NCBI GenBank assembly: GCA_021297895.1
Contig: JAJTHN010000004.1
Span: 1 to 64,000 of the forward strand
DNA length: 64,000 nucleotides
Source of the DNA: Phycisphaeraceae bacterium
Lineage (GTDB): Bacteria > Planctomycetota > Phycisphaerae > Phycisphaerales > UBA1924
Reading direction: 5' to 3'
Shown: positions 1 through 64,000 of the stretch, piece by piece
How positions within the stretch are numbered: position 1 is the stretch's first letter
Layout: the number at the start of each line of letters is the position of its first letter
Position numbers and translations under genes: made by a program
Notes under the pieces: generated by a model
What the model was told of the DNA's origin: nothing
Databases searched by the model: none
Seen by the model: only the letters and a program-made list of their open reading frames with translations

Positions 1-3675
<3,675 letters not shown>

Positions 3676-3709
3676 TTCCCCGACAGTTCTCCCGGCGACT
3701 CCCGCTGCG

Positions 3710-3733
3710 CGGGTGTGGGCGAGCCCACACCCG
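3710..3733 (+). terminator. Hairpin after leuS, possible terminator
   Basis: A perfect 11-bp inverted repeat, CGGGTGTGGGC / GCCCACACCCG, with a 2-nt centre lies 35 bp after the leuS stop. There is no T tract, so it may be a weak terminator or an RNA-stability hairpin. The ribosome-binding site of the next gene follows within 10 bp. Confidence 0.4.
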
Positions 3734-3754
3734 CCCGTGACAGGGAGGTGCATC

Positions 3755-4084
3755 GTGAGGAACATGACCGCCGCGTGCCGTACGTCCAGCCCCAGCCCCA
3801 GCCCCAGCCGCAGATCTTTCGCCGCCAGCGACCCGTGGCTGGCGATCCAGTGTGCGATGATCCTGGGCGCGCTGCTGCTCGGTGCCGGCGTCCTGCAGCG
3901 GTCGCTCCGCGGCCCATCGGTACTGCCGCCGCCGAGCGAGGTCGAGATCGCGTCCCACGCCGCCCGAACGCTCGCCGGACGCCCCGCGCGGCGGCCGCTC
4001 GTGGCCCCCGAACTCGGCGAGTTCGCCTCCGCGGTGCCCATTTGCGAGCATCGGGTGCGCCCGATCTGCTCGCGTTCCCGCTGA
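3755..4084 (+). CDS. Small single-pass membrane protein, unknown function
   Basis: A 109-residue protein starting at GTG 3755, chosen because a strong GGGAGGTG ribosome-binding site sits just upstream; the ATG at 3764 is the alternative. The N-terminus carries a Ser-Pro repeat (SPSPSPS) from a short CCCCAG tandem, then one hydrophobic helix at about residues 26-44 (WLAIQCAMILGALLLGAG). The remainder is Pro/Arg-rich and soluble. No family was recognised. It lies in the same direction between leuS and a secreted dockerin protein. The competing long frame here (from 3715) is low-complexity Arg/Pro and less convincing. Confidence 0.55.
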   Translation: MRNMTAACRTSSPSPSPSRRSFAASDPWLAIQCAMILGALLLGAGVLQRSLRGPSVLPPPSEVEIASHAARTLAGRPARRPLVAPELGEFASAVPICEHRVRPICSRSR

Positions 4085-4137
4085 TCGCGGGTATGCTCGG
4101 ATTCCGGGCCGCCCTCGGCCGAATCGTGGAGAACTTC

Positions 4138-5007
4138 ATGCCGCGTTCCGTGCTGCCGCTCGCCTGTGCGCTGATCCCCGCCTTGCTGTCCGCTACGACC
4201 ACCCAGAGCGCTCTGGCCCAGTCCTCTCGATTCACCCTCAACGCCGAGGGCTGGACCGTGATCGATCTGGCCAGCGGCGGGCCATACACAAACGTCATCT
4301 CCGCGGGCATCCCCCCGGCATGGAACGCCGCGGGCGGGAACTTCGGCGGGTACATCTCCGCCCGTGATCCATCGAGCAACGCCTACTTCCTTGCCGCTCC
4401 GGCCACGTGGCTCGGCGATCGCAGCGGCTGGTACAACCGGCGGCTCCGCTTCAGCCTCAACACCACGCTGAACAATTGGGCCGGCGATCGCGTCGCGCTG
4501 CTCATCGGCGGATCACCGACGATCGTCCTCGCCGCGACGCTCAGCCCGCTCCCGCCCGCGCCGCCCGCGTGGCAGCGGTACGACCTGCCCATCGCCGCGG
4601 GCACCTGGCGCATCGGAACGCAGAACGGCTCGCCCGCCAGTGAAGCCCAGATCCGCGCGGTGCTGGCCAGCCTGAGCGCGCTGCGCATCAGCGCCGAGTT
4701 CGGTTCGGTCGTCGAGGAAACCACCGGGCTCGACTCTGTCCGCATCTTCAACCCGGCCGCATGTGCCGCCGACATCTCCAACACCGACGGCGATGTTCCC
4801 GGTCAGCCCGATGGTGTCGTCGATAACGGCGACTTCAGCGCGTTCTTCGCGGCGTTTTTCCTGCCCGAGAACGATCCGCTCCGTCTCGAGGCCGACATCG
4901 CCGACACCGATGGCCTGAGCGAGGCCGAGGGCGGCGGCCCGGACGGCATGATCGATAACGGAGACTTCACCGCGTTCTTCAGCGCGTTCTTCGCCTGCGT
5001 CGGATGA
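4138..5007 (+). CDS. Secreted GC-type dockerin domain protein
   Basis: A 289-residue exported protein. The start at ATG 4138 is chosen because it gives a typical signal peptide (MPRSVLPLACALIPALL... ending near SALAQ); the same frame is open upstream to 3715, but that extension is compositionally implausible. The central region, about residues 30-205, is beta-rich (FTLNAEGWTV, WYNRRLRFSLNT) and resembles the carbohydrate-binding-like 'laminin B' type of domain, without a firm family call. The last 80 residues hold two copies of the Phycisphaerae GC-type dockerin repeat: ADISNTDGD...DGVVDNGDFSAFF and ADIADTDG...DGMIDNGDFTAFF. These Asp-rich loops probably bind calcium and serve in anchoring or sorting. 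The same tag ends the GH57 protein at 54165-57410. Confidence 0.8.
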   Translation: MPRSVLPLACALIPALLSATTTQSALAQSSRFTLNAEGWTVIDLASGGPYTNVISAGIPPAWNAAGGNFGGYISARDPSSNAYFLAAPATWLGDRSGWYNRRLRFSLNTTLNNWAGDRVALLIGGSPTIVLAATLSPLPPAPPAWQRYDLPIAAGTWRIGTQNGSPASEAQIRAVLASLSALRISAEFGSVVEETTGLDSVRIFNPAACAADISNTDGDVPGQPDGVVDNGDFSAFFAAFFLPENDPLRLEADIADTDGLSEAEGGGPDGMIDNGDFTAFFSAFFACVG

Positions 5008-5057
5008 AATGATCACGCCGCCGCTCGCCGCTTGTGCACGGGGCCAAAGATCCTCTC

Positions 5058-6188
5058 ATGCTCAATCCGACGCACGCGTTGCACGTTCGCTCCGTCATGT
5101 CTCGTCGCGATGCCATTCGTCTGGCCGGCGTCGCAGCCATGGCCTCGCTCGTGCCGACGATCTCCGCCTGCCGACGCGGCCCGATGATGGGCGATGAGGT
5201 CGGCCAGGGCACCAACCTCTACACGAGCCTGGATACACAGATCATCGATCAGGTCATCAGCACGATCGACTCCATCACCACCGGCTCCCCGCTGCGCGTC
5301 CGCGTCATCGGCGACACCGAGGCCACCAAGGCCACCGGCCTGGTGCAGCGCATCATCGACGAACGCGCGCGGCCCGGCTGCGATGTCTGGTTCAGCAGCG
5401 AGATCCTCGGCACCCTGCGGCTGGCCAGCATGGGCCTGCTCGAACCGCTCGGCGACATCGCCGCGCCCATCGCTCCCGCGCCCGGCGCGGCCCCTGTCCC
5501 GTGGCCCATCGTCGGCCCCGATGCCGCGTACCTCGCCGTCGCCCAGCGCCCGCGTGTCATCGCGTGGTCATCGCGTCGGCTGGGGACCGCCGCGAACAAG
5601 CCCGCTCCCGCAAGCCTTCAGGCGCTCGTGCAGGACCCGAGCATCCGCGTCGCGATCGCCGATCCGCGCTTCGGCACAACCCGCGGCGATCTGGCCGCCC
5701 TCGCGCTGGCCTGGGGCGAGTCCGCGCTGACCGACTGGCTCACGCGCCTGGTGCGCAACGGCCTCCGCGTCGTCCCGGGAAACGCCGCGGTCGTCCGCGC
5801 CATCAACACCAGCGAGGCCGACTGCGGGCTGACCGACTACGACGACCTCTTCGCCGCGATCTCCAACGCGTGGCCCGTCGCCGGGCACGCGGCGATCGAC
5901 GAAGCATCGCCCGAACGCGGCTGCGTTTACACCCCCGCGACGCTCGCGATCATCCGCAACGCGCCCAACCCCGACCGGGCCAGACGCCTCGCCCGCGCCA
6001 TGAGTTCGCCGGAGGTGCAGACCGTGCTCGCGCAAGGGCCCATGCGCATGAATCCCGTCGGCCGAACGCTTGAGAATCTCCCCGCCGACCTGCCGACATA
6101 CCCCGCGGCGAAGGTGAACTGGAACGAACTGCTCGCGGGCGAGCAGATCGCCATGCGCGCGTGGGACAAGGCCCAGCGGGCCGGCTGA
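5058..6188 (+). CDS. ABC transporter extracellular solute-binding lipoprotein (family 1, iron/polyamine-like)
   Basis: About 376 residues. The N-terminus has a twin-arginine-like motif (SRRDAIRLAG), a hydrophobic stretch and a lipobox ending in ISAC, so the protein is probably a Tat- or Sec-exported lipoprotein. The mature part looks like a periplasmic binding protein of the Fbp/FutA/thiamine-type cluster: LYTSLDTQIIDQVISTI near the N-terminus, then DVWFSSEIL, VAIADPRFGTTRGDLAAL, and ADCGLTDYDDLF, followed by YTPATLAIIRNAPNPDRA and a C-terminal WNELLAGEQIAMRAWD. These are the usual Fbp-like elements for ligand binding and the hinge. Starts at 5034 and 5097 are also possible; none has a clear ribosome-binding site. 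No permease is adjacent. An ATPase of the matching class lies far away at 41363, so a shared system is only a possibility. Confidence 0.8.
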   Translation: MLNPTHALHVRSVMSRRDAIRLAGVAAMASLVPTISACRRGPMMGDEVGQGTNLYTSLDTQIIDQVISTIDSITTGSPLRVRVIGDTEATKATGLVQRIIDERARPGCDVWFSSEILGTLRLASMGLLEPLGDIAAPIAPAPGAAPVPWPIVGPDAAYLAVAQRPRVIAWSSRRLGTAANKPAPASLQALVQDPSIRVAIADPRFGTTRGDLAALALAWGESALTDWLTRLVRNGLRVVPGNAAVVRAINTSEADCGLTDYDDLFAAISNAWPVAGHAAIDEASPERGCVYTPATLAIIRNAPNPDRARRLARAMSSPEVQTVLAQGPMRMNPVGRTLENLPADLPTYPAAKVNWNELLAGEQIAMRAWDKAQRAG

Positions 6189-6240
6189 TCGGGCGGCATT
6201 CTGATTCGTGCGACGCGTGAGCGATCGGGCCCGATCGTCC

Positions 6241-8094
6241 TTACGGCTTGGACGGGGGCGTTGCGGGTGCTGCGGGCGTTGCCGGTGCGGCCGGTGCGGC
6301 TGGTGCGGTCGGTGCTGTGCCGCCCGCGTCCTTCTCCAGCGAATCGAAGTACGCCTTGACGAACGCCTCGTACTGCTTCTCGATGATGTTGTTCTCGATC
6401 GCCTCGGTGGAGCGCTGGCGAGCATCGGCCAGTGCCGCGCGGAACTGCGCACGCGCCTCGCCCTTGATCTGTTCACCCTGCACGTACGTCACGCCGATGG
6501 GCGGAGCATCGCCCTGCGGCGTGTTGAACTTCCGGCGCTCGCGATTGATCGCGGCCTCCGCCTCGCCGACGGACCCGCCCTCGCCGCGTCCCGGACCGCC
6601 CTGGCCACTCCCGGAGTTCTCGGCGGTCTGGCCCTGGGACCACTGTCCCGTGCCCGCCCCGCCGAGGCCACCCCGGCCAGCCATGCCCTGACCCGGGTTG
6701 TTGCACGAGCCCATCTGCTCGCCGATCTGCTCGGCCATGCGCGTCGCCTCGGCCAGCGCCGCCTCCATCGACTGCATCTCCGCCTGAGCCATCTCCATCG
6801 CGGACATCTGCTCGCCCATTTCCTGCATCGCTTCGGCGGTCTGCTGGCTCATGCCCTGTTGGCCCTGCTGACCCTGCTGACCCTGCTGACCCTGCTGACC
6901 CTGCTGACCCTGCTGCATCCCCTGCGCCGCCTGCTGCATGCTCTCGGCCATCTGCGACATCGCCGCCCCGGCGTTCTCGCACGTCTGCGATGCCGACTCG
7001 AGCGCTTGCTTCTGCTGCTCGGTCATGTTGCTGTTGTTCATCGCCTGCTTGAGCGCATCGGGGTTCGATGCCAGCGCGGGGTCCATCCCGGCGTTGCGCA
7101 GCGCGTTCTCCAGCCCCTGCTTCTGCTGGGCGAGCTTGTCCATCTGATCGGCGAGGCTCTTGAGCTGCTCGGCCGCACGCTGCTTCTCTGCCGCGGACAT
7201 CTGTCCCTTGGCCATCTGCTCCGAGGCCTTGGCCAGTGCTTCGCGCGCCTTGCCGAAGTTGCCCGATGCCAGCGCCTGGGCCATCTCCGTCATCGGCCCC
7301 GGCCCCGGCGTGCGCAGTTGCGAGAGCTTGTTCTGCATCTCGCGGCTTTCCTGCGCCTGAGCCTCGCCCAGCTTCTTGTTGAGCCGATCGCTCAGCGCCG
7401 TCAGCTCGCGCATAGCCGATACGCGCAAGGCCTCAGGGGTTGTCGGCTCCGGCGTGCTGGCCTTGGCCTCGGTGCCCGCCAGCGGCTCGGCCTCCTGCCC
7501 CTTGTCGAACTTCTCCACCAGCGCCTTGACCTCTTCAAGGTCCTTCTTCGCCTCGTCCTTTGCCACCTGCGCATCGCGCTCGCGCTCCGCGACCTCCGCC
7601 GCCTGCGCACGCCGACCGAGCACATCCCACTGCGGCAGCAGCAGCCAGCCCAGCAGCACCGCCGCCACGCTGACCAGCGCTGTTTCCCACTTCCGCGGCG
7701 CGCCGATCGGCACCGCCGCTCGCACATCCACCCGCCGCGCAACCGCTCGCGCATGCTCGAGAACGTTCGCGCTCCACGCGTCGCCCGAGCGCTCCACGTG
7801 CATCGCGGTGCTCAGCGCTTCGCGCGTTCCCGCGGCGTCATCAACGATCATCGCCACCCGCGACCGCCCCGGCGACCGGACCAGCGCCCGAACCAGCGCC
7901 ACACACGCCACCGCACCCGGCGCGATCATCGCCCCGAGCCGCCAGTTCACGCCGACCAGACCGAGCCGCTCGAGCACGAGCAGCGTCCCGGCGACGCCGG
8001 CCACGCCGATGACACCCAGCACCGCCCCTTGCAGCAGCCGATTGATCAGCAGCCGACGCGAAGCACGGTTGATCACGCTGGTCACTTCACGCAT
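6241..8094 (-). CDS. Large membrane-anchored coiled-coil protein with Gln-Gly repeat, unknown function
   Basis: 617 residues. The N-terminal 60 residues hold two transmembrane helices (LLQGAVLGVIGVAGVAGTLLVL and AMIAPGAVACVALVRALV), and a third lies near residue 140 (ALVSVAAVLLGWLLLP). From about residue 160 to 520 the protein is highly charged and Gln/Ala/Met-rich with coiled-coil character, interrupted by six QQG triplets encoded by a 9-bp tandem repeat. The C-terminus ends in a Pro/Ala-rich tail (PTAPAAPAAPATPA). Similar architecture occurs in planctomycete proteins loosely annotated as DUF4175-like; that link is uncertain. It stands alone between a convergent solute-binding gene and a divergent kinase gene. 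Confidence 0.75.
   Translation of the reverse strand: MREVTSVINRASRRLLINRLLQGAVLGVIGVAGVAGTLLVLERLGLVGVNWRLGAMIAPGAVACVALVRALVRSPGRSRVAMIVDDAAGTREALSTAMHVERSGDAWSANVLEHARAVARRVDVRAAVPIGAPRKWETALVSVAAVLLGWLLLPQWDVLGRRAQAAEVAERERDAQVAKDEAKKDLEEVKALVEKFDKGQEAEPLAGTEAKASTPEPTTPEALRVSAMRELTALSDRLNKKLGEAQAQESREMQNKLSQLRTPGPGPMTEMAQALASGNFGKAREALAKASEQMAKGQMSAAEKQRAAEQLKSLADQMDKLAQQKQGLENALRNAGMDPALASNPDALKQAMNNSNMTEQQKQALESASQTCENAGAAMSQMAESMQQAAQGMQQGQQGQQGQQGQQGQQGQQGMSQQTAEAMQEMGEQMSAMEMAQAEMQSMEAALAEATRMAEQIGEQMGSCNNPGQGMAGRGGLGGAGTGQWSQGQTAENSGSGQGGPGRGEGGSVGEAEAAINRERRKFNTPQGDAPPIGVTYVQGEQIKGEARAQFRAALADARQRSTEAIENNIIEKQYEAFVKAYFDSLEKDAGGTAPTAPAAPAAPATPAAPATPPSKP
6863..6916 (-). repeat. 9-bp tandem repeat encoding QQG triplets
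   Basis: Five perfect copies and one near-perfect copy of CCCTGCTGA (plus-strand reading) inside the coiled-coil protein gene. Each unit encodes one Gln-Gln-Gly triplet. Slippage here would change length in three-residue steps without breaking the frame. Confidence 0.9.
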
Positions 8095-8542
8095 CGCGCA
8101 CCTCGTTCACGCCCACGACCAGCCCACGAGAGTCCCACAAAGAAGATACCGACCGACCCCGCGTCCGCCGCGGCCAGGCACTGGCGAGCTTCCGAGCGGT
8201 CCTGCTGAGTCTAATCGGCCAGCAGCAGCCGGCCGAGCAATCCTCGCTCCCGAACCAATACATGCCCGAACTCCGCGGCGAGGTTCAGGCAGAAAACACC
8301 AATTAAAGCACAAACAAGCGATCCCGTCAGGTCTGGGCCACAGTTCCAGTACTTTCCCTACTTCGTACTGGAATATCCACGTTGACGGGGTTGGTCTGAG
8401 GGCGGACCTTCCCCCGTCAAGGTGGAAGGCGGGCGTCTGACGTTTCTCGATTCGATTCGCGCTGCGTTCAGGCCGACTCTCTCACGGTCCAACCGGCGTG
8501 ATCTCGGCGGACGCGTTGGGATCTCATAAAGCTCATTCGAAT
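8095..8542. other. Intergenic region with two hairpins, no gene seen
   Basis: A 448-bp divergent gap. No convincing coding frame was found. It holds two inverted repeats close together: TTCCAGTAC/GTACTGGAA (8344-8352 with 8365-8373, 12-nt loop) and TTGACGGGG/CCCCGTCAA (8382-8390 with 8412-8420), the latter with an inner GGTC/GACC pair. The region presumably carries promoters for both flanking genes; no clear sigma-70 match was recognised. Confidence 0.5.
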
Positions 8543-11500
8543 ATGCGCAACGGCCCGCCAACTCCGGTCCCCGAGACCCCGCCGCGTAGAGCGGTGCTTG
8601 TGACCACGGCCAGCCTCGCGATGGCATGCCTGGTGCTGTTCGCCCTGGCGGAACTGACGCTCCTCTCGGTGGTCATCATCGCGGTCGTCGTGATCGGCGG
8701 CGTCTTCGCCGCCACTCGGGTGCTCAGCCATCATGCGGCGCTGCTGCCCCCAGGCGAAAGAACCTCATTGAGGGCGGGGGTTCTGACGAGCCTTGTCACG
8801 TTCACCGGCGTGATCCTGACCCTGCTGGCCCACGCCAACTTCAACGCATCGCTGGCGCGGGTCGAACCTTCGGTGGTCGCTCAGTCTGAACAGGTGCTGG
8901 TCATCGCCGGAGTGCTGTTCAGTGTCGCGCTGGGGCTGACGACGCTGATGTTCGCGCTGGCGCGGCGGCGTGAGAGCACTCTTGCCGCGGGCATGAGCGC
9001 GGAGCTGGAACGTCTGGCGATGGTCGCGCGCTGCACGCGCAACATGGTCCTCATCTGCGACGCGAACCGTCGCATCATCTGGGTCAACGACGCATACACG
9101 CGCGTGACGGGCTACACGCTCGAGGAGTCTCTCGGACGAAACCCGGGCGAGATCCTCTAGAGCGAGCGGAGCGATCGGGGAACGATTCTGCGGATGCGAG
9201 CGGACCTGAACGCCGGACGACCGACGCGCGTGGAGCTCTACAACCGTAGCAAGTCCGGCCGCGACTATGTGGCGGACATCGATATCCAGCCGATCCGCGA
9301 CGCGCAGGGCAACCTCAGCGGGTTCATTGCCGTTGAGTCCGAGATCACCGAACTCGTCGAGCAGCGGGACCGTCTTCTTGCCACGCAGCAGCAGCTCGAG
9401 TCGGCCGCGAGCATCACCTCTACGGGCTGGTGGGAGCTGCCCCGAAACGGCCCGCCGGTCTGGTCCGACATCGTCCGTGCGATCCATGAAGTGCCGGACG
9501 ACTTCAAACCAGACATTGAGAGCGCTCTCGCGTTCTACCCCGGTCCCGCCCGTGAGGCGATCATCGCCGCCGTCAGCCGGTGCTTCGAATTCGGCGAGAA
9601 GTTCGATCTGGAATTGCGCTTCCGAACGTACAAGGGCCAGGAGCGCTGGGTCCGCGCATCGGGCCGACCCTGCATGGTCAACGGGACCGTTGCCCGACTG
9701 GTCGGCGCGTTCCAGGACGTCACCACGCAGGTCATGGCGCTTGAAGCGATGGAGACCGAGCGCCAGCGGCTGGCGGGCATCATCGAGGCCACCAATGTCG
9801 GCACGTGGGAGTGGAACTTCCAGACCGGCGAGGCGCTGATCAACCCGCGCTACGCGGAGATGCTCGGCTACACGATCGCCGAGTTCATGCCCTTTACGTA
9901 CGAGTCGTGGAAGTCCCGGCTGCATCCGGAGGATCGCGAGCGAGCTGTCGCGGAAGTTCAAGCCCATATTGCTGGAGATGTGCCGTTCCTCGATACGCGC
10001 TTCCGCATGAAGCATGCCGGAGGAACGTGGGTCTGGATCCACTCACGAGGCCGCGTCGTCCGCCGACAGTCCGACGGCGTGCCCGAGTTGATCTACGGCA
10101 CGCACACGGATGTCACCCAGCAGCAGGCCACCAACGAGGAACTCCGCCTCGCACGGATCACCGCCGAGAACGCGCTCCGCGAGAGCGAGGTCCTCCGCTC
10201 GACGCTCGATAAGCACGCCATCTTCTCCGTCGCCGATGCTCGCGGACGCATCGTCGACATCAACGACGCCTTCTGCAAGATCAGTGGCTACGAACGCGAA
10301 GAGCTCATCGGCCAGGATCACCGAATCCTCAACTCGGGCACACACCCAAAGGCCTTCTGGGTCGAGGTCTGGAAGGCCCTGCTGAGCGGCAGCGACTGGC
10401 GTGGCGAGGTCTGCAACCGCGCAAAGGACGGCTCGCTCTACTGGGTCGACAGCATCATCGCCCCGTTCCGCGGGCCCGATGGCCGAATCGAAAAGTTCGT
10501 CTCCATCCGCACCCCGATAACCGCGATCCTGGGCTATTCCGACCTTCTGGCCGACTGCCCCGATCCCGCCGAGCGCCAGGACTATGTCCGGACGATCCGC
10601 CGCAACGGCGAGCATCTGCTGACCATCATCAACGACATCCTCGACCTGTCCAAGATCGAGGCCGGCAAGATGGATGTCGAGCGCATCCCGCTCTCCCCGG
10701 TGACCATCGTGCAGGAGGTCATCTCCCTCATGCGCGTCAAGGCCGACGCCAAGGGGTTGGCCCTGAACGCGTCCTTCGAGCCGGATGTCCCGGAACGGAT
10801 CGTCAGCGACCCCTTCCGCCTCAAGCAGATCCTGGTGAACCTGGTCGGCAACGCGCTGAAGTTCACCGAGGTCGGATCGGTCACCATTCACGTGTCGCTC
10901 CCGCCCGCACAGGGCGACGACCAGCGACTGCTCATGGAGGTCCGCGATGCCGGCATCGGCATGACCCCCGAGCAGGTCAATCGACTCTTCAACGCCTTCA
11001 GCCAGGCCGACGCGTCCACCACGCGCCGCTTCGGCGGCACGGGCCTTGGGCTTCGAATCTGCAAGAGTCTCGCCGAGCTCCTCGGCGGTGCCATCAGCGC
11101 CCGAAGCACCCCCGGGCAGGGCAGCGTCTTTGCCGTCAGCGTCCAGACCGGCTCGCTCCAGGGCATCGCCTCGATCGATGTGGTGTCCCTCAGCCCCCTG
11201 ACCGAGCGCATCGACGCCGTGTCGCCGATCTTGGCCAAGGGAGACCAGCCGCTGAAGGGCGCACGCATCTTCCTCGCCGAGGACGGCCCGGACAATCAGC
11301 GACTGGTCTCTTTCCACCTTCGCAAGGCCGGCGCCGAGGTCCGCGTGTTCGATCACGGCGCACTGGCCCTTCGCGCCATGACCGCCGACGGCACGCTCGA
11401 AGGGCCGCTGCTGAGCGTCCCTCCCTGCGACATGCTCCTGAGCGACATGCAAATGCCCGAAATGGACGGCTACACACTCGCCCGCACGCTCCGCCAGCGC

Positions 11501-11683
11501 GGCTGGACACGCCCCATCGTCGCCCTGACCGCCAACGCCATGGAGGGCGATGCCGAAAAGTGCATCGATGCCGGCTGCGACCGCTTCGCCACCAAGCCCA
11601 TCGACCGCGCCTCGCTGATCGACGTCGGCCTGCAGGCCCTCAGCGCCCAAGCCGCCACGGACCAGCACGCCCGCGCCGCGTGA
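8543..11683 (+). pseudogene. Hybrid histidine kinase (4 TM, 4 PAS, ATPase, receiver), disrupted
   Basis: A multi-PAS hybrid sensor kinase carrying two lesions. Residues 1-150 hold four membrane helices. The first PAS domain (MVLICDANRRIIWVNDAYTR) is cut by an in-frame TAG at 9158-9160, inside the stretch that family members read as NPGEILQ..; the same frame resumes at once and stays open to 11683. Three more PAS domains follow at about 9400-9740, 9760-10115 and 10195-10510. The fourth PAS ends in FVSIRT and runs directly into [12 protein letters not shown], so the SHEIRT part of the H-box with the phospho-accepting His is missing. The ATPase domain is complete ([22 protein letters not shown]), and so is the receiver ([22 protein letters not shown]). 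A restart at 9194 could give an 829-residue product. GTG 8498 is an alternative start. A functional kinase is unlikely, though the receiver could still act. Confidence 0.85.
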
Positions 11684-11698
11684 GCGAACACGTCAGCC

Positions 11699-12118
11699 TC
11701 AGAGCGCTTCGCTCTCGATGCTCGCCTTCTCGCCCTTGAGCTTCTTCTCGACGTACTTCTTGATCCACGTCTCGAAGCTCTTGCCCGCGGCGGTGTCCTT
11801 GCCGAACTCCACCTTGCGAATCCGGCTGTAGGCGATCGTCACCTTCTCGTCGCTGGTCGGCGTCAGCAGCCGGACCACGCTCTGGCCCAGCGTCGCCCCC
11901 GCGCGACGATCAAAGATGTACCCCGCGATCACGCTCGAATCATCCAGCGTCAGCGTGCAATCCCCCCGAAAGTCAAAGGCCTTCTCCAGCACATCCATCC
12001 GCGTCTGGTCATCGGCCAGCTCCGCCGACCATCCGGCCAGCGTCGTCGACGGAACCTGCACCGCTCCGGTCCCGTGGACATGCGTCGTGGCATCGTGCCC
12101 GGCTTCTGCTCCGGTCAT
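11699..12118 (-). CDS. Conserved small protein of unknown function
   Basis: A 139-residue soluble protein with no signal peptide or membrane segment. Its middle reads as alternating strands (DCTLTLDDSSVIAGYIFDR, SVVRLLTP, EKVTIAYSRIRKVEFG), suggesting a small beta-barrel or Sm/PilZ-like fold. A Lys-rich amphipathic helix follows (SFETWIKKYVEKKLKGEK). The function is not recognised. It is downstream of another small unknown gene on the same strand; a terminator lies between them, so they are probably separate units. Confidence 0.7.
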   Translation of the reverse strand: MTGAEAGHDATTHVHGTGAVQVPSTTLAGWSAELADDQTRMDVLEKAFDFRGDCTLTLDDSSVIAGYIFDRRAGATLGQSVVRLLTPTSDEKVTIAYSRIRKVEFGKDTAAGKSFETWIKKYVEKKLKGEKASIESEAL

Positions 12119-12169
12119 TGGTTGATCTCTTTCCGTTATCGTCGAGGAAGGGAAACACGCGGGTCAAAA

Positions 12170-12190
12170 ACAAACCGACTGTCGGTTTGT
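12170..12190 (-). terminator. Intrinsic terminator of the 104-residue gene
   Basis: Inverted repeat ACAAACCGAC / GTCGGTTTGT with a one-base centre. Read on the minus strand it forms an 8-bp stem with a small loop followed directly by TTTTT, 13 bp after the stop of the gene that ends at 12203. Confidence 0.75.
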
Positions 12191-12202
12191 TCTTGCGACC
12201 GC

Positions 12203-12517
12203 TCACGCACTGAACCGCAATCGCTGTCCCGTTTCCGGGTCCAGCAGCGTCCACTTCTGTTCGCGGCACACACGCGTGAGCACCGGAAACGCAAAGTCAT
12301 CATCCGTCATCGTCACCATGATCTGCCGCACCGGCCCGCCATCGGCCAGGATCTCCAGCACCATCCCCGGCCCGTAGAGCACCATCGACCCCAGCGCGTT
12401 GGGCGACTCCGTCCCGTCCGTGCCGGTGTTGTAGCGGTCCAGCACCGCGCGAACCTCGGTCAGGCTGCCGATAGTCGGCATCCCGTCCTCGGCGTGGGCC
12501 GGATCGACGTTCTTCAT
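12203..12517 (-). CDS. Conserved small protein of unknown function
   Basis: A 104-residue protein from ATG 12517; a GTG six bases upstream is possible, and the longer open frame is an artefact of the smc leader. It is mixed alpha/beta: an N-terminal helix ([14 protein letters not shown]), strands ([32 protein letters not shown]), and a C-terminal strand pair ([14 protein letters not shown]). No family was recognised. It is transcribed divergently from smc and ends at an intrinsic terminator. Confidence 0.7.
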
Positions 12518-12674
12518 GATCACGATGTGGCGGGTGCGGGGCACGGCAGGCGGATCATTGGGCGCGCCCCGGCACAGAAGCAACGAGGGACGGAAAGTTG
12601 ACCGGCGGTCTGTTTGTTCTTTGATCGGTGGCCCACTACCTGTAGAGCAACCTGTCGCTTCCAGCCGCGAGGGG

Positions 12675-12703
12675 TTGATTCCCCCCCGGGCTTGGGCGAT
12701 ACT
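12675..12703 (+). promoter_or_regulatory. Sigma-70-type promoter for smc
   Basis: TTGATT (12675-12680) and GATACT (12698-12703) are separated by 17 bp. The expected start of transcription is near 12710, giving a leader of about 130 bases before the smc start. Apart from this promoter, the 325-bp gap 12518-12842 shows no gene. Confidence 0.55.
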
Positions 12704-12842
12704 GAACAACCGGGCTTTCCACGAAGCCGAGCACCGGTCGGCGCAGCACTGCGCGCGCCGACGCGGGATTCGACCCATCGGACACCCGGGACCGGCGGTG
12801 CGGCTGCGCACGCGGCCGGTGCGACAGGAGGTTGCCCCAGAC

Positions 12843-15800
12843 ATGCGCCTTGCCAAACTCACGCTCTTTGGCTTCAAGTCCTTTGCCGACAAGACCGAGA
12901 TCACCTTCGACGAGGCGATCACCGGCATCGTCGGGCCCAACGGTTGCGGCAAGAGCAACGTTGTCGACGCGATCAAGTGGGTTCTGGGCGAGCGCTCGAG
13001 CAAGAGCCTGCGCGGGCAGGAGATGATCGACGTGATCTTCGCCGGCAGCGCGGGGCGTGCGCCGATGAACATGGCCAGCGTTGCGCTGACGTTCGACAAT
13101 CCCGAACTCTCGCCGGAGGTTCTGGCCGCGCGCGAGGCGCAGATGCGTCAGGCGCAACTGCTCCAGCAGGCCGAGAGCATCGAGGGTTCGCCGGATGCGG
13201 GGGCGCAGGTCGCAGGCCCCGCGGAGGCCGTTGATCCCAACACGCCGAGCATGATCGATGCGCGTGTGCGGGCCCGCCGCGCGCTGCCCGTCGACTCGCC
13301 GCAGGTCGAGATCGAGCGGCGGCTGTACCGTGACGGCAGCAGCGAGTACCTGATCAACTCGCGCAAGGCTCGGCTGAAGGACATCCGCGATCTGTTCCTG
13401 GACACGGGTGTCGGCGCCGACGCGTACTCGATCATCGAGCAGGGCAAGGTCGACGCGATGCTGCTGGCCTCGCCGATGGAGCGCCGCACGGTGTTCGAGG
13501 AGGCCGCGGGCGTGGCCAAGTTCCGCCTGCGCAAGGCCGAGGCCGAGCGCAAGCTCGAGCGGACGGATCAGAATCTTGTGCGTGCACGCGAGCAGCTCGA
13601 CAGCACCGAGCGCCGGTTGCGCATCGTCAAGGGCCAGGCGCAGAAGGCCCGTCAGTTCAAGGTGCTCGACGAGGAACTGCGTGCGCTGCGGCTGAGCGTC
13701 GCGCTCGATGCGCACCAGGATCTGCGGCGGCGGCTGGAGGGGTTGACGAGCCGCCTGACGGAGCTGGATCAGCGTCGGGGCGAGGCGCGCGAGCAACTGG
13801 CGCAGCTCGAGGCGGCGAAGCAGGAGGCTGAATTGGCGCGGCACGAGAGCGCCGACGCGCTGCGTGCGGCGCAGTCGCTCCTGCAGCAGGCGCGGCACGA
13901 TGAGGCGCAGGCGCGTCAGCGCGAGCGCAGCAGCGAGCAGGCCAGCGAGGGGCTGCGACGCCAACTGGCGCAGGATGAGCAGAGCCTCGTGGATCTGGAG
14001 TCGCGGGTCAACGAGCTTGCGCAGGCGGAGAAGGCCGCGGGCGAGCAGATCGCTGCGTTCAGCGAGCAACTGGCCGACGCCGAGCGGCGGCTGAGCGAAC
14101 TCGGGCAGCAGCGGGGCGTCATCAGCGAGCAGATGGCCCAGGCTCGCGGCGAACTGAACCAGAAGCGATCCGCCGCGGCGAGCATCGACCGCGAACGCGC
14201 GGCCATCACGGCGGCGGTCGATCAGGACCAGCGTCGCGCCAGCGTGATCGCGGATCAGTTGGGGCGGCTCGGGGTCAAGGCCACGGGCAACCAGAGCGAG
14301 CGGGCGCGCATCGCCCAGCAGCGCACGGAGCTTGGCGAGTCGGTGGCGATGCGTGGTGCGCGTGTCGGCGAACTGACCGGGCAGAGCCAGAGCCTCAGCG
14401 AGCGAGCGGGCACGCTGGCGACGGATCGTCGCGCGCGGGCCGAGGCGCTGGCGGAACTGGACCAGCGCGCGGCGCGGCTTGATGCTCGGCGCGGCACGCT
14501 TGCGGAGATGGTCGCGGGACGCGTGGGCATGGGCCGCGCGGTGCGGGATGTGCTGGAGAAGAAGGCCGCCGGACAGGGTTTCTCGGGCGTCGCGGGCGTG
14601 CTGGCGGACCTGATCGACGCGGACCTGAACGCCGCCGCGGCGGTCGAGGCAGCGCTCGGACCGTCGCTGCAGGCGCTGGTTGTCGAGTCGCTCAGCGCGG
14701 TGCCGGCGAGCGGCGAGATGGCGGGGCTGAGCGGCCGCGTGACGTTTCTGGCGGTCAAGGGCGTTGGGGGCGCATCGGGCGCGGGCCGGGCTGAGGGCCA
14801 ATCGCGTCAGGGAACGGATCACGTGCTCTGCGTGCGCGACCTGGTGCGCGAGCGGGCCAGCGCAACGGGCCCGATCGATGGCGGCATCGGCGTGCTGCTC
14901 GATCGTCTGCTCGGGCGCACGTACCTGGTGAACGATCTCGACAGCGCGATGCTGCTCTCGGCGACCAGCGAAATGAGCGGCGCACGGTTTGTCACGCGCG
15001 ATGGCGTGGTGATCGAGCATGACGGGCGCGTCATCGCCGGGCCCATGACGGGCACGGGCGAGGGCGCCACGGGCGACGCGGGCGGGTTCCTGCAGCGGCG
15101 CAGCGAGCTTGAGAGCCTCGCGGCGGAACTCGCGCAGGTCGTCGCGCAGCGGGACAGCGAGCGGGCGAGCTTGCAGGCGCTCGACGCCGAGGCATCGGGG
15201 ATCGCTCAGCAGACGGCGCAGGTGCGCACGGCGCTGGAGGACGAGAAGCGCAAGCTCGGGCTGGAAGAGTCGCGGCTGGAGCAGTTGGGCAACGAGCTCG
15301 ACCGGCTGGAGCGCGAGCGTGCGGTGCTTGGTGAGGAAATCGAGCAGCTCACCGAGCGCTCGCGCCAACTCGACAGCGAGCGGGCCGAACTGTCGGCCAA
15401 GGCCGAGAAACTCGCCCGGCTCTACAGCGAGCAGAGCGAGCAGGCACGCGAGATGGAGGCGCAGATCCAGGGTGTCGTCGCGTCGTACGAGGCGATGGGC
15501 GAGGAAGTGACGCGGGCCAAGGTGCAGGCCGGCAGGCTGGGCGAGCAGCTCAGCGGTGCACGGCGGGAGCGTCAGCGGCTGGAGGTCGCAGGCGACGAGA
15601 CGCGTCGACGCATCGAGAGCACACGCCAGCAGATCGCGATGCGGCAGTCGTCGCTGGTCGAGCACAACGCGTCGATCGCGCAGGCGCGGCAGGATGCGCA
15701 GGAAGCGGGCGAACGCATCGCTTCGGGACAGGCGCAGTGCGCTCAGGTGCAGCAGCAGAGCGAGCAGCACGCCCAGCAGGTGTCGGCCCTCGGCGAGCGC

Positions 15801-16913
15801 GTCAATGCGGCGCGCGAGGTCGCCTCGCACCTGGAGCGTGACTGGCACGGGCTGGAGGTGGCCAAGCGGGAGACGGAGATCAAGCGCGAGTCGCTCGAGG
15901 AGCGCTCGCAGGAGGAACTGTCGCTGGATCTGGCCTCGCTCGCGGGCGAGTACGACGCGATCATGGCCCAGAGCGACGAGGATGTGTACGAAGTTTCCGA
16001 GCGTGCGCAGGACGAGGCGGTTGAGGGACAGGAGGAAGCCCGGAGCGGCGACGTCGTGCGGAAGGTGCGGCTGGTGCTCACGCCGTGCACGCAGGAAGCG
16101 TTCGCGGGGCGTATCGATGAACTGCGCTCGCAGGTCAAGTCGCTGGGCAATGTGAACCTCGACGCGATCGATGAGGAGGGGCAGCTCGCTGGGCGCAACG
16201 AGACGCTGGCGGCGCAGGTCGCGGACCTGGACAGCGCCAAGGAGCAGCTTGTTGAGTTGATCGAGCAGTTGAAGGTCGCGTCGCGTGATCGGTTCCGGCA
16301 GACGTTCGAGAAGGTCACGGAGCACTTCGCCGGGCAGGACGGCATGTTCCGCAAGCTCTTCGGCGGCGGCAAGGCGGAGATCCGGCTGATGCCGGTGGTG
16401 CGCGACGGTGCGGAGCAGTTCCACAGCGACGGTTCGCCCGTGACCGACTGGCTCGAGAGCGGGATCGAGATCATCGCCAAGCCGCCGGGCAAGGAGCCGC
16501 GGAGCATCAGCCAGCTTTCCGGCGGTGAGAAGGCGATGACGGCGGTCGCGCTGCTGATGAGCATCTTCCGCAGCAAGCCGGCATGCTTCTGCGTGCTGGA
16601 CGAGGTTGATGCGGCGCTGGATGATGCGAACGTCGACCGGTTCTGCCGCGTCGTCGAGCAGTTCACGGATCAGAGCCACTTCATCGTCATCACGCACCAC
16701 AAGCGCACGATGCACTCGGCGCACCAGTTGTACGGCGTGACGATGCAGGAGCGCGGCGTGTCCAAGCGCGTGAGCGTGAAGATCGATCAGGTCGGCCCCG
16801 ACGGCAAGATCCGCGAGCCGCAGGAGCAGAAGCCCGCGGGCGACGGCTCGCTCCGGCGCGGACTGGCGGCGGTTGTGGAGCACGCGCGCGGGCCGAGCGT
16901 GAGCGCCAACTGA
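12843..16913 (+). CDS. smc: Chromosome segregation protein SMC
   Basis: A 1356-residue condensin ATPase that compacts and segregates the chromosome together with ScpA and ScpB, neither of which is in the window. The start at ATG 12843 is fixed by the AGGAGG site just upstream and by the canonical N-terminus [16 protein letters not shown]. Walker A is GPNGCGKS near residue 32. Long coiled-coil arms follow (about 230-520 and 740-1100), with a hinge around 560-700 ([25 protein letters not shown]). The signature is LSGGEKA, and Walker B is [12 protein letters not shown] near 1255. It is longer than the typical ~1180 residues, partly through a Gln/Ala/Pro-rich insertion at about residues 95-150 in the N-terminal head. 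A short GC hairpin at 16931-16951 follows the gene. Confidence 0.97.
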
Positions 16914-16930
16914 GCGCGGGTGGTGTCGGG

Positions 16931-16951
16931 CCGGGCGGGTTTCTCGCCCGG
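16931..16951. terminator. GC hairpin between convergent smc and PHP genes
   Basis: CCGGGCG / CGCCCGG with a 7-nt loop, centred between the two convergent genes. It lacks a T tract, so terminator function is only suggested by position. Confidence 0.35.
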
Positions 16952-16985
16952 GGGCGCGGCGTGCGCGGACGGTGTTTCGCGGCGA

Positions 16986-17762
16986 TCAGGCCTCGCTCGG
17001 CACGGCCAGCGGGTCGATCAGCCGGCGGCGGGCGTTGGCGGCCATGCGGCGCGTCATGTCCAGGATCCACGGGCGCGTGATCCAGCCGACGGCGAGGTAC
17101 GAGGCGATTTCGGCGATGCTGTGCAGGCCTTCGACCAGGTCGGTTCGGCCTTCGCGGACCGCCGCGAGGACGTCCTGCACGCTGAGGCTCTCGGCGCGGA
17201 TGATCGTGTGGGCGCGGCCGATGGTCGCGGCGCTGTGGGCATCGGATCCGGCGATCATGGGCAGGCCGCGGGCGCGGGCGTAGGCCTGCGCGGCGTGGTT
17301 GCTCGGGCGATCGAGGGTTTTGCTGTTGAAGCCCTCGATCGCATCGAGATCAAGGTTCTCCATGCCGCGTTCGCCCATGCCGGCGCGGGCGCGGTCGAGG
17401 GGGTGGGGCGCGACGGCCAGTGCGCCCAGGGCGTGGGCACGGGCGATGACATCGCGGGCGCGGGTGCCGGGGCGGACATCGAAGGTTGTGCCGATGATCA
17501 GCAGGTGTCCTTCGACGGTGGAGGCCTCGACGCCGGGGATGACCAGGAAGCCGTCGACCGGCTCGCCGGAAGGATCGGCCAGGCCCATGCGGACGAGTCG
17601 GCGGTACGCACCGGCGCGATCGTGGTCGGTGATGCAGATGCCATGAAGGCCGGCGGCGCGAGCGCGGGCGACGAGGACTTCGGGCTGGTCGACGCCGTCG
17701 GGGCTCACGCGCGAGTGCACGTGGAGGTCGATCGCGAACGATTGTTCGAGCGTCGTCGCCAT
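16986..17762 (-). CDS. PHP domain phosphoesterase
   Basis: 258 residues of the polymerase-and-histidinol-phosphatase superfamily, a metal-dependent phosphoesterase fold. Metal-site motifs appear in order: DLHVHSRVSPDG (residues 12-23), ITDHD (44-48), PGVEAS (76-81) with EGH, APHPLD, and GSDAH (about 193). Relatives of this length include 5'-3' exonucleases and nucleoside 3',5'-bisphosphate phosphatases (YciV/RNase AM-like), but the substrate cannot be assigned. A C-terminal extension of about 60 residues includes a hydrophobic stretch (IAEIASYLAVGWIT) and a basic tail. It is convergent with smc. Confidence 0.85.
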   Translation of the reverse strand: MATTLEQSFAIDLHVHSRVSPDGVDQPEVLVARARAAGLHGICITDHDRAGAYRRLVRMGLADPSGEPVDGFLVIPGVEASTVEGHLLIIGTTFDVRPGTRARDVIARAHALGALAVAPHPLDRARAGMGERGMENLDLDAIEGFNSKTLDRPSNHAAQAYARARGLPMIAGSDAHSAATIGRAHTIIRAESLSVQDVLAAVREGRTDLVEGLHSIAEIASYLAVGWITRPWILDMTRRMAANARRRLIDPLAVPSEA

Positions 17763-17887
17763 GCGTGAAGTATCGACTCGGCCAGAGCGGCGAGCGGCCG
17801 AACCGAGGGAAAAGCCTCGGGAACTTCACCACCACTTCATGATGGCTTGACGCGATCTTTGCGTTGGGTGTGCGGCGCGCCCGGGAA

Positions 17888-18274
17888 TCAGCCGCGCGGG
17901 CCGGGCGCCGGGGGACGCGTCGAGGTGGGGCCGGGGGCCTTTGGCTCGTGCGTCGCCTCGTTCTTGGGCGCGGCGAGCTCGGCGAGGTCGAGCTTGAGCA
18001 GGGCGTCGCGGAGCAGGCGGCCGGGCTTGAACTTGACGGTTCGTCGCGGCGGGACGACGACGCGCTCGAGCGTCTTGGGGTTCTGCGCCGCGCGGCCGGC
18101 GCGGCGGCGGATCTCGAGCACGCCGAAGTCACGAAGTTCCAACCGTCGACCGGCGGCCAGATCGTTGAAGATCCCCTGGAGTGCGGCCTCGACCAGGTCG
18201 CGGACGACCGGTCGGCGCAGGCCGCTGGACTCGGTGAGGCGGTCGATGATTTCCTTCTTGGTGACGGTGTTCAT
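17888..18274 (-). CDS. HU/IHF-family DNA-binding protein
   Basis: A 128-residue nucleoid protein. The start at ATG 18274 gives MNTVTKKEIIDRLTES, the normal HU beginning; an ATG five codons upstream is possible. Residues 1-90 match the HU fold: helices at 5-40, then the beta-arm region with RRLELRDFGVLEIRRRAGR and NPKT, and the closing VKFKPGRLLRDALL. A Pro/Ala/Lys-rich tail of about 35 residues (KNEATHEPKAPGPTSTRPP) follows and is not part of the core; such tails occur in some bacterial HU proteins and can add DNA contacts. A good sigma-70 promoter sits about 90 bp upstream. Confidence 0.9.
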   Translation of the reverse strand: MNTVTKKEIIDRLTESSGLRRPVVRDLVEAALQGIFNDLAAGRRLELRDFGVLEIRRRAGRAAQNPKTLERVVVPPRRTVKFKPGRLLRDALLKLDLAELAAPKNEATHEPKAPGPTSTRPPAPGPRG

Positions 18275-18361
18275 GCCGCACTCGAACATCGGGAACCGGA
18301 GCGTCGGGGACTTGAAGCTGGCGACCGGAGCGGCACGTGTGTGTCGCGGGAGGAACGAAGC

Positions 18362-18390
18362 AGTATCCGAAACCTGAGCGGAACGGTCAA
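18362..18390 (-). promoter_or_regulatory. Sigma-70-type promoter for the HU gene
   Basis: On the minus strand TTGACC (18385-18390) and GATACT (18362-18367) are spaced 17 bp apart. This closely matches the pattern before smc (TTGATT, 17 bp, GATACT). Confidence 0.6.
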
Positions 18391-18464
18391 CGCGGGAGGT
18401 CGGAAAATCGCCGATGCCCGGTTAGAAAACGGGGTTCTTGATCAACGATCAGCAATTTGGTCGG

Positions 18465-19361
18465 TCAGAAGCGGAGCGTAACTCCCCCGAATAGGCCAGC
18501 AAACGAGCCCTCGAACTCGAAGCGGTTGGGGGTGTCGCCGTCGCTTGCGTTCAGGAAGATATTGCGGTAGCCGAGGTGGGCATCGAACCAGGGAGTGGGC
18601 TGGATCCGGAATGCGGCGGCGAGGTCGAAGGAGGTCGATCCTGCACCGAGGCCGCCGGCGAGGTCGAACTCCATGGCGAACCACGAGAGGAGCTGGACCT
18701 CGGTGCGGAGACCGAGGCGGCCCTGAAAGAAGGTCTCGCCGTTGGACTGGGCGATGGGGGAGTCGTTTGAGCTCGCGTCGATGCTCAGGTCGTGAACAGC
18801 GAGCCCGCCGACGGCGTGAACGGTCAGGCGCGCGTCGGAGTCCGGATCGAAGCGGTGCTCGTAGACGCGATAGCCGGCGGTCAGGAAGACGGGGGTGTAC
18901 GTGAGGCGGGTGGTGATGACCGCGGCGCCGGTGGCCAGTTGCGAGCCGAGCCGGAGCGGCGCGCCGGGGGCGGAGACGCCCTTGACCGAGAGGTGCGCGC
19001 CCTGGAACGTGACGAGCCAGCGTTCGCTCTGCAGATCGAGTTGCCCCATGTAGGAAAGTCGGGGCTCATCGATGTTGAGCAGTTCGACATCGGTGGGCGA
19101 GGTCTGCTCGCTGCCGGGGATCTGCAGATCGCCGGTCGGTGCGACGTACCAGGCTCGGGTGTTGAGGCGGATGGTCCAGGGCGCCTCGGTGTTCGCGGGG
19201 GCGTTCTGGGTGGCCGGTGCCTCGGCGGGCTGCGGGGCGTGGGCGGCGGTCGACTGTGCCATGGACGCCGCGGGCGCGATCAGGAGCGCCAGGGGCGTCA
19301 GGAACGCGGGGATCGCCAGATGGCGCGTGCGGAACGAACGTGCGGCATGAGGGAGTTTCAT
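18465..19361 (-). CDS. Outer-membrane beta-barrel-like protein
   Basis: 298 residues. The signal peptide spans about residues 1-38 (hydrophobic core LAIPAFLTPLALLIAPA, cleavage near SMAQ); the start three codons upstream (19370) is equally possible. After an Ala/Pro-rich linker the chain consists of alternating strands (WTIRLNTRAWYV, PRLSYMGQLDLQSERWLVTFQGAHLSV, AVITTRLTYTPVFLTAGYRVYEHRF). It ends in GGVTLRF, whose terminal Phe fits the C-terminal signal of outer-membrane barrels. This supports a diderm envelope, as does lpxK in the window. The specific function is unknown. Confidence 0.75.
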   Translation of the reverse strand: MKLPHAARSFRTRHLAIPAFLTPLALLIAPAASMAQSTAAHAPQPAEAPATQNAPANTEAPWTIRLNTRAWYVAPTGDLQIPGSEQTSPTDVELLNIDEPRLSYMGQLDLQSERWLVTFQGAHLSVKGVSAPGAPLRLGSQLATGAAVITTRLTYTPVFLTAGYRVYEHRFDPDSDARLTVHAVGGLAVHDLSIDASSNDSPIAQSNGETFFQGRLGLRTEVQLLSWFAMEFDLAGGLGAGSTSFDLAAAFRIQPTPWFDAHLGYRNIFLNASDGDTPNRFEFEGSFAGLFGGVTLRF

Positions 19362-19413
19362 TGTGGGCAAGCCTACACCCGGGCGGGTCGCCGGGCCAAC
19401 TTACACTTGGGGC

Positions 19414-19878
19414 ATGAGTACTTCGGCGGAAGATCACGGGTCGCTGGGCGCGCGGGTGGAGTTGGCCCCGGGTGTTCTGGTCGACGAGGGTGTGCTTTCG
19501 TGGGCGTTCTCGCGCTCCAGCGGGCCTGGGGGACAGAACGTCAACAAGGTCAACACGCGGGCGGAGTTGCGTGTGCCGATCGCGCGGCTGCCGATGAAGG
19601 ACTGGGCCCGCGAGCGGCTGGCGATGCTCGCGGCGGGGCGGATCGTCGGCGATGGAGAGATCCAGATTGTCAGTCAGGAGGAGCGGTCGCAATCGGGCAA
19701 CAAGGCGCTATGCCTGTCCAAACTGCGGCAGTTGCTGGTGGCGGCGATGGCTCGGCCCAAGGTTCGCAGGCCCACCAAGCCCACGCGCGGGAGCAAGGAG
19801 CGGCGGCTGACGGAGAAGCGCACGCGCTCGGACATCAAGCGCGGACGCGGGCATGGTCGGGGCGGCGGCGAGGACTGA
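19414..19878 (+). CDS. arfB: Peptidyl-tRNA hydrolase ArfB-like ribosome-rescue factor
   Basis: A 154-residue release-factor homologue that hydrolyses peptidyl-tRNA on stalled ribosomes. The catalytic loop is SSGPGGQNVNKVNTRAELR near residues 32-50, with the GGQ motif. A stop-codon-reading domain is absent, as expected for ArfB/YaeJ. The C-terminus is a strongly basic, disordered tail (SKERRLTEKRTRSDIKRGRG) that in ArfB enters the empty mRNA channel. The start at ATG 19414 matches the domain boundary. The next gene begins three bases after its stop, which suggests co-transcription with the sigma-like and glycosyltransferase genes. Confidence 0.9.
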   Translation: MSTSAEDHGSLGARVELAPGVLVDEGVLSWAFSRSSGPGGQNVNKVNTRAELRVPIARLPMKDWARERLAMLAAGRIVGDGEIQIVSQEERSQSGNKALCLSKLRQLLVAAMARPKVRRPTKPTRGSKERRLTEKRTRSDIKRGRGHGRGGGED

Positions 19879-19881
19879 TGC

Positions 19882-21771
19882 GTGGCACGCCGACCGCCAC
19901 TGCCGAGCGTGAGACTTGGCGTGCTGCTGGAGCTCGCGCACGAGTTGTCGTTCGCGCCGGCGGCCGCGGCGCGGCGCGCGGTCGAGCGTGTGGAGGCGAT
20001 GGCGGAGCAGGTGCAAGATGACGAGACGTACACGCCGGGGTGGATCGCGCGTCGGCTGACGGGATATGTGCCGGAGGATGCGCGCAGCGCGGCGGAGGGC
20101 GGGCGCGTTGTTCGGCGCGGTACGAAGGATGAGGATGTGCTGATCGTCGGTTCGGCGTTGCGGGCGGATCTCTGCGCGATGGCCGAGCGTTTGAGCCGTC
20201 GCGCGGGGTATCGGGTTGGGGAACTGGATGCGGGGCGATGGCTGGGGATCGCGGCGATGTGCGAGCGGCTGGGTGTGTCGAGGCGGACGCTGGAGCGGTG
20301 CAAGCGCCGCGGGCTGATGGCCAGGAGGGCGCTGGACGATGCCGGGCACGAGGTGACGCTGTACGACGCGGAGCGGTGGGCGGCGCTGGAGCGAGCGGGT
20401 GCGCGGCTGGTTGCGCCGGCGGGATCGGGCTCTCGGCGCACGCGGCTGACGGGGGCGCAGCGCCTCAGGCTGGTGCGGATGGCGTCGCGGCTGCGCGATC
20501 GGCGCGGATGGGGGCTGGATCGTGCCGCGGCGTATCTGGCGGGGCGGACGGGGCGGTCGCGGAGCGCGATGCGGGCGGTGATCGGTGAGGTGTTCGAGGA
20601 CTCGGGAGTTGAGCGGCTTGGGACCAGGGCGGGGCGGCTGGCGCAGCGGGCGCTGCGCGCGGGGTCGGCGGTCGGCGGGCCGGGGGCGACGGGGCAGGCG
20701 ATCGCCGCGGCGCTGGGGCGGCGGTTGAACGCGGGCGTGACCAGCGTGGTGCGAGCGGCGAGGCGAGCGACAGTGGTGGATCTGCTGCGGGCGATCGATG
20801 CGAGCGGTGGTGCGGCGTGGATGAACGATGCGATCGATGGCGATCGGGCGCGTACGACGGTGCTGGAGCGGCCGGGTGTGCGAGATGGGCTTGGTGCTCC
20901 GGCGCCACGGACGCTCGCGGAGGCAGAGGAGGCGGCAAGGAGCGCCGGGTGGCCCGATGCACGGATGGAGCGGGAGCGGGCGCTCGCGCGGGCGGTGCTG
21001 GTGCGTCGATGCCGGGTGGAACTGGTGAGGCTGCACGAGGGCTCGAACGTGGATGCCGCGGCGTTGGATGCCGTGAGCACGGATCTGCGGTGGGCATCGC
21101 GGTTGAAACTGGCGCTGGTGGTCAGCCATCTGCGGCATCTGCTGGCGACGCTCAACGGGCGGCTTGGTGTCGACGCGTCGGCGCTCGATCCGGCGTCGGC
21201 GTCGCGGGCGATGGGCGTGGCGCTGGGCGCGATGATGCAGGCGATCGATCAGTACGACCCGGTCGGCAGATTCGAGGGCGCGCCCGGACGGCTGAACGCG
21301 CCCGCGAGCGTGCTGGTCACTCGGGCGGTTGCGCGGTGGGCCGGGGGCGAGGGTGCGGCGGCGATCGCGCGGGCGGTTGGTGATGGCGGCGGGCGAGCGC
21401 GGCGGGCGGGGGATCTGCCCGATGCGTCGCGGGCGCGGATGCCGGATCTGACGCTCGTGGTCGATCCGTGGCTGGAGATCATCGAGCCCGATGGGCGGGC
21501 GCGCGGGCAACTCGATGTGCTGGCGGCGGGCGATGCGCTGCTGCTGCGGCGGCATCTGGCATGGTGGGGGCGGGCCGATCGTGCCTTTGACCCTGCCTGT
21601 GTCGGCGGGGATCGCCCGGTATCGCTGGTGGAACTGGCCGCGGAGATGAACACCGGGTTTAACGTGCTGAGCGGGCGTTTGCGGCGGGCGGTGCGTGAGG
21701 CGGTGCGAGCGAGCCGGATCGGGCGGTGGGAGCGAGCGGAGGATCGCGATACGGAGGTGCCGCGTGCGTGA
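19882..21771 (+). CDS. Divergent sigma-70-like protein with N-terminal helix-turn-helix
   Basis: 629 residues from GTG 19882. Residues about 118-150 carry a MerR/excisionase-like helix-turn-helix (GIAAMCERLGVSRRTLERCKRRG), and a DNA-binding-like segment lies at 210-235 (GWGLDRAAAYLAGRTGRSRSAM). Around 405-490 the pattern resembles sigma region 2: LKLALVVSHLRHLLATLNGR, then ALGAMMQAIDQYDPVGRFEG and ASVLVTRAVARWA, comparable to the AVDKFD...STYA.WWIRQA segment of sigma-70. The C-terminal ~90 residues resemble region 4: LAAGDALLLRRHL followed by PVSLVELAAEMNTGFNVLSG and RLRRAVREAVRA. The overall assignment is my inference from pattern similarity, not a firm family match. It overlaps the next gene by 8 bp. 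Alternatives are an unrelated planctomycete regulator or a decayed sigma factor. Confidence 0.5.
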   Translation: MARRPPLPSVRLGVLLELAHELSFAPAAAARRAVERVEAMAEQVQDDETYTPGWIARRLTGYVPEDARSAAEGGRVVRRGTKDEDVLIVGSALRADLCAMAERLSRRAGYRVGELDAGRWLGIAAMCERLGVSRRTLERCKRRGLMARRALDDAGHEVTLYDAERWAALERAGARLVAPAGSGSRRTRLTGAQRLRLVRMASRLRDRRGWGLDRAAAYLAGRTGRSRSAMRAVIGEVFEDSGVERLGTRAGRLAQRALRAGSAVGGPGATGQAIAAALGRRLNAGVTSVVRAARRATVVDLLRAIDASGGAAWMNDAIDGDRARTTVLERPGVRDGLGAPAPRTLAEAEEAARSAGWPDARMERERALARAVLVRRCRVELVRLHEGSNVDAAALDAVSTDLRWASRLKLALVVSHLRHLLATLNGRLGVDASALDPASASRAMGVALGAMMQAIDQYDPVGRFEGAPGRLNAPASVLVTRAVARWAGGEGAAAIARAVGDGGGRARRAGDLPDASRARMPDLTLVVDPWLEIIEPDGRARGQLDVLAAGDALLLRRHLAWWGRADRAFDPACVGGDRPVSLVELAAEMNTGFNVLSGRLRRAVREAVRASRIGRWERAEDRDTEVPRA

Positions 21772-22714
21772 GTCTGCCGCGGGTGTGCTGGTGGTTCACG
21801 CGGGGGCGATGGGGGATACGGCGATGATCTGGCCGCTGCTGCGGGCGTTGCTGCGAACGCCGGGCGTCCGGTGCGTGCGTGCGGCGGTGTCGCCGGCGAT
21901 GGTCGATCTGACGCGGCGTTTGATGGCGGGGCGGGCGGAGGTGGGCGGCGGGGTGGACTTCGCCGTTGAGCCGAGCGATGCGTCGGCGTACGCGAGGTTG
22001 TGGGTCGGTGATGGCGAGCGCGAGGGATGGGAGGAGCGGATCGACCGGGTGCTCGCGTTCGTGGTGGGTGGTGAGGACGGGGTGGGTGCGGATCTCGCGG
22101 GTGCCGCGTGGCTGCGTGCGGCGCGGGAGCGGTTTGGTGATGATGTGCGGCCGATCGGGCCGCCGGGCTCGGCATCGCGCGCGGCGTTGTGGGCTTCAGC
22201 GCGGGTTGATGAACTCGGGGCGGTGCGGGCGGTGGCCAATGCGGATGGGCCGATCGTGATGCATGTCGGTGGGGGCGGCGCGAAGAAGCGATGGCCGATG
22301 GAGCGGTTTGTGCGGTGCGTGCGCGCGATGGAGGCCGAGCGGCTCGGGCCGGTGCGTGTGCTGGCGGGGCATGTTGAACTCGAGACGTTCGGTGCGCGCG
22401 AGCGAGAGATGTTCGAGGATCTCGGCGGGCGATACGTGACCAACGCGATGGAACTCGCGGGAGAACTGGAGCGAGCGAGGATCGTCGTGGCGGCGGATAC
22501 AGGACCGGGGCACGTTGCGGCGCAGCTCGGCGTGCGCGTCGTGTCGCTGTTTGGGCCGACGGATCCGGCGGTGTGGTCGCCGCGGGGGGCGAGCGGTTGT
22601 GTGCGGGTTCTTGCGCCGACACGGGCGAGCGCGATGACGTGGCTGGAGGTCGAGCCGGTGCTCGGCGCGGTGCGGGAGATGCTGGCGGCGGGCGAGATCA
22701 GCGGCGAGCGGTGA
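21764..22714 (+). CDS. Glycosyltransferase family 9 (ADP-heptose:LPS heptosyltransferase-like)
   Basis: 316 residues starting at GTG 21764, supported by a GGAGGT site 5 bp upstream and an 8-bp overlap with the preceding gene. The N-terminal Rossmann half starts with VLVVHAGAMGDTAMIWPLLRAL, the typical GxGD-like opening of GT9. The C-terminal half has VMHVGGGGAKKRWPMERF and the nucleotide-sugar site VVAADTGPGHVAAQLGV followed by SLFGPTDPAVWSP. GT9 enzymes add heptose or related sugars to the LPS core, or act on other glycans. The substrate cannot be stated. It is the last gene of the arfB/sigma-like/GT9 run. Confidence 0.85.
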   Translation: MRESAAGVLVVHAGAMGDTAMIWPLLRALLRTPGVRCVRAAVSPAMVDLTRRLMAGRAEVGGGVDFAVEPSDASAYARLWVGDGEREGWEERIDRVLAFVVGGEDGVGADLAGAAWLRAARERFGDDVRPIGPPGSASRAALWASARVDELGAVRAVANADGPIVMHVGGGGAKKRWPMERFVRCVRAMEAERLGPVRVLAGHVELETFGAREREMFEDLGGRYVTNAMELAGELERARIVVAADTGPGHVAAQLGVRVVSLFGPTDPAVWSPRGASGCVRVLAPTRASAMTWLEVEPVLGAVREMLAAGEISGER

Positions 22715-22718
22715 TGGC

Positions 22719-25700
22719 TCAGGGGACGGCGGGCGCGGGGCGTGAGCCGGGTACCGGCGGTGCCGCGGGTGGTGCGGCGTACACGAAAGATGATCCGCCC
22801 GCGCTGACAAGGATGCGGTCGCGCATGACCATGATGCGCTGGGGCACGCCCGGCAGCGCGATGGGCACATCGAACACCGAGGCGGCGCTGGCGTTGTCAA
22901 AGCCCAGCAGGCGGAAGCTGGCCAGTTGATCATCGCGACGGGTCGCTTCGCCCACGAGCGAAACACTGACGAAACCGCCGCGATGCGGAACGGGCGGGAG
23001 CATGGGTTCGCCGGTTGGTCCGCCCACGGCATCGGCGCCGAGCAGTGTGCCCGTCGCGCTGAGCAGGGCGATGCCCAGTGTGGTGCGGACGGCCAGAGCA
23101 TCATCGACGCCGAGCACGTCGATGGTGCCGACATTGTCCAGGCGGCGGCGCACATCGAGCGGGCCGGGGAGCGGGGCGCCGGTGGCGATGGAGAACGCGT
23201 GGAGTTGGCGGTCCTCGCCGAGGGTGATGAGGATGTCGCCGGCGACGAAGGCTTCGACGCTGGCGGTGCCGGGCTGATCCTGCAGGGACCACTCGGGTGC
23301 GCCCGAGTCGGGGTCGATGCTGGCGATCGTGCTCCGGGTTGCGACGAGCAGGTCGGCGCGCTCGGTCATGCGGAGCCAGCGGACGGGGCCGTCGGCCAGA
23401 TCGATCTGTCGGCGGACCTGGCCGGTGCGGGAGTCCAGGAGCCAGAGGCGTGCATCGGGGGCGAGGCTGTCGGGCTGATCCTGCCCGGGGCGTTCGCCGG
23501 CCAGGACGAGCAGATCGCCGAGCAGCACGGCGTCGCTGACGCGGTATCCCGCGTCGGGCATGGCCCAGAGTTGTTCGCCGGTTGCGGCGTCGAACGCCGC
23601 GGCGCGGCCGGAGCGTTCGACCAGCGCGACGGTGAGCGGATCGGTGCAGACGTGGACCTCATCGGCTCGGCGGATGCCATCGAGCGCGGTGCGGACGCCC
23701 GCGGCGTCGGCGGCGGGCAGGATCTTGTTGAGCGGGTCGGTGTCGTAGAGGACGGTGCCGGCGATGGGATCGATCGCGCGCAGAGATATGCCGTTGTCGC
23801 CGGCGCGGGCCATGAGGACGCGCGTTGGTGTTGTGCGGAGCAGACGCCACTGATCCTGCGGATCGGGTTCGCTCCAGCGCTCGACCAGCGGGGCCAGTGC
23901 GCCGCGGCTGTCGGGGTTCGCGGCCTGATCGGCCGCGGCATCCGGCGCGGGCGCCTGCGCAGCGGAGCGCGGCGCGAGGATGGCCCAGCGCGGCGGTTCG
24001 CCCGCGCGCGTCGGGCCGCGGCGGGCGACGACGTAGCCGATGTCGCCGGGCTCAATGGGCAGGATGAGCGGCTCCTGAAAGATCCAGCCCGCGAGGATCT
24101 GCGGCGCGGCGGTGATCGATGGCGCGCTGATGGCCGGCCAGGCGCGGGCGGGCCCGGCGTTGAGTTCGGCGAGCAGCGATGGGATGTCGAGGTTCCGGCC
24201 GTCGAGCGTGAGACCGGTGCTGCCGGCGCGGCGGGCGACGGCCGCGGCGGCGGCGATGAGGCCGCGTGCGCGGAGGTTGGCGATGAGCCGGCCGTTGAGT
24301 TCGGCGATGTCGGCCGGTGGGGCATCGGGCAGGCGAGCGCCGGCGCGGAGACCGGCCTCCAGTGCGCGGGCCTCGGCACGTGAGCGGGAGTTCTGGCGGT
24401 GGGCCTCGGCGGCGGCAAGGTACAGGGAGGGGGCGAGGCGAGAAACGGGGAAACGAGCGCCGAGGCGTTCGAGGCTTCGCGCATCGGGCGTTGGGCCGAG
24501 GGCGGCGCGCTCGTTCTGCGCGGCTTGGTCGAAGGCGTCGTACACGCCGCGGCCGGCGGTGCGGAGCAGCGCGACCAGGCGAGCGGTGGCCTCGGCATCG
24601 GCCCTGCCGCCGGGGAGCGGTGCGGGAAGCGTGCAGGTGCTCAGGCGGTCGTCCAGAAGGATGCTCTGGAGCAGTTCGGCGGCCTCTGCGCTGCGGCCGG
24701 CGCGCTGGCGATCTTCGGCGAGCATGATGGCGCAGAGGGCCTGCTCGGGCGCGGTGCGGGCCAGTTCGCGGGCGCTCTCGAGCATGCGCGTGGCGTGCTC
24801 GGGCGGAATGAGCGCACGCGGCGGCTCGCCCGCGGGGCGCGCGATGCGGTCGTGGACGAATGAGGTCAGCAGGGCGACCAGGCGTGCGCGCTGGGTCTCG
24901 GCGCGTTCGGCGCGGAGGCGGTCGTCGGCGCTGGCCGCGTCCTGCGGCGCGAGGATCGCGGCTCGGGCCTGCTCGATGGCGCGGTGCAGGCGATCGAAGC
25001 GGCTCTGGCGTGCGGCAAGGTCGGCCAGGGTGACGGCGCTGGTCGGGTCGGCGGGTTCCTGCTCGATGCGCTGGCTGAGGATGCGGTCGACAGACTCCCA
25101 CGCGAAGTAGGCGTGGGCGCGGGCGTCGTCGACGACCAGCAACTGCCCGGCGTCGAACATCGGGTTGCCGACGGCTTCGAGCGGGAGCGAGGCGAGCACG
25201 TTGCTCGGGTCGGCGGCATCGACGATCGACAGGCCGGCATCGGTCGGCACCGCGAGCATGCTCGGGCCGGGTCCATCGCCCTGCAGCGCCAGGACGCGTC
25301 CGCGGATCTGCGGCATGAAGCCCGATGAGAGCACGGGCTTTGCTTCAGGGCCGAAGGTGTCGATGGGCACGCTGGCGACTTCGGTCGCGCCGACGGCGAT
25401 GAGGCGGTCGCCAGCGCGGAGGAGGTAGCCGGGCGTTGCCAGAACGTCGGTGGGCATGGAGGCGACGATGCGCCCCGAGTCACGCGCGATGCGCAGCACG
25501 CGGGCGCGGTCGGGTGCCAGGAGGAAGAGGTCGTTGCCCGCGGCGATGGGGAAGTTCATCTGCCACGCAGCGCCGGAGCCGCGGGAGCCGTCGGCGGCCT
25601 CGGGTGTGAGCCTGCGGACCCAGTGGGGGCGGCCGTCGATCGCGGCGTACGCGGCCATGAGGCCGAGGCGGTCGGAGCGGTAGATCGTGCCCTGATCGAC

Positions 25701-27293
25701 GATCGCGCCGTCGCTGACAACGGTGGTTCGGAGGAACGGGAGAATGCCCGCGCTACCGACGAGGGTGTTCCAGAGCGGGCGGCCGGAGTGCAGATCGAAC
25801 GCCGCGAGGTAGCTGGCGTTGAGGCGGCGCTCGCTCTGGAGTTTGCGGATCGAGAGGATGATGGTGGAGCCGTCGATGAGCACCGGCCCGCGTGTGCGGC
25901 CGCGGGCGAGGGGCTCGCCGAGGTCGGAGATCGGGAGGGACCAGCGAAGATCGCCGGTGCGAGCATCGAGGGCGACGAGGGTCTCGGCGCCTTCTTCCAG
26001 GCCGCTGCTTGGCAGTTGGACGATGGCGATGACCAAGCCCGCGCTGGCGGCGACGGAGAGGTTGTTCTCGATGCCCAGGCTCGTGCTGCCGCGGGCGAGT
26101 TGGTCCAGGGGTGTGCCGCGGACGCTGTCGGGAAAGAGGCCCGCGGCGACGGCATCGAACCGCCAGCGTTCGCGGAGGGTGAAGCGGTCCAGCGCGAGCA
26201 CGCCGAGGCCCGACGGCAGGAGGACCATGTCGTCGAGCAGGCAGGGGAAGGTGCGAAGTTCGCGTGCAAACTCGGGGGCGCTGTCGGCAAAGCCGGGGCG
26301 GCCGCCGGACCAACCGCTCGCCGCGGTGACGGGGACCTCCGGCGCGAAGGGCTGGCTCCAGAGGGGGCGATCGACGACGCCTGCGAACGCGTCGAGATCC
26401 GGTGCCGGGAGTGTCGAGAAGGGGACGCGGCCCGGGCGGGCGTTGGCGGGGGGCACGAGCGCGCTGGTGGGCGCGGTGGTGGGCGCGGCGGCGGGCGCTG
26501 GTGTTGCCGGGGCTTGGCCGGGAAGGGCCAGCCGCCGCGCGATGGCCGATGCGCGGGCCGAGCTGTCGCCGGAGGCGTTGCCGCGTGGCGCGACGCCGGT
26601 GGTGGTGCTCGATGCGTCGAAGCGCGCGATGATGGCCAGCAAGTCCGCCGCCCAAGCGCGGGCGCGGCGCGCGGGCTCGCTGTCGGTGCTCAAGTCCGGG
26701 TGTGTGGCGGCTTGCTCGAGCAGGTCCATCGCGGCGAAGAACGCGCCGGACTCTGTGCGCTGCTGGGCGAGGCGGAGCGTTGCCTCCAGGCCCGCGCCGG
26801 TGAGCATGAGTGAGCGCTCGACGCGCACGACGTTGCCCTGATCGAGTTGATCCTGCGCGAGCGGGCCCATCGAGGCGCGGTACTCGTTGAGCAGCACCGG
26901 GTTGGCGATGAGCAGCGCGTGCACGCGCTGGCGAACGGGCAGGAACAGGTCCGCATCGTCGGGGCTGGGGGTCAGCGCATCGGGCTCGTTGTCGAGCAGG
27001 CGCTGGAGAAGGACGATGGCCTGCTGAATGTTGCCCGAGCGGGCGAAGGCGTCGGCCTGGGCCAGTGCATAGGCGGCCGAGGGTGAGTCATTGACGAAGA
27101 CGGGCGGCACGCCGGCGGCGTTCAGTGCCGGGGGCAGGCCGCCGATCTGCGCGAGCGCTTGGCGGGCTGTGAGCGTGTCGAGCGTGGCGAGGGCGAGCCC
27201 CGCGGAAAGCAGCAGCCCGGCGCAGCGGCACAGGGCCGCGGGGGTGACCCTGTTGGTCGTGGGTCGCGGAGCGGGCGGGCGGAGGTGTGGCAT
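22719..27293 (-). CDS. Giant secreted PQQ-type beta-propeller repeat protein
   Basis: About 1524 residues. The start at ATG 27293 is chosen because it gives a signal peptide (core CAGLLLSAGLALATL, cleavage near RQALAQ); the frame opens 28 codons earlier at 27377. A TPR-like helical region follows (residues 60-230: AYALAQADAFARSGNIQQAIVLLQRLL). The first propeller, about 330-760, has PQQ/BamB-like repeats such as LVALDARTGDLRWSLP and LAAFDLHSGRPLWNTL. A helical middle lies at 770-1060, and a second propeller at 1090-1500 (AAFDAATGEQLWAMP, WLLDSRTGQVRRQID, IASIDPDSGAPEWSL). PQQ-like repeats here imply a structural scaffold rather than a quinoprotein enzyme. It is convergent with the GT9 gene; 4 bp separate the two stops. 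The partner is unknown. Confidence 0.8.
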   Translation of the reverse strand: MPHLRPPAPRPTTNRVTPAALCRCAGLLLSAGLALATLDTLTARQALAQIGGLPPALNAAGVPPVFVNDSPSAAYALAQADAFARSGNIQQAIVLLQRLLDNEPDALTPSPDDADLFLPVRQRVHALLIANPVLLNEYRASMGPLAQDQLDQGNVVRVERSLMLTGAGLEATLRLAQQRTESGAFFAAMDLLEQAATHPDLSTDSEPARRARAWAADLLAIIARFDASSTTTGVAPRGNASGDSSARASAIARRLALPGQAPATPAPAAAPTTAPTSALVPPANARPGRVPFSTLPAPDLDAFAGVVDRPLWSQPFAPEVPVTAASGWSGGRPGFADSAPEFARELRTFPCLLDDMVLLPSGLGVLALDRFTLRERWRFDAVAAGLFPDSVRGTPLDQLARGSTSLGIENNLSVAASAGLVIAIVQLPSSGLEEGAETLVALDARTGDLRWSLPISDLGEPLARGRTRGPVLIDGSTIILSIRKLQSERRLNASYLAAFDLHSGRPLWNTLVGSAGILPFLRTTVVSDGAIVDQGTIYRSDRLGLMAAYAAIDGRPHWVRRLTPEAADGSRGSGAAWQMNFPIAAGNDLFLLAPDRARVLRIARDSGRIVASMPTDVLATPGYLLRAGDRLIAVGATEVASVPIDTFGPEAKPVLSSGFMPQIRGRVLALQGDGPGPSMLAVPTDAGLSIVDAADPSNVLASLPLEAVGNPMFDAGQLLVVDDARAHAYFAWESVDRILSQRIEQEPADPTSAVTLADLAARQSRFDRLHRAIEQARAAILAPQDAASADDRLRAERAETQRARLVALLTSFVHDRIARPAGEPPRALIPPEHATRMLESARELARTAPEQALCAIMLAEDRQRAGRSAEAAELLQSILLDDRLSTCTLPAPLPGGRADAEATARLVALLRTAGRGVYDAFDQAAQNERAALGPTPDARSLERLGARFPVSRLAPSLYLAAAEAHRQNSRSRAEARALEAGLRAGARLPDAPPADIAELNGRLIANLRARGLIAAAAAVARRAGSTGLTLDGRNLDIPSLLAELNAGPARAWPAISAPSITAAPQILAGWIFQEPLILPIEPGDIGYVVARRGPTRAGEPPRWAILAPRSAAQAPAPDAAADQAANPDSRGALAPLVERWSEPDPQDQWRLLRTTPTRVLMARAGDNGISLRAIDPIAGTVLYDTDPLNKILPAADAAGVRTALDGIRRADEVHVCTDPLTVALVERSGRAAAFDAATGEQLWAMPDAGYRVSDAVLLGDLLVLAGERPGQDQPDSLAPDARLWLLDSRTGQVRRQIDLADGPVRWLRMTERADLLVATRSTIASIDPDSGAPEWSLQDQPGTASVEAFVAGDILITLGEDRQLHAFSIATGAPLPGPLDVRRRLDNVGTIDVLGVDDALAVRTTLGIALLSATGTLLGADAVGGPTGEPMLPPVPHRGGFVSVSLVGEATRRDDQLASFRLLGFDNASAASVFDVPIALPGVPQRIMVMRDRILVSAGGSSFVYAAPPAAPPVPGSRPAPAVP

Positions 27294-27515
27294 GGGGGGT
27301 CCGGGCGTGAACGGGCGTCGGCGGGTGGGCCTGGCGCGGGGGGATTCCGGGTACGAAGGGTGCCCAGAAGGAACCATCGGTTCAGTTTACCGTCGAGATT
27401 TCTCCCGGTTCACTTCAGAGGCACCGGAAATCCGTCGAAGACAAGAGGAACTGTTTGTCGCGATCGGCGGATGGTGGGGATGGGGTGCGGTTGGTCGTCG
27501 TTCCGGACGGTCCCA

Positions 27516-27977
27516 ATGGCGCTTGTGATGAACGGACAATCCGGCGGGTTTTCCTGGGACCGAATGGCCGCGGGTGGCTCGGCGGTGCTCGCGCAGGCCG
27601 GGAGCCGTGGGCGTCGGGTGGGGTGGCTGGTGGGGTTTGTTGCGCTGGCCAGCATCGTGGATCTGTACCTGACGCTGACGTTTCTCAATGGTCTGGGGAT
27701 GGGCGAGGCGAACCCGATCGCCCGGTGGGTGATGAGTTTCGGCTGTTCGTGGCTGCTGTCGGTGTTCAAGATTTCGCTGGTGATGATCACCTGTGGCATC
27801 CTGATCGGGGCTCGGCAGCGGCGGACGGCGGAATTTGGCGGGTGGATCTGCGTGCTGCTGATGGCCGGCGTGATGCTGCAGTGGAGCGCGTACGCGGGCG
27901 AGGTTTCGAGCGTCACGGGCATTATGCACGAGCTGCCGCAACTGGCCAGTTGCGAGTGGGTGCGGTTCGATCCGTGA
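27516..27977 (+). CDS. Small four-helix membrane protein (DUF5658-like)
   Basis: 153 residues, with ATG 27528 as the alternative start. Four predicted helices: VGWLVGFVALASIVDLYLTLTFL, ANPIARWVMSFGCSWLLSVFKISL, VMITCGILIGAR, and GGWICVLLMAGVMLQWSAYAGEV. The first helix contains ASIVDLYLTL, and a conserved-looking GMGEANPIARW loop follows. That arrangement of a D-x-x-x-T helix and an N-P loop resembles the DUF5658 group of small membrane proteins; function unknown. The long upstream reading frame from 27159 is antisense to the propeller gene and was not used. Confidence 0.7.
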   Translation: MALVMNGQSGGFSWDRMAAGGSAVLAQAGSRGRRVGWLVGFVALASIVDLYLTLTFLNGLGMGEANPIARWVMSFGCSWLLSVFKISLVMITCGILIGARQRRTAEFGGWICVLLMAGVMLQWSAYAGEVSSVTGIMHELPQLASCEWVRFDP

Positions 27978-28018
27978 GGCGGTGTGCAGCGGATGGCCGC
28001 GGGTGGTACGCTTGCGGC

Positions 28019-28534
28019 ATGAACAACGCAGGGTCGATGCGCGCGGTGGTGCGGACGGGTCGGTATGTGATGGTTTCGACGCTGGCGGCGGCCGCGCTGG
28101 TCCTCGGCGCGTGCGCATCGCAGCCCACGGTGACGCTGGACTCGGCGCGGGTCATCGAGCAGAGTGGGGAGGCGGTGGTGGTGGGGGTAGTGCTGCGGGC
28201 GAGCAATCCGAATCCCGATTCGCTGCCGCTGGACTCGGCGTCGTACACCGCGAGCAGCAGCGGTCCGGGGGGCACATCGACATTCAGCACGACTCGTGCG
28301 CCGGAGGCGACGCTCTCGGCCGGCGGCACGCACACGTTCACGATTCCGGTGGTGCTGCCGGCCAGCACCGTCGGGGGCGAGCGGACGATCAATGTCAACG
28401 GCTCGCTGGTGTATCGCCAGCCGGGCGTGTTCAGCGATGTGCTGTTCAACTACGGGCTGCTGCGGCCGCGGGTGGGGTTCAGCGTGAGCGCGAAGGTGGA
28501 TGTTCCTGCGTCGGCGGCGACGGCGGCGAAGTGA
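28019..28534 (+). CDS. Lipoprotein with LEA14/WHy-like domain
   Basis: 171 residues. The signal peptide ends in the lipobox VLGAC at about residues 28-32 (hydrophobic core VSTLAAAALVLG). The mature domain shows the LEA-type-2 pattern: a strand ending in RASNPNPDSLPLDSASYTAS, then SAGGTHTFTIPVVLP and NVNGSLVYRQPG. WHy/LEA14 domains in bacterial lipoproteins are small immunoglobulin-like folds, often linked to stress or envelope functions. Nothing ties this one to a specific role. Starts at codons 7 and 18 are also possible. Confidence 0.7.
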   Translation: MNNAGSMRAVVRTGRYVMVSTLAAAALVLGACASQPTVTLDSARVIEQSGEAVVVGVVLRASNPNPDSLPLDSASYTASSSGPGGTSTFSTTRAPEATLSAGGTHTFTIPVVLPASTVGGERTINVNGSLVYRQPGVFSDVLFNYGLLRPRVGFSVSAKVDVPASAATAAK

Positions 28535-28537
28535 GCA

Positions 28538-29719
28538 TCACAGGGGCAGGACGGGGTCGCGGTCGGCCTTGCTGACAATGAACCTGGCCGCGGGGAGCGC
28601 GGAGCCGAGGCGTTCGGCCAGGAGCGGCAGGTATCCGCGTTCGGTGTTGGTGTGTCCGGCGAGGATGAGCGAGAGCCCCTGCTGGGTCATGGCCAGGGCG
28701 TCGTGGTGACGCATTTCACCGGTGACGAACGCGTCGCAGCCCTCGTTCAGGGCGCTCTGGGCCAGTTCGCCGCCGGAGCCGGGGCAGACGCCCACCACGC
28801 GGATGGGCGAGTCCGCGGCGCGGCCGATGGCCGGTGCGATCGCCACGTGCGGGATGGCGAGCGTGGAGCGGAGGCGAGAGGCCAGTTCGCTGAGCGTCGC
28901 GGGCGCATCCAGAACGAGCCTGCGCCCGGTGCCGCTGGAGCGGACGGGCTGGGGCTCGAGCGGGATGACATCGATGGCGGGCGTTTCGTAGGGGTGGAAC
29001 TGGCGGAGCGTCTCAAGTGCCAGGGCGAGGGCGTGCCGCGAGCAGACCATTTCAAGCCGGAGCTCGCCGACGGTTTCGAGGTGCTGGGCGTGTCCGACGC
29101 GTGGTGCGCTGTCGGCGTTGCCGAGGAACGTGCCCTCGCCGGGGGTGGTGAAGGAGCAGACGGAGTAGTTGCCGATGCGGCCCGCGCCGGCGCTGGCCAG
29201 GGCGTTGCGGACGCGTTCGGCGTCGACGGCGGGGACGAAGGTGACGATCTTCACCTCCGCCGTGGGGCTGATGACGCGTCCGGGTGTCAGGGCGCGTCGG
29301 TCGGCACCGGCGTTCCGCGAGGCCTCGGGGCGGCCGGTGCTCTGCGGGGTCAGGCCCAGCACCGCATCGCTGAGCCAGTCGCAGAGTGCGCCCGGCGCGG
29401 CATCCAGCGCGGTGTGCGGCGAGTAGATCGCCATGCCCGCGCGGACGGCCCGCAGCAGCGCGCCGTGGACGGGCGCTCGGTCGGTCAGGCGGGAAACGGG
29501 CTTGAAGATCGGCGGGTGGTAGACGATCAGTGCGGCGGCCTTGAGAGCGATGGCCTCATCCACGACCGCGCCGGTCAGGTCGATCGTGAGCATCACCGGC
29601 CCCGTCAGGGCATCGGCGTGCGAGCCGACGAGAAGCCCGACGTTGTCCCAGCTTTCGGCCATCTGCTCCGGCGCGATGGTGTTCATCACCCGCACCAGGT
29701 CCGCGATCGTGCTTGCCAT
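28538..29719 (-). CDS. Nif3-like dinuclear metal centre protein with PII-like insert
   Basis: 393 residues of the NIF3/YqfO/DUF34 family, a hexameric dinuclear-metal protein whose role is debated (GTP cyclohydrolase I-like or metal handling). The N-terminal half has APEQMAESWDNVGLLVG, ALIVYHPPIFKPV (metal-binding His) and MAIYSPHTALDAAPGALCDWL. The insert at about 155-255 (KIVTFVPAVDAERVRNALASAG, GRIGNYSVCSF, FHPYETPAIDVIPL) is the PII-like domain typical of YqfO. The C-terminal half supplies VVGVCPGSGGEL, DAFVTGEMRHHDAL and LILAGHTNTERGYL with the remaining metal ligands. It is divergent from ispE. Confidence 0.92.
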   Translation of the reverse strand: MASTIADLVRVMNTIAPEQMAESWDNVGLLVGSHADALTGPVMLTIDLTGAVVDEAIALKAAALIVYHPPIFKPVSRLTDRAPVHGALLRAVRAGMAIYSPHTALDAAPGALCDWLSDAVLGLTPQSTGRPEASRNAGADRRALTPGRVISPTAEVKIVTFVPAVDAERVRNALASAGAGRIGNYSVCSFTTPGEGTFLGNADSAPRVGHAQHLETVGELRLEMVCSRHALALALETLRQFHPYETPAIDVIPLEPQPVRSSGTGRRLVLDAPATLSELASRLRSTLAIPHVAIAPAIGRAADSPIRVVGVCPGSGGELAQSALNEGCDAFVTGEMRHHDALAMTQQGLSLILAGHTNTERGYLPLLAERLGSALPAARFIVSKADRDPVLPL

Positions 29720-29783
29720 GATCTGAGTTTATGCGATCGGCCCGGCATTGACCCGGCCGCCGATGGGGCCTTGGATCGGTGCG

Positions 29784-30812
29784 ATGCCCACGCCGACCAA
29801 CAACACGTCAACCGGCCCGCTCCCGGACGGGGTTCTGAGCCTGAGCGCGCCGGCGAAAATCAACCTCGCGCTGGCGGTGAGCCCGCCGGAGCCCGCGGGC
29901 TCTCCGAAGCCGGGCTGGCACCGGATCGCCAGTTGGATGGTCTGCGTCGACCTTTGCGATGACCTGGAACTGCGGGCCATCAGCGGGCCGAGCCGGTTCA
30001 GCGTGCGCTGGGCGGATGATGCGCCGCGGCCGACGCCGATCGATTGGCCGATCGAGAAGGATCTGATCTTCAAGGCCCACGCGCTGCTGGAGCAGGCCGT
30101 CGGCCGGAGCCTGCCGGTGGAGGCCACGCTGAGCAAGCGCACGCCCGTCGGCGGCGGGCTGGGCGGGGGCTCGAGCGACGCCGCGGCGATGCTGCGGGGG
30201 CTCAACCGGTTGTTCGGCCTCGGGCTCGATCGGGCGGCGCTGAGCGGCATCGCGGGCAAACTCGGGTCGGACATCGCGTTCTTTATCGATGACGATGTGA
30301 TGAGCGATGTGGCCCGTCCGGCGCTGGTCAGCGGATTTGGCGATGTCATCGAGCGCGTCGCGTGCCCGGAGGAGGATGTGATTCTCGTCGCGCCGGACTT
30401 TGGATGCCCGACGCCGGATGTGTACCGGGCGTTCGATTCGCTGGGCCCGGGGCCGATGCGCGAGGAAGCGGTGCGTGAGCTCATCGCCCGCGCCGAGGAA
30501 ACGGGCGAGATCCCGATCACGGATCTGTTCAATGATCTTTCCTCCGCGGCGTGCGCGGTTCGGCCTGGGTTGACGAAGATCATGCGCGAGGCGCTGCCGG
30601 GGACGCAGATCCCGATTCACATCACGGGCTCTGGCAGCACGCTGTTTGTGCCGTTCAACGTGCCCGATGAGCCGGAGGCGATCAACCGAGTCGCGGACCT
30701 GATCGAGCAGACCTGCCCCGGCGTGGTGTGCGTGCTGAGCGCGACGTTATCGGGCGAGAGCGCGGACGATGAGCAGGGGATCGACGTGGATGAGAACGGC
30801 CTGAGCGGGTAA
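29784..30812 (+). CDS. ispE: 4-diphosphocytidyl-2-C-methyl-D-erythritol kinase
   Basis: A 342-residue GHMP kinase that phosphorylates CDP-methylerythritol in the MEP isoprenoid pathway. The start at ATG 29784 is taken; an upstream ATG at 29748 would add 12 unlikely residues. Motif 1 is SAPAKINLALAV at about residues 20-31, and the GHMP ATP-binding motif is TPVGGGLGGGSSDAAAM near 118. SDIAFFIDDD follows, then the C-terminal GSGSTLFVPF substrate motif. ispF, another gene of the same pathway, is also in the window (46177) but separated. It is followed by the ROK kinase and argB on the same strand. Confidence 0.93.
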   Translation: MPTPTNNTSTGPLPDGVLSLSAPAKINLALAVSPPEPAGSPKPGWHRIASWMVCVDLCDDLELRAISGPSRFSVRWADDAPRPTPIDWPIEKDLIFKAHALLEQAVGRSLPVEATLSKRTPVGGGLGGGSSDAAAMLRGLNRLFGLGLDRAALSGIAGKLGSDIAFFIDDDVMSDVARPALVSGFGDVIERVACPEEDVILVAPDFGCPTPDVYRAFDSLGPGPMREEAVRELIARAEETGEIPITDLFNDLSSAACAVRPGLTKIMREALPGTQIPIHITGSGSTLFVPFNVPDEPEAINRVADLIEQTCPGVVCVLSATLSGESADDEQGIDVDENGLSG

Positions 30813-30897
30813 GCGGGGGCCGCGGGTGGCCCGATGCCCGTGGGCGATGGGGGTGGGGTGGTCGCGGCGGGCCAGCGAGCCGATACCATCGCTTCCC

Positions 30898-31875
30898 ATG
30901 AAACTCACGCGACCACTCATCGGCGTTGATCTCGGCGGCACGAACATGCAGATCGGTGTCGTTTCGCCCGAGGGCAAACTGCTCGGTCGGAGCAAGAAGA
31001 AGACCCGGGCCGAGGATGGCTCGGCGAAGGTCATCCAGCGGATCCTCGATGGCATCAGCGAGGCGTGCGAGGATGCGAAGATTCTGCCCCGGTCGCTGGC
31101 CGCGGTGGGCATCGGTGCGCCTGGGGCGATCGACCCGGCGACGGGCACGGTGCGTGAGGCTCCGAACCTGCGCTGGCGGGATGTGCCGCTGGCGCGCATC
31201 GTCTCGCGCAAGCTCAACAAGCCGACCGTTGTCGATAACGACGTTCGCAGCGCCATCTGGGGCGAGCACCGGCTCGGCGCGGCCAAGGGCGTGAGCGACT
31301 GCATGGGGGTCTGGATCGGCACGGGGATCGGCGGGGGGCTGATCTTCCACGGCAGGCTTTATCACGGGCACACGTTCACCGCGGGCGAGATCGGGCACAC
31401 GACGATCTTCCCGAACATGCCGCCGGGTTCGCGCAGCCTCGAGAACAACTGCTCGCGCACCGCGATCGTCGATCGCCTGCTGCGGCTGATCCGCACGAAC
31501 CACGCGTCGATGATCCCTGAACTGGCCGACGGCGACCTCAGCGATGTCAAGGCCAGGGTGGTCGCGACGGCGTACGCCAAGGGCGACAAGCTCACGCGGA
31601 CCGTTGTCGACAACGCGGCGCAGACACTGGGCATCGGCATCGCCAGCGCGGTCACGCTGCTGGGTCTGCAGCGCGTGGTCATCGGCGGCGGCCTGACCGA
31701 GGCGATGGGCGAGCAACTCGTTGCGCCCATCCGCGAGAGCGTCCGCACGCACGCGGCGCCGGAGATCTGCAAGCGGGTCGAGGTCGTCGCGACCAAGCTC
31801 GAGGCCGACGCCGGGCTCATCGGCGCGGCGATGCTCGCGGCGGACAAACTCTCACGCGCGACGCGGACGCGCTGA
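30898..31875 (+). CDS. ROK-family sugar kinase (glucokinase-like)
   Basis: A 325-residue protein starting at ATG 30898. The ATP phosphate-1 motif is IGVDLGGTNMQIGVV, and the adenosine region is LQRVVIGGGLTEAMGEQL. The sugar-binding and catalytic part contains VVDNDVRSAIWGEHRLGA (catalytic Asp in DND) and GTGIGGGLIFHGRLYHG followed by TAGEIGHTTI. ROK proteins usually have a zinc motif CxCGxxGCxE after this His. Here that stretch reads PPGSRSLENNCSRTAI, with the Cys triplet lost, so zinc is probably absent. There is no N-terminal helix-turn-helix, so it is a kinase rather than a repressor. The sugar is unknown; glucose is the default guess. Confidence 0.85.
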   Translation: MKLTRPLIGVDLGGTNMQIGVVSPEGKLLGRSKKKTRAEDGSAKVIQRILDGISEACEDAKILPRSLAAVGIGAPGAIDPATGTVREAPNLRWRDVPLARIVSRKLNKPTVVDNDVRSAIWGEHRLGAAKGVSDCMGVWIGTGIGGGLIFHGRLYHGHTFTAGEIGHTTIFPNMPPGSRSLENNCSRTAIVDRLLRLIRTNHASMIPELADGDLSDVKARVVATAYAKGDKLTRTVVDNAAQTLGIGIASAVTLLGLQRVVIGGGLTEAMGEQLVAPIRESVRTHAAPEICKRVEVVATKLEADAGLIGAAMLAADKLSRATRTR

Positions 31876-31923
31876 GCCGCGAGGCCCTCGGCACGCTCGG
31901 GTCCGCCTACAAGTGCCCCTGCC

Positions 31924-32799
31924 ATGAACACGAAGATCGACATCCCTCAACTGGCGTGGATCGCCGAGCACCTGCCCGACCTTCGCAGCAAGCCGGTGGT
32001 CATCAAGGTCGGCGGCTCGATTCAGGACGACCCGGCGGCCATGCGGTCGCTCATGCACCAGGTCGCGCTGCTGTCGGAGCTGGGTGTCACGCCCGCGGTG
32101 ATTCACGGCGGGGGCAAGGCGATTTCCGCCGCGATGAAGGCGGCCGGCCTCACGCCGCGGTTCGTGCAGGGGCAGCGGTACACCGATGAGGAGACGCTGC
32201 ACATTGCCGAGCGCGTGCTGGTCAACGAGGTCAACCGCGAACTGGTGCAGGCGGTGCAGGAGCGCGGTGCGCAGGCGCGGGGTCTGCATTCGCTGGGCTT
32301 GTGCGTGCTGCGTGCGCGCCGGGTGATCGAGCCGGATCTGGGGCTGGTCGGGCGTGTGGGCGAGGTTGATGCCCCGGTCGTTTCGGCGCTGTGCGCGGCG
32401 GGGATCGTGCCGATCATCGGGCCGGTGGCGATCGACGCGGCGCGCGACGGCGGCAAACTCAACGTCAACGCGGATCTGGCGGCGGGGGAGGTCGCCTTTG
32501 CGCTCGGCGCGGGCACGCTGCTGATGGTCAGCGACACGCCGGGCATCCGGACCAGCGCGGCGCCGGAGGTCTGGGCTCAGCGGCTGTCGCGCGATGACCT
32601 TTCGCGGCTGCGGGCGACGGGGATCATCGACGGCGGGATGCTGCCCAAGGTCGAGGCGTGCCTGCGGGCGCTGGATGCCGGCGCCCGACGCGTACTGATC
32701 ATCGACGGCCGCGCGCCCGATGCGATTGTGCGCACGCTGCTGCTGGAAGAGCCCGGGGCACTTGCGCCGGCATCTCCGGGCACGCGCATCGTGGAGTGA
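31924..32799 (+). CDS. argB: Acetylglutamate kinase
   Basis: A 291-residue amino-acid kinase that phosphorylates N-acetylglutamate, the second step of arginine synthesis. Motifs: VVIKVGGSIQDD near residue 25, AVIHGGGKAISAAM near 58, the acetylglutamate-binding region with KLNVNADLAAGEVAFALGA near 180, and LLMVSDTPGIR. GIIDGGMLPKVEACLRALDAGARRVLIIDGR follows in two adjoining stretches. The length is normal. It follows the ROK gene by 48 bp; no other arg gene is nearby. Confidence 0.93.
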   Translation: MNTKIDIPQLAWIAEHLPDLRSKPVVIKVGGSIQDDPAAMRSLMHQVALLSELGVTPAVIHGGGKAISAAMKAAGLTPRFVQGQRYTDEETLHIAERVLVNEVNRELVQAVQERGAQARGLHSLGLCVLRARRVIEPDLGLVGRVGEVDAPVVSALCAAGIVPIIGPVAIDAARDGGKLNVNADLAAGEVAFALGAGTLLMVSDTPGIRTSAAPEVWAQRLSRDDLSRLRATGIIDGGMLPKVEACLRALDAGARRVLIIDGRAPDAIVRTLLLEEPGALAPASPGTRIVE

Positions 32800-32810
32800 G
32801 CGCGGCGGCT

Positions 32811-33578
32811 TTATGAGGCCCGCAGCGCTCGTGCGTCGAGCTTCTGCCTGTCGAGCAGTTGCTGCAACTGCCGGCGGGTTGAGCCGATGGACAGCAGCAT
32901 CATGCCCGTGATGAATGCGCTGATCGCAAAGGACGTGCTCATCATCGCGCCGGGCATCCAGGATTGGATCGAGCCGGGAACGTTGGCCACGGCCCATGCC
33001 GCGCCGCCGACGAGACCGGCGATCGACACGCCGGTCATGAACTTGGTCCAGCGGATGCAGAAGGCACCCGGTTGCCAGAGATCGAGCATCGCGCGGACAA
33101 CGGTGGGGGACATCTGCTGCCCGTTGAGTGCGCCGGTGCCGCCCGGGGCAAGGGCCGAATTGCCGGGTAACGCGCCGTCGAGCGCGCGGGCCTGGGCCAC
33201 GGCGTACGCGGTCAGGGGCAGAGCGATCATCGGGCCCATGACCGACACGCCGATGCTGCCCATGAGCACGAGCACGTAGTAGACGTGATACGGCTGGCCG
33301 GTCGCCGCGGCCACCAGCCCCGCCGCCAGCGCGCAGAATGTCAGCCCTAGCACCAAAGCCCAGAGCGCCAGCACGGGCGTTTTGGCGATGCCCTTGGGAG
33401 CGAGCACGCCGGTCGCGGCCCCGAGCAATCCGCCGACCACGCCCACGGTCGCGCCGCCGATGCCTCCGACCATCCCGCCCGACTGTGCCGACCACCACGC
33501 CGATACGCCGGCCCGCGCACCGTCGGCCTGTGCCAGAAGCAGGAACGAGAACGACTGATCGAACAGTTCATGGGTCAT
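32811..33578 (-). CDS. Multi-pass membrane protein coupled to a DUF2089-like regulator
   Basis: 255 residues from ATG 33578. The frame continues upstream, but the ATGA overlap with the preceding gene and a sensible N-terminus (MTHELFDQSFSFLLLAQ) set the start. About five hydrophobic helices: GGMVGGIGGATVGVVGGLLGAA, VLALWALVLGLTFCALAAGL, YYVLVLMGSIGVSVMGPMIA, VSIAGLVGGAAWAVANV, and TSFAISAFITGMMLLSI. The C-terminus is charged (QLQQLLDRQKLDARAL). No transport motif was recognised. Its 4-bp overlap with the regulator gene indicates coupled translation; the pair may be a regulator and its membrane effector. Confidence 0.7.
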   Translation of the reverse strand: MTHELFDQSFSFLLLAQADGARAGVSAWWSAQSGGMVGGIGGATVGVVGGLLGAATGVLAPKGIAKTPVLALWALVLGLTFCALAAGLVAAATGQPYHVYYVLVLMGSIGVSVMGPMIALPLTAYAVAQARALDGALPGNSALAPGGTGALNGQQMSPTVVRAMLDLWQPGAFCIRWTKFMTGVSIAGLVGGAAWAVANVPGSIQSWMPGAMMSTSFAISAFITGMMLLSIGSTRRQLQQLLDRQKLDARALRAS

Positions 33579-33922
33579 GTCGGTTCTCCGGAAGTCGATG
33601 GACTTGGTGTGCGGCGGACGAACTCGCGGACGCGCTTGGCCGCCGGCAGGGTGATCTCGCCGCGTTCGACGAGTTCGGCGAGCATGTCGCTGAGCGGGTC
33701 GGTGGGCTGGCCATTGAGGCGCGCCCGCAGGCGCTCGATGACCTTGTCCAGTCGCGCGCGGATGGTCGGGTACGAGACGTCGTACTCCGACGCGAGGTCC
33801 TTCAGCGAGCCCGAGTGCAGCACGAGGGCGCAGATCAGGTCCAGATCCTCCCGCGGCAGGGTGGCCAGCGGGTGGGGCGAGGCCGAGGGCGAGAAGGGTG
33901 GGTTGGGGTCGGGTGAGGACAT
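33575..33922 (-). CDS. DUF2089-like helix-turn-helix regulator
   Basis: 115 residues from ATG 33922. The frame opens at 34018, but that ATG overlaps the -35 element of a good promoter, so the later start is preferred. The helix-turn-helix is REDLDLICALVLHSGSLKDL followed by ASEYDVSYPTIRARLDKVIE, a sigma-region-4-like arrangement characteristic of DUF2089. The short C-terminal helix (RGEITLPAAKRVREFVRR) also fits that family. The N-terminal Zn-ribbon of full-length DUF2089 proteins is missing. An 8-bp palindrome upstream could be its operator. Confidence 0.7.
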   Translation of the reverse strand: MSSPDPNPPFSPSASPHPLATLPREDLDLICALVLHSGSLKDLASEYDVSYPTIRARLDKVIERLRARLNGQPTDPLSDMLAELVERGEITLPAAKRVREFVRRTPSPSTSGEPT

Positions 33923-33988
33923 GATGATCGCTCGGGGCCGCTCGAAGAGGGTGAGCAGGACTTTTGATTTGTTGAAGATGGCTTTCGG

Positions 33989-34018
33989 ATAATTTGGCCA
34001 TCGATTTCGAATTGTCAA
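33989..34018 (-). promoter_or_regulatory. Sigma-70-type promoter for the DUF2089/membrane operon
   Basis: On the minus strand TTGACA (34013-34018) and AATTAT (33989-33994) are separated by 18 bp. The promoter lies in an unusually AT-rich patch (about 33955-34080) and places transcription start roughly 60 bp before the chosen start codon. Confidence 0.65.
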
Positions 34019-34053
34019 TACAGAAATTTGATTTATTGAGATTTTCGATCAGA

Positions 34054-34076
34054 AATACACCTATATGGGGTGTATT
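34054..34076. promoter_or_regulatory. Operator-like palindrome between divergent genes
   Basis: AATACACC and GGTGTATT (34054-34061 and 34069-34076) form a perfect 8-bp inverted repeat with a 7-bp spacer. It is centred about 50 bp upstream of the regulator's -35 element and about 80 bp before pdxJ. Binding by the neighbouring regulator is a guess. Confidence 0.45.
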
Positions 34077-34147
34077 GAGCGACGACGGGGTGGGGGCTCT
34101 GGAGGAACGGAGCCATCGGCGCGAGATCGCGGGCCTATCTTGGACCC

Positions 34148-34963
34148 ATGCCGGCACTTCTTGGCGTGAACATTGACCATGTCGCCACCATTCGTCAGGC
34201 CCGCTATCGGGATCAGGCGGAGCACGGGGTCTTTGGCGAGCCGGACCCGGTGTTGGCGGCGCACGAGGCGGAGTTGGGCGGCGCGGACATCATCACGGCG
34301 CACCTTCGGGAGGATCGGCGGCACCTGCAGGACCGCGATCTGGAGTTGCTGGCGCGGACGAGCCGAGTTCGGCTGAACCTGGAGATGGCCGCGACGGATG
34401 CGATGGTGGAGATCACGCGTCGCACGCGGGGGCAGGTGCTGAATCTGGGGCTTCGTCGTCCGGAGATGATCACGCTGGTGCCGGAGGGTCGTCAGGAGGT
34501 GACGACGGAGGGCGGGCTGGATGTGGCGGGGCAACTCTCGCGGCTGAGCGTGATCGTCCGGACGCTCAAGGGGCTCGAGGGCGGGGCGGTGGTGTCGGCG
34601 TTCATCGACTGTGATGATCGGCAGGTGGAGGCGGCGGCGAAGGCGGGGTTCGACGCGTGCGAGTTCCATACGGGGCCGTACGCCGCGGCGTTTGCGGTCA
34701 CGGGCGGGGATGATCGGCTCAAGGGTCGGGACGGTCGGAGCATCGCGGATCATCTGGCGATGCTGCGTGATGCGGGGCACCGGACGCGGGCGCTGGGGAT
34801 GCGGTTCCACGCGGGGCACGCGCTGAATTATGCGAATGTCGGCCCGGTGGCGCGGCTTGCGGGGATCACGGAACTGCACATCGGCCACTCGATCGTCAGC
34901 CGCGCGGCGTATGTGGGACTTCGCCAGGCGGTGGCGGACATGAAGGCGTTGATCGGACGCTAG
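34148..34963 (+). CDS. pdxJ: Pyridoxine 5'-phosphate synthase
   Basis: A 271-residue TIM-barrel enzyme that condenses 1-deoxyxylulose 5-phosphate with 3-amino-1-hydroxyacetone 1-phosphate to make pyridoxine 5'-phosphate (DXP-dependent B6 pathway). Family signatures: LGVNIDHVATIRQARY at residues 5-20, TAHLREDRRHLQDRD near 50, VRLNLEMAAT near 75, FIDCDDRQVEAA, CEFHTGPYA near 175, MRFHAGHALNYANV and ITELHIGHSIVSRA. The active-site His and Glu residues are in place. pdxA is not in the window. Confidence 0.95.
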   Translation: MPALLGVNIDHVATIRQARYRDQAEHGVFGEPDPVLAAHEAELGGADIITAHLREDRRHLQDRDLELLARTSRVRLNLEMAATDAMVEITRRTRGQVLNLGLRRPEMITLVPEGRQEVTTEGGLDVAGQLSRLSVIVRTLKGLEGGAVVSAFIDCDDRQVEAAAKAGFDACEFHTGPYAAAFAVTGGDDRLKGRDGRSIADHLAMLRDAGHRTRALGMRFHAGHALNYANVGPVARLAGITELHIGHSIVSRAAYVGLRQAVADMKALIGR

Positions 34964-34972
34964 CATCGGTTC

Positions 34973-36049
34973 ATGAGTGATCGAGCGAGCAAGTCGGCAC
35001 GAGCGTCCGTGGCCAAGTCTCGGGGCGCGAGGAAGGCGAAGTTGCCGGCATCCGCGGGCGTTCCGGCGTTCAGTGCGTCGGCTCCGGATACGCGGGTGTA
35101 CCTTGGCGATTGCCGGACGGTGCTGAGCGATGTGCGCGAGGTTCGCGAGGGGAAGGTGGATCTGGTCTTTGCCGATCCGCCGTTCAACTGGAACCGTGAT
35201 TACGAGCGTGCGCGGGCGGTCGAGACACTTGCGGCCAGTGGCGGGGGCGAGTTTGAGACATGGCCGGATGATCTGCCGCGGGAGAACTACTTGGACTTCA
35301 CCCGGGAGTGGATCGGCGTGTGCGCGCGGGCGCTGCGGCCGGGCGGGTCGATGTGGATCAACATCCCCGACGACACGGCGGCGGAGATCGTGGTGTTCGT
35401 CAAGAACGAACTGAAGTTCGCGATGGCCAACTGGTGCATCTGGCACTACCGCTTCGGCCAGAATCGGACCGGCGGGTTCATCAACAGCAAGGTTCACGCG
35501 CTGCACTTTGTCAAGCCCGGCGGCATCGCGACGTGGCGGCCCGAGCGCGTGCTGGAGATGAGCGATCGGGCCAGCATCTACTTCGACCCGCGCACGCTGA
35601 GCAAGAAGGACGGCATGCCCGCGGGCAAGCGGGTGCCGATGGACGTGTGGTACGGGGCCAACTGGGGCAGGATTCAGGGCAACAACAAGGAGCGTCGGCA
35701 CGGGCACGACAATCAGTTGCCCGAGGCGTATCTGGAGCGCGTGATCCTGGCCACCAGCGACGAGGGTGATCTGGTGCTTGATCCGTTCGTGGGCTCCGGC
35801 ACGACCGCGACCGTCGCGCGGGCGTACGGGCGACGGTTCATCGGATCGGAGTTCAGCAAGGCCAACGCCGTCAGCGCGTGGGAGCGGATCCGCGATATCG
35901 GGATGATCAACAAGGGCAAGGCGCTCAATCGCAGCAGCGCCATCTTCAAGGCCCGCGGCGTGGGGAAGAACAACGCGGTGGTGCGCTCGCTCAAGGAGGG
36001 ATCGGTGGGCGGCGCGGAGTCGGAGGCGGCCGAAGAAGCGCAGGCTTAG
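34973..36049 (+). CDS. Site-specific DNA methyltransferase (amino-methylating, beta class)
   Basis: 358 residues. Catalytic motif IV is FADPPFNWNRDY at about residues 64-75 (DPPF variant of DPPY), and it precedes the SAM-binding motif I, LDPFVGSGTTATVARAYGRR, near 264-283, so the order is that of beta-class N6-adenine/N4-cytosine enzymes. Further conserved parts are GSMWINIPDDTAAEIV and WCIWHYRFGQNRTGGFINSK. The N-terminal 25 residues are Lys/Ser/Ala-rich and the C-terminus is acidic. No restriction endonuclease or specificity subunit is adjacent, so it appears to be a solitary (regulatory or CcrM-like) methylase. Its stop overlaps the end of the next, convergent gene by 4 bp. Confidence 0.88.
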   Translation: MSDRASKSARASVAKSRGARKAKLPASAGVPAFSASAPDTRVYLGDCRTVLSDVREVREGKVDLVFADPPFNWNRDYERARAVETLAASGGGEFETWPDDLPRENYLDFTREWIGVCARALRPGGSMWINIPDDTAAEIVVFVKNELKFAMANWCIWHYRFGQNRTGGFINSKVHALHFVKPGGIATWRPERVLEMSDRASIYFDPRTLSKKDGMPAGKRVPMDVWYGANWGRIQGNNKERRHGHDNQLPEAYLERVILATSDEGDLVLDPFVGSGTTATVARAYGRRFIGSEFSKANAVSAWERIRDIGMINKGKALNRSSAIFKARGVGKNNAVVRSLKEGSVGGAESEAAEEAQA

Positions 36050-37695
36050 CGCGTGCCGGCGGGCGGGGATTGCGATGGCGCGGTTGACAGGCAATCGCGC
36101 AGCAGGTCGGTCGCGGCGCGCTCGGCGTGATCGGCGCTGCATGAGACATCGGGCCGCACGCCCACGCGCATCAGCGACTTGCCCGAAGGCGGGAACCACT
36201 CGGCGCTGGCGACGCGGAGCACCCAGCCGCTTTCGAGCGGCGCTTCGCGCCCGAGCAGCGGGCGGCCCATCGTCGGTTCGCCGACGATCGCCGCGCCGGC
36301 GCTCTGGAGAACGAACGCGAGCGCCTCGGCGGTGTTGGCCGTGCGACGGCTGGTGATGACCGCCAGGCGCGTTGGCGGGACGACGGGTGCCGCATCCGGG
36401 CGCGGGAGCAGGCGGAGGCGGACGCCGCCGGTCAGGTCGAGTGTGCGGCGTGCTTCCTGCAGCGAGCGCTCGTCGGAGACTTCAACCAGCGCAAAGCCGC
36501 TGCTCCAGTCCGGCGAATTCAGGTCGGCCTTGGCGCGGCCGGCGCGGGAGAGCACGGTGCCGGCGTCGATCGGTTTGTCGATGAAGGAGCACGCCGCGAG
36601 CAGGGCCGAGAGTTCGACTCCTGGGCAGTAGCGGAGGTTGAGGATGACGGCGTTGGCCCGGGTTGATCGGAGGGCGATCAGGTCGCGCTCGAAGGTCGCG
36701 GGGTCATCGAAGACGTCGACGCGCAGGCGAGCGATCGGCCCGCCGGGACCGCCGTCCGACTCGGCGGCGACGCCGAGCCGCTTGGAGCGTGTGTCGTCGT
36801 CGCTCGGCGCGAGCGGCGAATCCGGCCCGGCGGCGCGACGCGAGGGGAAGATCAGGGGTGTCGCGCCGCGGAGGTTCTTGCGCGCGCTGAAGGCGGCGAC
36901 GAAGGCGAACTCGGCGTCGTCTTGGGCCATCGCGGCGCCGCGGTCGAGGTCGTCGAGGTATCGGTCGACGGATGCGGGCTCGATCGCGGCGGGGTCCCAG
37001 AGCAAGTCGGCGAGGCGGGCGCGCACGCCGCGAGAGAGTTGCGTGTAGAGCGCGGGATCGGGCGCGCGGCCGGATTCTCGCGCTCGGTCCTCGGCCTCCA
37101 GCGTGACCAGCGCCAGCACCTCGCCCTCGCGCGTGCGGAGCTCGATGGGTCTCGCGGCGGAGGCGAGCGGTGCTTCCGCGTGCGCTTGGGCGGATGCGGG
37201 GCGCGGCGCGATGTGCGTCGCGACGCGCGTGCTGGCGATCGAGCCGATGCCCACGCTGCCGACACCGGGCTCGCTTGCGGTGGGGAGGGTCGTGTCCCAG
37301 GTCAGGATCATGCCCGAGGGAAAGAGGAACGGGGCGAGGATGGTGCCCAGGACCGCATCGATGCCGCCGACGAATGACCATGCAACGCCGGGGCGGGTGT
37401 TGCCCTTGAGTTCGCGTGCGGCGCCGTCGCGGACGACGGGCGCGATGGTCATGCGGGTGCGGATGGGTCCGGTCCAGCGGGTGTGGAGCGTGGCGACGTA
37501 CTGGCCGTTGAGCACATCCGGGTCGGCGCGGCCGGGGCCGAGGGTCAGGGACGACAGATCGCCCAAGGGCTCGGCGGGAGAGACGCAGCCGGTCGCGAGC
37601 ACGCCCACGAGCGACAGCGCCGACGCCACGCACACACACCCGGCGGCGCGAACACGTCGGCGGATCAACGCGGCGTTGCGGTGCGTACCGATCAC
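36046..37695 (-). CDS. S41-peptidase-like lipoprotein, probably inactive
   Basis: 549 residues from GTG 37695. The N-terminus has a hydrophobic core (AGCVCVASALSLVGVLA) ending in the lipobox ATGC. A membrane-like segment follows near 80-110 (SFVGGIDAVLGTILAPFLF). The last ~200 residues resemble the S41/tail-specific protease fold: AVILNLRYCPGVELSALLAA, then LAVITSRRTANTAEALAFV and GAAIVGEPTMGRPLLGR with WFPPSGKSLMRVGVRPDV. In active S41 enzymes the Ser lies in the TASASE motif; here the equivalent reads TANTAE, so the catalytic Ser seems replaced by Asn. It may be a non-catalytic scaffold. The start codon is the first one that places the signal peptide at the N-terminus. Confidence 0.65.
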   Translation of the reverse strand: MIGTHRNAALIRRRVRAAGCVCVASALSLVGVLATGCVSPAEPLGDLSSLTLGPGRADPDVLNGQYVATLHTRWTGPIRTRMTIAPVVRDGAARELKGNTRPGVAWSFVGGIDAVLGTILAPFLFPSGMILTWDTTLPTASEPGVGSVGIGSIASTRVATHIAPRPASAQAHAEAPLASAARPIELRTREGEVLALVTLEAEDRARESGRAPDPALYTQLSRGVRARLADLLWDPAAIEPASVDRYLDDLDRGAAMAQDDAEFAFVAAFSARKNLRGATPLIFPSRRAAGPDSPLAPSDDDTRSKRLGVAAESDGGPGGPIARLRVDVFDDPATFERDLIALRSTRANAVILNLRYCPGVELSALLAACSFIDKPIDAGTVLSRAGRAKADLNSPDWSSGFALVEVSDERSLQEARRTLDLTGGVRLRLLPRPDAAPVVPPTRLAVITSRRTANTAEALAFVLQSAGAAIVGEPTMGRPLLGREAPLESGWVLRVASAEWFPPSGKSLMRVGVRPDVSCSADHAERAATDLLRDCLSTAPSQSPPAGTR

Positions 37696-37709
37696 GGCAA
37701 GAGTGTACC

Positions 37710-38549
37710 TCACGCGATCGGCGAGATGAGGCGAATGTCCTTCCACACGGGGAACTTCGCCCGCCAGTCTCGCAGCGACTTGATGTCCACGCTCACGCTC
37801 AGCACGCCGGCCCGGTCGCTCAGCTCGCCGACGATCGTGCCCTGATGATCCGCGGTGTACGAAGCGCCGTCGTATGTCAGGTGAGGGTCCGATCCGGCGC
37901 GGTTGACAAAGAGGAGGTACGCCTGGTTCTCGATTGCTCGCGCGATGCCCAGCGCCCGGCGGTGCCATGCCCGCGTGCCGGGCCAACTGGCCCCGAGGGC
38001 GAACAGTTCCGCCCCGGCGAGCATGCCCAGCCTGAAGAGCTCCGGAAACCGAAGGTCGTAGCAGATGGTCGGGCAGACGCGGATCGTTGTCGAATTCGCG
38101 ACCCAGTCGTAGGTCATGATGCGGTCGCCGCCGGTGAAGAACTCGCTCTCGCGGCCGATGCTGAACGGGTGCATCTTGTCGAACATGCACAGCACATGTC
38201 CGTCGGGGCCGATGATCGGGGCCTGGTTTCGGCCCTTGCCGTCGGGGCCGATCACGCTGCGCGACCCCTGAAGCGTGATGCGCAGTTCGCGAGCCATCGC
38301 GCACAGAAAGTCGAGCGTCGCGTTGTCGCGGTCGGCGGTGACGTCGAGCCGAAACGAGAAGCCCGTGTCGAACATCTCCGTCAGCACGACAAGATCGCCC
38401 GGCCTGATTGTTCCGCTCTGGGCGTGCGAGCGCAGCAGCGTCGCCATCGCTTCGCGGTTGGCGGCCCGGTCCTCCCAGACGATGTCGGACTGAACAAGGT
38501 GAGCTTGCGGCTGGCTGCTGGTCGGTGCAATGTCGCTGTTCCGCGTCAT
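37710..38549 (-). CDS. Nitrilase-superfamily amidase (omega-amidase/NIT2-like)
   Basis: A 279-residue carbon-nitrogen hydrolase from ATG 38549. The Glu-Lys-Cys catalytic triad is visible: Glu in VVLTEMFDTGF (about residue 60), Lys in MFDKMHPF (about 129), and Cys in CPTICYDLRFPELFR (about 166). The CYDLRFPE motif and the later WPGTRAWHRRALGIARAIEN point to the omega-amidase/YafV branch, which hydrolyses alpha-ketoglutaramate-type amides and serves in metabolite repair. A 15-bp gap separates it from the lipoprotein gene downstream, so the two may be co-transcribed. Confidence 0.88.
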   Translation of the reverse strand: MTRNSDIAPTSSQPQAHLVQSDIVWEDRAANREAMATLLRSHAQSGTIRPGDLVVLTEMFDTGFSFRLDVTADRDNATLDFLCAMARELRITLQGSRSVIGPDGKGRNQAPIIGPDGHVLCMFDKMHPFSIGRESEFFTGGDRIMTYDWVANSTTIRVCPTICYDLRFPELFRLGMLAGAELFALGASWPGTRAWHRRALGIARAIENQAYLLFVNRAGSDPHLTYDGASYTADHQGTIVGELSDRAGVLSVSVDIKSLRDWRAKFPVWKDIRLISPIA

Positions 38550-38595
38550 GTCCGAGGGTATAGGGCCCGCCCGTCGGGGCGTGTAGACTCGTCGC

Positions 38596-39315
38596 ATGAC
38601 GCGGGCATCGCTGAGCCAATCCGTGTCCGAACGTCTCAGGCGACTCGACTCATTGTCGAGCGATCGTCCGGGAGCGCCCGGGGTCGAACTGATCCTCGCC
38701 AGCCAGTCGCCCCGCAGGCGCGAACTGCTCGAGGAGGCCGGCGTGCGGTTCTCGTGCCTTTCGCCGGCGATCGACGATGCGGACCTGGCGCACGCGGGGC
38801 CGGGCACCCCGCCGGGTGCGTGGGCGATGTCGCTGGCGTACTTCAAGGCGCGGCTGGTCGCGGGCGTGGTGCCCGATGCGAGAAAGGCCGGTGCGTGGAT
38901 TTTGTCCGCCGATACGCTCGTTGTGCTGCCGCGGGAGGGGAAGGCCACGGCGCGCATTCTGGGCAAGCCCGCGGATGCGAGCGCGGCGCGGGACATGATC
39001 CGCGATCTGGCTGGCCGCGAGCATCAGGTCGTTACGGGCGTGTGCCTGCTGCGGGCCGACCAGGGCGTTCGGCGTACAGCGTTCGACGTCGCCCGCGTGC
39101 GGTTCCCGGCCTTGGCCGATGAGGTCATCGACCGTTACGCCGCGGGCAACGCGTGGGCCGGGAAGGCCGGCGGGTACAACCTGCCCGAGCGTGTTCGCGA
39201 AGGGTGGAACATTTCGGTGGTCGGCGACGAAACGTGCGTCATGGGTTTACCGATGGGCGTGGTCATGTCGTTGCTGCTGGAACATTGTCCGGGTGTGCTC
39301 GGGGGTGTGGCGTGA
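38596..39315 (+). CDS. maf: Maf-like nucleotide pyrophosphatase
   Basis: A 239-residue house-cleaning enzyme that hydrolyses non-canonical nucleoside triphosphates (dTTP/UTP or m7GTP type). The typical opening ELILASQSPRRRELLEEAGV is at about residues 31-50, preceded by an unusual 30-residue N-terminal extension. Further motifs are SADTLVVLPREGKATARILGK (in two stretches), HQVVTGVCLL, and NAWAGKAGGYNLPER. Its stop overlaps the next start (GTGA), so it heads an operon with a small membrane protein and lpxK. Confidence 0.9.
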   Translation: MTRASLSQSVSERLRRLDSLSSDRPGAPGVELILASQSPRRRELLEEAGVRFSCLSPAIDDADLAHAGPGTPPGAWAMSLAYFKARLVAGVVPDARKAGAWILSADTLVVLPREGKATARILGKPADASAARDMIRDLAGREHQVVTGVCLLRADQGVRRTAFDVARVRFPALADEVIDRYAAGNAWAGKAGGYNLPERVREGWNISVVGDETCVMGLPMGVVMSLLLEHCPGVLGGVA

Positions 39316-39836
39316 GTCTTGCCATTGCGATCGAGCGACTGGTGCCAACGCTGGTCGACGTGCCGTTGCTGGCCCAGGCGGGTTCGTCGGCGCTGAGCGG
39401 GGCGCCGCTGGTGCCGGCGTGGATCGGGATCCCGCTTGCGGGCATCGTGATGCTCCTGGCCTCGGCGCACGTGGTGATGCTCCAGAGCGTTGATGTGCCG
39501 CCGAGCAGGCGACGGATCCGGACGGCCAGCGGGCTGATCATTCTGGTGCTCGCGCCGCTGCTGTGCTACGCGATGTGCATCGCCAGCACGGCCAACGCGA
39601 GGCAGTTTGTGCTCGTGTGGATGGCCGTGCTCGGGCTGCTGTTCATCGTGCTGATGCTCGCGATCATGGACATGTTCAACAACGTGCGCATCGCGCGGGA
39701 GCAGATGAAGCAGGGCTTGTCGCTGTCGGCTCGTGCCGCGGCCGAAGCGCTCGCGCGGGCGCGCGATCGACGTGCGCGGCCGCGACTGACCGGTGAGGCC
39801 GGCGATGGCCGCGCAGGCTCGGAGCGCGAGCCGTGA
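39312..39836 (+). CDS. Membrane protein in maf-lpxK operon, unknown
   Basis: 174 residues from GTG 39312, which overlaps the maf stop. Three hydrophobic helices: WIGIPLAGIVMLLASAHVVML, ASGLIILVLAPLLCYAMCIA, and VLVWMAVLGLLFIVLMLAIMDM. The last is followed by an amphipathic, Arg-rich tail (NNVRIAREQMKQGLSLSARAAAEALARARDRRA). No family was recognised. It overlaps lpxK by 4 bp, so translational coupling is likely and a link to envelope assembly is possible but unproved. Confidence 0.75.
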   Translation: MSLAIAIERLVPTLVDVPLLAQAGSSALSGAPLVPAWIGIPLAGIVMLLASAHVVMLQSVDVPPSRRRIRTASGLIILVLAPLLCYAMCIASTANARQFVLVWMAVLGLLFIVLMLAIMDMFNNVRIAREQMKQGLSLSARAAAEALARARDRRARPRLTGEAGDGRAGSEREP

Positions 39837-40945
39837 GCCTGCCCGAGTGGGTGCACCGGCTTCGAAGAGGGCTCGCGCCGGTGCTGGGCTCGGTCGCGGG
39901 CGCGCCGTACGGGCTTGGGCTGTCGGTGGTATCGAGGCGGTTTGATCGAGGGGTCGGCGTCGCGCGGCTGTCGATGCCGGTGGTGAGCGTCGGCAACATC
40001 TCAACGGGCGGAACGGGCAAAACGCCGTGCGTCGCGTGGCTGGTGCGTGAACTGGCGCGGCGCGGGCATGTGCCGATGATCGCGATGCGCGGCTATGCGC
40101 GAACGCGCGACGGCGTGAGCGACGAGCAGGACGAGTACGAGCGGTCGCTGCCGGGTGTGGCGATCGCCGCGGCACCGGACCGGGCGGCCGCGATCGCGAG
40201 CGTGCTGGCGCAGCGTGAGCAGCAGGGGAAGCGGTCGCCGAGTGTGGTGGTGCTGGATGATGGGTTTCAGCATCGGCGGATCGCCCGGGACTTTGACATC
40301 GTGCTCATCGACGCGACGCGGCCGCCGGCGCGGGAGCATCTGCTGCCGCTGGGCGACTTGCGCGAGCCGGTCTCGGCTCTGCGCCGGGCGCACGCGGTGG
40401 TGCTGACGCACTGCGAACTTGCCACGCAAGCGCAGGTGCGGTCGGTGGTCGAGAGCGTCGAGCGAGCGACGTTGTCGGTCGCGGGGGATCGTCCCGTGCC
40501 GTTGATTTTCCGCGCACGGCATGATTGGGACGGGGTGATGGTCAGCGATGCCGCGGGCGAGCGGCATGAGGCTGAGACGTTCCTGGCCGAGCGTGCGCTC
40601 GGGGTGGTGTGCGCGATCGGGCGGGGCGACTTGTTCGTCGAGCGTGTGGGGCAGATCGGGCGGGTGGTGTGCTCGCGGGTCTTTGGCGATCATCACGACT
40701 TCACGCCGGCGGATATCGAGAGCATTGCCGGACAGATTCTCGCTGCGGGTGCCGGCGTGCTGGTGGTCACGGAGAAGGACTGGTCGAAGTTGCGGCGCGT
40801 CCCGGAGCTGAGCGCTCGGCTCGGTGTGCCGATCGCACGACCGAGGCTTGCGCTGGAGATCGATGAGCCCGCGCGGCTGCTCGGGGCGGTGCTGGCGGCG
40901 ATCGGGGATCGACCGGAGCAGTCGACGGTCACAGGACGAGTTTGA
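39833..40945 (+). CDS. lpxK: Tetraacyldisaccharide 4'-kinase
   Basis: A 370-residue inner-membrane-associated P-loop kinase that adds the 4'-phosphate to the lipid A precursor. It starts at GTG 39833. The Walker A is VSVGNISTGGTGKTPCVAWL near residues 51-70. Further conserved parts are PMIAMRGYARTRDG (normally LSRGYG), VVVLDDGFQHRRIARDFDIVLIDATR (in two stretches, the core DDGFQH motif), FGDHHDFTPADI and VVTEKDWSKLR. It shows that the organism makes lipid A. The 3' end overlaps the convergent DUF721 gene by 17 bp. Confidence 0.93.
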   Translation: MSLPEWVHRLRRGLAPVLGSVAGAPYGLGLSVVSRRFDRGVGVARLSMPVVSVGNISTGGTGKTPCVAWLVRELARRGHVPMIAMRGYARTRDGVSDEQDEYERSLPGVAIAAAPDRAAAIASVLAQREQQGKRSPSVVVLDDGFQHRRIARDFDIVLIDATRPPAREHLLPLGDLREPVSALRRAHAVVLTHCELATQAQVRSVVESVERATLSVAGDRPVPLIFRARHDWDGVMVSDAAGERHEAETFLAERALGVVCAIGRGDLFVERVGQIGRVVCSRVFGDHHDFTPADIESIAGQILAAGAGVLVVTEKDWSKLRRVPELSARLGVPIARPRLALEIDEPARLLGAVLAAIGDRPEQSTVTGRV

Positions 40946-41306
40946 CCTTGATGACCCGTGCCCCCGCGGCCCGCACGAGCGCATGCTCGCCGCCGGCGCG
41001 GAGCCATCGGTCGAGTTCGTATCGCGTGCTGGCATCTTGGCAGCGCACCTGAAGCACGCCGCGGGCGACGCCCAGGATGACGGTGCGGACGGCCAGCGGG
41101 CCGGGGACCAGGGTGCCCCAGGCTTCGCCAAGAGAGCCGACCGAGCGCTCAAGGCGGCGGACCTCCCGGGTGATGCCGCTCATTTCCTGCTTCAGCGACA
41201 GGTCGCGAGCGGCGGGAACGCGCCAGCCTCGCATACGGGTCAGAAACGCGGGGTCGGCGTGCTGGGCGGCGGTCCGGCGCGGGTTGTCGGGCCGATCCTG
41301 AGGCAT
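40929..41306 (-). CDS. DciA-like DUF721 protein
   Basis: 125 residues. The N-terminal ~60 residues are charged (RDLSLKQEMSGITREVRRLE), and the C-terminal domain matches DUF721/DciA: LEAWGTLVPG-like (here LGEAWGTLVPGPLAVRT), VARGVLQVRCQDASTRYELD, and GARVIKVKLVL. DciA is the ancestral loader of the DnaB replicative helicase, so a replication role is plausible. It is divergent from the ABC ATPase gene. Confidence 0.75.
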   Translation of the reverse strand: MPQDRPDNPRRTAAQHADPAFLTRMRGWRVPAARDLSLKQEMSGITREVRRLERSVGSLGEAWGTLVPGPLAVRTVILGVARGVLQVRCQDASTRYELDRWLRAGGEHALVRAAGARVIKVKLVL

Positions 41307-41362
41307 AGCCCAGCGTACGCCGGCATCCCCGCTCGGCGGGTCGGGGTCTACCCTCTGGACCT

Positions 41363-42463
41363 ATGCCCACCGGGATCAGCATCGAGCGTGTCAGCAAGCG
41401 GTACCCCGGCGCACCCAGCGCCGCGGTCGACGCCGTTAGCCTGAAGATCGAACCCGGGGAACTGTTCTTTCTGCTGGGGCCGTCCGGTTGCGGCAAGACG
41501 ACGCTGCTGCGGATGGTCGCGGGGTTCATCGACCCGACCGATGGGCAGATCCTGTTTCAGGACGGCGCGGGAAACAGCCGCGACGTGACGCATCTGGCCC
41601 CGAACCTGCGGAACACGGGCATGGTGTTTCAGAGCTACGCGCTCTGGCCGCACATGAGCGTGTTCCGCAACGTTGCGTTCGGGCTGGAGGTGCGCAAGGT
41701 CTCGAAGGCGGACATCGAGCGTCGCGTGACCGAGGCGCTGGAACTGGTGCAAATGGGCCAGTACGCCCAGCGTAAGCCCAACGCGCTCTCGGGCGGACAG
41801 CAGCAGCGTGTGGCGCTGGCTCGGGCGCTGGTTGTGCGGCCGGATGTTCTGCTGCTCGATGAGCCGCTGAGCAACCTTGACGCGAAACTGCGTGTGGAAC
41901 TGCGGTCGGAGATCCGACGGATCTGCAAGGCCGCCGGGACGACGACGATCTACGTGACGCACGACCAGAAGGAGGCCCTGAGCATGGCCGACCGCGTCGC
42001 GATCATGAGCATGGGCAAGGTCGAGCAGCTCGGCACGCCCGCGAAGCTCTACCGCACGCCCGGCAGCAGGTTCGTCGCGGAGTTCCTCGGCGAGACGAAT
42101 TTCATCGCGGGTGATGCCGGTGGCGGCACCTCTGGCGGCACAAAGGTCGCGACGCCCTTCGGCACGCTGCACTCGACGCACGCGGCGCCGGGCGGGGCGG
42201 GCGTGCTGGTCTCGCTGCGTCCGGAGGCTCTGCGTCCGGCGCACGATGGTGATGCGAATGTTCTCAATGGCTCGATTGTCGAGACGACGTACCTGGGCGA
42301 AATGGTCCAGCACATCGTCGAGCTCAAGCCCGTTTCCGGCGGCTCGCCGCAGCGGGTGAAGGTCGCGATGATGAACCCCGGTCCTGAGGATCATGACACA
42401 TCGCACGCGAGACCGATCAGGCTGGCGGTGAACCCGTCGGATGTCGTGATCGTGCCGCGCTGA
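41363..42463 (+). CDS. ABC transporter ATP-binding protein (iron/spermidine/sugar class, with TOBE)
   Basis: A 366-residue ATPase. Walker A is GPSGCGKTTLLRMVAGF near residue 39, the Q-loop is MVFQSYALWPHMSV, the signature is LSGGQQQRVALARALVV, Walker B is LLLDEPLSNLDAKLR, and the H-loop is IYVTHDQKEALSMADR. The C-terminal third is a TOBE-type domain (FLGETNFIAG, VLVSLRPEALRP, GSIVETTYLGEMVQHIVEL). This architecture is that of PotA/FbpC/MalK-type importers. No permease or binding protein is adjacent; the solute-binding lipoprotein at 5058 is of a compatible class but far away. Confidence 0.88.
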   Translation: MPTGISIERVSKRYPGAPSAAVDAVSLKIEPGELFFLLGPSGCGKTTLLRMVAGFIDPTDGQILFQDGAGNSRDVTHLAPNLRNTGMVFQSYALWPHMSVFRNVAFGLEVRKVSKADIERRVTEALELVQMGQYAQRKPNALSGGQQQRVALARALVVRPDVLLLDEPLSNLDAKLRVELRSEIRRICKAAGTTTIYVTHDQKEALSMADRVAIMSMGKVEQLGTPAKLYRTPGSRFVAEFLGETNFIAGDAGGGTSGGTKVATPFGTLHSTHAAPGGAGVLVSLRPEALRPAHDGDANVLNGSIVETTYLGEMVQHIVELKPVSGGSPQRVKVAMMNPGPEDHDTSHARPIRLAVNPSDVVIVPR

Positions 42464-42507
42464 GCAGAACTTTTCCCGCCCGCGCACGATCGCGCCGGAA
42501 GCGACCC

Positions 42508-44307
42508 ATGCCCTCTCAGGCGACTCTGGCCAAACTCAACACTGTTGCCGAGCTCTCCGAGGCCGGTCGTCATCAGGAGGCGGTGGCGATTCTGCGTCGT
42601 CTCGTGCAGAGCGATCCGCGCAGCGGCGTTGTCAATCGATGGATGGGCTGCGAGCTGGCGTACCTCAACCAGTTTGATCAGGCGATCTTCTACTGTCTCA
42701 AAGCTCTGGAGAGCGATCCGAAAGATGTCGCGGTGCTGTGCACACTCGGCAACATCTTCTTCAACACCGGGCGGCTGGCCGCATCCATCGATGCGCTCAA
42801 GCGAGCGGTCGAGGCGGACCCGAACCACCTCGAGGCCCTGTGCATGCTCGTCGACTCGCTCGACAAGGCGAAGCGACTCGCGGATGTCGCCGTGTACGCC
42901 GACCGCGCACTGAAGCTCAAGGACAACCTCGCGGAGATGTACATCTACAAGGGTGTGGCGCTGCTGGAGACCGGGCACGCCAACGAGAGCGGGCGGACGT
43001 TCGACACGGGCCTGCACAAGTGTCCCGGGTACGAGCGGCTGGCCAGCGTAAGGTGCTCGGCGTCGCTGTATCGCGACGACCTGAGCATCGATGAAATGGC
43101 CGCGACGGCGCGCGAGTTCGGCAGCGTTGTCCGCGCGATCCACGGTCCGCCCATGAAGCGATCGGCGTTCGAGCGAGACCGTGCGCCCGAGCGGCGCATC
43201 CGCGTGGGCCTGATCTGCGCGGACCTTCGGCGGCATTCGAGCGCGTACTTCTTCCAAGGGCTGTTCGACAATCTGGACCCCGAGCGGTACGAACTGTGCC
43301 TGTACAACACCTCGCGTGCGGAGGACGACTGGACGGAGCGGCTGCGGGCCCGCGCGTCGATCTACCGCCAGTGCAACGACTACGACGGGCAGCCGCTGCT
43401 GAAGATCCTTCGCGACGACACGCTCGATGTGCTCATCGACGCCAGCGGGCACACCAGCGGCGATCGCCTAGCCACGCTGGGCCTGCGTGCGGCGCCCGTG
43501 CAGGCCACGTGGCTGGCGTTTCCCGGCACGACGGGCCTGCGCACGATGGACTATCGGCTGACGGATCGCTTCATCGACCCGCCGGGGCCGATCACCGACC
43601 GCCTGCTGACCGAGCGCGCGCTGTACATCGATTGCTGCTTTGTCTGCTACATGCCACCGCCGGATGTGCCGGAGGTCTCGCCGCTGCCGTGCCTGAGCAG
43701 CCCGAACTTCACGATCGGCTCGTTCAATGCGAGCAAGAAGATCACGGACACCACGCTGCGGCTGTGGGGGCGGTTGCTCAACGCGATTCCCTCTGCGCAT
43801 CTGCTCATGCGCATGAACGGCATGGAGCAGGCCGCGGCGAGGCAGGCCATCATCGATCGTGCCGCGGCCGTCGGGCTCGATACCGCACGCCTGCATCTGC
43901 TCCCCCCGGTCGAAGGAACGCAGCGGCTGCTCCACGAGTACTCGCGGCTGGATCTGGCCCTCGACCCGTTCCCGTATCACGGCACGACGACCACATGCGA
44001 GGCGTTCACGATGGGTGTGCCCGTCCTGTCGCTGCAGGGCGACCGGCCGGCCTCGCGCGTCGGTGGCTCGCTGCTGTCGCTGGTGGGGCTCGAGGACTTC
44101 ATCGCCAATTCGCCCGAAGACTTCGTCGCTCGGGGCGTGCGCATCGCCGCTGACCCGCCGAAGCTCGCGGCGATCCGGGGCGAACTCCGCCAGCGCATGA
44201 CCGGTACATTGGGCGATCACGCGGCGTACGCCCGGCGTTTCGAGGATGCCATCCGCAGGGCATGGCGGTCGTACTGCGCGGGCGAACTGCCCGATGACGC
44301 CGACTGA
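42508..44307 (+). CDS. TPR-containing O-linked GlcNAc transferase-like protein (GT41), copy 1
   Basis: 599 residues. Residues 1-190 form tetratricopeptide repeats (GRHQEAVAILRRLVQSDPRS, FDQAIFYCLKALESDPKD, GRLAASIDALKRAVEADPNH). The rest is the two-lobed SPINDLY/OGT catalytic domain: RIRVGLICADLRRHSSAYFF opens the first lobe. LIDASGHTSGDRL and VQATWLAFPGTTGLRTMDYR follow, then NFTIGSFNASKKITD, LALDPFPYHGTTTTCEAF and GVPVLSLQGDRPASRVGGSL. GT41 enzymes transfer GlcNAc, or other sugars in SPINDLY-type homologues, to Ser/Thr of proteins. The targets are unknown. The second copy follows 53 bp downstream. Confidence 0.88.
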   Translation: MPSQATLAKLNTVAELSEAGRHQEAVAILRRLVQSDPRSGVVNRWMGCELAYLNQFDQAIFYCLKALESDPKDVAVLCTLGNIFFNTGRLAASIDALKRAVEADPNHLEALCMLVDSLDKAKRLADVAVYADRALKLKDNLAEMYIYKGVALLETGHANESGRTFDTGLHKCPGYERLASVRCSASLYRDDLSIDEMAATAREFGSVVRAIHGPPMKRSAFERDRAPERRIRVGLICADLRRHSSAYFFQGLFDNLDPERYELCLYNTSRAEDDWTERLRARASIYRQCNDYDGQPLLKILRDDTLDVLIDASGHTSGDRLATLGLRAAPVQATWLAFPGTTGLRTMDYRLTDRFIDPPGPITDRLLTERALYIDCCFVCYMPPPDVPEVSPLPCLSSPNFTIGSFNASKKITDTTLRLWGRLLNAIPSAHLLMRMNGMEQAAARQAIIDRAAAVGLDTARLHLLPPVEGTQRLLHEYSRLDLALDPFPYHGTTTTCEAFTMGVPVLSLQGDRPASRVGGSLLSLVGLEDFIANSPEDFVARGVRIAADPPKLAAIRGELRQRMTGTLGDHAAYARRFEDAIRRAWRSYCAGELPDDAD

Positions 44308-44360
44308 GGCGAGCCCGCGGGCGTTGGTCCGCGGTTGCCGGTGCCGAGGCCCGAAGTTCC

Positions 44361-46193
44361 ATGTCCAGCACACTCCAACAGGTCGACGCGATGCTCCGAT
44401 CCGGAAGGCTCGATGGTGCGCTGGAGTTGCTGCGCGCTCACCTGCGAGCGCAGCCGTCGGACATGCAGGCCCTGACGCGCGCGGCCAACGCGCTGACGCG
44501 ATCGGGCAGACTCGCCGAGGTCGAGCCGCTCGTGCGAGCAGGGCTCGCGGCCGACCCCCGAAGCGCCAGCCTCTGGAGCATGCTCTCGACCTTGATGCGT
44601 CATCTCGGCCGGCTGGGCGAGTCCCTCGCCGCGGCACAGACCGCCGTCACGCTCGACCCGTCTCATCCGCAGCGGCTGGCGGACCTGTCGGACCTGCAGT
44701 ACTGGTCGGGAGATCTGGCCTCCTGCGCCCGCACGTGCGCGAAGCTGCTGGAACTGCAGCCGACGCACGGGGATGCGGCGATCCGCCACGGGGCTTGTGT
44801 GCAACTGCTCGGCCGTCCGTCGCTGGCGATCGAGTCGCTCAGGCGGAGCCTGATTCATCAGCCGGGCAATTACGCGCTGGCCGAGGGAATCGCCACCGCG
44901 TTGAACGCCAACCCGGATGCGGACGCGGCGTCGATCCGCGCTGCGCACGAGACGTTCGCGATGCTGCTGGAGCGAGCCGTCGCCGAACGCGGCTTTGCGC
45001 CGAAGATCGCGGCGGAGGCGGGCGCGCGTGCCGCGCCGGTTCCGGGAGATCGAGCGATCCGCGTGGCGATGCTCTCGGCGGACCTTCGTCGGCACTCGGT
45101 CGCGTTCTTCCTTCTGGGATGGCTGGGACACATCGATCGCGATCGACTGCGGGTCACGCTCTACTCCACCAGCGCGACAAAGGACGACATCACCGAGCGT
45201 CTGCGCGCGCTCGTCGGCGCCGACTCGTTCGTATCGTGCGCTGGCGTGCCTCTGCCGGATCTGGCGCGCACGCTCGCCGCGTCGGGCAGCGACCTGCTCA
45301 TCGAGCTGGCCGGCCTGACCGGTGCGAACAACCTGCCGGTGATCGCGATGCACCCCGTCGCTCGACAGGCGACGTACCTGGGGTACTCCAACACCACCGG
45401 TCTGCGGCGTGTTGGCTGGAGACTTGTCGACTCGCTCACCGACGAGCCGGGTGTGGCCGATGCGCACGCGGTCGAGTCGCTGGTGCGCATCGAGCCGCCG
45501 TTTGTCTGTTACGCGCCGCCGGATGATGCGCCGCCGGTGTCGCCGCTGCCGAGTCTGGACCCGCACGCGCCGATCACGCTGGGCTGCCTCAACGCGATGA
45601 GCAAGTGGAACGACACGACGATGCGACTCTGGGCTGAGGCGCTTCGCGCGTGCGACGAGGCGCTCGCGGGCACGGGGGCTCACAGGCCGGCGACGCGGCT
45701 GCTGCTCAAGTGCCCGGGAATCGAGAACGCTCCGGTCGCCGAGGACATCCGCACGCGCTTGGCATCAGTCGGCATTGACCCCGGCCGGGTCGACCTGGTC
45801 GGCAAGACCCTGTCCCAGCGCGATCATCTGGCCACGCTTCATCGCGTGGATGTCGCGCTGGACACGTTCCCGTATCACGGCACCACGACAACCTGTGAGG
45901 CCCTGCACATGGGTGTGCCGGTGGTGTCGCTCGTGGGTGATCGCCACGCTTCGCGAGTCGGGCTCACGCTGCTGACCGCCATCGGCAGGCCGCAGTGGTG
46001 CACGCGCACGGCCGCGGAGTACGCCCGCGCCGTCGCGGCGATCGCCGTCGATACTGCGGGACTGGCCACCGAACGCGCGGGGCTGCGCGATGTTCTGGCC
46101 GCCAGCGCGCTGTGCGACGGCCCGGGCTTCGCCCGCCGGTTCACGCGCGCCATCGAGTCGATCTGCCGACCCGGCGTTACGCCCGTTCCATGA
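44361..46193 (+). CDS. TPR-containing O-linked GlcNAc transferase-like protein (GT41), copy 2
   Basis: A 610-residue paralogue of the preceding gene. TPR-like helices occupy residues 1-190 (RLDGALELLRAHLRAQPSD, GRLAEVEPLVRAGLAADPRS, LGESLAAAQTAVTLDPSHPQ). The catalytic part parallels copy 1: IRVAMLSADLRRHSVAFFLL, LLIELAGLTGANNLPVIA, QATYLGYSNTTGLRRVGW, ITLGCLNAMSKWNDTTM, VALDTFPYHGTTTTCEAL and GVPVVSLVGDRHASRVGL. The substitutions GHTSGDRL to GLTGANNL and FNASKK to LNAMSK suggest a different acceptor or donor. Its 3' end overlaps the convergent ispF gene by 17 bp. Confidence 0.88.
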   Translation: MSSTLQQVDAMLRSGRLDGALELLRAHLRAQPSDMQALTRAANALTRSGRLAEVEPLVRAGLAADPRSASLWSMLSTLMRHLGRLGESLAAAQTAVTLDPSHPQRLADLSDLQYWSGDLASCARTCAKLLELQPTHGDAAIRHGACVQLLGRPSLAIESLRRSLIHQPGNYALAEGIATALNANPDADAASIRAAHETFAMLLERAVAERGFAPKIAAEAGARAAPVPGDRAIRVAMLSADLRRHSVAFFLLGWLGHIDRDRLRVTLYSTSATKDDITERLRALVGADSFVSCAGVPLPDLARTLAASGSDLLIELAGLTGANNLPVIAMHPVARQATYLGYSNTTGLRRVGWRLVDSLTDEPGVADAHAVESLVRIEPPFVCYAPPDDAPPVSPLPSLDPHAPITLGCLNAMSKWNDTTMRLWAEALRACDEALAGTGAHRPATRLLLKCPGIENAPVAEDIRTRLASVGIDPGRVDLVGKTLSQRDHLATLHRVDVALDTFPYHGTTTTCEALHMGVPVVSLVGDRHASRVGLTLLTAIGRPQWCTRTAAEYARAVAAIAVDTAGLATERAGLRDVLAASALCDGPGFARRFTRAIESICRPGVTPVP

Positions 46194-46824
46194 TGACCAC
46201 CGCATGGGCCTCGACGGCGCGGCTTTCGCCCACGGCGTCGACGCGCTCGTGCGTCTTGCCCTTGATGTTCACGCGATCGGCGCCGACGCCCAGCATCTTG
46301 GCGAGGTTCATGCGGATGCGCTCCTTCACCGGCCCGATCTTGGGCCGTTGAAGCACCACGGTCGTGTCGAGGTTGACGATGCGGTACCCGGCCCGCGTCA
46401 CACGCTCGACCGCGGCGGTGACAAAGAGTCGGGAGTCCTGACCCTCGTGGCGTTCATCGGTGTCCGGGAACAACTGGCCGATGTCGGGCATGCCCAGCGC
46501 ACCGAGCAGCGCATCGGTGACCGCGTGCAGCAGCACATCGCCGTCGGATCGTGCGACAGGCCCGCGATCGAAGCCCGGCTCCTCCAACTTGATCCCGCCG
46601 ATGACCAGCGGCCGGCCCGGCCCGGCGGGCGCGATGGGCTCGAGTCGGTGAAGATCCCACCCGTGGCCAATACGAAGGCTCGGACCACCGGACGCCGCGC
46701 GCCAGCACGAGTTTGTGGCCTTCGGGGCGGATTTCTTGGCCGGGCTGGATGCAGATCGTGCCGCGGGCTTTGGTGCGGCGCGTTTGGTCGTTGTCGGTCG
46801 CCTGGTGGGCTTGGACTTGGCCAT
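46177..46824 (-). CDS. ispF: 2-C-methyl-D-erythritol 2,4-cyclodiphosphate synthase with basic N-terminal extension
   Basis: A 215-residue MEP-pathway enzyme that cyclises CDP-ME-2-phosphate. The core starts near residue 50: RIGHGWDLHRL supplies the metal ligands Asp and His, and SDGDVLLHAVTDALLGA near 93 supplies the third His. FPDTDERHEGQDS and the C-terminal KTHERVDAVGES with AHAVVIME follow. The residue before SDGD is usually His (GHSDGD); here it is Arg. The first 50 residues are a Lys/Ala/Pro/Ser-rich tail (KRAAPKPAARSASSPAKKSA) not found in typical IspF. A GGAG site upstream supports the long start. It may promote interaction with nucleic acid or membrane. Confidence 0.9.
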   Translation of the reverse strand: MAKSKPTRRPTTTKRAAPKPAARSASSPAKKSAPKATNSCWRAASGGPSLRIGHGWDLHRLEPIAPAGPGRPLVIGGIKLEEPGFDRGPVARSDGDVLLHAVTDALLGALGMPDIGQLFPDTDERHEGQDSRLFVTAAVERVTRAGYRIVNLDTTVVLQRPKIGPVKERIRMNLAKMLGVGADRVNIKGKTHERVDAVGESRAVEAHAVVIMERA

Positions 46825-47077
46825 TGGTCTTCTCCGGTCGGAGTCGTGCGAGATCGTTCGGGCTCGTGCGGTGATCTGTCTTGATTGTGGCGGAGATCTG
46901 AGGGGGCAGCGGGGCCGGACGGGGGGCGGGGGCCAAGGTGGGGACGGCGGCGGGTCCAGAGTGCCCCGTCTGCGGGCCGATACACACTCGGGGACGCGGG
47001 GTCTTCCCCGCCGCGCCCCGGCCGCCGTCAGGACCGTATCCTACTGGCCGACGAACCCGACCCGACCGGAGCAGCGC

Positions 47078-47641
47078 ATGTCCGACCTTTCCCGTGGAAA
47101 ACTCCTTCCGACCCCTTCCCCCGCTGGTGTGGATCGCTTCCGCCGCGGCCTTTTGGCTTTGGTGGGCGCTGCTGGCGTTGCGACGATGAGCGGCTGCTAC
47201 TTCGACGGCGGGCCGCTTTGGTCGGCGGATCAGGGCTCGTACATCTCGACGACGAACCTGCCGCAGACGGTGTCGGTGATGGACCTGCGGACCGGGCAGG
47301 AGGTTTGGTCGTACGACATCCCCGTGGATCGCAAGCTGGTGATCGACTTTTCCAAGGGCGTGGGCGACCCGACCATCGGCATGCCGGACAAGATGAACTG
47401 GGAAGAGTGGCCCATCGACCGCAACTTCGGCCAGCCCAGCAACGTGGTGTTCGTTCCGCCGGCCAGCGCTCGGCGTGTCGATGTCAAGATCCGCTCGGTT
47501 CCGGAACTGCCGGACACGCTCAAGCCCAAGGCCCCGGTCACCCCGGGCGGGCGAACCACCGCCGGCACGAACCCCGGGCCGCGGCCGATCACCCCCGGCA
47601 AGCCTACACCGGACAATCAGCCGGCGAGCACGACCGAGTGA
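47078..47641 (+). CDS. Lipoprotein of unknown function
   Basis: 187 residues from ATG 47078. A basic n-region (SRGKLL...DRFRRG) is followed by a hydrophobic core (LLALVGAAGVATMSGC) that ends in a lipobox with Cys at about residue 40. The mature part has TVSVMDLRTGQEVWSYDIPV near 65-85, reminiscent of a single PQQ-propeller blade, then VVFVPPASARRVDVKIRSVP. The tail is Pro/Gly/Thr-rich and disordered (KAPVTPGGRTTAG). It is convergent with the phosphohexomutase gene. Confidence 0.75.
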   Translation: MSDLSRGKLLPTPSPAGVDRFRRGLLALVGAAGVATMSGCYFDGGPLWSADQGSYISTTNLPQTVSVMDLRTGQEVWSYDIPVDRKLVIDFSKGVGDPTIGMPDKMNWEEWPIDRNFGQPSNVVFVPPASARRVDVKIRSVPELPDTLKPKAPVTPGGRTTAGTNPGPRPITPGKPTPDNQPASTTE

Positions 47642-47710
47642 TCGTCGCGCGGGACGGGCACTTGGTTTCTCAGCCGCGGCTGCTCGAGCGATGTGCCGCG
47701 TGATGCGTGA

Positions 47711-49153
47711 TCAGTGATCGACCTTGGTGCCGAGCATCGGGGCGATCTGGGCGTACATGGCGTCGAGGATCTTGCGGTCCTTGGCCTCGAGGTTGAGGCG
47801 GAGCAGCGGCTCGGTGTTGCTCTTGCGGACGTTGCACCACCAGCCGCCGTTGGGACCGGACTTGCTGAAGCAGTCGATCGTGACGCCGTCGAGTTCATCG
47901 ATCGTGGCGCCCCACTGCGCGGTGGCGAAGTGCTCCTTGAGCCGAGCCAGCGCGGCGTCCTTGTCCTCGATCTGGAAGTTGATCTCGCCGGACTGGACGT
48001 AGCGTGCCGCGGGGGCGACCAGGTCGCTCAGCGTCTTGCCCGTGCTGGCCAGCACGCTCAGGACGGTGGCCATGGCGATCGCGCCGCTGTCGGCGTTGAA
48101 GTTCTGCGAGAAGTAGAAGTGGCCCGAGAGTTCGCCGCCGAAGCAGGCCTTGTGCTCGGCCATGGCGGCCTTCATGAACACGTGGCCGACCCGCCCGCGG
48201 ACGGGCTTGCCGCCGGCCTTGGTGATGTCCTCGCTGACGGCCTTGGTCGAGCGGAGGTCGAAGACCACCGCGCTGCCCGGGTGCTTCTCGAGGAAGAACT
48301 TGGCCAGCACGCTCGTGAGCAGGTCGCAGCCGATGATGCGGCCTTTCTCGTCAACGGCCACACAGCGGTCGGCGTCTCCGTCGTAGCAGAATCCGACATC
48401 GGCCTTGTTGGCGATGACGGCGTCCTGCGTCTGCTTGACGTTGGAGGCGACCAGCGGATTCGGCTCGTGGGCGAACTCACCCTTGGAGTTGTCGAAGTTG
48501 ATCTCGATGATCTCAAGCCCGTCGACGGTGGTCTTCTTGCTGCCGAAGACCTTGGGGATCATGGTGCCGGCCATGCCGTTGGACGCGTCGATGACGACCT
48601 TGAGCGGCTTCTTGCCCTTGCGCTTGGAGAGGTCGAGGAAGGACAGAACGTGCTTGCGATAGGCCTCCCAGAGGTCGCGCTTCTCGTGGCGGCCGCCGGC
48701 GGGTGTCATCGTCTGCTTGTCGACCGTGGCGGCGAACTTGCGAACGTCGGCAAGGCCGGTGGCCTCGCCCACGGGCTTGGCGCGGCGCTTGGAGATCTTG
48801 AAGCCGTTGTACTGCGGCGGGTTATGGCTGGCGGTGCACATGATCCCGCCGGCGCAGTCCAGGTGGTTGACCGCGAAGTAGATGAAGGAGGTGTCGACCA
48901 TGCCGACATCCAGAACGTTGCCACCCTGATCGCAGACGCCCTTGATGAGCGCCTCGCTGAGGCTGGGGCTGCTCTTGCGCATGTCGCGGCCCACGACGAT
49001 GTTCTTCATCATGGGTGACTCCTCGCCCGCTGCGGCGGCATCGCCGAGGAGGAAGCGCGATGAGCCGTAGCCGATCTGCCAAGCCATCTGCTCGTTGAGC
49101 GGATCGGGATAGGTGCCGCGAACGTCGTAGGCCTTGAAGACTTTACCTAGCAT
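47711..49153 (-). CDS. Phosphomannomutase/phosphoglucomutase
   Basis: 480 residues of the alpha-D-phosphohexomutase family, interconverting 1- and 6-phosphates of mannose or glucose to feed nucleotide-sugar synthesis. The start at ATG 49153 (MLGKVFKAYDVRGTYP) removes an unlikely 51-residue upstream extension. Domain motifs in order: the phosphoserine loop TASHNPPQYNGFKIS (active Ser), the metal loop CYDGDADRCVAVDEKG, the sugar loop GGELSGHFYFSQNF, and the phosphate-binding VRKSNTEPLLRLNLEA. A PMM/PGM dual role is usual for this subfamily. In the window it could supply sugars for lipid A core or protein glycosylation. Confidence 0.9.
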   Translation of the reverse strand: MLGKVFKAYDVRGTYPDPLNEQMAWQIGYGSSRFLLGDAAAAGEESPMMKNIVVGRDMRKSSPSLSEALIKGVCDQGGNVLDVGMVDTSFIYFAVNHLDCAGGIMCTASHNPPQYNGFKISKRRAKPVGEATGLADVRKFAATVDKQTMTPAGGRHEKRDLWEAYRKHVLSFLDLSKRKGKKPLKVVIDASNGMAGTMIPKVFGSKKTTVDGLEIIEINFDNSKGEFAHEPNPLVASNVKQTQDAVIANKADVGFCYDGDADRCVAVDEKGRIIGCDLLTSVLAKFFLEKHPGSAVVFDLRSTKAVSEDITKAGGKPVRGRVGHVFMKAAMAEHKACFGGELSGHFYFSQNFNADSGAIAMATVLSVLASTGKTLSDLVAPAARYVQSGEINFQIEDKDAALARLKEHFATAQWGATIDELDGVTIDCFSKSGPNGGWWCNVRKSNTEPLLRLNLEAKDRKILDAMYAQIAPMLGTKVDH

Positions 49154-49661
49154 GTTCGGCCTCCGATAGGGAAACGTGGTCCTGAATTGAGGGGCGAGTA
49201 TAGACGCGGGCGGAGCGCGGTGCGGTGCCCTGGGGTGCGTGAGGATGCGGAGAAGCACGGTTGTTTGGATTTTGTCGGTGCTGGCCGATAGGCGTTGCCG
49301 CCACAATCGGCACGATCGGCAGGCTCGACCACCTGCGGAGGCGTCGGCGGTGGGCGTGTCCGCTCACGTATCGCACATTCAACGCATGGGTTGAGGCACT
49401 GACAACAGCGCCCGACCCGCACGAGTCCCTGCGTATGCCCCGCGGCGAATTGCCTCCCGCCGCGGGGCTTCTTGTTTTTGGGGGTTACCTTGGTGGCGTT
49501 TTGTGATGTTGCATGGCCACGCGTGACGCCGGACCGGTAGACTCGCTTTCCGCCCTTGAGCGTGGCGGTGGATTCGCGTCTTTGCGGGGAGGCCGACACG
49601 ATGCCGATGTGGCACTCTGGGTCCGGACCAGCGATGCGAGTCCCTACTCGCGGGAGCATCG
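49154..49661. other. Intergenic region, candidate ncRNA locus
   Basis: A 508-bp gap with no convincing protein. A short frame (49261-49506) exists but has arbitrary composition and runs through a terminator stem. A possible weak promoter (TTGGAT, 16 bp, GATAGG near 49266-49293) and the strong plus-strand terminator at 49438-49479 would bracket a transcript of about 150-180 bases without a coding gene. Confidence 0.4.
49438..49479 (+). terminator. Strong intrinsic terminator
   Basis: A perfect 10-bp stem CCCCGCGGCG / CGCCGCGGGG with a 10-nt loop is followed by CTTCTTGTTTTT. It reads on the plus strand, where no gene ends. The flanking genes are a divergent mutase upstream and a plus-strand secreted protein downstream. 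Confidence 0.8.
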
Positions 49662-50495
49662 ATGGAACCGATGAAGAGCGGATCGTGGCGGCGTGGCGCT
49701 GCGTTCGTGTTGATTGCGGCGGTGTTTTGTCTGTCCGGTCATGGCGGCGTCGCTCGGAGTGACAGCGCGCTGACGTCGCTCGTCGGAGCGGATGCGTTTG
49801 TCTCCGTCGCATTGGCGCAAGGCGGGGCGGCGAGTCAAGATGGCGGTGCGTACACGCACAGCAACGGCACCTGGTCCGCTCAGCTGCCCCCGGGCTGGAA
49901 GGTGATGACGCCGGAGCAGCTGGCAGCGATGAACTCTGCATCCGGAGAAGCCGCGCGAAAGTCGGGCCAAAGTGTGACGTACGGCGCGGGCTTCTATCGG
50001 GGCGACGCCGGGGGCAAGGACTGGTCCTGGGTGCTTGTCGAGCAGAGGGCGTATGTTCGACAGGGCGCTCTGCCGGAGGACCTGACGCCGTTGTTCGGAT
50101 TCGATCAGATGGACAGCACGATCAAGTCGCTCGCGTCGCAGGGCTTTGCGGGCTCGGTCCTGTCAACGAGCGTAGATAATCGCACCGGGCGCGGGACGGC
50201 CGAAACGGAGCTGGTCCTTCCGGACAAGTCTCGAGTTCGCGGGCGTGCGGAGATCCTCATCGGATCTGGGGGAACACTCTCAGTCTCGGGCTTTGCACCT
50301 GGTGATGTCTGGTCAAAGTATGAGCCCGAAATCATGAGCCTGCAATCATCGACGCGGTTCAATGCTGGGCATGATCTGGCCAGCGCATCGCGGGCCGGCG
50401 GCGGGTTCACGTCGGTGAGCATGGGCCGCATTGCGGCTGTGGCGCTGCTCGCGGCGGGCGCGATCTGGATCTTCAAGAAGGTCACCGGGCGGTGA
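49662..50495 (+). CDS. Secreted or membrane-anchored protein of unknown function
   Basis: 277 residues (ATG 49671 is the alternative start). The N-terminal signal is GAAFVLIAAVFCLSGHGG, though a second hydrophobic stretch extends to about residue 55. The mature domain opens with GTWSAQLPPGWKVMTPEQLAA and SVTYGAGFYRG, a pattern seen in small alpha/beta secreted domains with the 'PPGW' motif. A single transmembrane helix lies near the C-terminus (MGRIAAVALLAAGAIWIFKKV), so the protein may be tail-anchored after export. It is convergent with the flagellar genes. No family was recognised. Confidence 0.7.
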   Translation: MEPMKSGSWRRGAAFVLIAAVFCLSGHGGVARSDSALTSLVGADAFVSVALAQGGAASQDGGAYTHSNGTWSAQLPPGWKVMTPEQLAAMNSASGEAARKSGQSVTYGAGFYRGDAGGKDWSWVLVEQRAYVRQGALPEDLTPLFGFDQMDSTIKSLASQGFAGSVLSTSVDNRTGRGTAETELVLPDKSRVRGRAEILIGSGGTLSVSGFAPGDVWSKYEPEIMSLQSSTRFNAGHDLASASRAGGGFTSVSMGRIAAVALLAAGAIWIFKKVTGR

Positions 50496-50540
50496 CCGCC
50501 GACCGGCTCAGTCAGGCTTTCTCTGTCGTCATGCCCGTGA

Positions 50541-50876
50541 CTAGATCCTGACCTGCTTGACCTCATCGAACGCCGCCTGCACCTTGTTGCGCACGCTCAG
50601 CAGCGCGCGGAAGGCCAGGTCGGCCTTCTGCGTCGCCAGCAGGACGTTCTCAACGTCCGTGCGTTGGCCGGTGGCCAAGTCCTCGGTCGCCTGCGTCGCG
50701 TCCTGTTGGAGCTGGTTTGCCTGCTCGATGCTCTTGAGCAGCACGTCCTTGAACGTGTTGCCGTTGGCGTCCGTGGGGATGCCGCCGGCCGGAGGGCGCG
50801 TGGGATTGATGCCGGTGGGGCCGGTGGGACGAAGGGGGGAGTTGCCCGAGTTGATCAGACCGAGTGGGTCGGCCAT
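50541..50876 (-). CDS. fliE: Flagellar hook-basal body complex protein FliE
   Basis: A 111-residue flagellar basal-body protein that joins the MS ring to the rod. The N-terminal 40 residues are Pro/Gly-rich and specific to this protein. The FliE core follows: FKDVLLKSIEQANQLQQDA, ATGQRTDVENVLLATQKADLA and FRALLSVRNKVQAAFDEV. It is the last gene of the flgB-flgC-fliE unit, with 187 bp between it and flgC in which no gene was found. Confidence 0.92.
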   Translation of the reverse strand: MADPLGLINSGNSPLRPTGPTGINPTRPPAGGIPTDANGNTFKDVLLKSIEQANQLQQDATQATEDLATGQRTDVENVLLATQKADLAFRALLSVRNKVQAAFDEVKQVRI

Positions 50877-51063
50877 GGCTGCGCTCCTGCCGAGGACTGG
50901 ATCGTATCAGATCCGGGGCGGCGGCCGATGCACTCCGTTGCGGTCGGCGGCCCGAGTCGTCGGCATGATGGAAGGTGGTTCCGCAGCTCCGCTGGGGGGT
51001 TGAAGGGGTCGTGGATCGGGTGAACGGTGCTGGTTGGTCTGGTTGGCGGATGAGAAGGTGGAA

Positions 51064-51495
51064 TCACGCCAGCAGGCGCAGGGCGGCCTGGGCCATTTGT
51101 TTGGTGGCCTCTGCCGCGGCGAGGTTGGCCTCGTACGCACGCATGGCTTCCATCGCGTTGATCTGTTCGAAGGTGGTGTTGATGTTGGTGGCCGCGACGT
51201 AGCCCTTGAAGGGGCCGGAGGTGTAGGCCAAAGGGCTGCTCGGATCGAATTCGCGGACTGCGGGGGGCGCCTGGTCAAGCGCAACCTCGGCCAGATGCAC
51301 GCCGAAACTGCGCCCCTGCGCAGAGCCCGCGCTCGGGTTGCCGGGTGCCATGAGCGGGATGCGGCGACGGTAGGGGTCGACCTGGCCGGACTCGTTGAGG
51401 ACGGTGTTGGCGTTGGCGATGTTGGCCGAAAGCACGTCCATCCGCATGCGCTGGGCGATCATGCCGCTGGCCGAGATGTCGAGTGAGCCGAACAT
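51064..51495 (-). CDS. flgC: Flagellar basal-body rod protein FlgC
   Basis: A 143-residue proximal rod protein exported by the flagellar type III system. The conserved N-terminus FGSLDISASGMIAQRMRMDV followed by SANIANANT, the central VDPYRRRIPLMAPG, and the C-terminal NINTTFEQINAMEAMRAYEA with ATKQMAQAALRLLA helices are standard. It lies 28 bp after flgB in the same transcript. Confidence 0.95.
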   Translation of the reverse strand: MFGSLDISASGMIAQRMRMDVLSANIANANTVLNESGQVDPYRRRIPLMAPGNPSAGSAQGRSFGVHLAEVALDQAPPAVREFDPSSPLAYTSGPFKGYVAATNINTTFEQINAMEAMRAYEANLAAAEATKQMAQAALRLLA

Positions 51496-51523
51496 GGATG
51501 GGCCTCAGGGGGTGGCAGAGCGG

Positions 51524-51964
51524 TCAAGCGCGTTCGGCGATGGCCGCACGAAGGAGTTCAAAGCGAGAACGGAGCAAGTCGGATGCCATGCGAAAAGTCA
51601 TGGTGTTCTCCACGAGGTCCTGCATGAGCTTCTCGAGATCGCGATTGCTGCGGTCGTGGTAGAGGATGTTGCCCGAGGGGGTCGTGGGGGTCAGGACCAG
51701 TCGCCCGTCTGCCGCGGGCTTGACCTCGCTGGTCTCGTTGAGGGTCAGGTCGCCGTGCATCCCGCCGGTCTCGGCCCGTCGGCGAGCGACGGCGTCGCGG
51801 AGCTGCTCCTGGAAGTTGCTGACGGAGACATCGGCCTGGCGAAAGTCGGGGGTGGAGATGTTGGCGATGTTGTGGGAGATCAGGCGATGCCGCGACGCTG
51901 TGAAGCTGTAGAGCTTCTCGAGCGTGGGAATCGAGCCGGACGTGGTCAGGGAGTCGAAGAGCAT
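51524..51964 (-). CDS. flgB: Flagellar basal-body rod protein FlgB
   Basis: A 146-residue proximal rod protein. The start at ATG 51964 is chosen because the family begins MLFDSLTTSGSIPTLEKL; an earlier ATG at 52093 would place the sigma-54 promoter inside the gene. The rod motif is RHRLISHNIANISTPDFRQA, and the C-terminal coiled region is DLEKLMQDLVENTMTFRMAS. It is the first gene of the unit and lies below a sigma-54-type promoter. Confidence 0.93.
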   Translation of the reverse strand: MLFDSLTTSGSIPTLEKLYSFTASRHRLISHNIANISTPDFRQADVSVSNFQEQLRDAVARRRAETGGMHGDLTLNETSEVKPAADGRLVLTPTTPSGNILYHDRSNRDLEKLMQDLVENTMTFRMASDLLRSRFELLRAAIAERA

Positions 51965-52047
51965 GGGGTCGGCGGGGCTCAGGAACGCGGAGATGCGGCG
52001 GAAGAGTGAGGCGGGGAACGTCTGGCGGCGGGACAGCCGGGCAGAAC

Positions 52048-52062
52048 GCAAAGGACTTGCCA
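52048..52062 (-). promoter_or_regulatory. Sigma-54 promoter for flgB-flgC-fliE
   Basis: Minus-strand TGGCAAG, 4 bp, TTGC matches the -24/-12 consensus TGGCACG-N4-TTGC with a single C-to-A change. Transcription would start near 52036, about 70 bp before flgB. The gene immediately upstream encodes a sigma-54 activator. Confidence 0.7.
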
Positions 52063-52189
52063 GACGCGATGACCGGTTCGGCGGGGTGTTCACGCGGCGG
52101 GTCGTGACGGGGCGAAGGCGAGCTCAGGTCGGCCCGACTCTCCACCGGGTCTCACTGTGCCACGGTGTGACTCCGCCACTGCGCCACTC

Positions 52190-53860
52190 TCAGAGCGCCT
52201 CATCGATGAGCTGGAGTTCCTTCCACTTCTTGAGCTTCAGGCCCAGCGTGCGGACGCCGATGCCAAGGGCTTGGGCGGTTTTCTGGCGATGGCCGTTGAA
52301 CCGCTGAAGAATGGTGACGATGGCGTCACGTTCGATGTCTTCGAGCAGGCGGCCATCGATCGCGACTCGGGCGGCGTCGGGAATGCGGGGCTCGGCAAGT
52401 GAGTGGGCCAGCGGGTTGGCCAGGGCCGAACGCGCGGGCATGGACTTGTACTCGTGGATGTGGCCGCCGACATGGCCAGCGCCCGTCGGGCCGGCGTGGG
52501 CGGGCGTGTTCGAGCCCAGTTGCGTGCCGTTGTAGATGTTCGCCGCCAGTTCCTGCGCGTGACCCGCGGCGTGCTGGCCCGATGGCGAGCCTAGGAGCGT
52601 CTCGCCTGCCGGCGCGATGCTGCCCAGCAGCAGCCACGGCTCGAGCAGTTCGCCCGCGATCGCATCGGTCCTGCACAAGGCCACGGCTCGCTCGCAGATG
52701 TTCTGCAGTTCGCGAACGTTGCCGGGCCAGTGGTAGCCCATGAGCACATCGCGCGCGGCGGCGGAGAGTTCGGGCACGCGCCGACCGTCGCGCCGGGCGA
52801 TCGTCGAGATGAAGTGCTCGGCCAGGGCCGGAACATCCTCGAGCCGGTCGCGCAGCGGCGGGAGATGGATCGGCAGGACGTTGATGCGGAAGAACAGATC
52901 CTGGCGGAACTCGTTGCGGGCGATGGCCCGCGGCAGATCGCGGTTGCTGGTGGCGATGGTGCGCACGTCCACGCCGATGCTCAGACTCGAGCCGACGCGC
53001 TCGATGACCTTCTCCTGCAGAACGCGCAGGAGTTTGGCCTGGATGCGGGTGGAAACTTCGCTGATCTCGTCCAGCAGTAGCGTGCCGCGGTCGGCCAGTT
53101 CGAAGCGGCCCTTGCGGGTCTTGTCGGCCCCGGTGAAGGCGCCGCGCTCGTGCCCGAAGAGCTCGCTTTCCAGCAAGTTCTCGCTCAGCGCGGCGCAGTT
53201 CACGCCGAGGAACGGACCGGTTTGGTAGCGGGAACTGAGTTCGTGAACGGCGCGGGCGACGACTTCCTTGCCCGTGCCCGACTCGCCGATGATCATGACC
53301 GTGCCCGTGCTCTCGGCCACGGCAAGGACCTGCTCCTTGACACGACGCATCGCCGGGGAGTCGCCGATGAGGCGAGCCAAGCCGGTGCCCGGCGCGGCGA
53401 AGCCGGGGGTTCCTGGCGCGGCGGTGGGGGTCACGCCCGACGGGACCGATGCGGGGATGCCGCCGGTGATGCGCAGCACGGCGTTCTCGCGGAGGAGGCG
53501 GCCGTTCTCGATGGCACGCTTGACAGCGATGATGAGCGCATCGCCCTCCGGGGGCTTAGGGATGTAGTCGTACGCGCCGAGCTTCATGGCCTTGACCGCG
53601 GTCTCGACGGTGGCAAAGGCGGTCATGAGGATGACCGGCAGGTCTTCGTCGATCTGCTTGATGCGTTCGAGCAGCTCGATGCCGGTCATGCCGGGCATCT
53701 TCAGGTCTGTCACGACGCAGTCGGGCCTGCGTGCCGCGATGAGCTCAAGGGCGGCGCTGGCCGAGTCGGCGGTCTGAACTTCCAGCCCGTGACGGCTGAG
53801 TGTCTGACCAACAGAGTCGCGGAGCATTTCCTTGTCGTCAACAACGAGCACAAGGCTCAT
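52190..53860 (-). CDS. Sigma-54-dependent response regulator, FlgR/NtrC-type
   Basis: 556 residues from ATG 53860, with GGAGGG 7 bp upstream; upstream frame extension to 54130 is discarded. The receiver domain spans 1-125 (LVLVVDDKEML, phospho-Asp in DCVVTDLKMPG, ILMTAFAT, and the Lys in YIPKPPEG). The AAA+ domain covers about 185-405: Walker A GESGTGKE, the sigma-54-contact loop GAFTGADKT, Walker B LLLDEISEV, and the arginine-finger region. An unusual Gly/Ala/His-rich linker of about 100 residues precedes the Fis-type DNA-binding helix-turn-helix at the C-terminus (GHRQKTAQALGIGVRTLGLK). The adjacent flagellar genes suggest that it activates them. Confidence 0.9.
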   Translation of the reverse strand: MSLVLVVDDKEMLRDSVGQTLSRHGLEVQTADSASAALELIAARRPDCVVTDLKMPGMTGIELLERIKQIDEDLPVILMTAFATVETAVKAMKLGAYDYIPKPPEGDALIIAVKRAIENGRLLRENAVLRITGGIPASVPSGVTPTAAPGTPGFAAPGTGLARLIGDSPAMRRVKEQVLAVAESTGTVMIIGESGTGKEVVARAVHELSSRYQTGPFLGVNCAALSENLLESELFGHERGAFTGADKTRKGRFELADRGTLLLDEISEVSTRIQAKLLRVLQEKVIERVGSSLSIGVDVRTIATSNRDLPRAIARNEFRQDLFFRINVLPIHLPPLRDRLEDVPALAEHFISTIARRDGRRVPELSAAARDVLMGYHWPGNVRELQNICERAVALCRTDAIAGELLEPWLLLGSIAPAGETLLGSPSGQHAAGHAQELAANIYNGTQLGSNTPAHAGPTGAGHVGGHIHEYKSMPARSALANPLAHSLAEPRIPDAARVAIDGRLLEDIERDAIVTILQRFNGHRQKTAQALGIGVRTLGLKLKKWKELQLIDEAL

Positions 53861-54089
53861 GAGAGGCCCTCCATGGCCGATGGCCGGGGGTCGGGAAACC
53901 GCGAGCGGACGATCGTCTGCCCAGTGCGGGATCCCCTTCCGGAACTTCAGATCCATCGGCCCCGAGATGGTCGATCCTGCACTTTCTGCGCCCGGATGCG
54001 CACTGCAGTCGAAAACCCGTAGCCCCTGCCCAGGGGGCCCGCAATTGACGCATCCCTTGACATCCTTTGGGTTTATGTCGCGGCGGGCG

Positions 54090-54117
54090 TTGCGGGTGTG
54101 TCCGCGTTCAGTATACT
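54090..54117 (+). promoter_or_regulatory. Sigma-70-type promoter for the GH57 gene
   Basis: TTGCGG (54090-54095) and TATACT (54112-54117) are separated by 16 bp, 47 bp upstream of the chosen ATG. The 304-bp divergent gap 53861-54164 shows no other gene. Confidence 0.55.
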
Positions 54118-54164
54118 TTCGGTGCGTCAACGGATCGCCCGTTCATCTGTCGTCTGGAGCCTGT

Positions 54165-57100
54165 ATGCGTGTGAATACCGCCGCCCTCGTGGGCCTTGCC
54201 GGTTTGTCGGTTGCTCTTTCGGTGTGTGGGGCTTGGGGCCAGTCGGGCCAAAAACTGCACTTCACGTACCTGTGGCACATGGAGCAGCCGATCTACTGGC
54301 CCGACCGGCAGGTCGGCGGTGTGGACCGTTATGAGCGCGCGTGGGAGTCGATCAGTCGCAAGGACGGCGGGGCGGCGCATCCGCAGAACAACCTGCGGGA
54401 GATCTTCTCGATCGCCGACCGCGTCGCGGGGTATCAGAACCGGATGGCGGACTCGATCTGGAACTTCTCGTTCGGCGTCGATGAGGCCGGTGCCCAGATC
54501 TCGTACTCGGGCGGGTTGATCGAGAACATCCAGTCGCTCGGCGCGGCGAACCAGTTGGGCTATTCGGGCTCATCGTTCAACGCGTTGCGCAACGCTCGGT
54601 CGTGGGTGACGCTCAACGGCACGCAGGTGCCCCGCGCAGACATCGTGATGTTCTCGTTTCACCATGCGCTGATGCCGCTGGTGGATGTCAGCACTCAGCG
54701 GATGCAGATCCGCATGTACAAGGAAATCTACGGGGATGTGTGGGGCACGAGCGTGCCTCGGAGCCGCGGGTTCTTCCCGTCGGAGATGGCCTTCAGCGAG
54801 CGGATGATTCCGGTGCTGGCCAGCGAGGGGATCGAGTGGTCGATCGTCAGCGCGGAGAAGGTCAGCCGCGCGTGCGCGGACTGGCCCTTTGTGCAGGGCT
54901 CGGGCGGCGCGAACTGTGACCCGCCCAACCGTGCGGACCAGATCAACCCGGCGCAGGGGGCGGGGGCGTACTTCCGGGCGACGATCGATCGCGGGTGCTC
55001 GCCTGCGGAGGCGTTCCCCTTCGCGCTGACGCCGCGGCGAGCGAGGTACATCGACCCGACCACGGGTGCGCAGTCATCGATCATCGTGGTGCCGGCCAGC
55101 CAGAGCCTGAGTTGGCGGGACGGATACGCGCCGCTGGGCATCAGCGACTTCAATGCGTTGCAGACGCGGAACGATCCGAACCGGCCGATGCTCATCATGC
55201 TCGCACACGACGGGGACAACGCCTGGGGCGGCGGCTTCTCGTACTACATGGAGGCAACGCCGAACAACGTCAACCAGGCCCGCGCGGCGGGCTATGTGCC
55301 GACGGTTGTGCAGCGGTATCTGGCCGACCATCCGGTTCCGGCGGACGACTTTGTCAAGGTCGAGGATGGGGCCTGGGTGAATGCCGACGGCGACTTCGGC
55401 GCGCCGCAGTTTCTGAACTGGAACTGGCCTCCGGTCAACGCGCAGGGCAAGATCGACATCGAGAACGGCTGGGCCGAGGACATCCGCAACTGGGCGGTGA
55501 TCACCGCGGCGCAGAACCGCATCGACACGGCCCAGCAGGTGTGGGAGGCAAAGGGCAACAGCGTCAACGTGCGCAAGATCGTCTATCCCGACGCGACGAC
55601 GAACAACGTCGAGCGCGCGTGGCACTACTTCGGCGGAGCGCTCAACTCCGGCTACATGTACTACGGCACCTCGATCGACATGGAGGTCAAGCCGACGATC
55701 GCGTGCAACAACGCCATGCGTCTGGCCGACCCGGTGATCGCTACGGCGTCGCCTTCGGGACCGGATTCGGACCGCACGGGGCCGACGGTCTGGGCCGTTC
55801 AGCGCCACCCGTGGAATCCGGGGTCGAACAACTTCGGCCCGCAGCACGGATACACCAACTGGAAGAGCAACGGCGACTTCTACGTCTGGTCGTTCATCTA
55901 CGACGTCTCGAACGTCGCCTCGGTCACGCTCAAGTACCGACTGGATAACGACGGCACGAACTCGACGTCGACGATCGAGAACGAGACGTACGCGGGCGGC
56001 CCCGGGGTTGGTGCGTGGCAGTCGGCGACCATGACGCGCCGGACCTTCCCGGCGGGCAACTTCTTCAACAGCAGCGACATCAACTTCTTTGCGATGCCCA
56101 ACTACATCGCCGACCAGTACTTCTTCCGCGTGAACGACATCCGCAACGCGCTCGTCGATTACTACATCGAGGCCGTTGATGCGAAGGGCAACGTGACGCG
56201 TTCGCCGATCGAGCGTGTGTATGTCGGCGACGGTGTGGGCGGCCTTGCGCCCGTGCCGCAGGGATCTGGCGGCGGTACGCCGACGGGTCCGGCGGTGACG
56301 CTGACACCGGCGAATCCGGTGGCCGGTCAGCCGGTGACGATCGAGTACAACGCGGCGGGCCGTCCGCTCGCCGGCGCGAACCCGGTGTACATCCACTACG
56401 GGATCAACGGGTGGACGAACGTCGTCACGCCCAACCCGGCGATGACCTTTGACAGCGCCGCCGCGGGCGGTGCGGGTGCATGGAAGATCACCATCACGCT
56501 GCCGACGACCGCGTCGACGCTCAACATGGCCTTCAACAACGGCTCGGGCACGTGGGACAACAACGGCGGCGCGAACTTCAATGCGACGGTCAGCGGCGCG
56601 GTCCAACCCCCGCCGCCTCCGCCCCCGCCGCCGCCGGCGTGGAGCATGGACGGCAATCTCGATGCGGGCACGACGCTCGTTTCACAGAATGGCGCGATGT
56701 TCCTTCGGGCGGGCCTGCGGAATGATCTGCTCTATGTCGCCGCGAACAACCCCGGTGGCGGCAACGACCACTTCATCTTCCTCGCGGCGCCGCCGGGTGC
56801 CAATCGCGCTGCGCCGTGGGGCAAGGCCGGCCAGGTCGCAAACTGGGCGGCATTCCTCGCCGCGGAGAACAACAACAGCTATCTGGGATGGTTCGATGCT
56901 GGCGCTGGTGTCGCAACGGCGCAGGCTCGGCCCAGCGGCAGCGTGAGCTCGCCCGTCATGGAGGGCACGATCAACGTGCGACAGGAGTTCGGCACGATTC
57001 CCGCGTCGATCTATCTTGCGCTCGCTCCGTATCCGACCAACGACAACACATCGGTGCTCAGCGGATTCCAGGTTCCCGCTGCGGTGACGCTCAACGGCAC

Positions 57101-57410
57101 GGTCGAGGCCGCGGAGTTCATCGAGGTTGCGACATGCCTGCTGCTGGGCAATTGCTGCCCCGCGGACATCGCAAACACCGACGGCGAAACAATCCTTACC
57201 GGCGGTGGCCGCGACGGGACGCTGGACAACGGTGACTTCAGCGCGTTCTTCGGAGCGTTCTTCCTGGGCGACGGCGACCCCGCGCGGCTCGCGGCGGATA
57301 TCGCCAACACCGATGGCGAGACCGTGCTTACCGGTGGCGGAAGCGACGGATCGATCGACAACGGCGACTTTGCCGCGTTCTTTGCGCTGTTCTTCGGCGG
57401 GTGCAACTGA
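54165..57410 (+). CDS. Secreted GH57-like alpha-glucan hydrolase with CBM25 and GC-type dockerin
   Basis: 1081 residues. The signal peptide (LVGLAGLSVALSVCGAWGQ) fixes the start at ATG 54165, preceded by GGAG. Residues 28-560 form a GH57-type catalytic domain: LHFTYLWHMEQPIYWPD is the family's first motif, GFFPSEMAFSERMIP holds a candidate catalytic Glu, and MLAHDGDNAWGGG holds a candidate acid Asp. Residues about 700-815 are a CBM25-like starch-binding module (VTLTPANPVAGQPVTIEYN, VYIHYGINGWTNV, LNMAFNNGSGTWDNNGG). A Pro-rich linker leads to a second beta domain (825-975). The C-terminus has two GC-type dockerin repeats (ADIANTDGET...DGTLDNGDFSAFF and DGSIDNGDFAAFF). It probably degrades starch or glycogen outside the cytoplasm. 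Confidence 0.85.
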   Translation: MRVNTAALVGLAGLSVALSVCGAWGQSGQKLHFTYLWHMEQPIYWPDRQVGGVDRYERAWESISRKDGGAAHPQNNLREIFSIADRVAGYQNRMADSIWNFSFGVDEAGAQISYSGGLIENIQSLGAANQLGYSGSSFNALRNARSWVTLNGTQVPRADIVMFSFHHALMPLVDVSTQRMQIRMYKEIYGDVWGTSVPRSRGFFPSEMAFSERMIPVLASEGIEWSIVSAEKVSRACADWPFVQGSGGANCDPPNRADQINPAQGAGAYFRATIDRGCSPAEAFPFALTPRRARYIDPTTGAQSSIIVVPASQSLSWRDGYAPLGISDFNALQTRNDPNRPMLIMLAHDGDNAWGGGFSYYMEATPNNVNQARAAGYVPTVVQRYLADHPVPADDFVKVEDGAWVNADGDFGAPQFLNWNWPPVNAQGKIDIENGWAEDIRNWAVITAAQNRIDTAQQVWEAKGNSVNVRKIVYPDATTNNVERAWHYFGGALNSGYMYYGTSIDMEVKPTIACNNAMRLADPVIATASPSGPDSDRTGPTVWAVQRHPWNPGSNNFGPQHGYTNWKSNGDFYVWSFIYDVSNVASVTLKYRLDNDGTNSTSTIENETYAGGPGVGAWQSATMTRRTFPAGNFFNSSDINFFAMPNYIADQYFFRVNDIRNALVDYYIEAVDAKGNVTRSPIERVYVGDGVGGLAPVPQGSGGGTPTGPAVTLTPANPVAGQPVTIEYNAAGRPLAGANPVYIHYGINGWTNVVTPNPAMTFDSAAAGGAGAWKITITLPTTASTLNMAFNNGSGTWDNNGGANFNATVSGAVQPPPPPPPPPPAWSMDGNLDAGTTLVSQNGAMFLRAGLRNDLLYVAANNPGGGNDHFIFLAAPPGANRAAPWGKAGQVANWAAFLAAENNNSYLGWFDAGAGVATAQARPSGSVSSPVMEGTINVRQEFGTIPASIYLALAPYPTNDNTSVLSGFQVPAAVTLNGTVEAAEFIEVATCLLLGNCCPADIANTDGETILTGGGRDGTLDNGDFSAFFGAFFLGDGDPARLAADIANTDGETVLTGGGSDGSIDNGDFAAFFALFFGGCN

Positions 57411-57458
57411 GCCTCTGCCCGGAGAGTTCTGAGCAGGCACAACCAGTTCACTTTCCCC

Positions 57459-57479
57459 GACCCGCGTCCGACGCGGGTC
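57459..57479 (+). terminator. Intrinsic terminator after the GH57 gene
   Basis: A 10-bp stem GACCCGCGTC / GACGCGGGTC with a one-base centre is followed by GTTTCATTT, 48 bp after the stop. Confidence 0.7.
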
Positions 57480-57548
57480 GTTTCATTTGCGCCCGGCCGG
57501 AGCTCGCCGAGCCGCGCCGCGTGCGCGCCGTCCGTACACTGCGACGAC

Positions 57549-58514
57549 ATGAAGCTCCGTCAACGCCTGCGAACGCTCGCCAGCATCGCCCGCGCCAAGC
57601 GCGCGTTGCGACTTGCGCCGGGCGGTCGGCCGTCGCTGGCGGCCCAGGCGCACGACCTGTCGGCCCAGGACTTCGGCCGCATGGACGACCCCGCTCTCGC
57701 GGCGGTCTGGCTGGGGCACGCGACGGTGCTGGTGCATCTTGGCGGCAAGTGGGTGCTCATCGATCCTGTTTTCTCCAAGCGTGTCGGGCCGCGCATCGGG
57801 CCGGTGATCCAGTTCGGGCCGCGACGGCTCTTTGACAGTCCGGTCGAGATCCACGAGCTGCCGCCGATCGACTTCATACTCATCAGTCACGCGCACTTTG
57901 ATCACCTTGACGCACGCTCGCTTGAGGTGCTCAAGAGCAAGAAGACCAGCGTGATCACGGCGCTGCGGACGCGATCGCTGATCCCCCGCGGGTACCGCCA
58001 GGTGGTGGAGCTCGGCTGGGATCATTCGCTGACGATCGATGACCTGACCTTTCGCGCCGTCGAGCCGCGACACTGGGGCGCGCGGTGGTACGTCGATCGC
58101 CACAGAGGTTACAACAGCTACCTCGTCAGTTCGCCGACGATCAGTTGCCTGCTCGCGGCGGACACGGCGCACACGCGGACGTACGACCGGCTCGCCGATG
58201 AGGTGCCCGATCTGGCGCTCGGCGTGTTTGGAATCGGCGCGTATGACCCGTGGACGCACCAGCACGCCACGCCCGAGGAAGCGTGGGACATGTTCGCCGT
58301 CAGCGGCGCTCGATGCATGATGCCCATGCACCACAGCACGTTCATCCTCAGCAATGAGCCGATCGATGAACCGTTGCGGCGGCTGTACGCCGCGGCGGGG
58401 CCTGAGCAGGCGCACCGCATTGTCGGCGTTGAACCCGGCGAGGTCTGGACCAGCGATGGGACACCGAGCCCGGACGCGACGACCACAAACACGGCGGCAC
58501 AGCCGCGCGAGTGA
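57549..58514 (+). CDS. Metallo-beta-lactamase-fold hydrolase (NAPE-PLD/UlaG-like)
   Basis: 321 residues. The metal-binding motif is FILISHAHFDHLDARS near residues 114-129 (HxHxDH). WLGHATVLVHLGGKWVLIDP near 55 opens the fold, SCLLAADTAHTRTYD near 200 supplies the bridging Asp, and MMPMHHSTFILSNEP near 258 supplies later His ligands. This subfamily resembles NAPE-PLD and UlaG, acting on phosphodiesters or lactones. The substrate is unknown. It is followed by an unrelated flavoenzyme on the same strand. Confidence 0.85.
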   Translation: MKLRQRLRTLASIARAKRALRLAPGGRPSLAAQAHDLSAQDFGRMDDPALAAVWLGHATVLVHLGGKWVLIDPVFSKRVGPRIGPVIQFGPRRLFDSPVEIHELPPIDFILISHAHFDHLDARSLEVLKSKKTSVITALRTRSLIPRGYRQVVELGWDHSLTIDDLTFRAVEPRHWGARWYVDRHRGYNSYLVSSPTISCLLAADTAHTRTYDRLADEVPDLALGVFGIGAYDPWTHQHATPEEAWDMFAVSGARCMMPMHHSTFILSNEPIDEPLRRLYAAAGPEQAHRIVGVEPGEVWTSDGTPSPDATTTNTAAQPRE

Positions 58515-58570
58515 ACGGGCGCGTGTGTCGCCGCACCGCACTGAATCACGTCTTTGTTCCCGGAGGACGC

Positions 58571-59659
58571 ATGCTCTTTTCGCCCTTGAAGATCCGATCG
58601 ATCACGCTCCGCAACCGCGTGGGTGTGTCACCCATGTGCCAGTACAGCGCCGTCGACGGTGCGGTCAATGACTGGCACCTGATGCATCTCGGTGCCCGCG
58701 CCGCGGGCGGCGCGGGACTGGTTATCGCCGAGGCGACGGCGGTCGAGCCCATCGGACGGATCACGCCGGGCTGCGCGGGAATCTGGAGCGACGAGCATGC
58801 GGTCGCGTGGTCGCGCGTGACGCGGATGATTACCGAGATGGGCGCTGTCCCGGCGATCCAGCTCGCCCATGCCGGGCGCAAAGCTTCCACGCCGCGCCCG
58901 TGGGACAGCGGCCCGCGAGGAACGCTTCGAGCGGATCAGGGCGGATGGAGCACGATCGGCGTGACCGATCAGGCCTTCGGCACGCTCGCTGCGCCCAGAG
59001 CGATGACCGGCGCGGATATCGAGCGGGTGACGGGAGCGTTCGTCGGCTCCGCCAAGCGGGCGATGGCCGCGGGATTCCAAGTTGTCGAGATTCACGCGGC
59101 ACACGGCTATCTGCTGCACTCGTTCCTCTCGCCGCTGAGCAACACGCGGACGGACGCTTTCGGCGGGAGTTTCGAGAATCGATGCCGCTTCCTCCTGAAC
59201 ACCGTTCGAGAGGTGCGCCGGGTGTGGCCGGCCGAGCTGCCGCTGTTCGTGCGCCTCAGCGCGACGGACTGGGATGACAACGGCTGGACGCTGGAGGACT
59301 CAGTGACGCTTGCGGGCACACTTCGCGAGCTGGGGGTCGATGTGATCGACTGCTCCAGCGGCGGCGCGACGCCCGCCAGCGGCACCGTCAAGACGCCGCG
59401 CGAGCCGGGATTTCAGGTACCGCTCGCGTCGCGCGTTCGATCCGGCGCGAAGATCGCGACCGCGGCGGTTGGACTGATCACCGATGCGCACCAGGCCAAC
59501 GCGATCATCACCGAGGGACACGCGGACATCGTTCTCGCGGCGCGCCAATTGCTGCGCGATCCAAACCTCGCGTACACGTGGGCACGCCAGCTCGGCCGCG
59601 CGGGCGAGTTGAAGCTCACGCCCGCGTACGAGTACTGGATCGGCGCGGGCGAGGGATGA
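58571..59659 (+). CDS. NADH:flavin oxidoreductase (YqjM-like old yellow enzyme)
   Basis: A 362-residue FMN-dependent TIM-barrel ene-reductase. The start at ATG 58571 is supported by the GGAGG site four bases upstream. Features: GVSPMCQYSA near residue 20 with the YqjM-type Cys, NDWHLMHLGARAAGGAGLVI, PAIQLAHAGRKAS, EIHAAHGYLLHSFLSP near 170 with the substrate-binding His pair, SNTRTDAFGGSFENR, and the phosphate-binding TAAVGLITDA with DIVLAARQLLRDPN. Such enzymes reduce alpha,beta-unsaturated carbonyls, often in detoxification. Confidence 0.92.
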   Translation: MLFSPLKIRSITLRNRVGVSPMCQYSAVDGAVNDWHLMHLGARAAGGAGLVIAEATAVEPIGRITPGCAGIWSDEHAVAWSRVTRMITEMGAVPAIQLAHAGRKASTPRPWDSGPRGTLRADQGGWSTIGVTDQAFGTLAAPRAMTGADIERVTGAFVGSAKRAMAAGFQVVEIHAAHGYLLHSFLSPLSNTRTDAFGGSFENRCRFLLNTVREVRRVWPAELPLFVRLSATDWDDNGWTLEDSVTLAGTLRELGVDVIDCSSGGATPASGTVKTPREPGFQVPLASRVRSGAKIATAAVGLITDAHQANAIITEGHADIVLAARQLLRDPNLAYTWARQLGRAGELKLTPAYEYWIGAGEG

Positions 59660-59693
59660 TGCTGGCCGTATCGGAGCGGAGCGAAAGCAGAAC

Positions 59694-59738
59694 ATCATCG
59701 ATGCGCAACAGCCGGGCAGACTGCTGCGCATCGATGAT
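59694..59738. repeat. 14-bp perfect inverted repeat between convergent genes
   Basis: ATCATCGATGCGCA (59694-59707) and its exact complement TGCGCATCGATGAT (59725-59738) enclose a 17-nt loop. The element sits between the stops of two convergent genes. There is no T tract, so it may act as a bidirectional hairpin terminator or be a repeat element. Confidence 0.6.
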
Positions 59739-59767
59739 CACTCAGGTGCCTTGCCCGTGCTGGCGGA

Positions 59768-60449
59768 TCAGTGTGCCGCGCGACGTCGGCGCGCAGCGAA
59801 CGCACCGGCAGCGAGCAGGAGCGACGCGGCCGCGGGCGTGGGCACCAGGGCGGGAGCCTGCGGAACGGTCTGCCACGCCCAGCGCTGGGGCTGATACGAC
59901 AAGCCATCCCAATTCAGAAGAGCCCAGCCAAAGTGGATGCCCGTAAGCAGATTCAGGCGAAGGCCGACGACGACGGAACTGCCCAGAAGCGGGTTGTAAC
60001 CGTTGGGGCCCTGACGCCAGGCGGTGGTTGCTTCGCCGGCAAAGGTCTCACCGCTGCCGCCGACGGACTCGCCGTTGAGGTACCCGCGTGCGATCGTGTA
60101 CGCCGTGCCACCGCCGGGACCGACGCCGACCGTGCTGCCCAGCGCGATGGCCGATGCGCCGCCCCATGAGGCGATGCTGGAATTGGTGATGGTTCCCGAG
60201 CCAAAGGCGAAGCGGTAGTTGTATCGGAAGCCGCTGGCGATCGCGGCACCGGTCTGTGCGGCATTCTGCGTTATGTCGAAAGTGTTGGGCGTGGTGAACA
60301 GCGGCGCACCGTCCAGGGCCCACGTGAAAGTGCCCCCCCTGCCCCTGCTGATACACGACCAAGGCCGCATCCGCGGCCGCGACGGGCGCGAGCAGACCGG
60401 CAAGCGTGACGACACCCATCGACGCAACGCGAACAGAACGAACGTTCAT
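59768..60449 (-). pseudogene. PEP-CTERM-like exported protein, frameshifted at a C7 tract
   Basis: The gene reads in two frames. The N-terminal frame starts at ATG 60449 with a signal peptide (SMGVVTLAGLLAPVAAADA) and LVVYQQGQGG. The second frame carries TFTWALDGAPLFTTPNTFDI, a beta-rich domain (TAYTIARGYLNGESVGG), and the C-terminal anchor VPTPAAASLLLAAGAFAA followed by RRRR. That anchor is a PEP-CTERM-like sorting signal with VPTP in place of VPEP. The switch occurs at a run of seven G (C7 at 60333-60339 on the plus strand). Six would restore one 226-residue frame. It could be true decay, phase variation or a sequencing error. The function is unknown. Confidence 0.75.
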
Positions 60450-60613
60450 GAGTACTCCCTTCTTCCTCGTGCTATGTGCGTGCGACGGCGTATCGCACGG
60501 CGGATGGAGAGAACCACCCGCAGAGAAGGACAATCTAACCGAGGCTCGGATGAACGCAAAGGGCTTCTTCGCGAAATCTGTTGGTTTCCCGGCGAGAGGC
60601 TCGAAAATGACAA

Positions 60614-60639
60614 GCCCCCGGCGTTCGTGCGCCGGGGGC
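60614..60639 (-). terminator. Intrinsic terminator of the aminotransferase gene
   Basis: A perfect 10-bp stem GCCCCCGGCG / CGCCGGGGGC with a 6-nt loop. Read on the minus strand it is followed by TTGTCATTTT, about 50 bp after the stop of the DegT gene. Confidence 0.7.
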
Positions 60640-60688
60640 GGGGATTGCATTTGGATTCACGGGCAGAGACTGACGACTTCCAGACGCC

Positions 60689-61900
60689 TTACCGCGCGTA
60701 CGCGGTGCAGACCTTCGCGAGCGCCTCGGCAACGACGCCGAAGTGAGCATCCGTCAGGCCATGGTGCATCGGCAGGCTCAGCACGCTGAGGGCGAAATCC
60801 TCCGCGACCGGCCACGGCTTCTGGTTGCCAAGGTGCTTGGCGAACGCGGGCTGCTGGGGCAGGCTGCGCGGGTAGTGCACCGCGTTGGGCACGCCCTCGG
60901 CCAGCAGAGCCTTGGCGAACTCATCGCGGCTGACCGTCAGCGTGCTCAGGTCGAGCTTGATCGTGAACAGGTGGTAAGCGCTCACCGCGCCGGGCGTGAT
61001 CGAGAGCGCACGCAGCGAGCGGGCGATCGCGGGCGTGCTCGCGATGATCTGCTCGTACCGCTTGGCCGCCGCGCGGCGTGCGTCGGTCTCGGCGGGGAGA
61101 CGATCCAGCCGGGAGCAGCCGATCGCGCCGGCGATGTCGTTCATGCGGTAGTTGTACCCGACCTGCTCGTGCAGGTACTTGTTGGTCTCGCCGTGCGAGC
61201 GGAGCAGCCGGATCTGGCGTGCGAGCGCGTCGTCGTTGCAGGTGGTCATGCCGCCCTCGCCCGTGGCGAGGTTCTTGGTCGCGTAGAACGAGTACGTCAC
61301 GGCGTCGCCGAACTGGCCGATGCCCTTGCCGTGCCACGTGCTCAGGTGCGCCTGGGCGGCGTCGTAGACAACCTTCAGCCCCTTGGCGCTCGCCAGCGAC
61401 TGCACCGCGTCGATGTCGACGGGGCAGCCGTACATGTGCGTCGCGGCGATGCCGCGGGTCTTGGGCGTGATGCGGCGGGCCGCGTCGGCCATGTCGATCT
61501 GGCCGGTCTGCGGGTTGGCATCGACGAAGATCGGGTTGCAGCCACGGGCCACGAGCATCGCGGCGGTGGCGATGTACGACCACGCCGGGACAAGGATGTC
61601 GTCGCCGGGCTGGAACAGTGGCTCATACGCCAGTTGCAGTGCGCACGTGCCGTTGGCGCAGGTCATCGCGTGCTTGGCCCCGCTGAGCTGCGCGATGCGG
61701 GTCTCGAGCTCCTCGCACTTCTTGGCGGCGCGGAGCATGCCCGAATGCAGCACCGCCGTGGCCGCGGCGATATCGGCTTCGGCCAGCTTGGGGAGCATGA
61801 ACGGAACGGGCGATGCGGACACCGGTGTCCCGCCGTGAACCGCCAGGGTGCTGGCGAGGCCGACGGAAGGGACGGCGGGACGAGCAGTAGTCATGGACAT
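60689..61900 (-). CDS. DegT/DnrJ/EryC1/StrS-family aminotransferase
   Basis: A 403-residue PLP-dependent sugar aminotransferase (starts at 61900 or 61894, MTTARPAVPS). Motifs: CANGTCALQLAY near 96 (PLP phosphate), PGDDILVPAWSYIATA, VVYDAAQAHLS near 195 (Asp and His-equivalent region), the Schiff-base Lys in SFYATKNLATGEGGM near 222, and YNYRMNDIAGAIG near 268. Family members convert keto-sugars to amino-sugars for surface polysaccharides. No sugar cluster surrounds it, so the pathway is open. A terminator lies just downstream. Confidence 0.88.
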   Translation of the reverse strand: MSMTTARPAVPSVGLASTLAVHGGTPVSASPVPFMLPKLAEADIAAATAVLHSGMLRAAKKCEELETRIAQLSGAKHAMTCANGTCALQLAYEPLFQPGDDILVPAWSYIATAAMLVARGCNPIFVDANPQTGQIDMADAARRITPKTRGIAATHMYGCPVDIDAVQSLASAKGLKVVYDAAQAHLSTWHGKGIGQFGDAVTYSFYATKNLATGEGGMTTCNDDALARQIRLLRSHGETNKYLHEQVGYNYRMNDIAGAIGCSRLDRLPAETDARRAAAKRYEQIIASTPAIARSLRALSITPGAVSAYHLFTIKLDLSTLTVSRDEFAKALLAEGVPNAVHYPRSLPQQPAFAKHLGNQKPWPVAEDFALSVLSLPMHHGLTDAHFGVVAEALAKVCTAYAR

Positions 61901-62014
61901 GCTCGATGCTAGGGGCGCAGCGCGACCCGGTGGCCCAGTTCTCACCGGGCGCTGATGCGAGGGTTGGACTGTGTTCGGTTCTTCGGGAGGCCGGGCCCCG
62001 GGGCCATCACGGCT

Positions 62015-62578
62015 TTACTTGGCGATGTACTCGTACTTCTGGCCGCCCAGAGATGCTTCGGCCATCACGCCGGCCTTGGGCTTGGCAAAGACGGCCAGGC
62101 CCTGTGTGTAGTCGTTGGCCGCCGCGGCCCCGCTCCGGGCGACGACCGCGGAGGCGTTGGCGGAGAAGTCGGTCCGGTTCGTACGGAAGCGGCTGAACGC
62201 GGCCTCATCCTGGAAGAAGATGATCTGGCTGTAGTTCTGCCCGCCGATCGCCGCGCCGACCGAGAGCTGGCGCATCGTGCTGTACCCGACGACCGTCCCC
62301 GCGCGGTTGAAGACCACACCGTCACCGCCCGCCCCGCCGACGATCACCGCGCCCTTGCCGATGTCGGGGAACACGGCCCAGGCGATGGCGCTGTCGAAGA
62401 ACTTGCTCAGCGTCGGGTCCGCGGTCTTGAACTCGGAGATCGTCGCCTGTGCCGAGGCCTCGCGCGTGATGGCGATCGTCGCGTCGCCGCCGCTGTCGCG
62501 ATAGCTTGAACAGCCGGGAAGCGCCGTCAGGCACAGCGCGGCGGACGTGAACAACGCGATGGAGAGGGTCTTGGTCAT
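62015..62578 (-). CDS. YSC84/SYLF-domain lipoprotein
   Basis: 187 residues. The signal peptide has a hydrophobic core (LSIALFTSAALCLTAL) and the lipobox LPGC. The mature domain matches the SYLF (lipid-binding YSC84) family: IAWAVFPDIGKGAVIVGGAG near 65-84, QLSVGAAIGGQNYSQIIFFQ, and the C-terminal AVFAKPKAGVMAEASLGGQK ending in YEYIAK. SYLF proteins bind phosphoinositides in eukaryotes; in bacteria they are small envelope lipoproteins of unclear role. The start is unambiguous. Confidence 0.88.
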   Translation of the reverse strand: MTKTLSIALFTSAALCLTALPGCSSYRDSGGDATIAITREASAQATISEFKTADPTLSKFFDSAIAWAVFPDIGKGAVIVGGAGGDGVVFNRAGTVVGYSTMRQLSVGAAIGGQNYSQIIFFQDEAAFSRFRTNRTDFSANASAVVARSGAAAANDYTQGLAVFAKPKAGVMAEASLGGQKYEYIAK

Positions 62579-62771
62579 GACGAGGCTCCTGTGAGTTGGC
62601 TGCGGGTTGGGTCGCTCGCGACCAAGTCCATCCTAACCGAGTGACGACGCGGGCACGAGCGAAGCACACACTACGGCGATCGCCCGGATTCAGGGGATCC
62701 CCGCATTGCGGAGCGGGACGCGCAGAAATCACATCACCGCACCCAGTTTCCATCTGTTTAGGGTGTCGCAC

Positions 62772-63527
62772 ATGTCGGCAGAGGCCGGTAGTCTCGACTC
62801 GCTTCGCGAGATCACCCAGCAGGGTTGTCCCGAGGCGGATTCGTCGGCCTTGCCGACACGGAGCGGGCACATGAGCAAGGAATCGGGCACCATCATGGGA
62901 GGCGGGTTGGTTGGCGGAGCGATCGGTGCGAGCATCGGAGGGCTCATCGGAGCCACGATCTGGACGATCATCGGGTATTCGACCGGTTATGAGGTCGGCT
63001 TCATCGCGTGGGGGCTTGGTGCGCTGGTGGGGCTGGGCATGGCGGTCGGTTCGGGCCGGACGGCCGGTTCGTCGGGTGGCGTGATCGCGGTGGTGATTGC
63101 GCTTGCGGGCATCGGCCTGGGCAAGTACGCCGTGATTTACACGCTCGTCGAGAAGCAGGGTGCCGCGCTGTCGGCTCGAGGCGTTGATCCGGGCGATCTC
63201 GTGCTCCAGGTTGCGAACTCGATCGCCGAAGAACGCGAGGCCGGCGGAAAGAAGGTCAACTGGCCAACGCAGCGCGCCGCCCATGAGCGCACGCAGGCCG
63301 ACTTTCCCGCGGACATCTGGAAGGAAGCCAACAAGACCTGGGATGACCTTGGCGCTGAGCGCCAGAATGAGATTCTCGCCGAAGCAACGAGCGAGCGCGA
63401 CAAGGCCATTTCAACCGCCAAGGCCACGCTCCGTGCCGAGGCGTTCCCGAAGTCGCTCTCACCGTTCATGATTCTGTGGGTGGTTCTGGCGGGTGTGTCG
63501 GCCTTCCGACTGGGCTCGGCGGATTGA
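62772..63527 (+). CDS. Membrane protein with Gly-zipper helices, unknown
   Basis: 251 residues from ATG 62772; a later ATG at 62871 could be the true start, because the first 33 residues look soluble and arbitrary. A Gly-rich hydrophobic pair follows (IMGGGLVGGAIGASIGGLIG and ATIWTIIGYSTGYEVGFIA), then WGLGALVGLGMAVGSG and GVIAVVIALAGIGLGKYAVI. A soluble charged region at 140-225 has conserved-looking Trp/Asp/Glu segments (ADIWKEANKTWDDLG), and a final helix lies near 235 (SPFMILWVVLAGVSAFRLG). No family was recognised. The next gene starts 36 bp downstream. Confidence 0.7.
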   Translation: MSAEAGSLDSLREITQQGCPEADSSALPTRSGHMSKESGTIMGGGLVGGAIGASIGGLIGATIWTIIGYSTGYEVGFIAWGLGALVGLGMAVGSGRTAGSSGGVIAVVIALAGIGLGKYAVIYTLVEKQGAALSARGVDPGDLVLQVANSIAEEREAGGKKVNWPTQRAAHERTQADFPADIWKEANKTWDDLGAERQNEILAEATSERDKAISTAKATLRAEAFPKSLSPFMILWVVLAGVSAFRLGSAD

Positions 63528-63563
63528 GCGGCATCTGCCGCACTCGGTGCGGAGGAGTTGAGC

Positions 63564-64000
63564 GTGGGTTGGATTCTGCTGGCGTTCTTTCTGGCTGCCG
63601 CCGTGTTGGTGGGCGCTGTGGTCATCGTGGCCGCGAGCGGGCGCTTGCATGCCGACGGCACGGATGCGAATCTGGATCGGGATGAGGAGTTCGGCGAAGA
63701 CGAAGCACCCGAGCCGGCGAGCAAGGGCGCTCGCGATTGGTCGAGGGATGGGTTTATGCTCCGCCGGACGCTGCTGACCCCGGCTGAGCAGGACTTTCAT
63801 CGTGCGCTGGTGCGCGCGGTCGATGGTGGTGCGTTGATCATGGCGCAGGTGGCGCTCGAGGCGGTCGTTCGAGCCCGCCGCGGGGCACCGGCGGGCGTTC
63901 GCGGGCGGCTTCGGCGGACGGTTGATTTTGTGCTCTGCGACCCCGCGAGCACCGCCCCGCGCCTGGTCATCGAGCTCGACGACTCGAGCCATCGCCAGCG
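63564..64000 (+). CDS. DUF2726-like membrane-anchored protein, 3'-truncated by window edge
   Basis: Reading from GTG 63564, with a GGAGGAG site 6 bp upstream. A single N-terminal helix (WILLAFFLAAAVLVGAVVIV) is followed by an acidic linker, then the start of a nuclease-like DUF2726 domain: LLTPAEQDFHRALVRAVDGG, LRRTVDFVLCDP and LVIELDDSSHRQ. The last motif resembles the restriction-endonuclease-type E-x-D active site of this family. The gene runs off the window. Confidence 0.7.
   Translation, partial: MGWILLAFFLAAAVLVGAVVIVAASGRLHADGTDANLDRDEEFGEDEAPEPASKGARDWSRDGFMLRRTLLTPAEQDFHRALVRAVDGGALIMAQVALEAVVRARRGAPAGVRGRLRRTVDFVLCDPASTAPRLVIELDDSSHRQ

What the first reader, a model, noticed from the sequence alone, without database searches (positions are those of the whole stretch)
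60333..60339. Homopolymer frameshift in a PEP-CTERM-like surface protein
A run of seven C splits the gene; six would restore a complete signal-peptide-to-anchor protein. Poly-G/C tracts of this length in surface genes are classical phase-variation sites.
Basis: partly seen in the sequence, partly recalled or inferred. Interest (0 to 1): 0.55.

Follow-up and report, generated by a model that had tools for sequence, protein, structure and literature searches.

The report
Frameshifted surface-protein gene, probably inactivated
A run of seven C's really does knock a gene for a probable secreted, membrane-anchored protein out of frame in this bacterial genome, but the evidence points to an ordinary one-base mutation in a large gene family rather than to a dedicated on/off switch.

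Summary
Window 60333-60339 is C7, read as G7 in a minus-strand gene: Shine-Dalgarno, ATG at 60449, signal peptide, tract, then a body and VPTP...RRRR tail in another frame, ending at 59768. Open homologs in related genomes cross the junction in one frame, so both halves are one gene. The tail looks PEP-CTERM-like but scores below the TIGR02595 cut-off.

Phase variation is not supported. G/C runs of 7 or more fit second-order Markov expectation. The tract is absent at this site from 11 of 11 homologs examined. MutS and MutL are present. In a 797-kb sample, 1 of 42 exact 7-tracts sits at a frame switch. Of 47 tail genes found, 5 are interrupted, two by in-frame stops and one as a short remnant, which looks like gene decay.

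Best reading: a recent slippage indel inactivated one member of a large family. Phase variation and consensus error stay open: no reads and no second genome of the genus were available. A C6 tract is phase-variable in Bordetella bvgS (PMC1891110), so length alone does not exclude switching.

The parts
60455..60466 (-). Shine-Dalgarno-like GGAAGAAGGGAG, 5 nt before the ATG
   Evidence: Read
60340..60449 (-). First half of the gene: ATG, signal peptide (MNVRSVRVASMGVVTLAGLLAPVAAADA) and the start of the mature part, up to the tract
   Evidence: signal peptide judged by eye and by alignment with homologs
60333..60339 (-). G7 on the coding strand (C7 on +): the point of frame change
59768..60332 (-). 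Second half of the gene in the other frame: body domain and VPTP-hydrophobic-RRRR tail, stop at 59768-59770
59780..59848 (-). PEP-CTERM-like tail LVPTPAAASLLLAAGAFAARRRR
   Evidence: E 6.5e-10 against a model built from own-genome tails that includes this one; TIGR02595 10.1 bits, below the cut-off of 16
59694..59738 (-). Terminator-like hairpin about 30 nt after the stop codon
   Evidence: consensus match only; 2 found in the stretch, 0.8 expected in shuffles
60614..60639 (-). Terminator-like hairpin after the upstream aminotransferase-like gene, setting this gene apart as its own unit
   Evidence: consensus match only

Best explanation
The gene encodes a secreted, PEP-CTERM-like anchored protein, one of at least 47 such tail genes in this planctomycete-like genome. 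A one-base length change in a run of G, most likely replication slippage from six to seven, put everything after the first 37 codons out of frame. The cell carrying this sequence would make a 133-aa product with no body or anchor, so the gene is off. This looks like a recent loss-of-function change, fixed or carried by part of the population, in a family whose members are often lost, and not a dedicated switch. Shown: the tract, the two frames, the one-frame homologs, the open remainder of the gene and the other interrupted family members. Inferred: slippage as the cause, recency, and loss of function.
For: Homologs cover both halves in one frame. From VV to the aligned W the target has 13 residues without my junction X (VVYQQGQGGTFTW), as have L009, L011 and L013 (for example VVSFDNSDGVFAW); L025 and L016 have 12. 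The rest of the gene is open with family motifs kept and has a terminator-like hairpin. Run lengths fit chance. In 797 kb the scan flagged 1 of 42 tracts of exactly 7 (this one), 4 of 193 of exactly 6 and 0 of 16 of 8 or more; of the four sixes only L048:15975 lies inside one gene by my reading. Of 47 tail genes 5 are interrupted: this one; C32:65660 (frame change at a C6/C5 stretch and a damaged start); C32:29783 (in-frame TAA after the signal peptide); C17:15305 (in-frame TAG); C71:56293 (37-aa remnant). In another tail gene (C2:1157) a G7 lies inside one open frame that holds both signal peptide and tail.
Against: No reads and no second genome of the genus were available (one search held only this one), so the frameshift could be a consensus error or a minority allele. 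The body frame changes of both frameshifted tail genes lie at G/C tracts, which slow phase variation would also give. A C6 tract is phase-variable in Bordetella bvgS (PMC1891110). Apart from the one base the gene shows no decay, so a reversible state cannot be ruled out.
Confidence: 0.57

Rival explanations
1. Phase variation: the G tract gains and loses bases by slipped-strand mispairing, switching the surface protein on and off in a population.
For: A G/C run of 7 early in a surface-protein gene, exactly at the frame change; a second tail gene is out of frame at a C6/C5 stretch; a C6 tract is phase-variable in B. pertussis bvgS (PMC1891110).
Against: No clear excess of long runs (8 or more, 11 observed, 8.5 +/- 2.5 expected). 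All 11 runs of 8 or more in 397 kb are called noncoding, and 15 of 16 in 797 kb have no clear coding context. No tract at this site in 11 of 11 homologs. MutS and MutL are present. Two other tail genes are broken by in-frame stops and one is a remnant. Most classical G/C switches are longer.
Confidence: 0.17
2. Consensus or assembly error: the true sequence has six, and the gene is intact.
For: The sequence is an 84-contig assembly, and homopolymer length is a common consensus error (general knowledge). An HD-domain gene at L048 about 10137 also looks frameshifted away from any tract of 5 or more, so some consensus indels may exist.
Against: All six other exact 7-tracts with a clear coding context in 797 kb are in frame. 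The four other unexplained same-strand frame switches flagged in the 64-kb window are gene borders by translation. In-frame stops in sister genes are not homopolymer errors.
Confidence: 0.22
3. Programmed recoding: transcript slippage or +1 ribosomal frameshifting on GGG GGG C joins the two frames.
For: A homopolymer at the frame change.
Against: The site is not conserved: homologs have no tract there and need no shift. PMC3711429 (passages) lists a conserved site as a feature of programmed frameshifts, and says that transcript-slippage sites often are homopolymers of eight or longer or two shorter ones, usually of A or T.
Confidence: 0.03

Closest known systems
Frameshift pseudogenes (GeneTack classes 'pseudogene / hypothetical pseudogene', PMC3711429, passages)
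   Same: Single frame change, site not conserved, open homologs elsewhere
   Different: Only one base out of register, with no other decay seen, so it could be very recent or polymorphic
bvgS C6 tract, Bordetella pertussis (cited in PMC1891110 section 6)
   Same: Short C tract in a gene of a high-GC genome
   Different: There the tract is reported as phase-variable; here there is one sequence and no evidence of variation
Campylobacter G-tract contingency genes (PMC8355987, passages)
   Same: G/C tract; on/off by frame
   Different: Tracts there are mainly G9-G10, in several genes; here a single G7 in a genome with no clear excess of long runs
PEP-CTERM/exosortase surface proteins (TIGR02595, PF07589, PF09721)
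   Same: Signal peptide, short C-terminal proline motif, hydrophobic helix and arginine cluster; at least 47 tail genes and one exosortase gene in the genome
   Different: This tail reads VPTP, scores below the TIGR02595 cut-off and drew no PF07589 match

Membership tests
PEP-CTERM sorting-signal proteins | C-terminal match to TIGR02595 at or above cut-off (16 bits) | tested here: not met
   10.1 bits; no PF07589 match reported. Two homologs, L010 and L025, reach 19.0 and 17.7 bits on TIGR02595 but stay below the PF07589 cut-off (15.3 and 17.3 against 20.7)
PEP-CTERM sorting-signal proteins | N-terminal signal peptide in the same gene | tested here: met
   MNVRSV...AAADA, aligned with homologs, judged by eye; in this sequence it is out of frame with the tail
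PEP-CTERM sorting-signal proteins | Exosortase encoded in the genome | tested here: met
   PF09721 149.4 bits, one locus C33:46829-47602
PEP-CTERM sorting-signal proteins | Many tail proteins per genome | tested here: met
   48 tail-model matches at E<=1, 47 after dropping C10:39747, which lacks the arginine cluster; 150 of 203 first-look candidates were scored, so 47 is a lower bound
Phase-variable (contingency) locus | Repeat at the frame change | tested here: met
   G7
Phase-variable (contingency) locus | Length variation within the species or population | not testable with these tools
   No reads; the only genome held in the genus is this one; genome-contig scans found nothing
Phase-variable (contingency) locus | Tract longer or more frequent than base composition predicts | tested here: not met
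   At least 7: 31 observed, 40.3 expected; at least 8: 11 and 8.5; at least 9: 2 and 1.9
Phase-variable (contingency) locus | Tract kept at the same site in related genes | tested here: not met
   Longest run 2-4 at the site in 11 of 11 homologs; elsewhere in their open frames 3 of 11 (L009, L012, L015) have G/C runs of 6 or 7
Programmed frameshift | Conserved slippery site with the frame change in homologs | tested here: not met
   Homologs are in one frame without a tract at the site

The most novel reading that the evidence does not exclude
A slow, short-tract contingency system in a planctomycete: short G/C tracts in a few of the 47 or more PEP-CTERM-like genes (this one and C32:65660) let the population vary which surface proteins it displays.
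Probability: 0.12. Interest if true: 0.5.

Novelty: new member of a known kind. Interest (0 to 1): 0.14.

Why it matters
If it were phase variation it would bring homopolymer contingency loci to PEP-CTERM surface proteins of an environmental planctomycete. My full-text searches for 'PEP-CTERM' with 'phase variation' (4 papers listed, none opened), for 'phase variation', 'Planctomycetes' and 'homopolymer' (3 papers, one consulted by passages) and for 'PEP-CTERM' with 'frameshift' (0 papers) showed no report of this in what I saw. As it stands, it is an example of turnover in a large surface-protein family, and a caution: an automated caller might name the second half alone from a TTG start without a signal peptide (inference).

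Tried and rejected
Looked for same-species or congeneric copies to compare tract length: none in genome contigs or viral contigs (the tool warns that records of this genome or very near ones may be left out), and only this genome in the genus. The best homologs are 33-39% identical over the matched part, too far for a tract-length comparison within a species. Considered an internal start (TTG 60427) giving the second half alone: rejected because the homologs carry the signal peptide found in the other frame and I saw no Shine-Dalgarno there. Considered a mutator background: MutS and MutL are both found (MutS is above its cut-off in NF003810 and just below in TIGR01070, on a locus cut at its N-terminal end; MutL is above the cut-off of TIGR00585 and below those of several narrower models). 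My first frame-switch script found no switch because its penalties favoured passing through noncoding; it was corrected. That scan still missed the target, because the first 37 codons are short, so the two-sided local score was used. I translated the 16 switches flagged: by eye 14 are gene borders or unclear non-shifts and two look like real frameshifts (L048 about 10137 and about 15967). Rows dropped: C10:39747 from the tail census; L026 and L021 (poorly aligned) from the tract check. C14:138 first looked broken and was read as intact. The sample is not random: the stretches on C32, C57 and C79 were chosen because they hold tail genes, C32:65660 among them, so the two true homopolymer shifts cannot be turned into an enrichment claim.

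Full report
What is there. Window 60333-60339 is CCCCCCC. The gene lies on the minus strand. It has GGAAGAAGGGAG five bases before an ATG at 60449, a signal peptide, and VVYQQGQ before the tract. As written, the frame then continues out of register to a stop at 60048 (133 aa). The body and tail are in another frame and end at 59768. Terminator-like hairpins stand on both sides (60639-60614 and 59738-59694), so the gene looks like a unit of its own between an NADH:flavin-oxidoreductase-like gene and a DegT-like aminotransferase (names recalled from the translations, not searched).

Is it one gene? Yes. Of 101 genomes searched with the second half, 28 (the window's own included) have matches at E<=0.01, many of them on the tail alone. 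Several homologs (L009, L011 and L013 at 33% over 149-180 residues of the query; L010 at 39% over 104) are single open frames with signal peptide, VVxFxN...FxW, LDITL, HYGW and WAYET-like motifs, then an anchor. In the alignment of 13 homologous loci the target's first half aligns with their signal peptides and the second half with their bodies. From VV to the aligned W the target has 13 residues, not counting the X that I put at the junction; L009, L011 and L013 also have 13, L025 and L016 have 12. L026, L021 and L029 align poorly and are weak support. The anchor varies: L010 and L025 carry a PEP-CTERM tail above the TIGR02595 cut-off, while L013 carries a GC-type dockerin. No Pfam domain was found for the body.

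Is it PEP-CTERM? The target's tail alone scores 10.1 bits against a cut-off of 16, so strict membership is not met. The genome has one exosortase gene and at least 47 tails of this VPxP...RRRR type (150 of 203 first-look candidates scored), so the protein very probably works like a PEP-CTERM protein.

Is the tract special? No. Whole-genome C7 windows number 345 forward and 282 reverse, overlapping ones counted. In a 397-kb sample, runs of at least 7 number 31 against 40.3 expected under a second-order Markov model, and of at least 8, 11 against 8.5 with a standard deviation of 2.5. At 600 random coding positions the two-sided frame score same frame, 51 unclear and 1 shift; among 31 tracts of at least 7 it calls one shift, the target. 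Doubling the sample to 797 kb gives, for exact 7-tracts, 6 same frame, 35 unclear, 1 shift; for exact 6-tracts, 59, 130 and 4; for 8 or more, 1, 15 and 0. Of the four 6-tract shifts, I read three as gene edges or non-genic and one (L048:15975, in tail gene C32:65660) as real. The homologs carry no tract at the site (11 of 11, longest run 2-4); elsewhere in their open frames three have G/C runs of 6 or 7, one of them a C7 (L012).

What else breaks tail genes here? Five of the 47 found: the target; C32:65660, with a damaged start and a frame change at CCCCCCGTCCCCC; C32:29783, in-frame TAA straight after the signal peptide; C17:15305, in-frame TAG; C71:56293, a 37-aa remnant. Signal peptides of the others were judged by eye and by hydrophobicity. 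In-frame stops and remnants are not made by homopolymer switching. A frameshift away from any tract was also seen in an HD-domain gene on C32. This mixture fits gene decay, with or without some consensus errors, better than a switch.

Mechanism. Replication slippage on the G run is the simplest cause. MutS and MutL genes are present, which should keep slippage on a 6-7 tract slow (established knowledge). Slow does not mean never: PMC1891110 section 6 (part 1 of 2 read) names C6 in bvgS as phase-variable while finding that only C/G tracts above 8 exceed chance in Bordetella. PMC8355987 (passages) gives mainly G9 and G10 for C. jejuni. PMC3711429 (passages) gives criteria used for programmed shifts, phase variation and pseudogenes. 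PMC1569441 (passages) describes PEP-CTERM proteins in Planctomycetes among other groups. Papers that are not named here were seen only as listings.

Verdict. The most likely reading is an ordinary recent indel in a high-turnover surface-protein family (0.57), then consensus error (0.22), phase variation (0.17) and recoding (0.03). The species and sequencing platform are not known from any call; 'planctomycete-like' is an inference from the proteins.

Noticed in passing
L048:15660-16275 (-), C32:65660-66275: A second PEP-CTERM-like gene with a damaged start and a frame change at CCCCCCGTCCCCC, beside an integrase-like fragment (name recalled from the translation) and an intact tail gene with a similar upstream region.
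   Followed up: partly
L116 (C32:29783-29848) and L121 (C17:15305-15373): Two tail genes interrupted by in-frame stop codons (TAA just after the signal peptide; TAG in the body).
   Followed up: partly
L048:17809-17816: A run of eight C (G8 on the coding strand) about 110 bases upstream of the start of an intact tail gene.
   Followed up: no
L054:3209-3515: About three copies of a 105-bp repeat holding C7-C8 and TTTGAAC heptamers, in a stretch called noncoding.
   Followed up: no
L050:2759-2771: A run of 13 G in a stretch called noncoding, the longest in the first 397-kb sample.
   Followed up: no
L048 about 10137 (C32 about 60136): An HD-domain gene that appears frameshifted with no homopolymer of five or more nearby.
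   Followed up: partly
L013 and L010/L025: The same body domain is followed by a GC-type dockerin in one genome and by a PEP-CTERM tail in others: the anchor seems to be exchanged.
   Followed up: no
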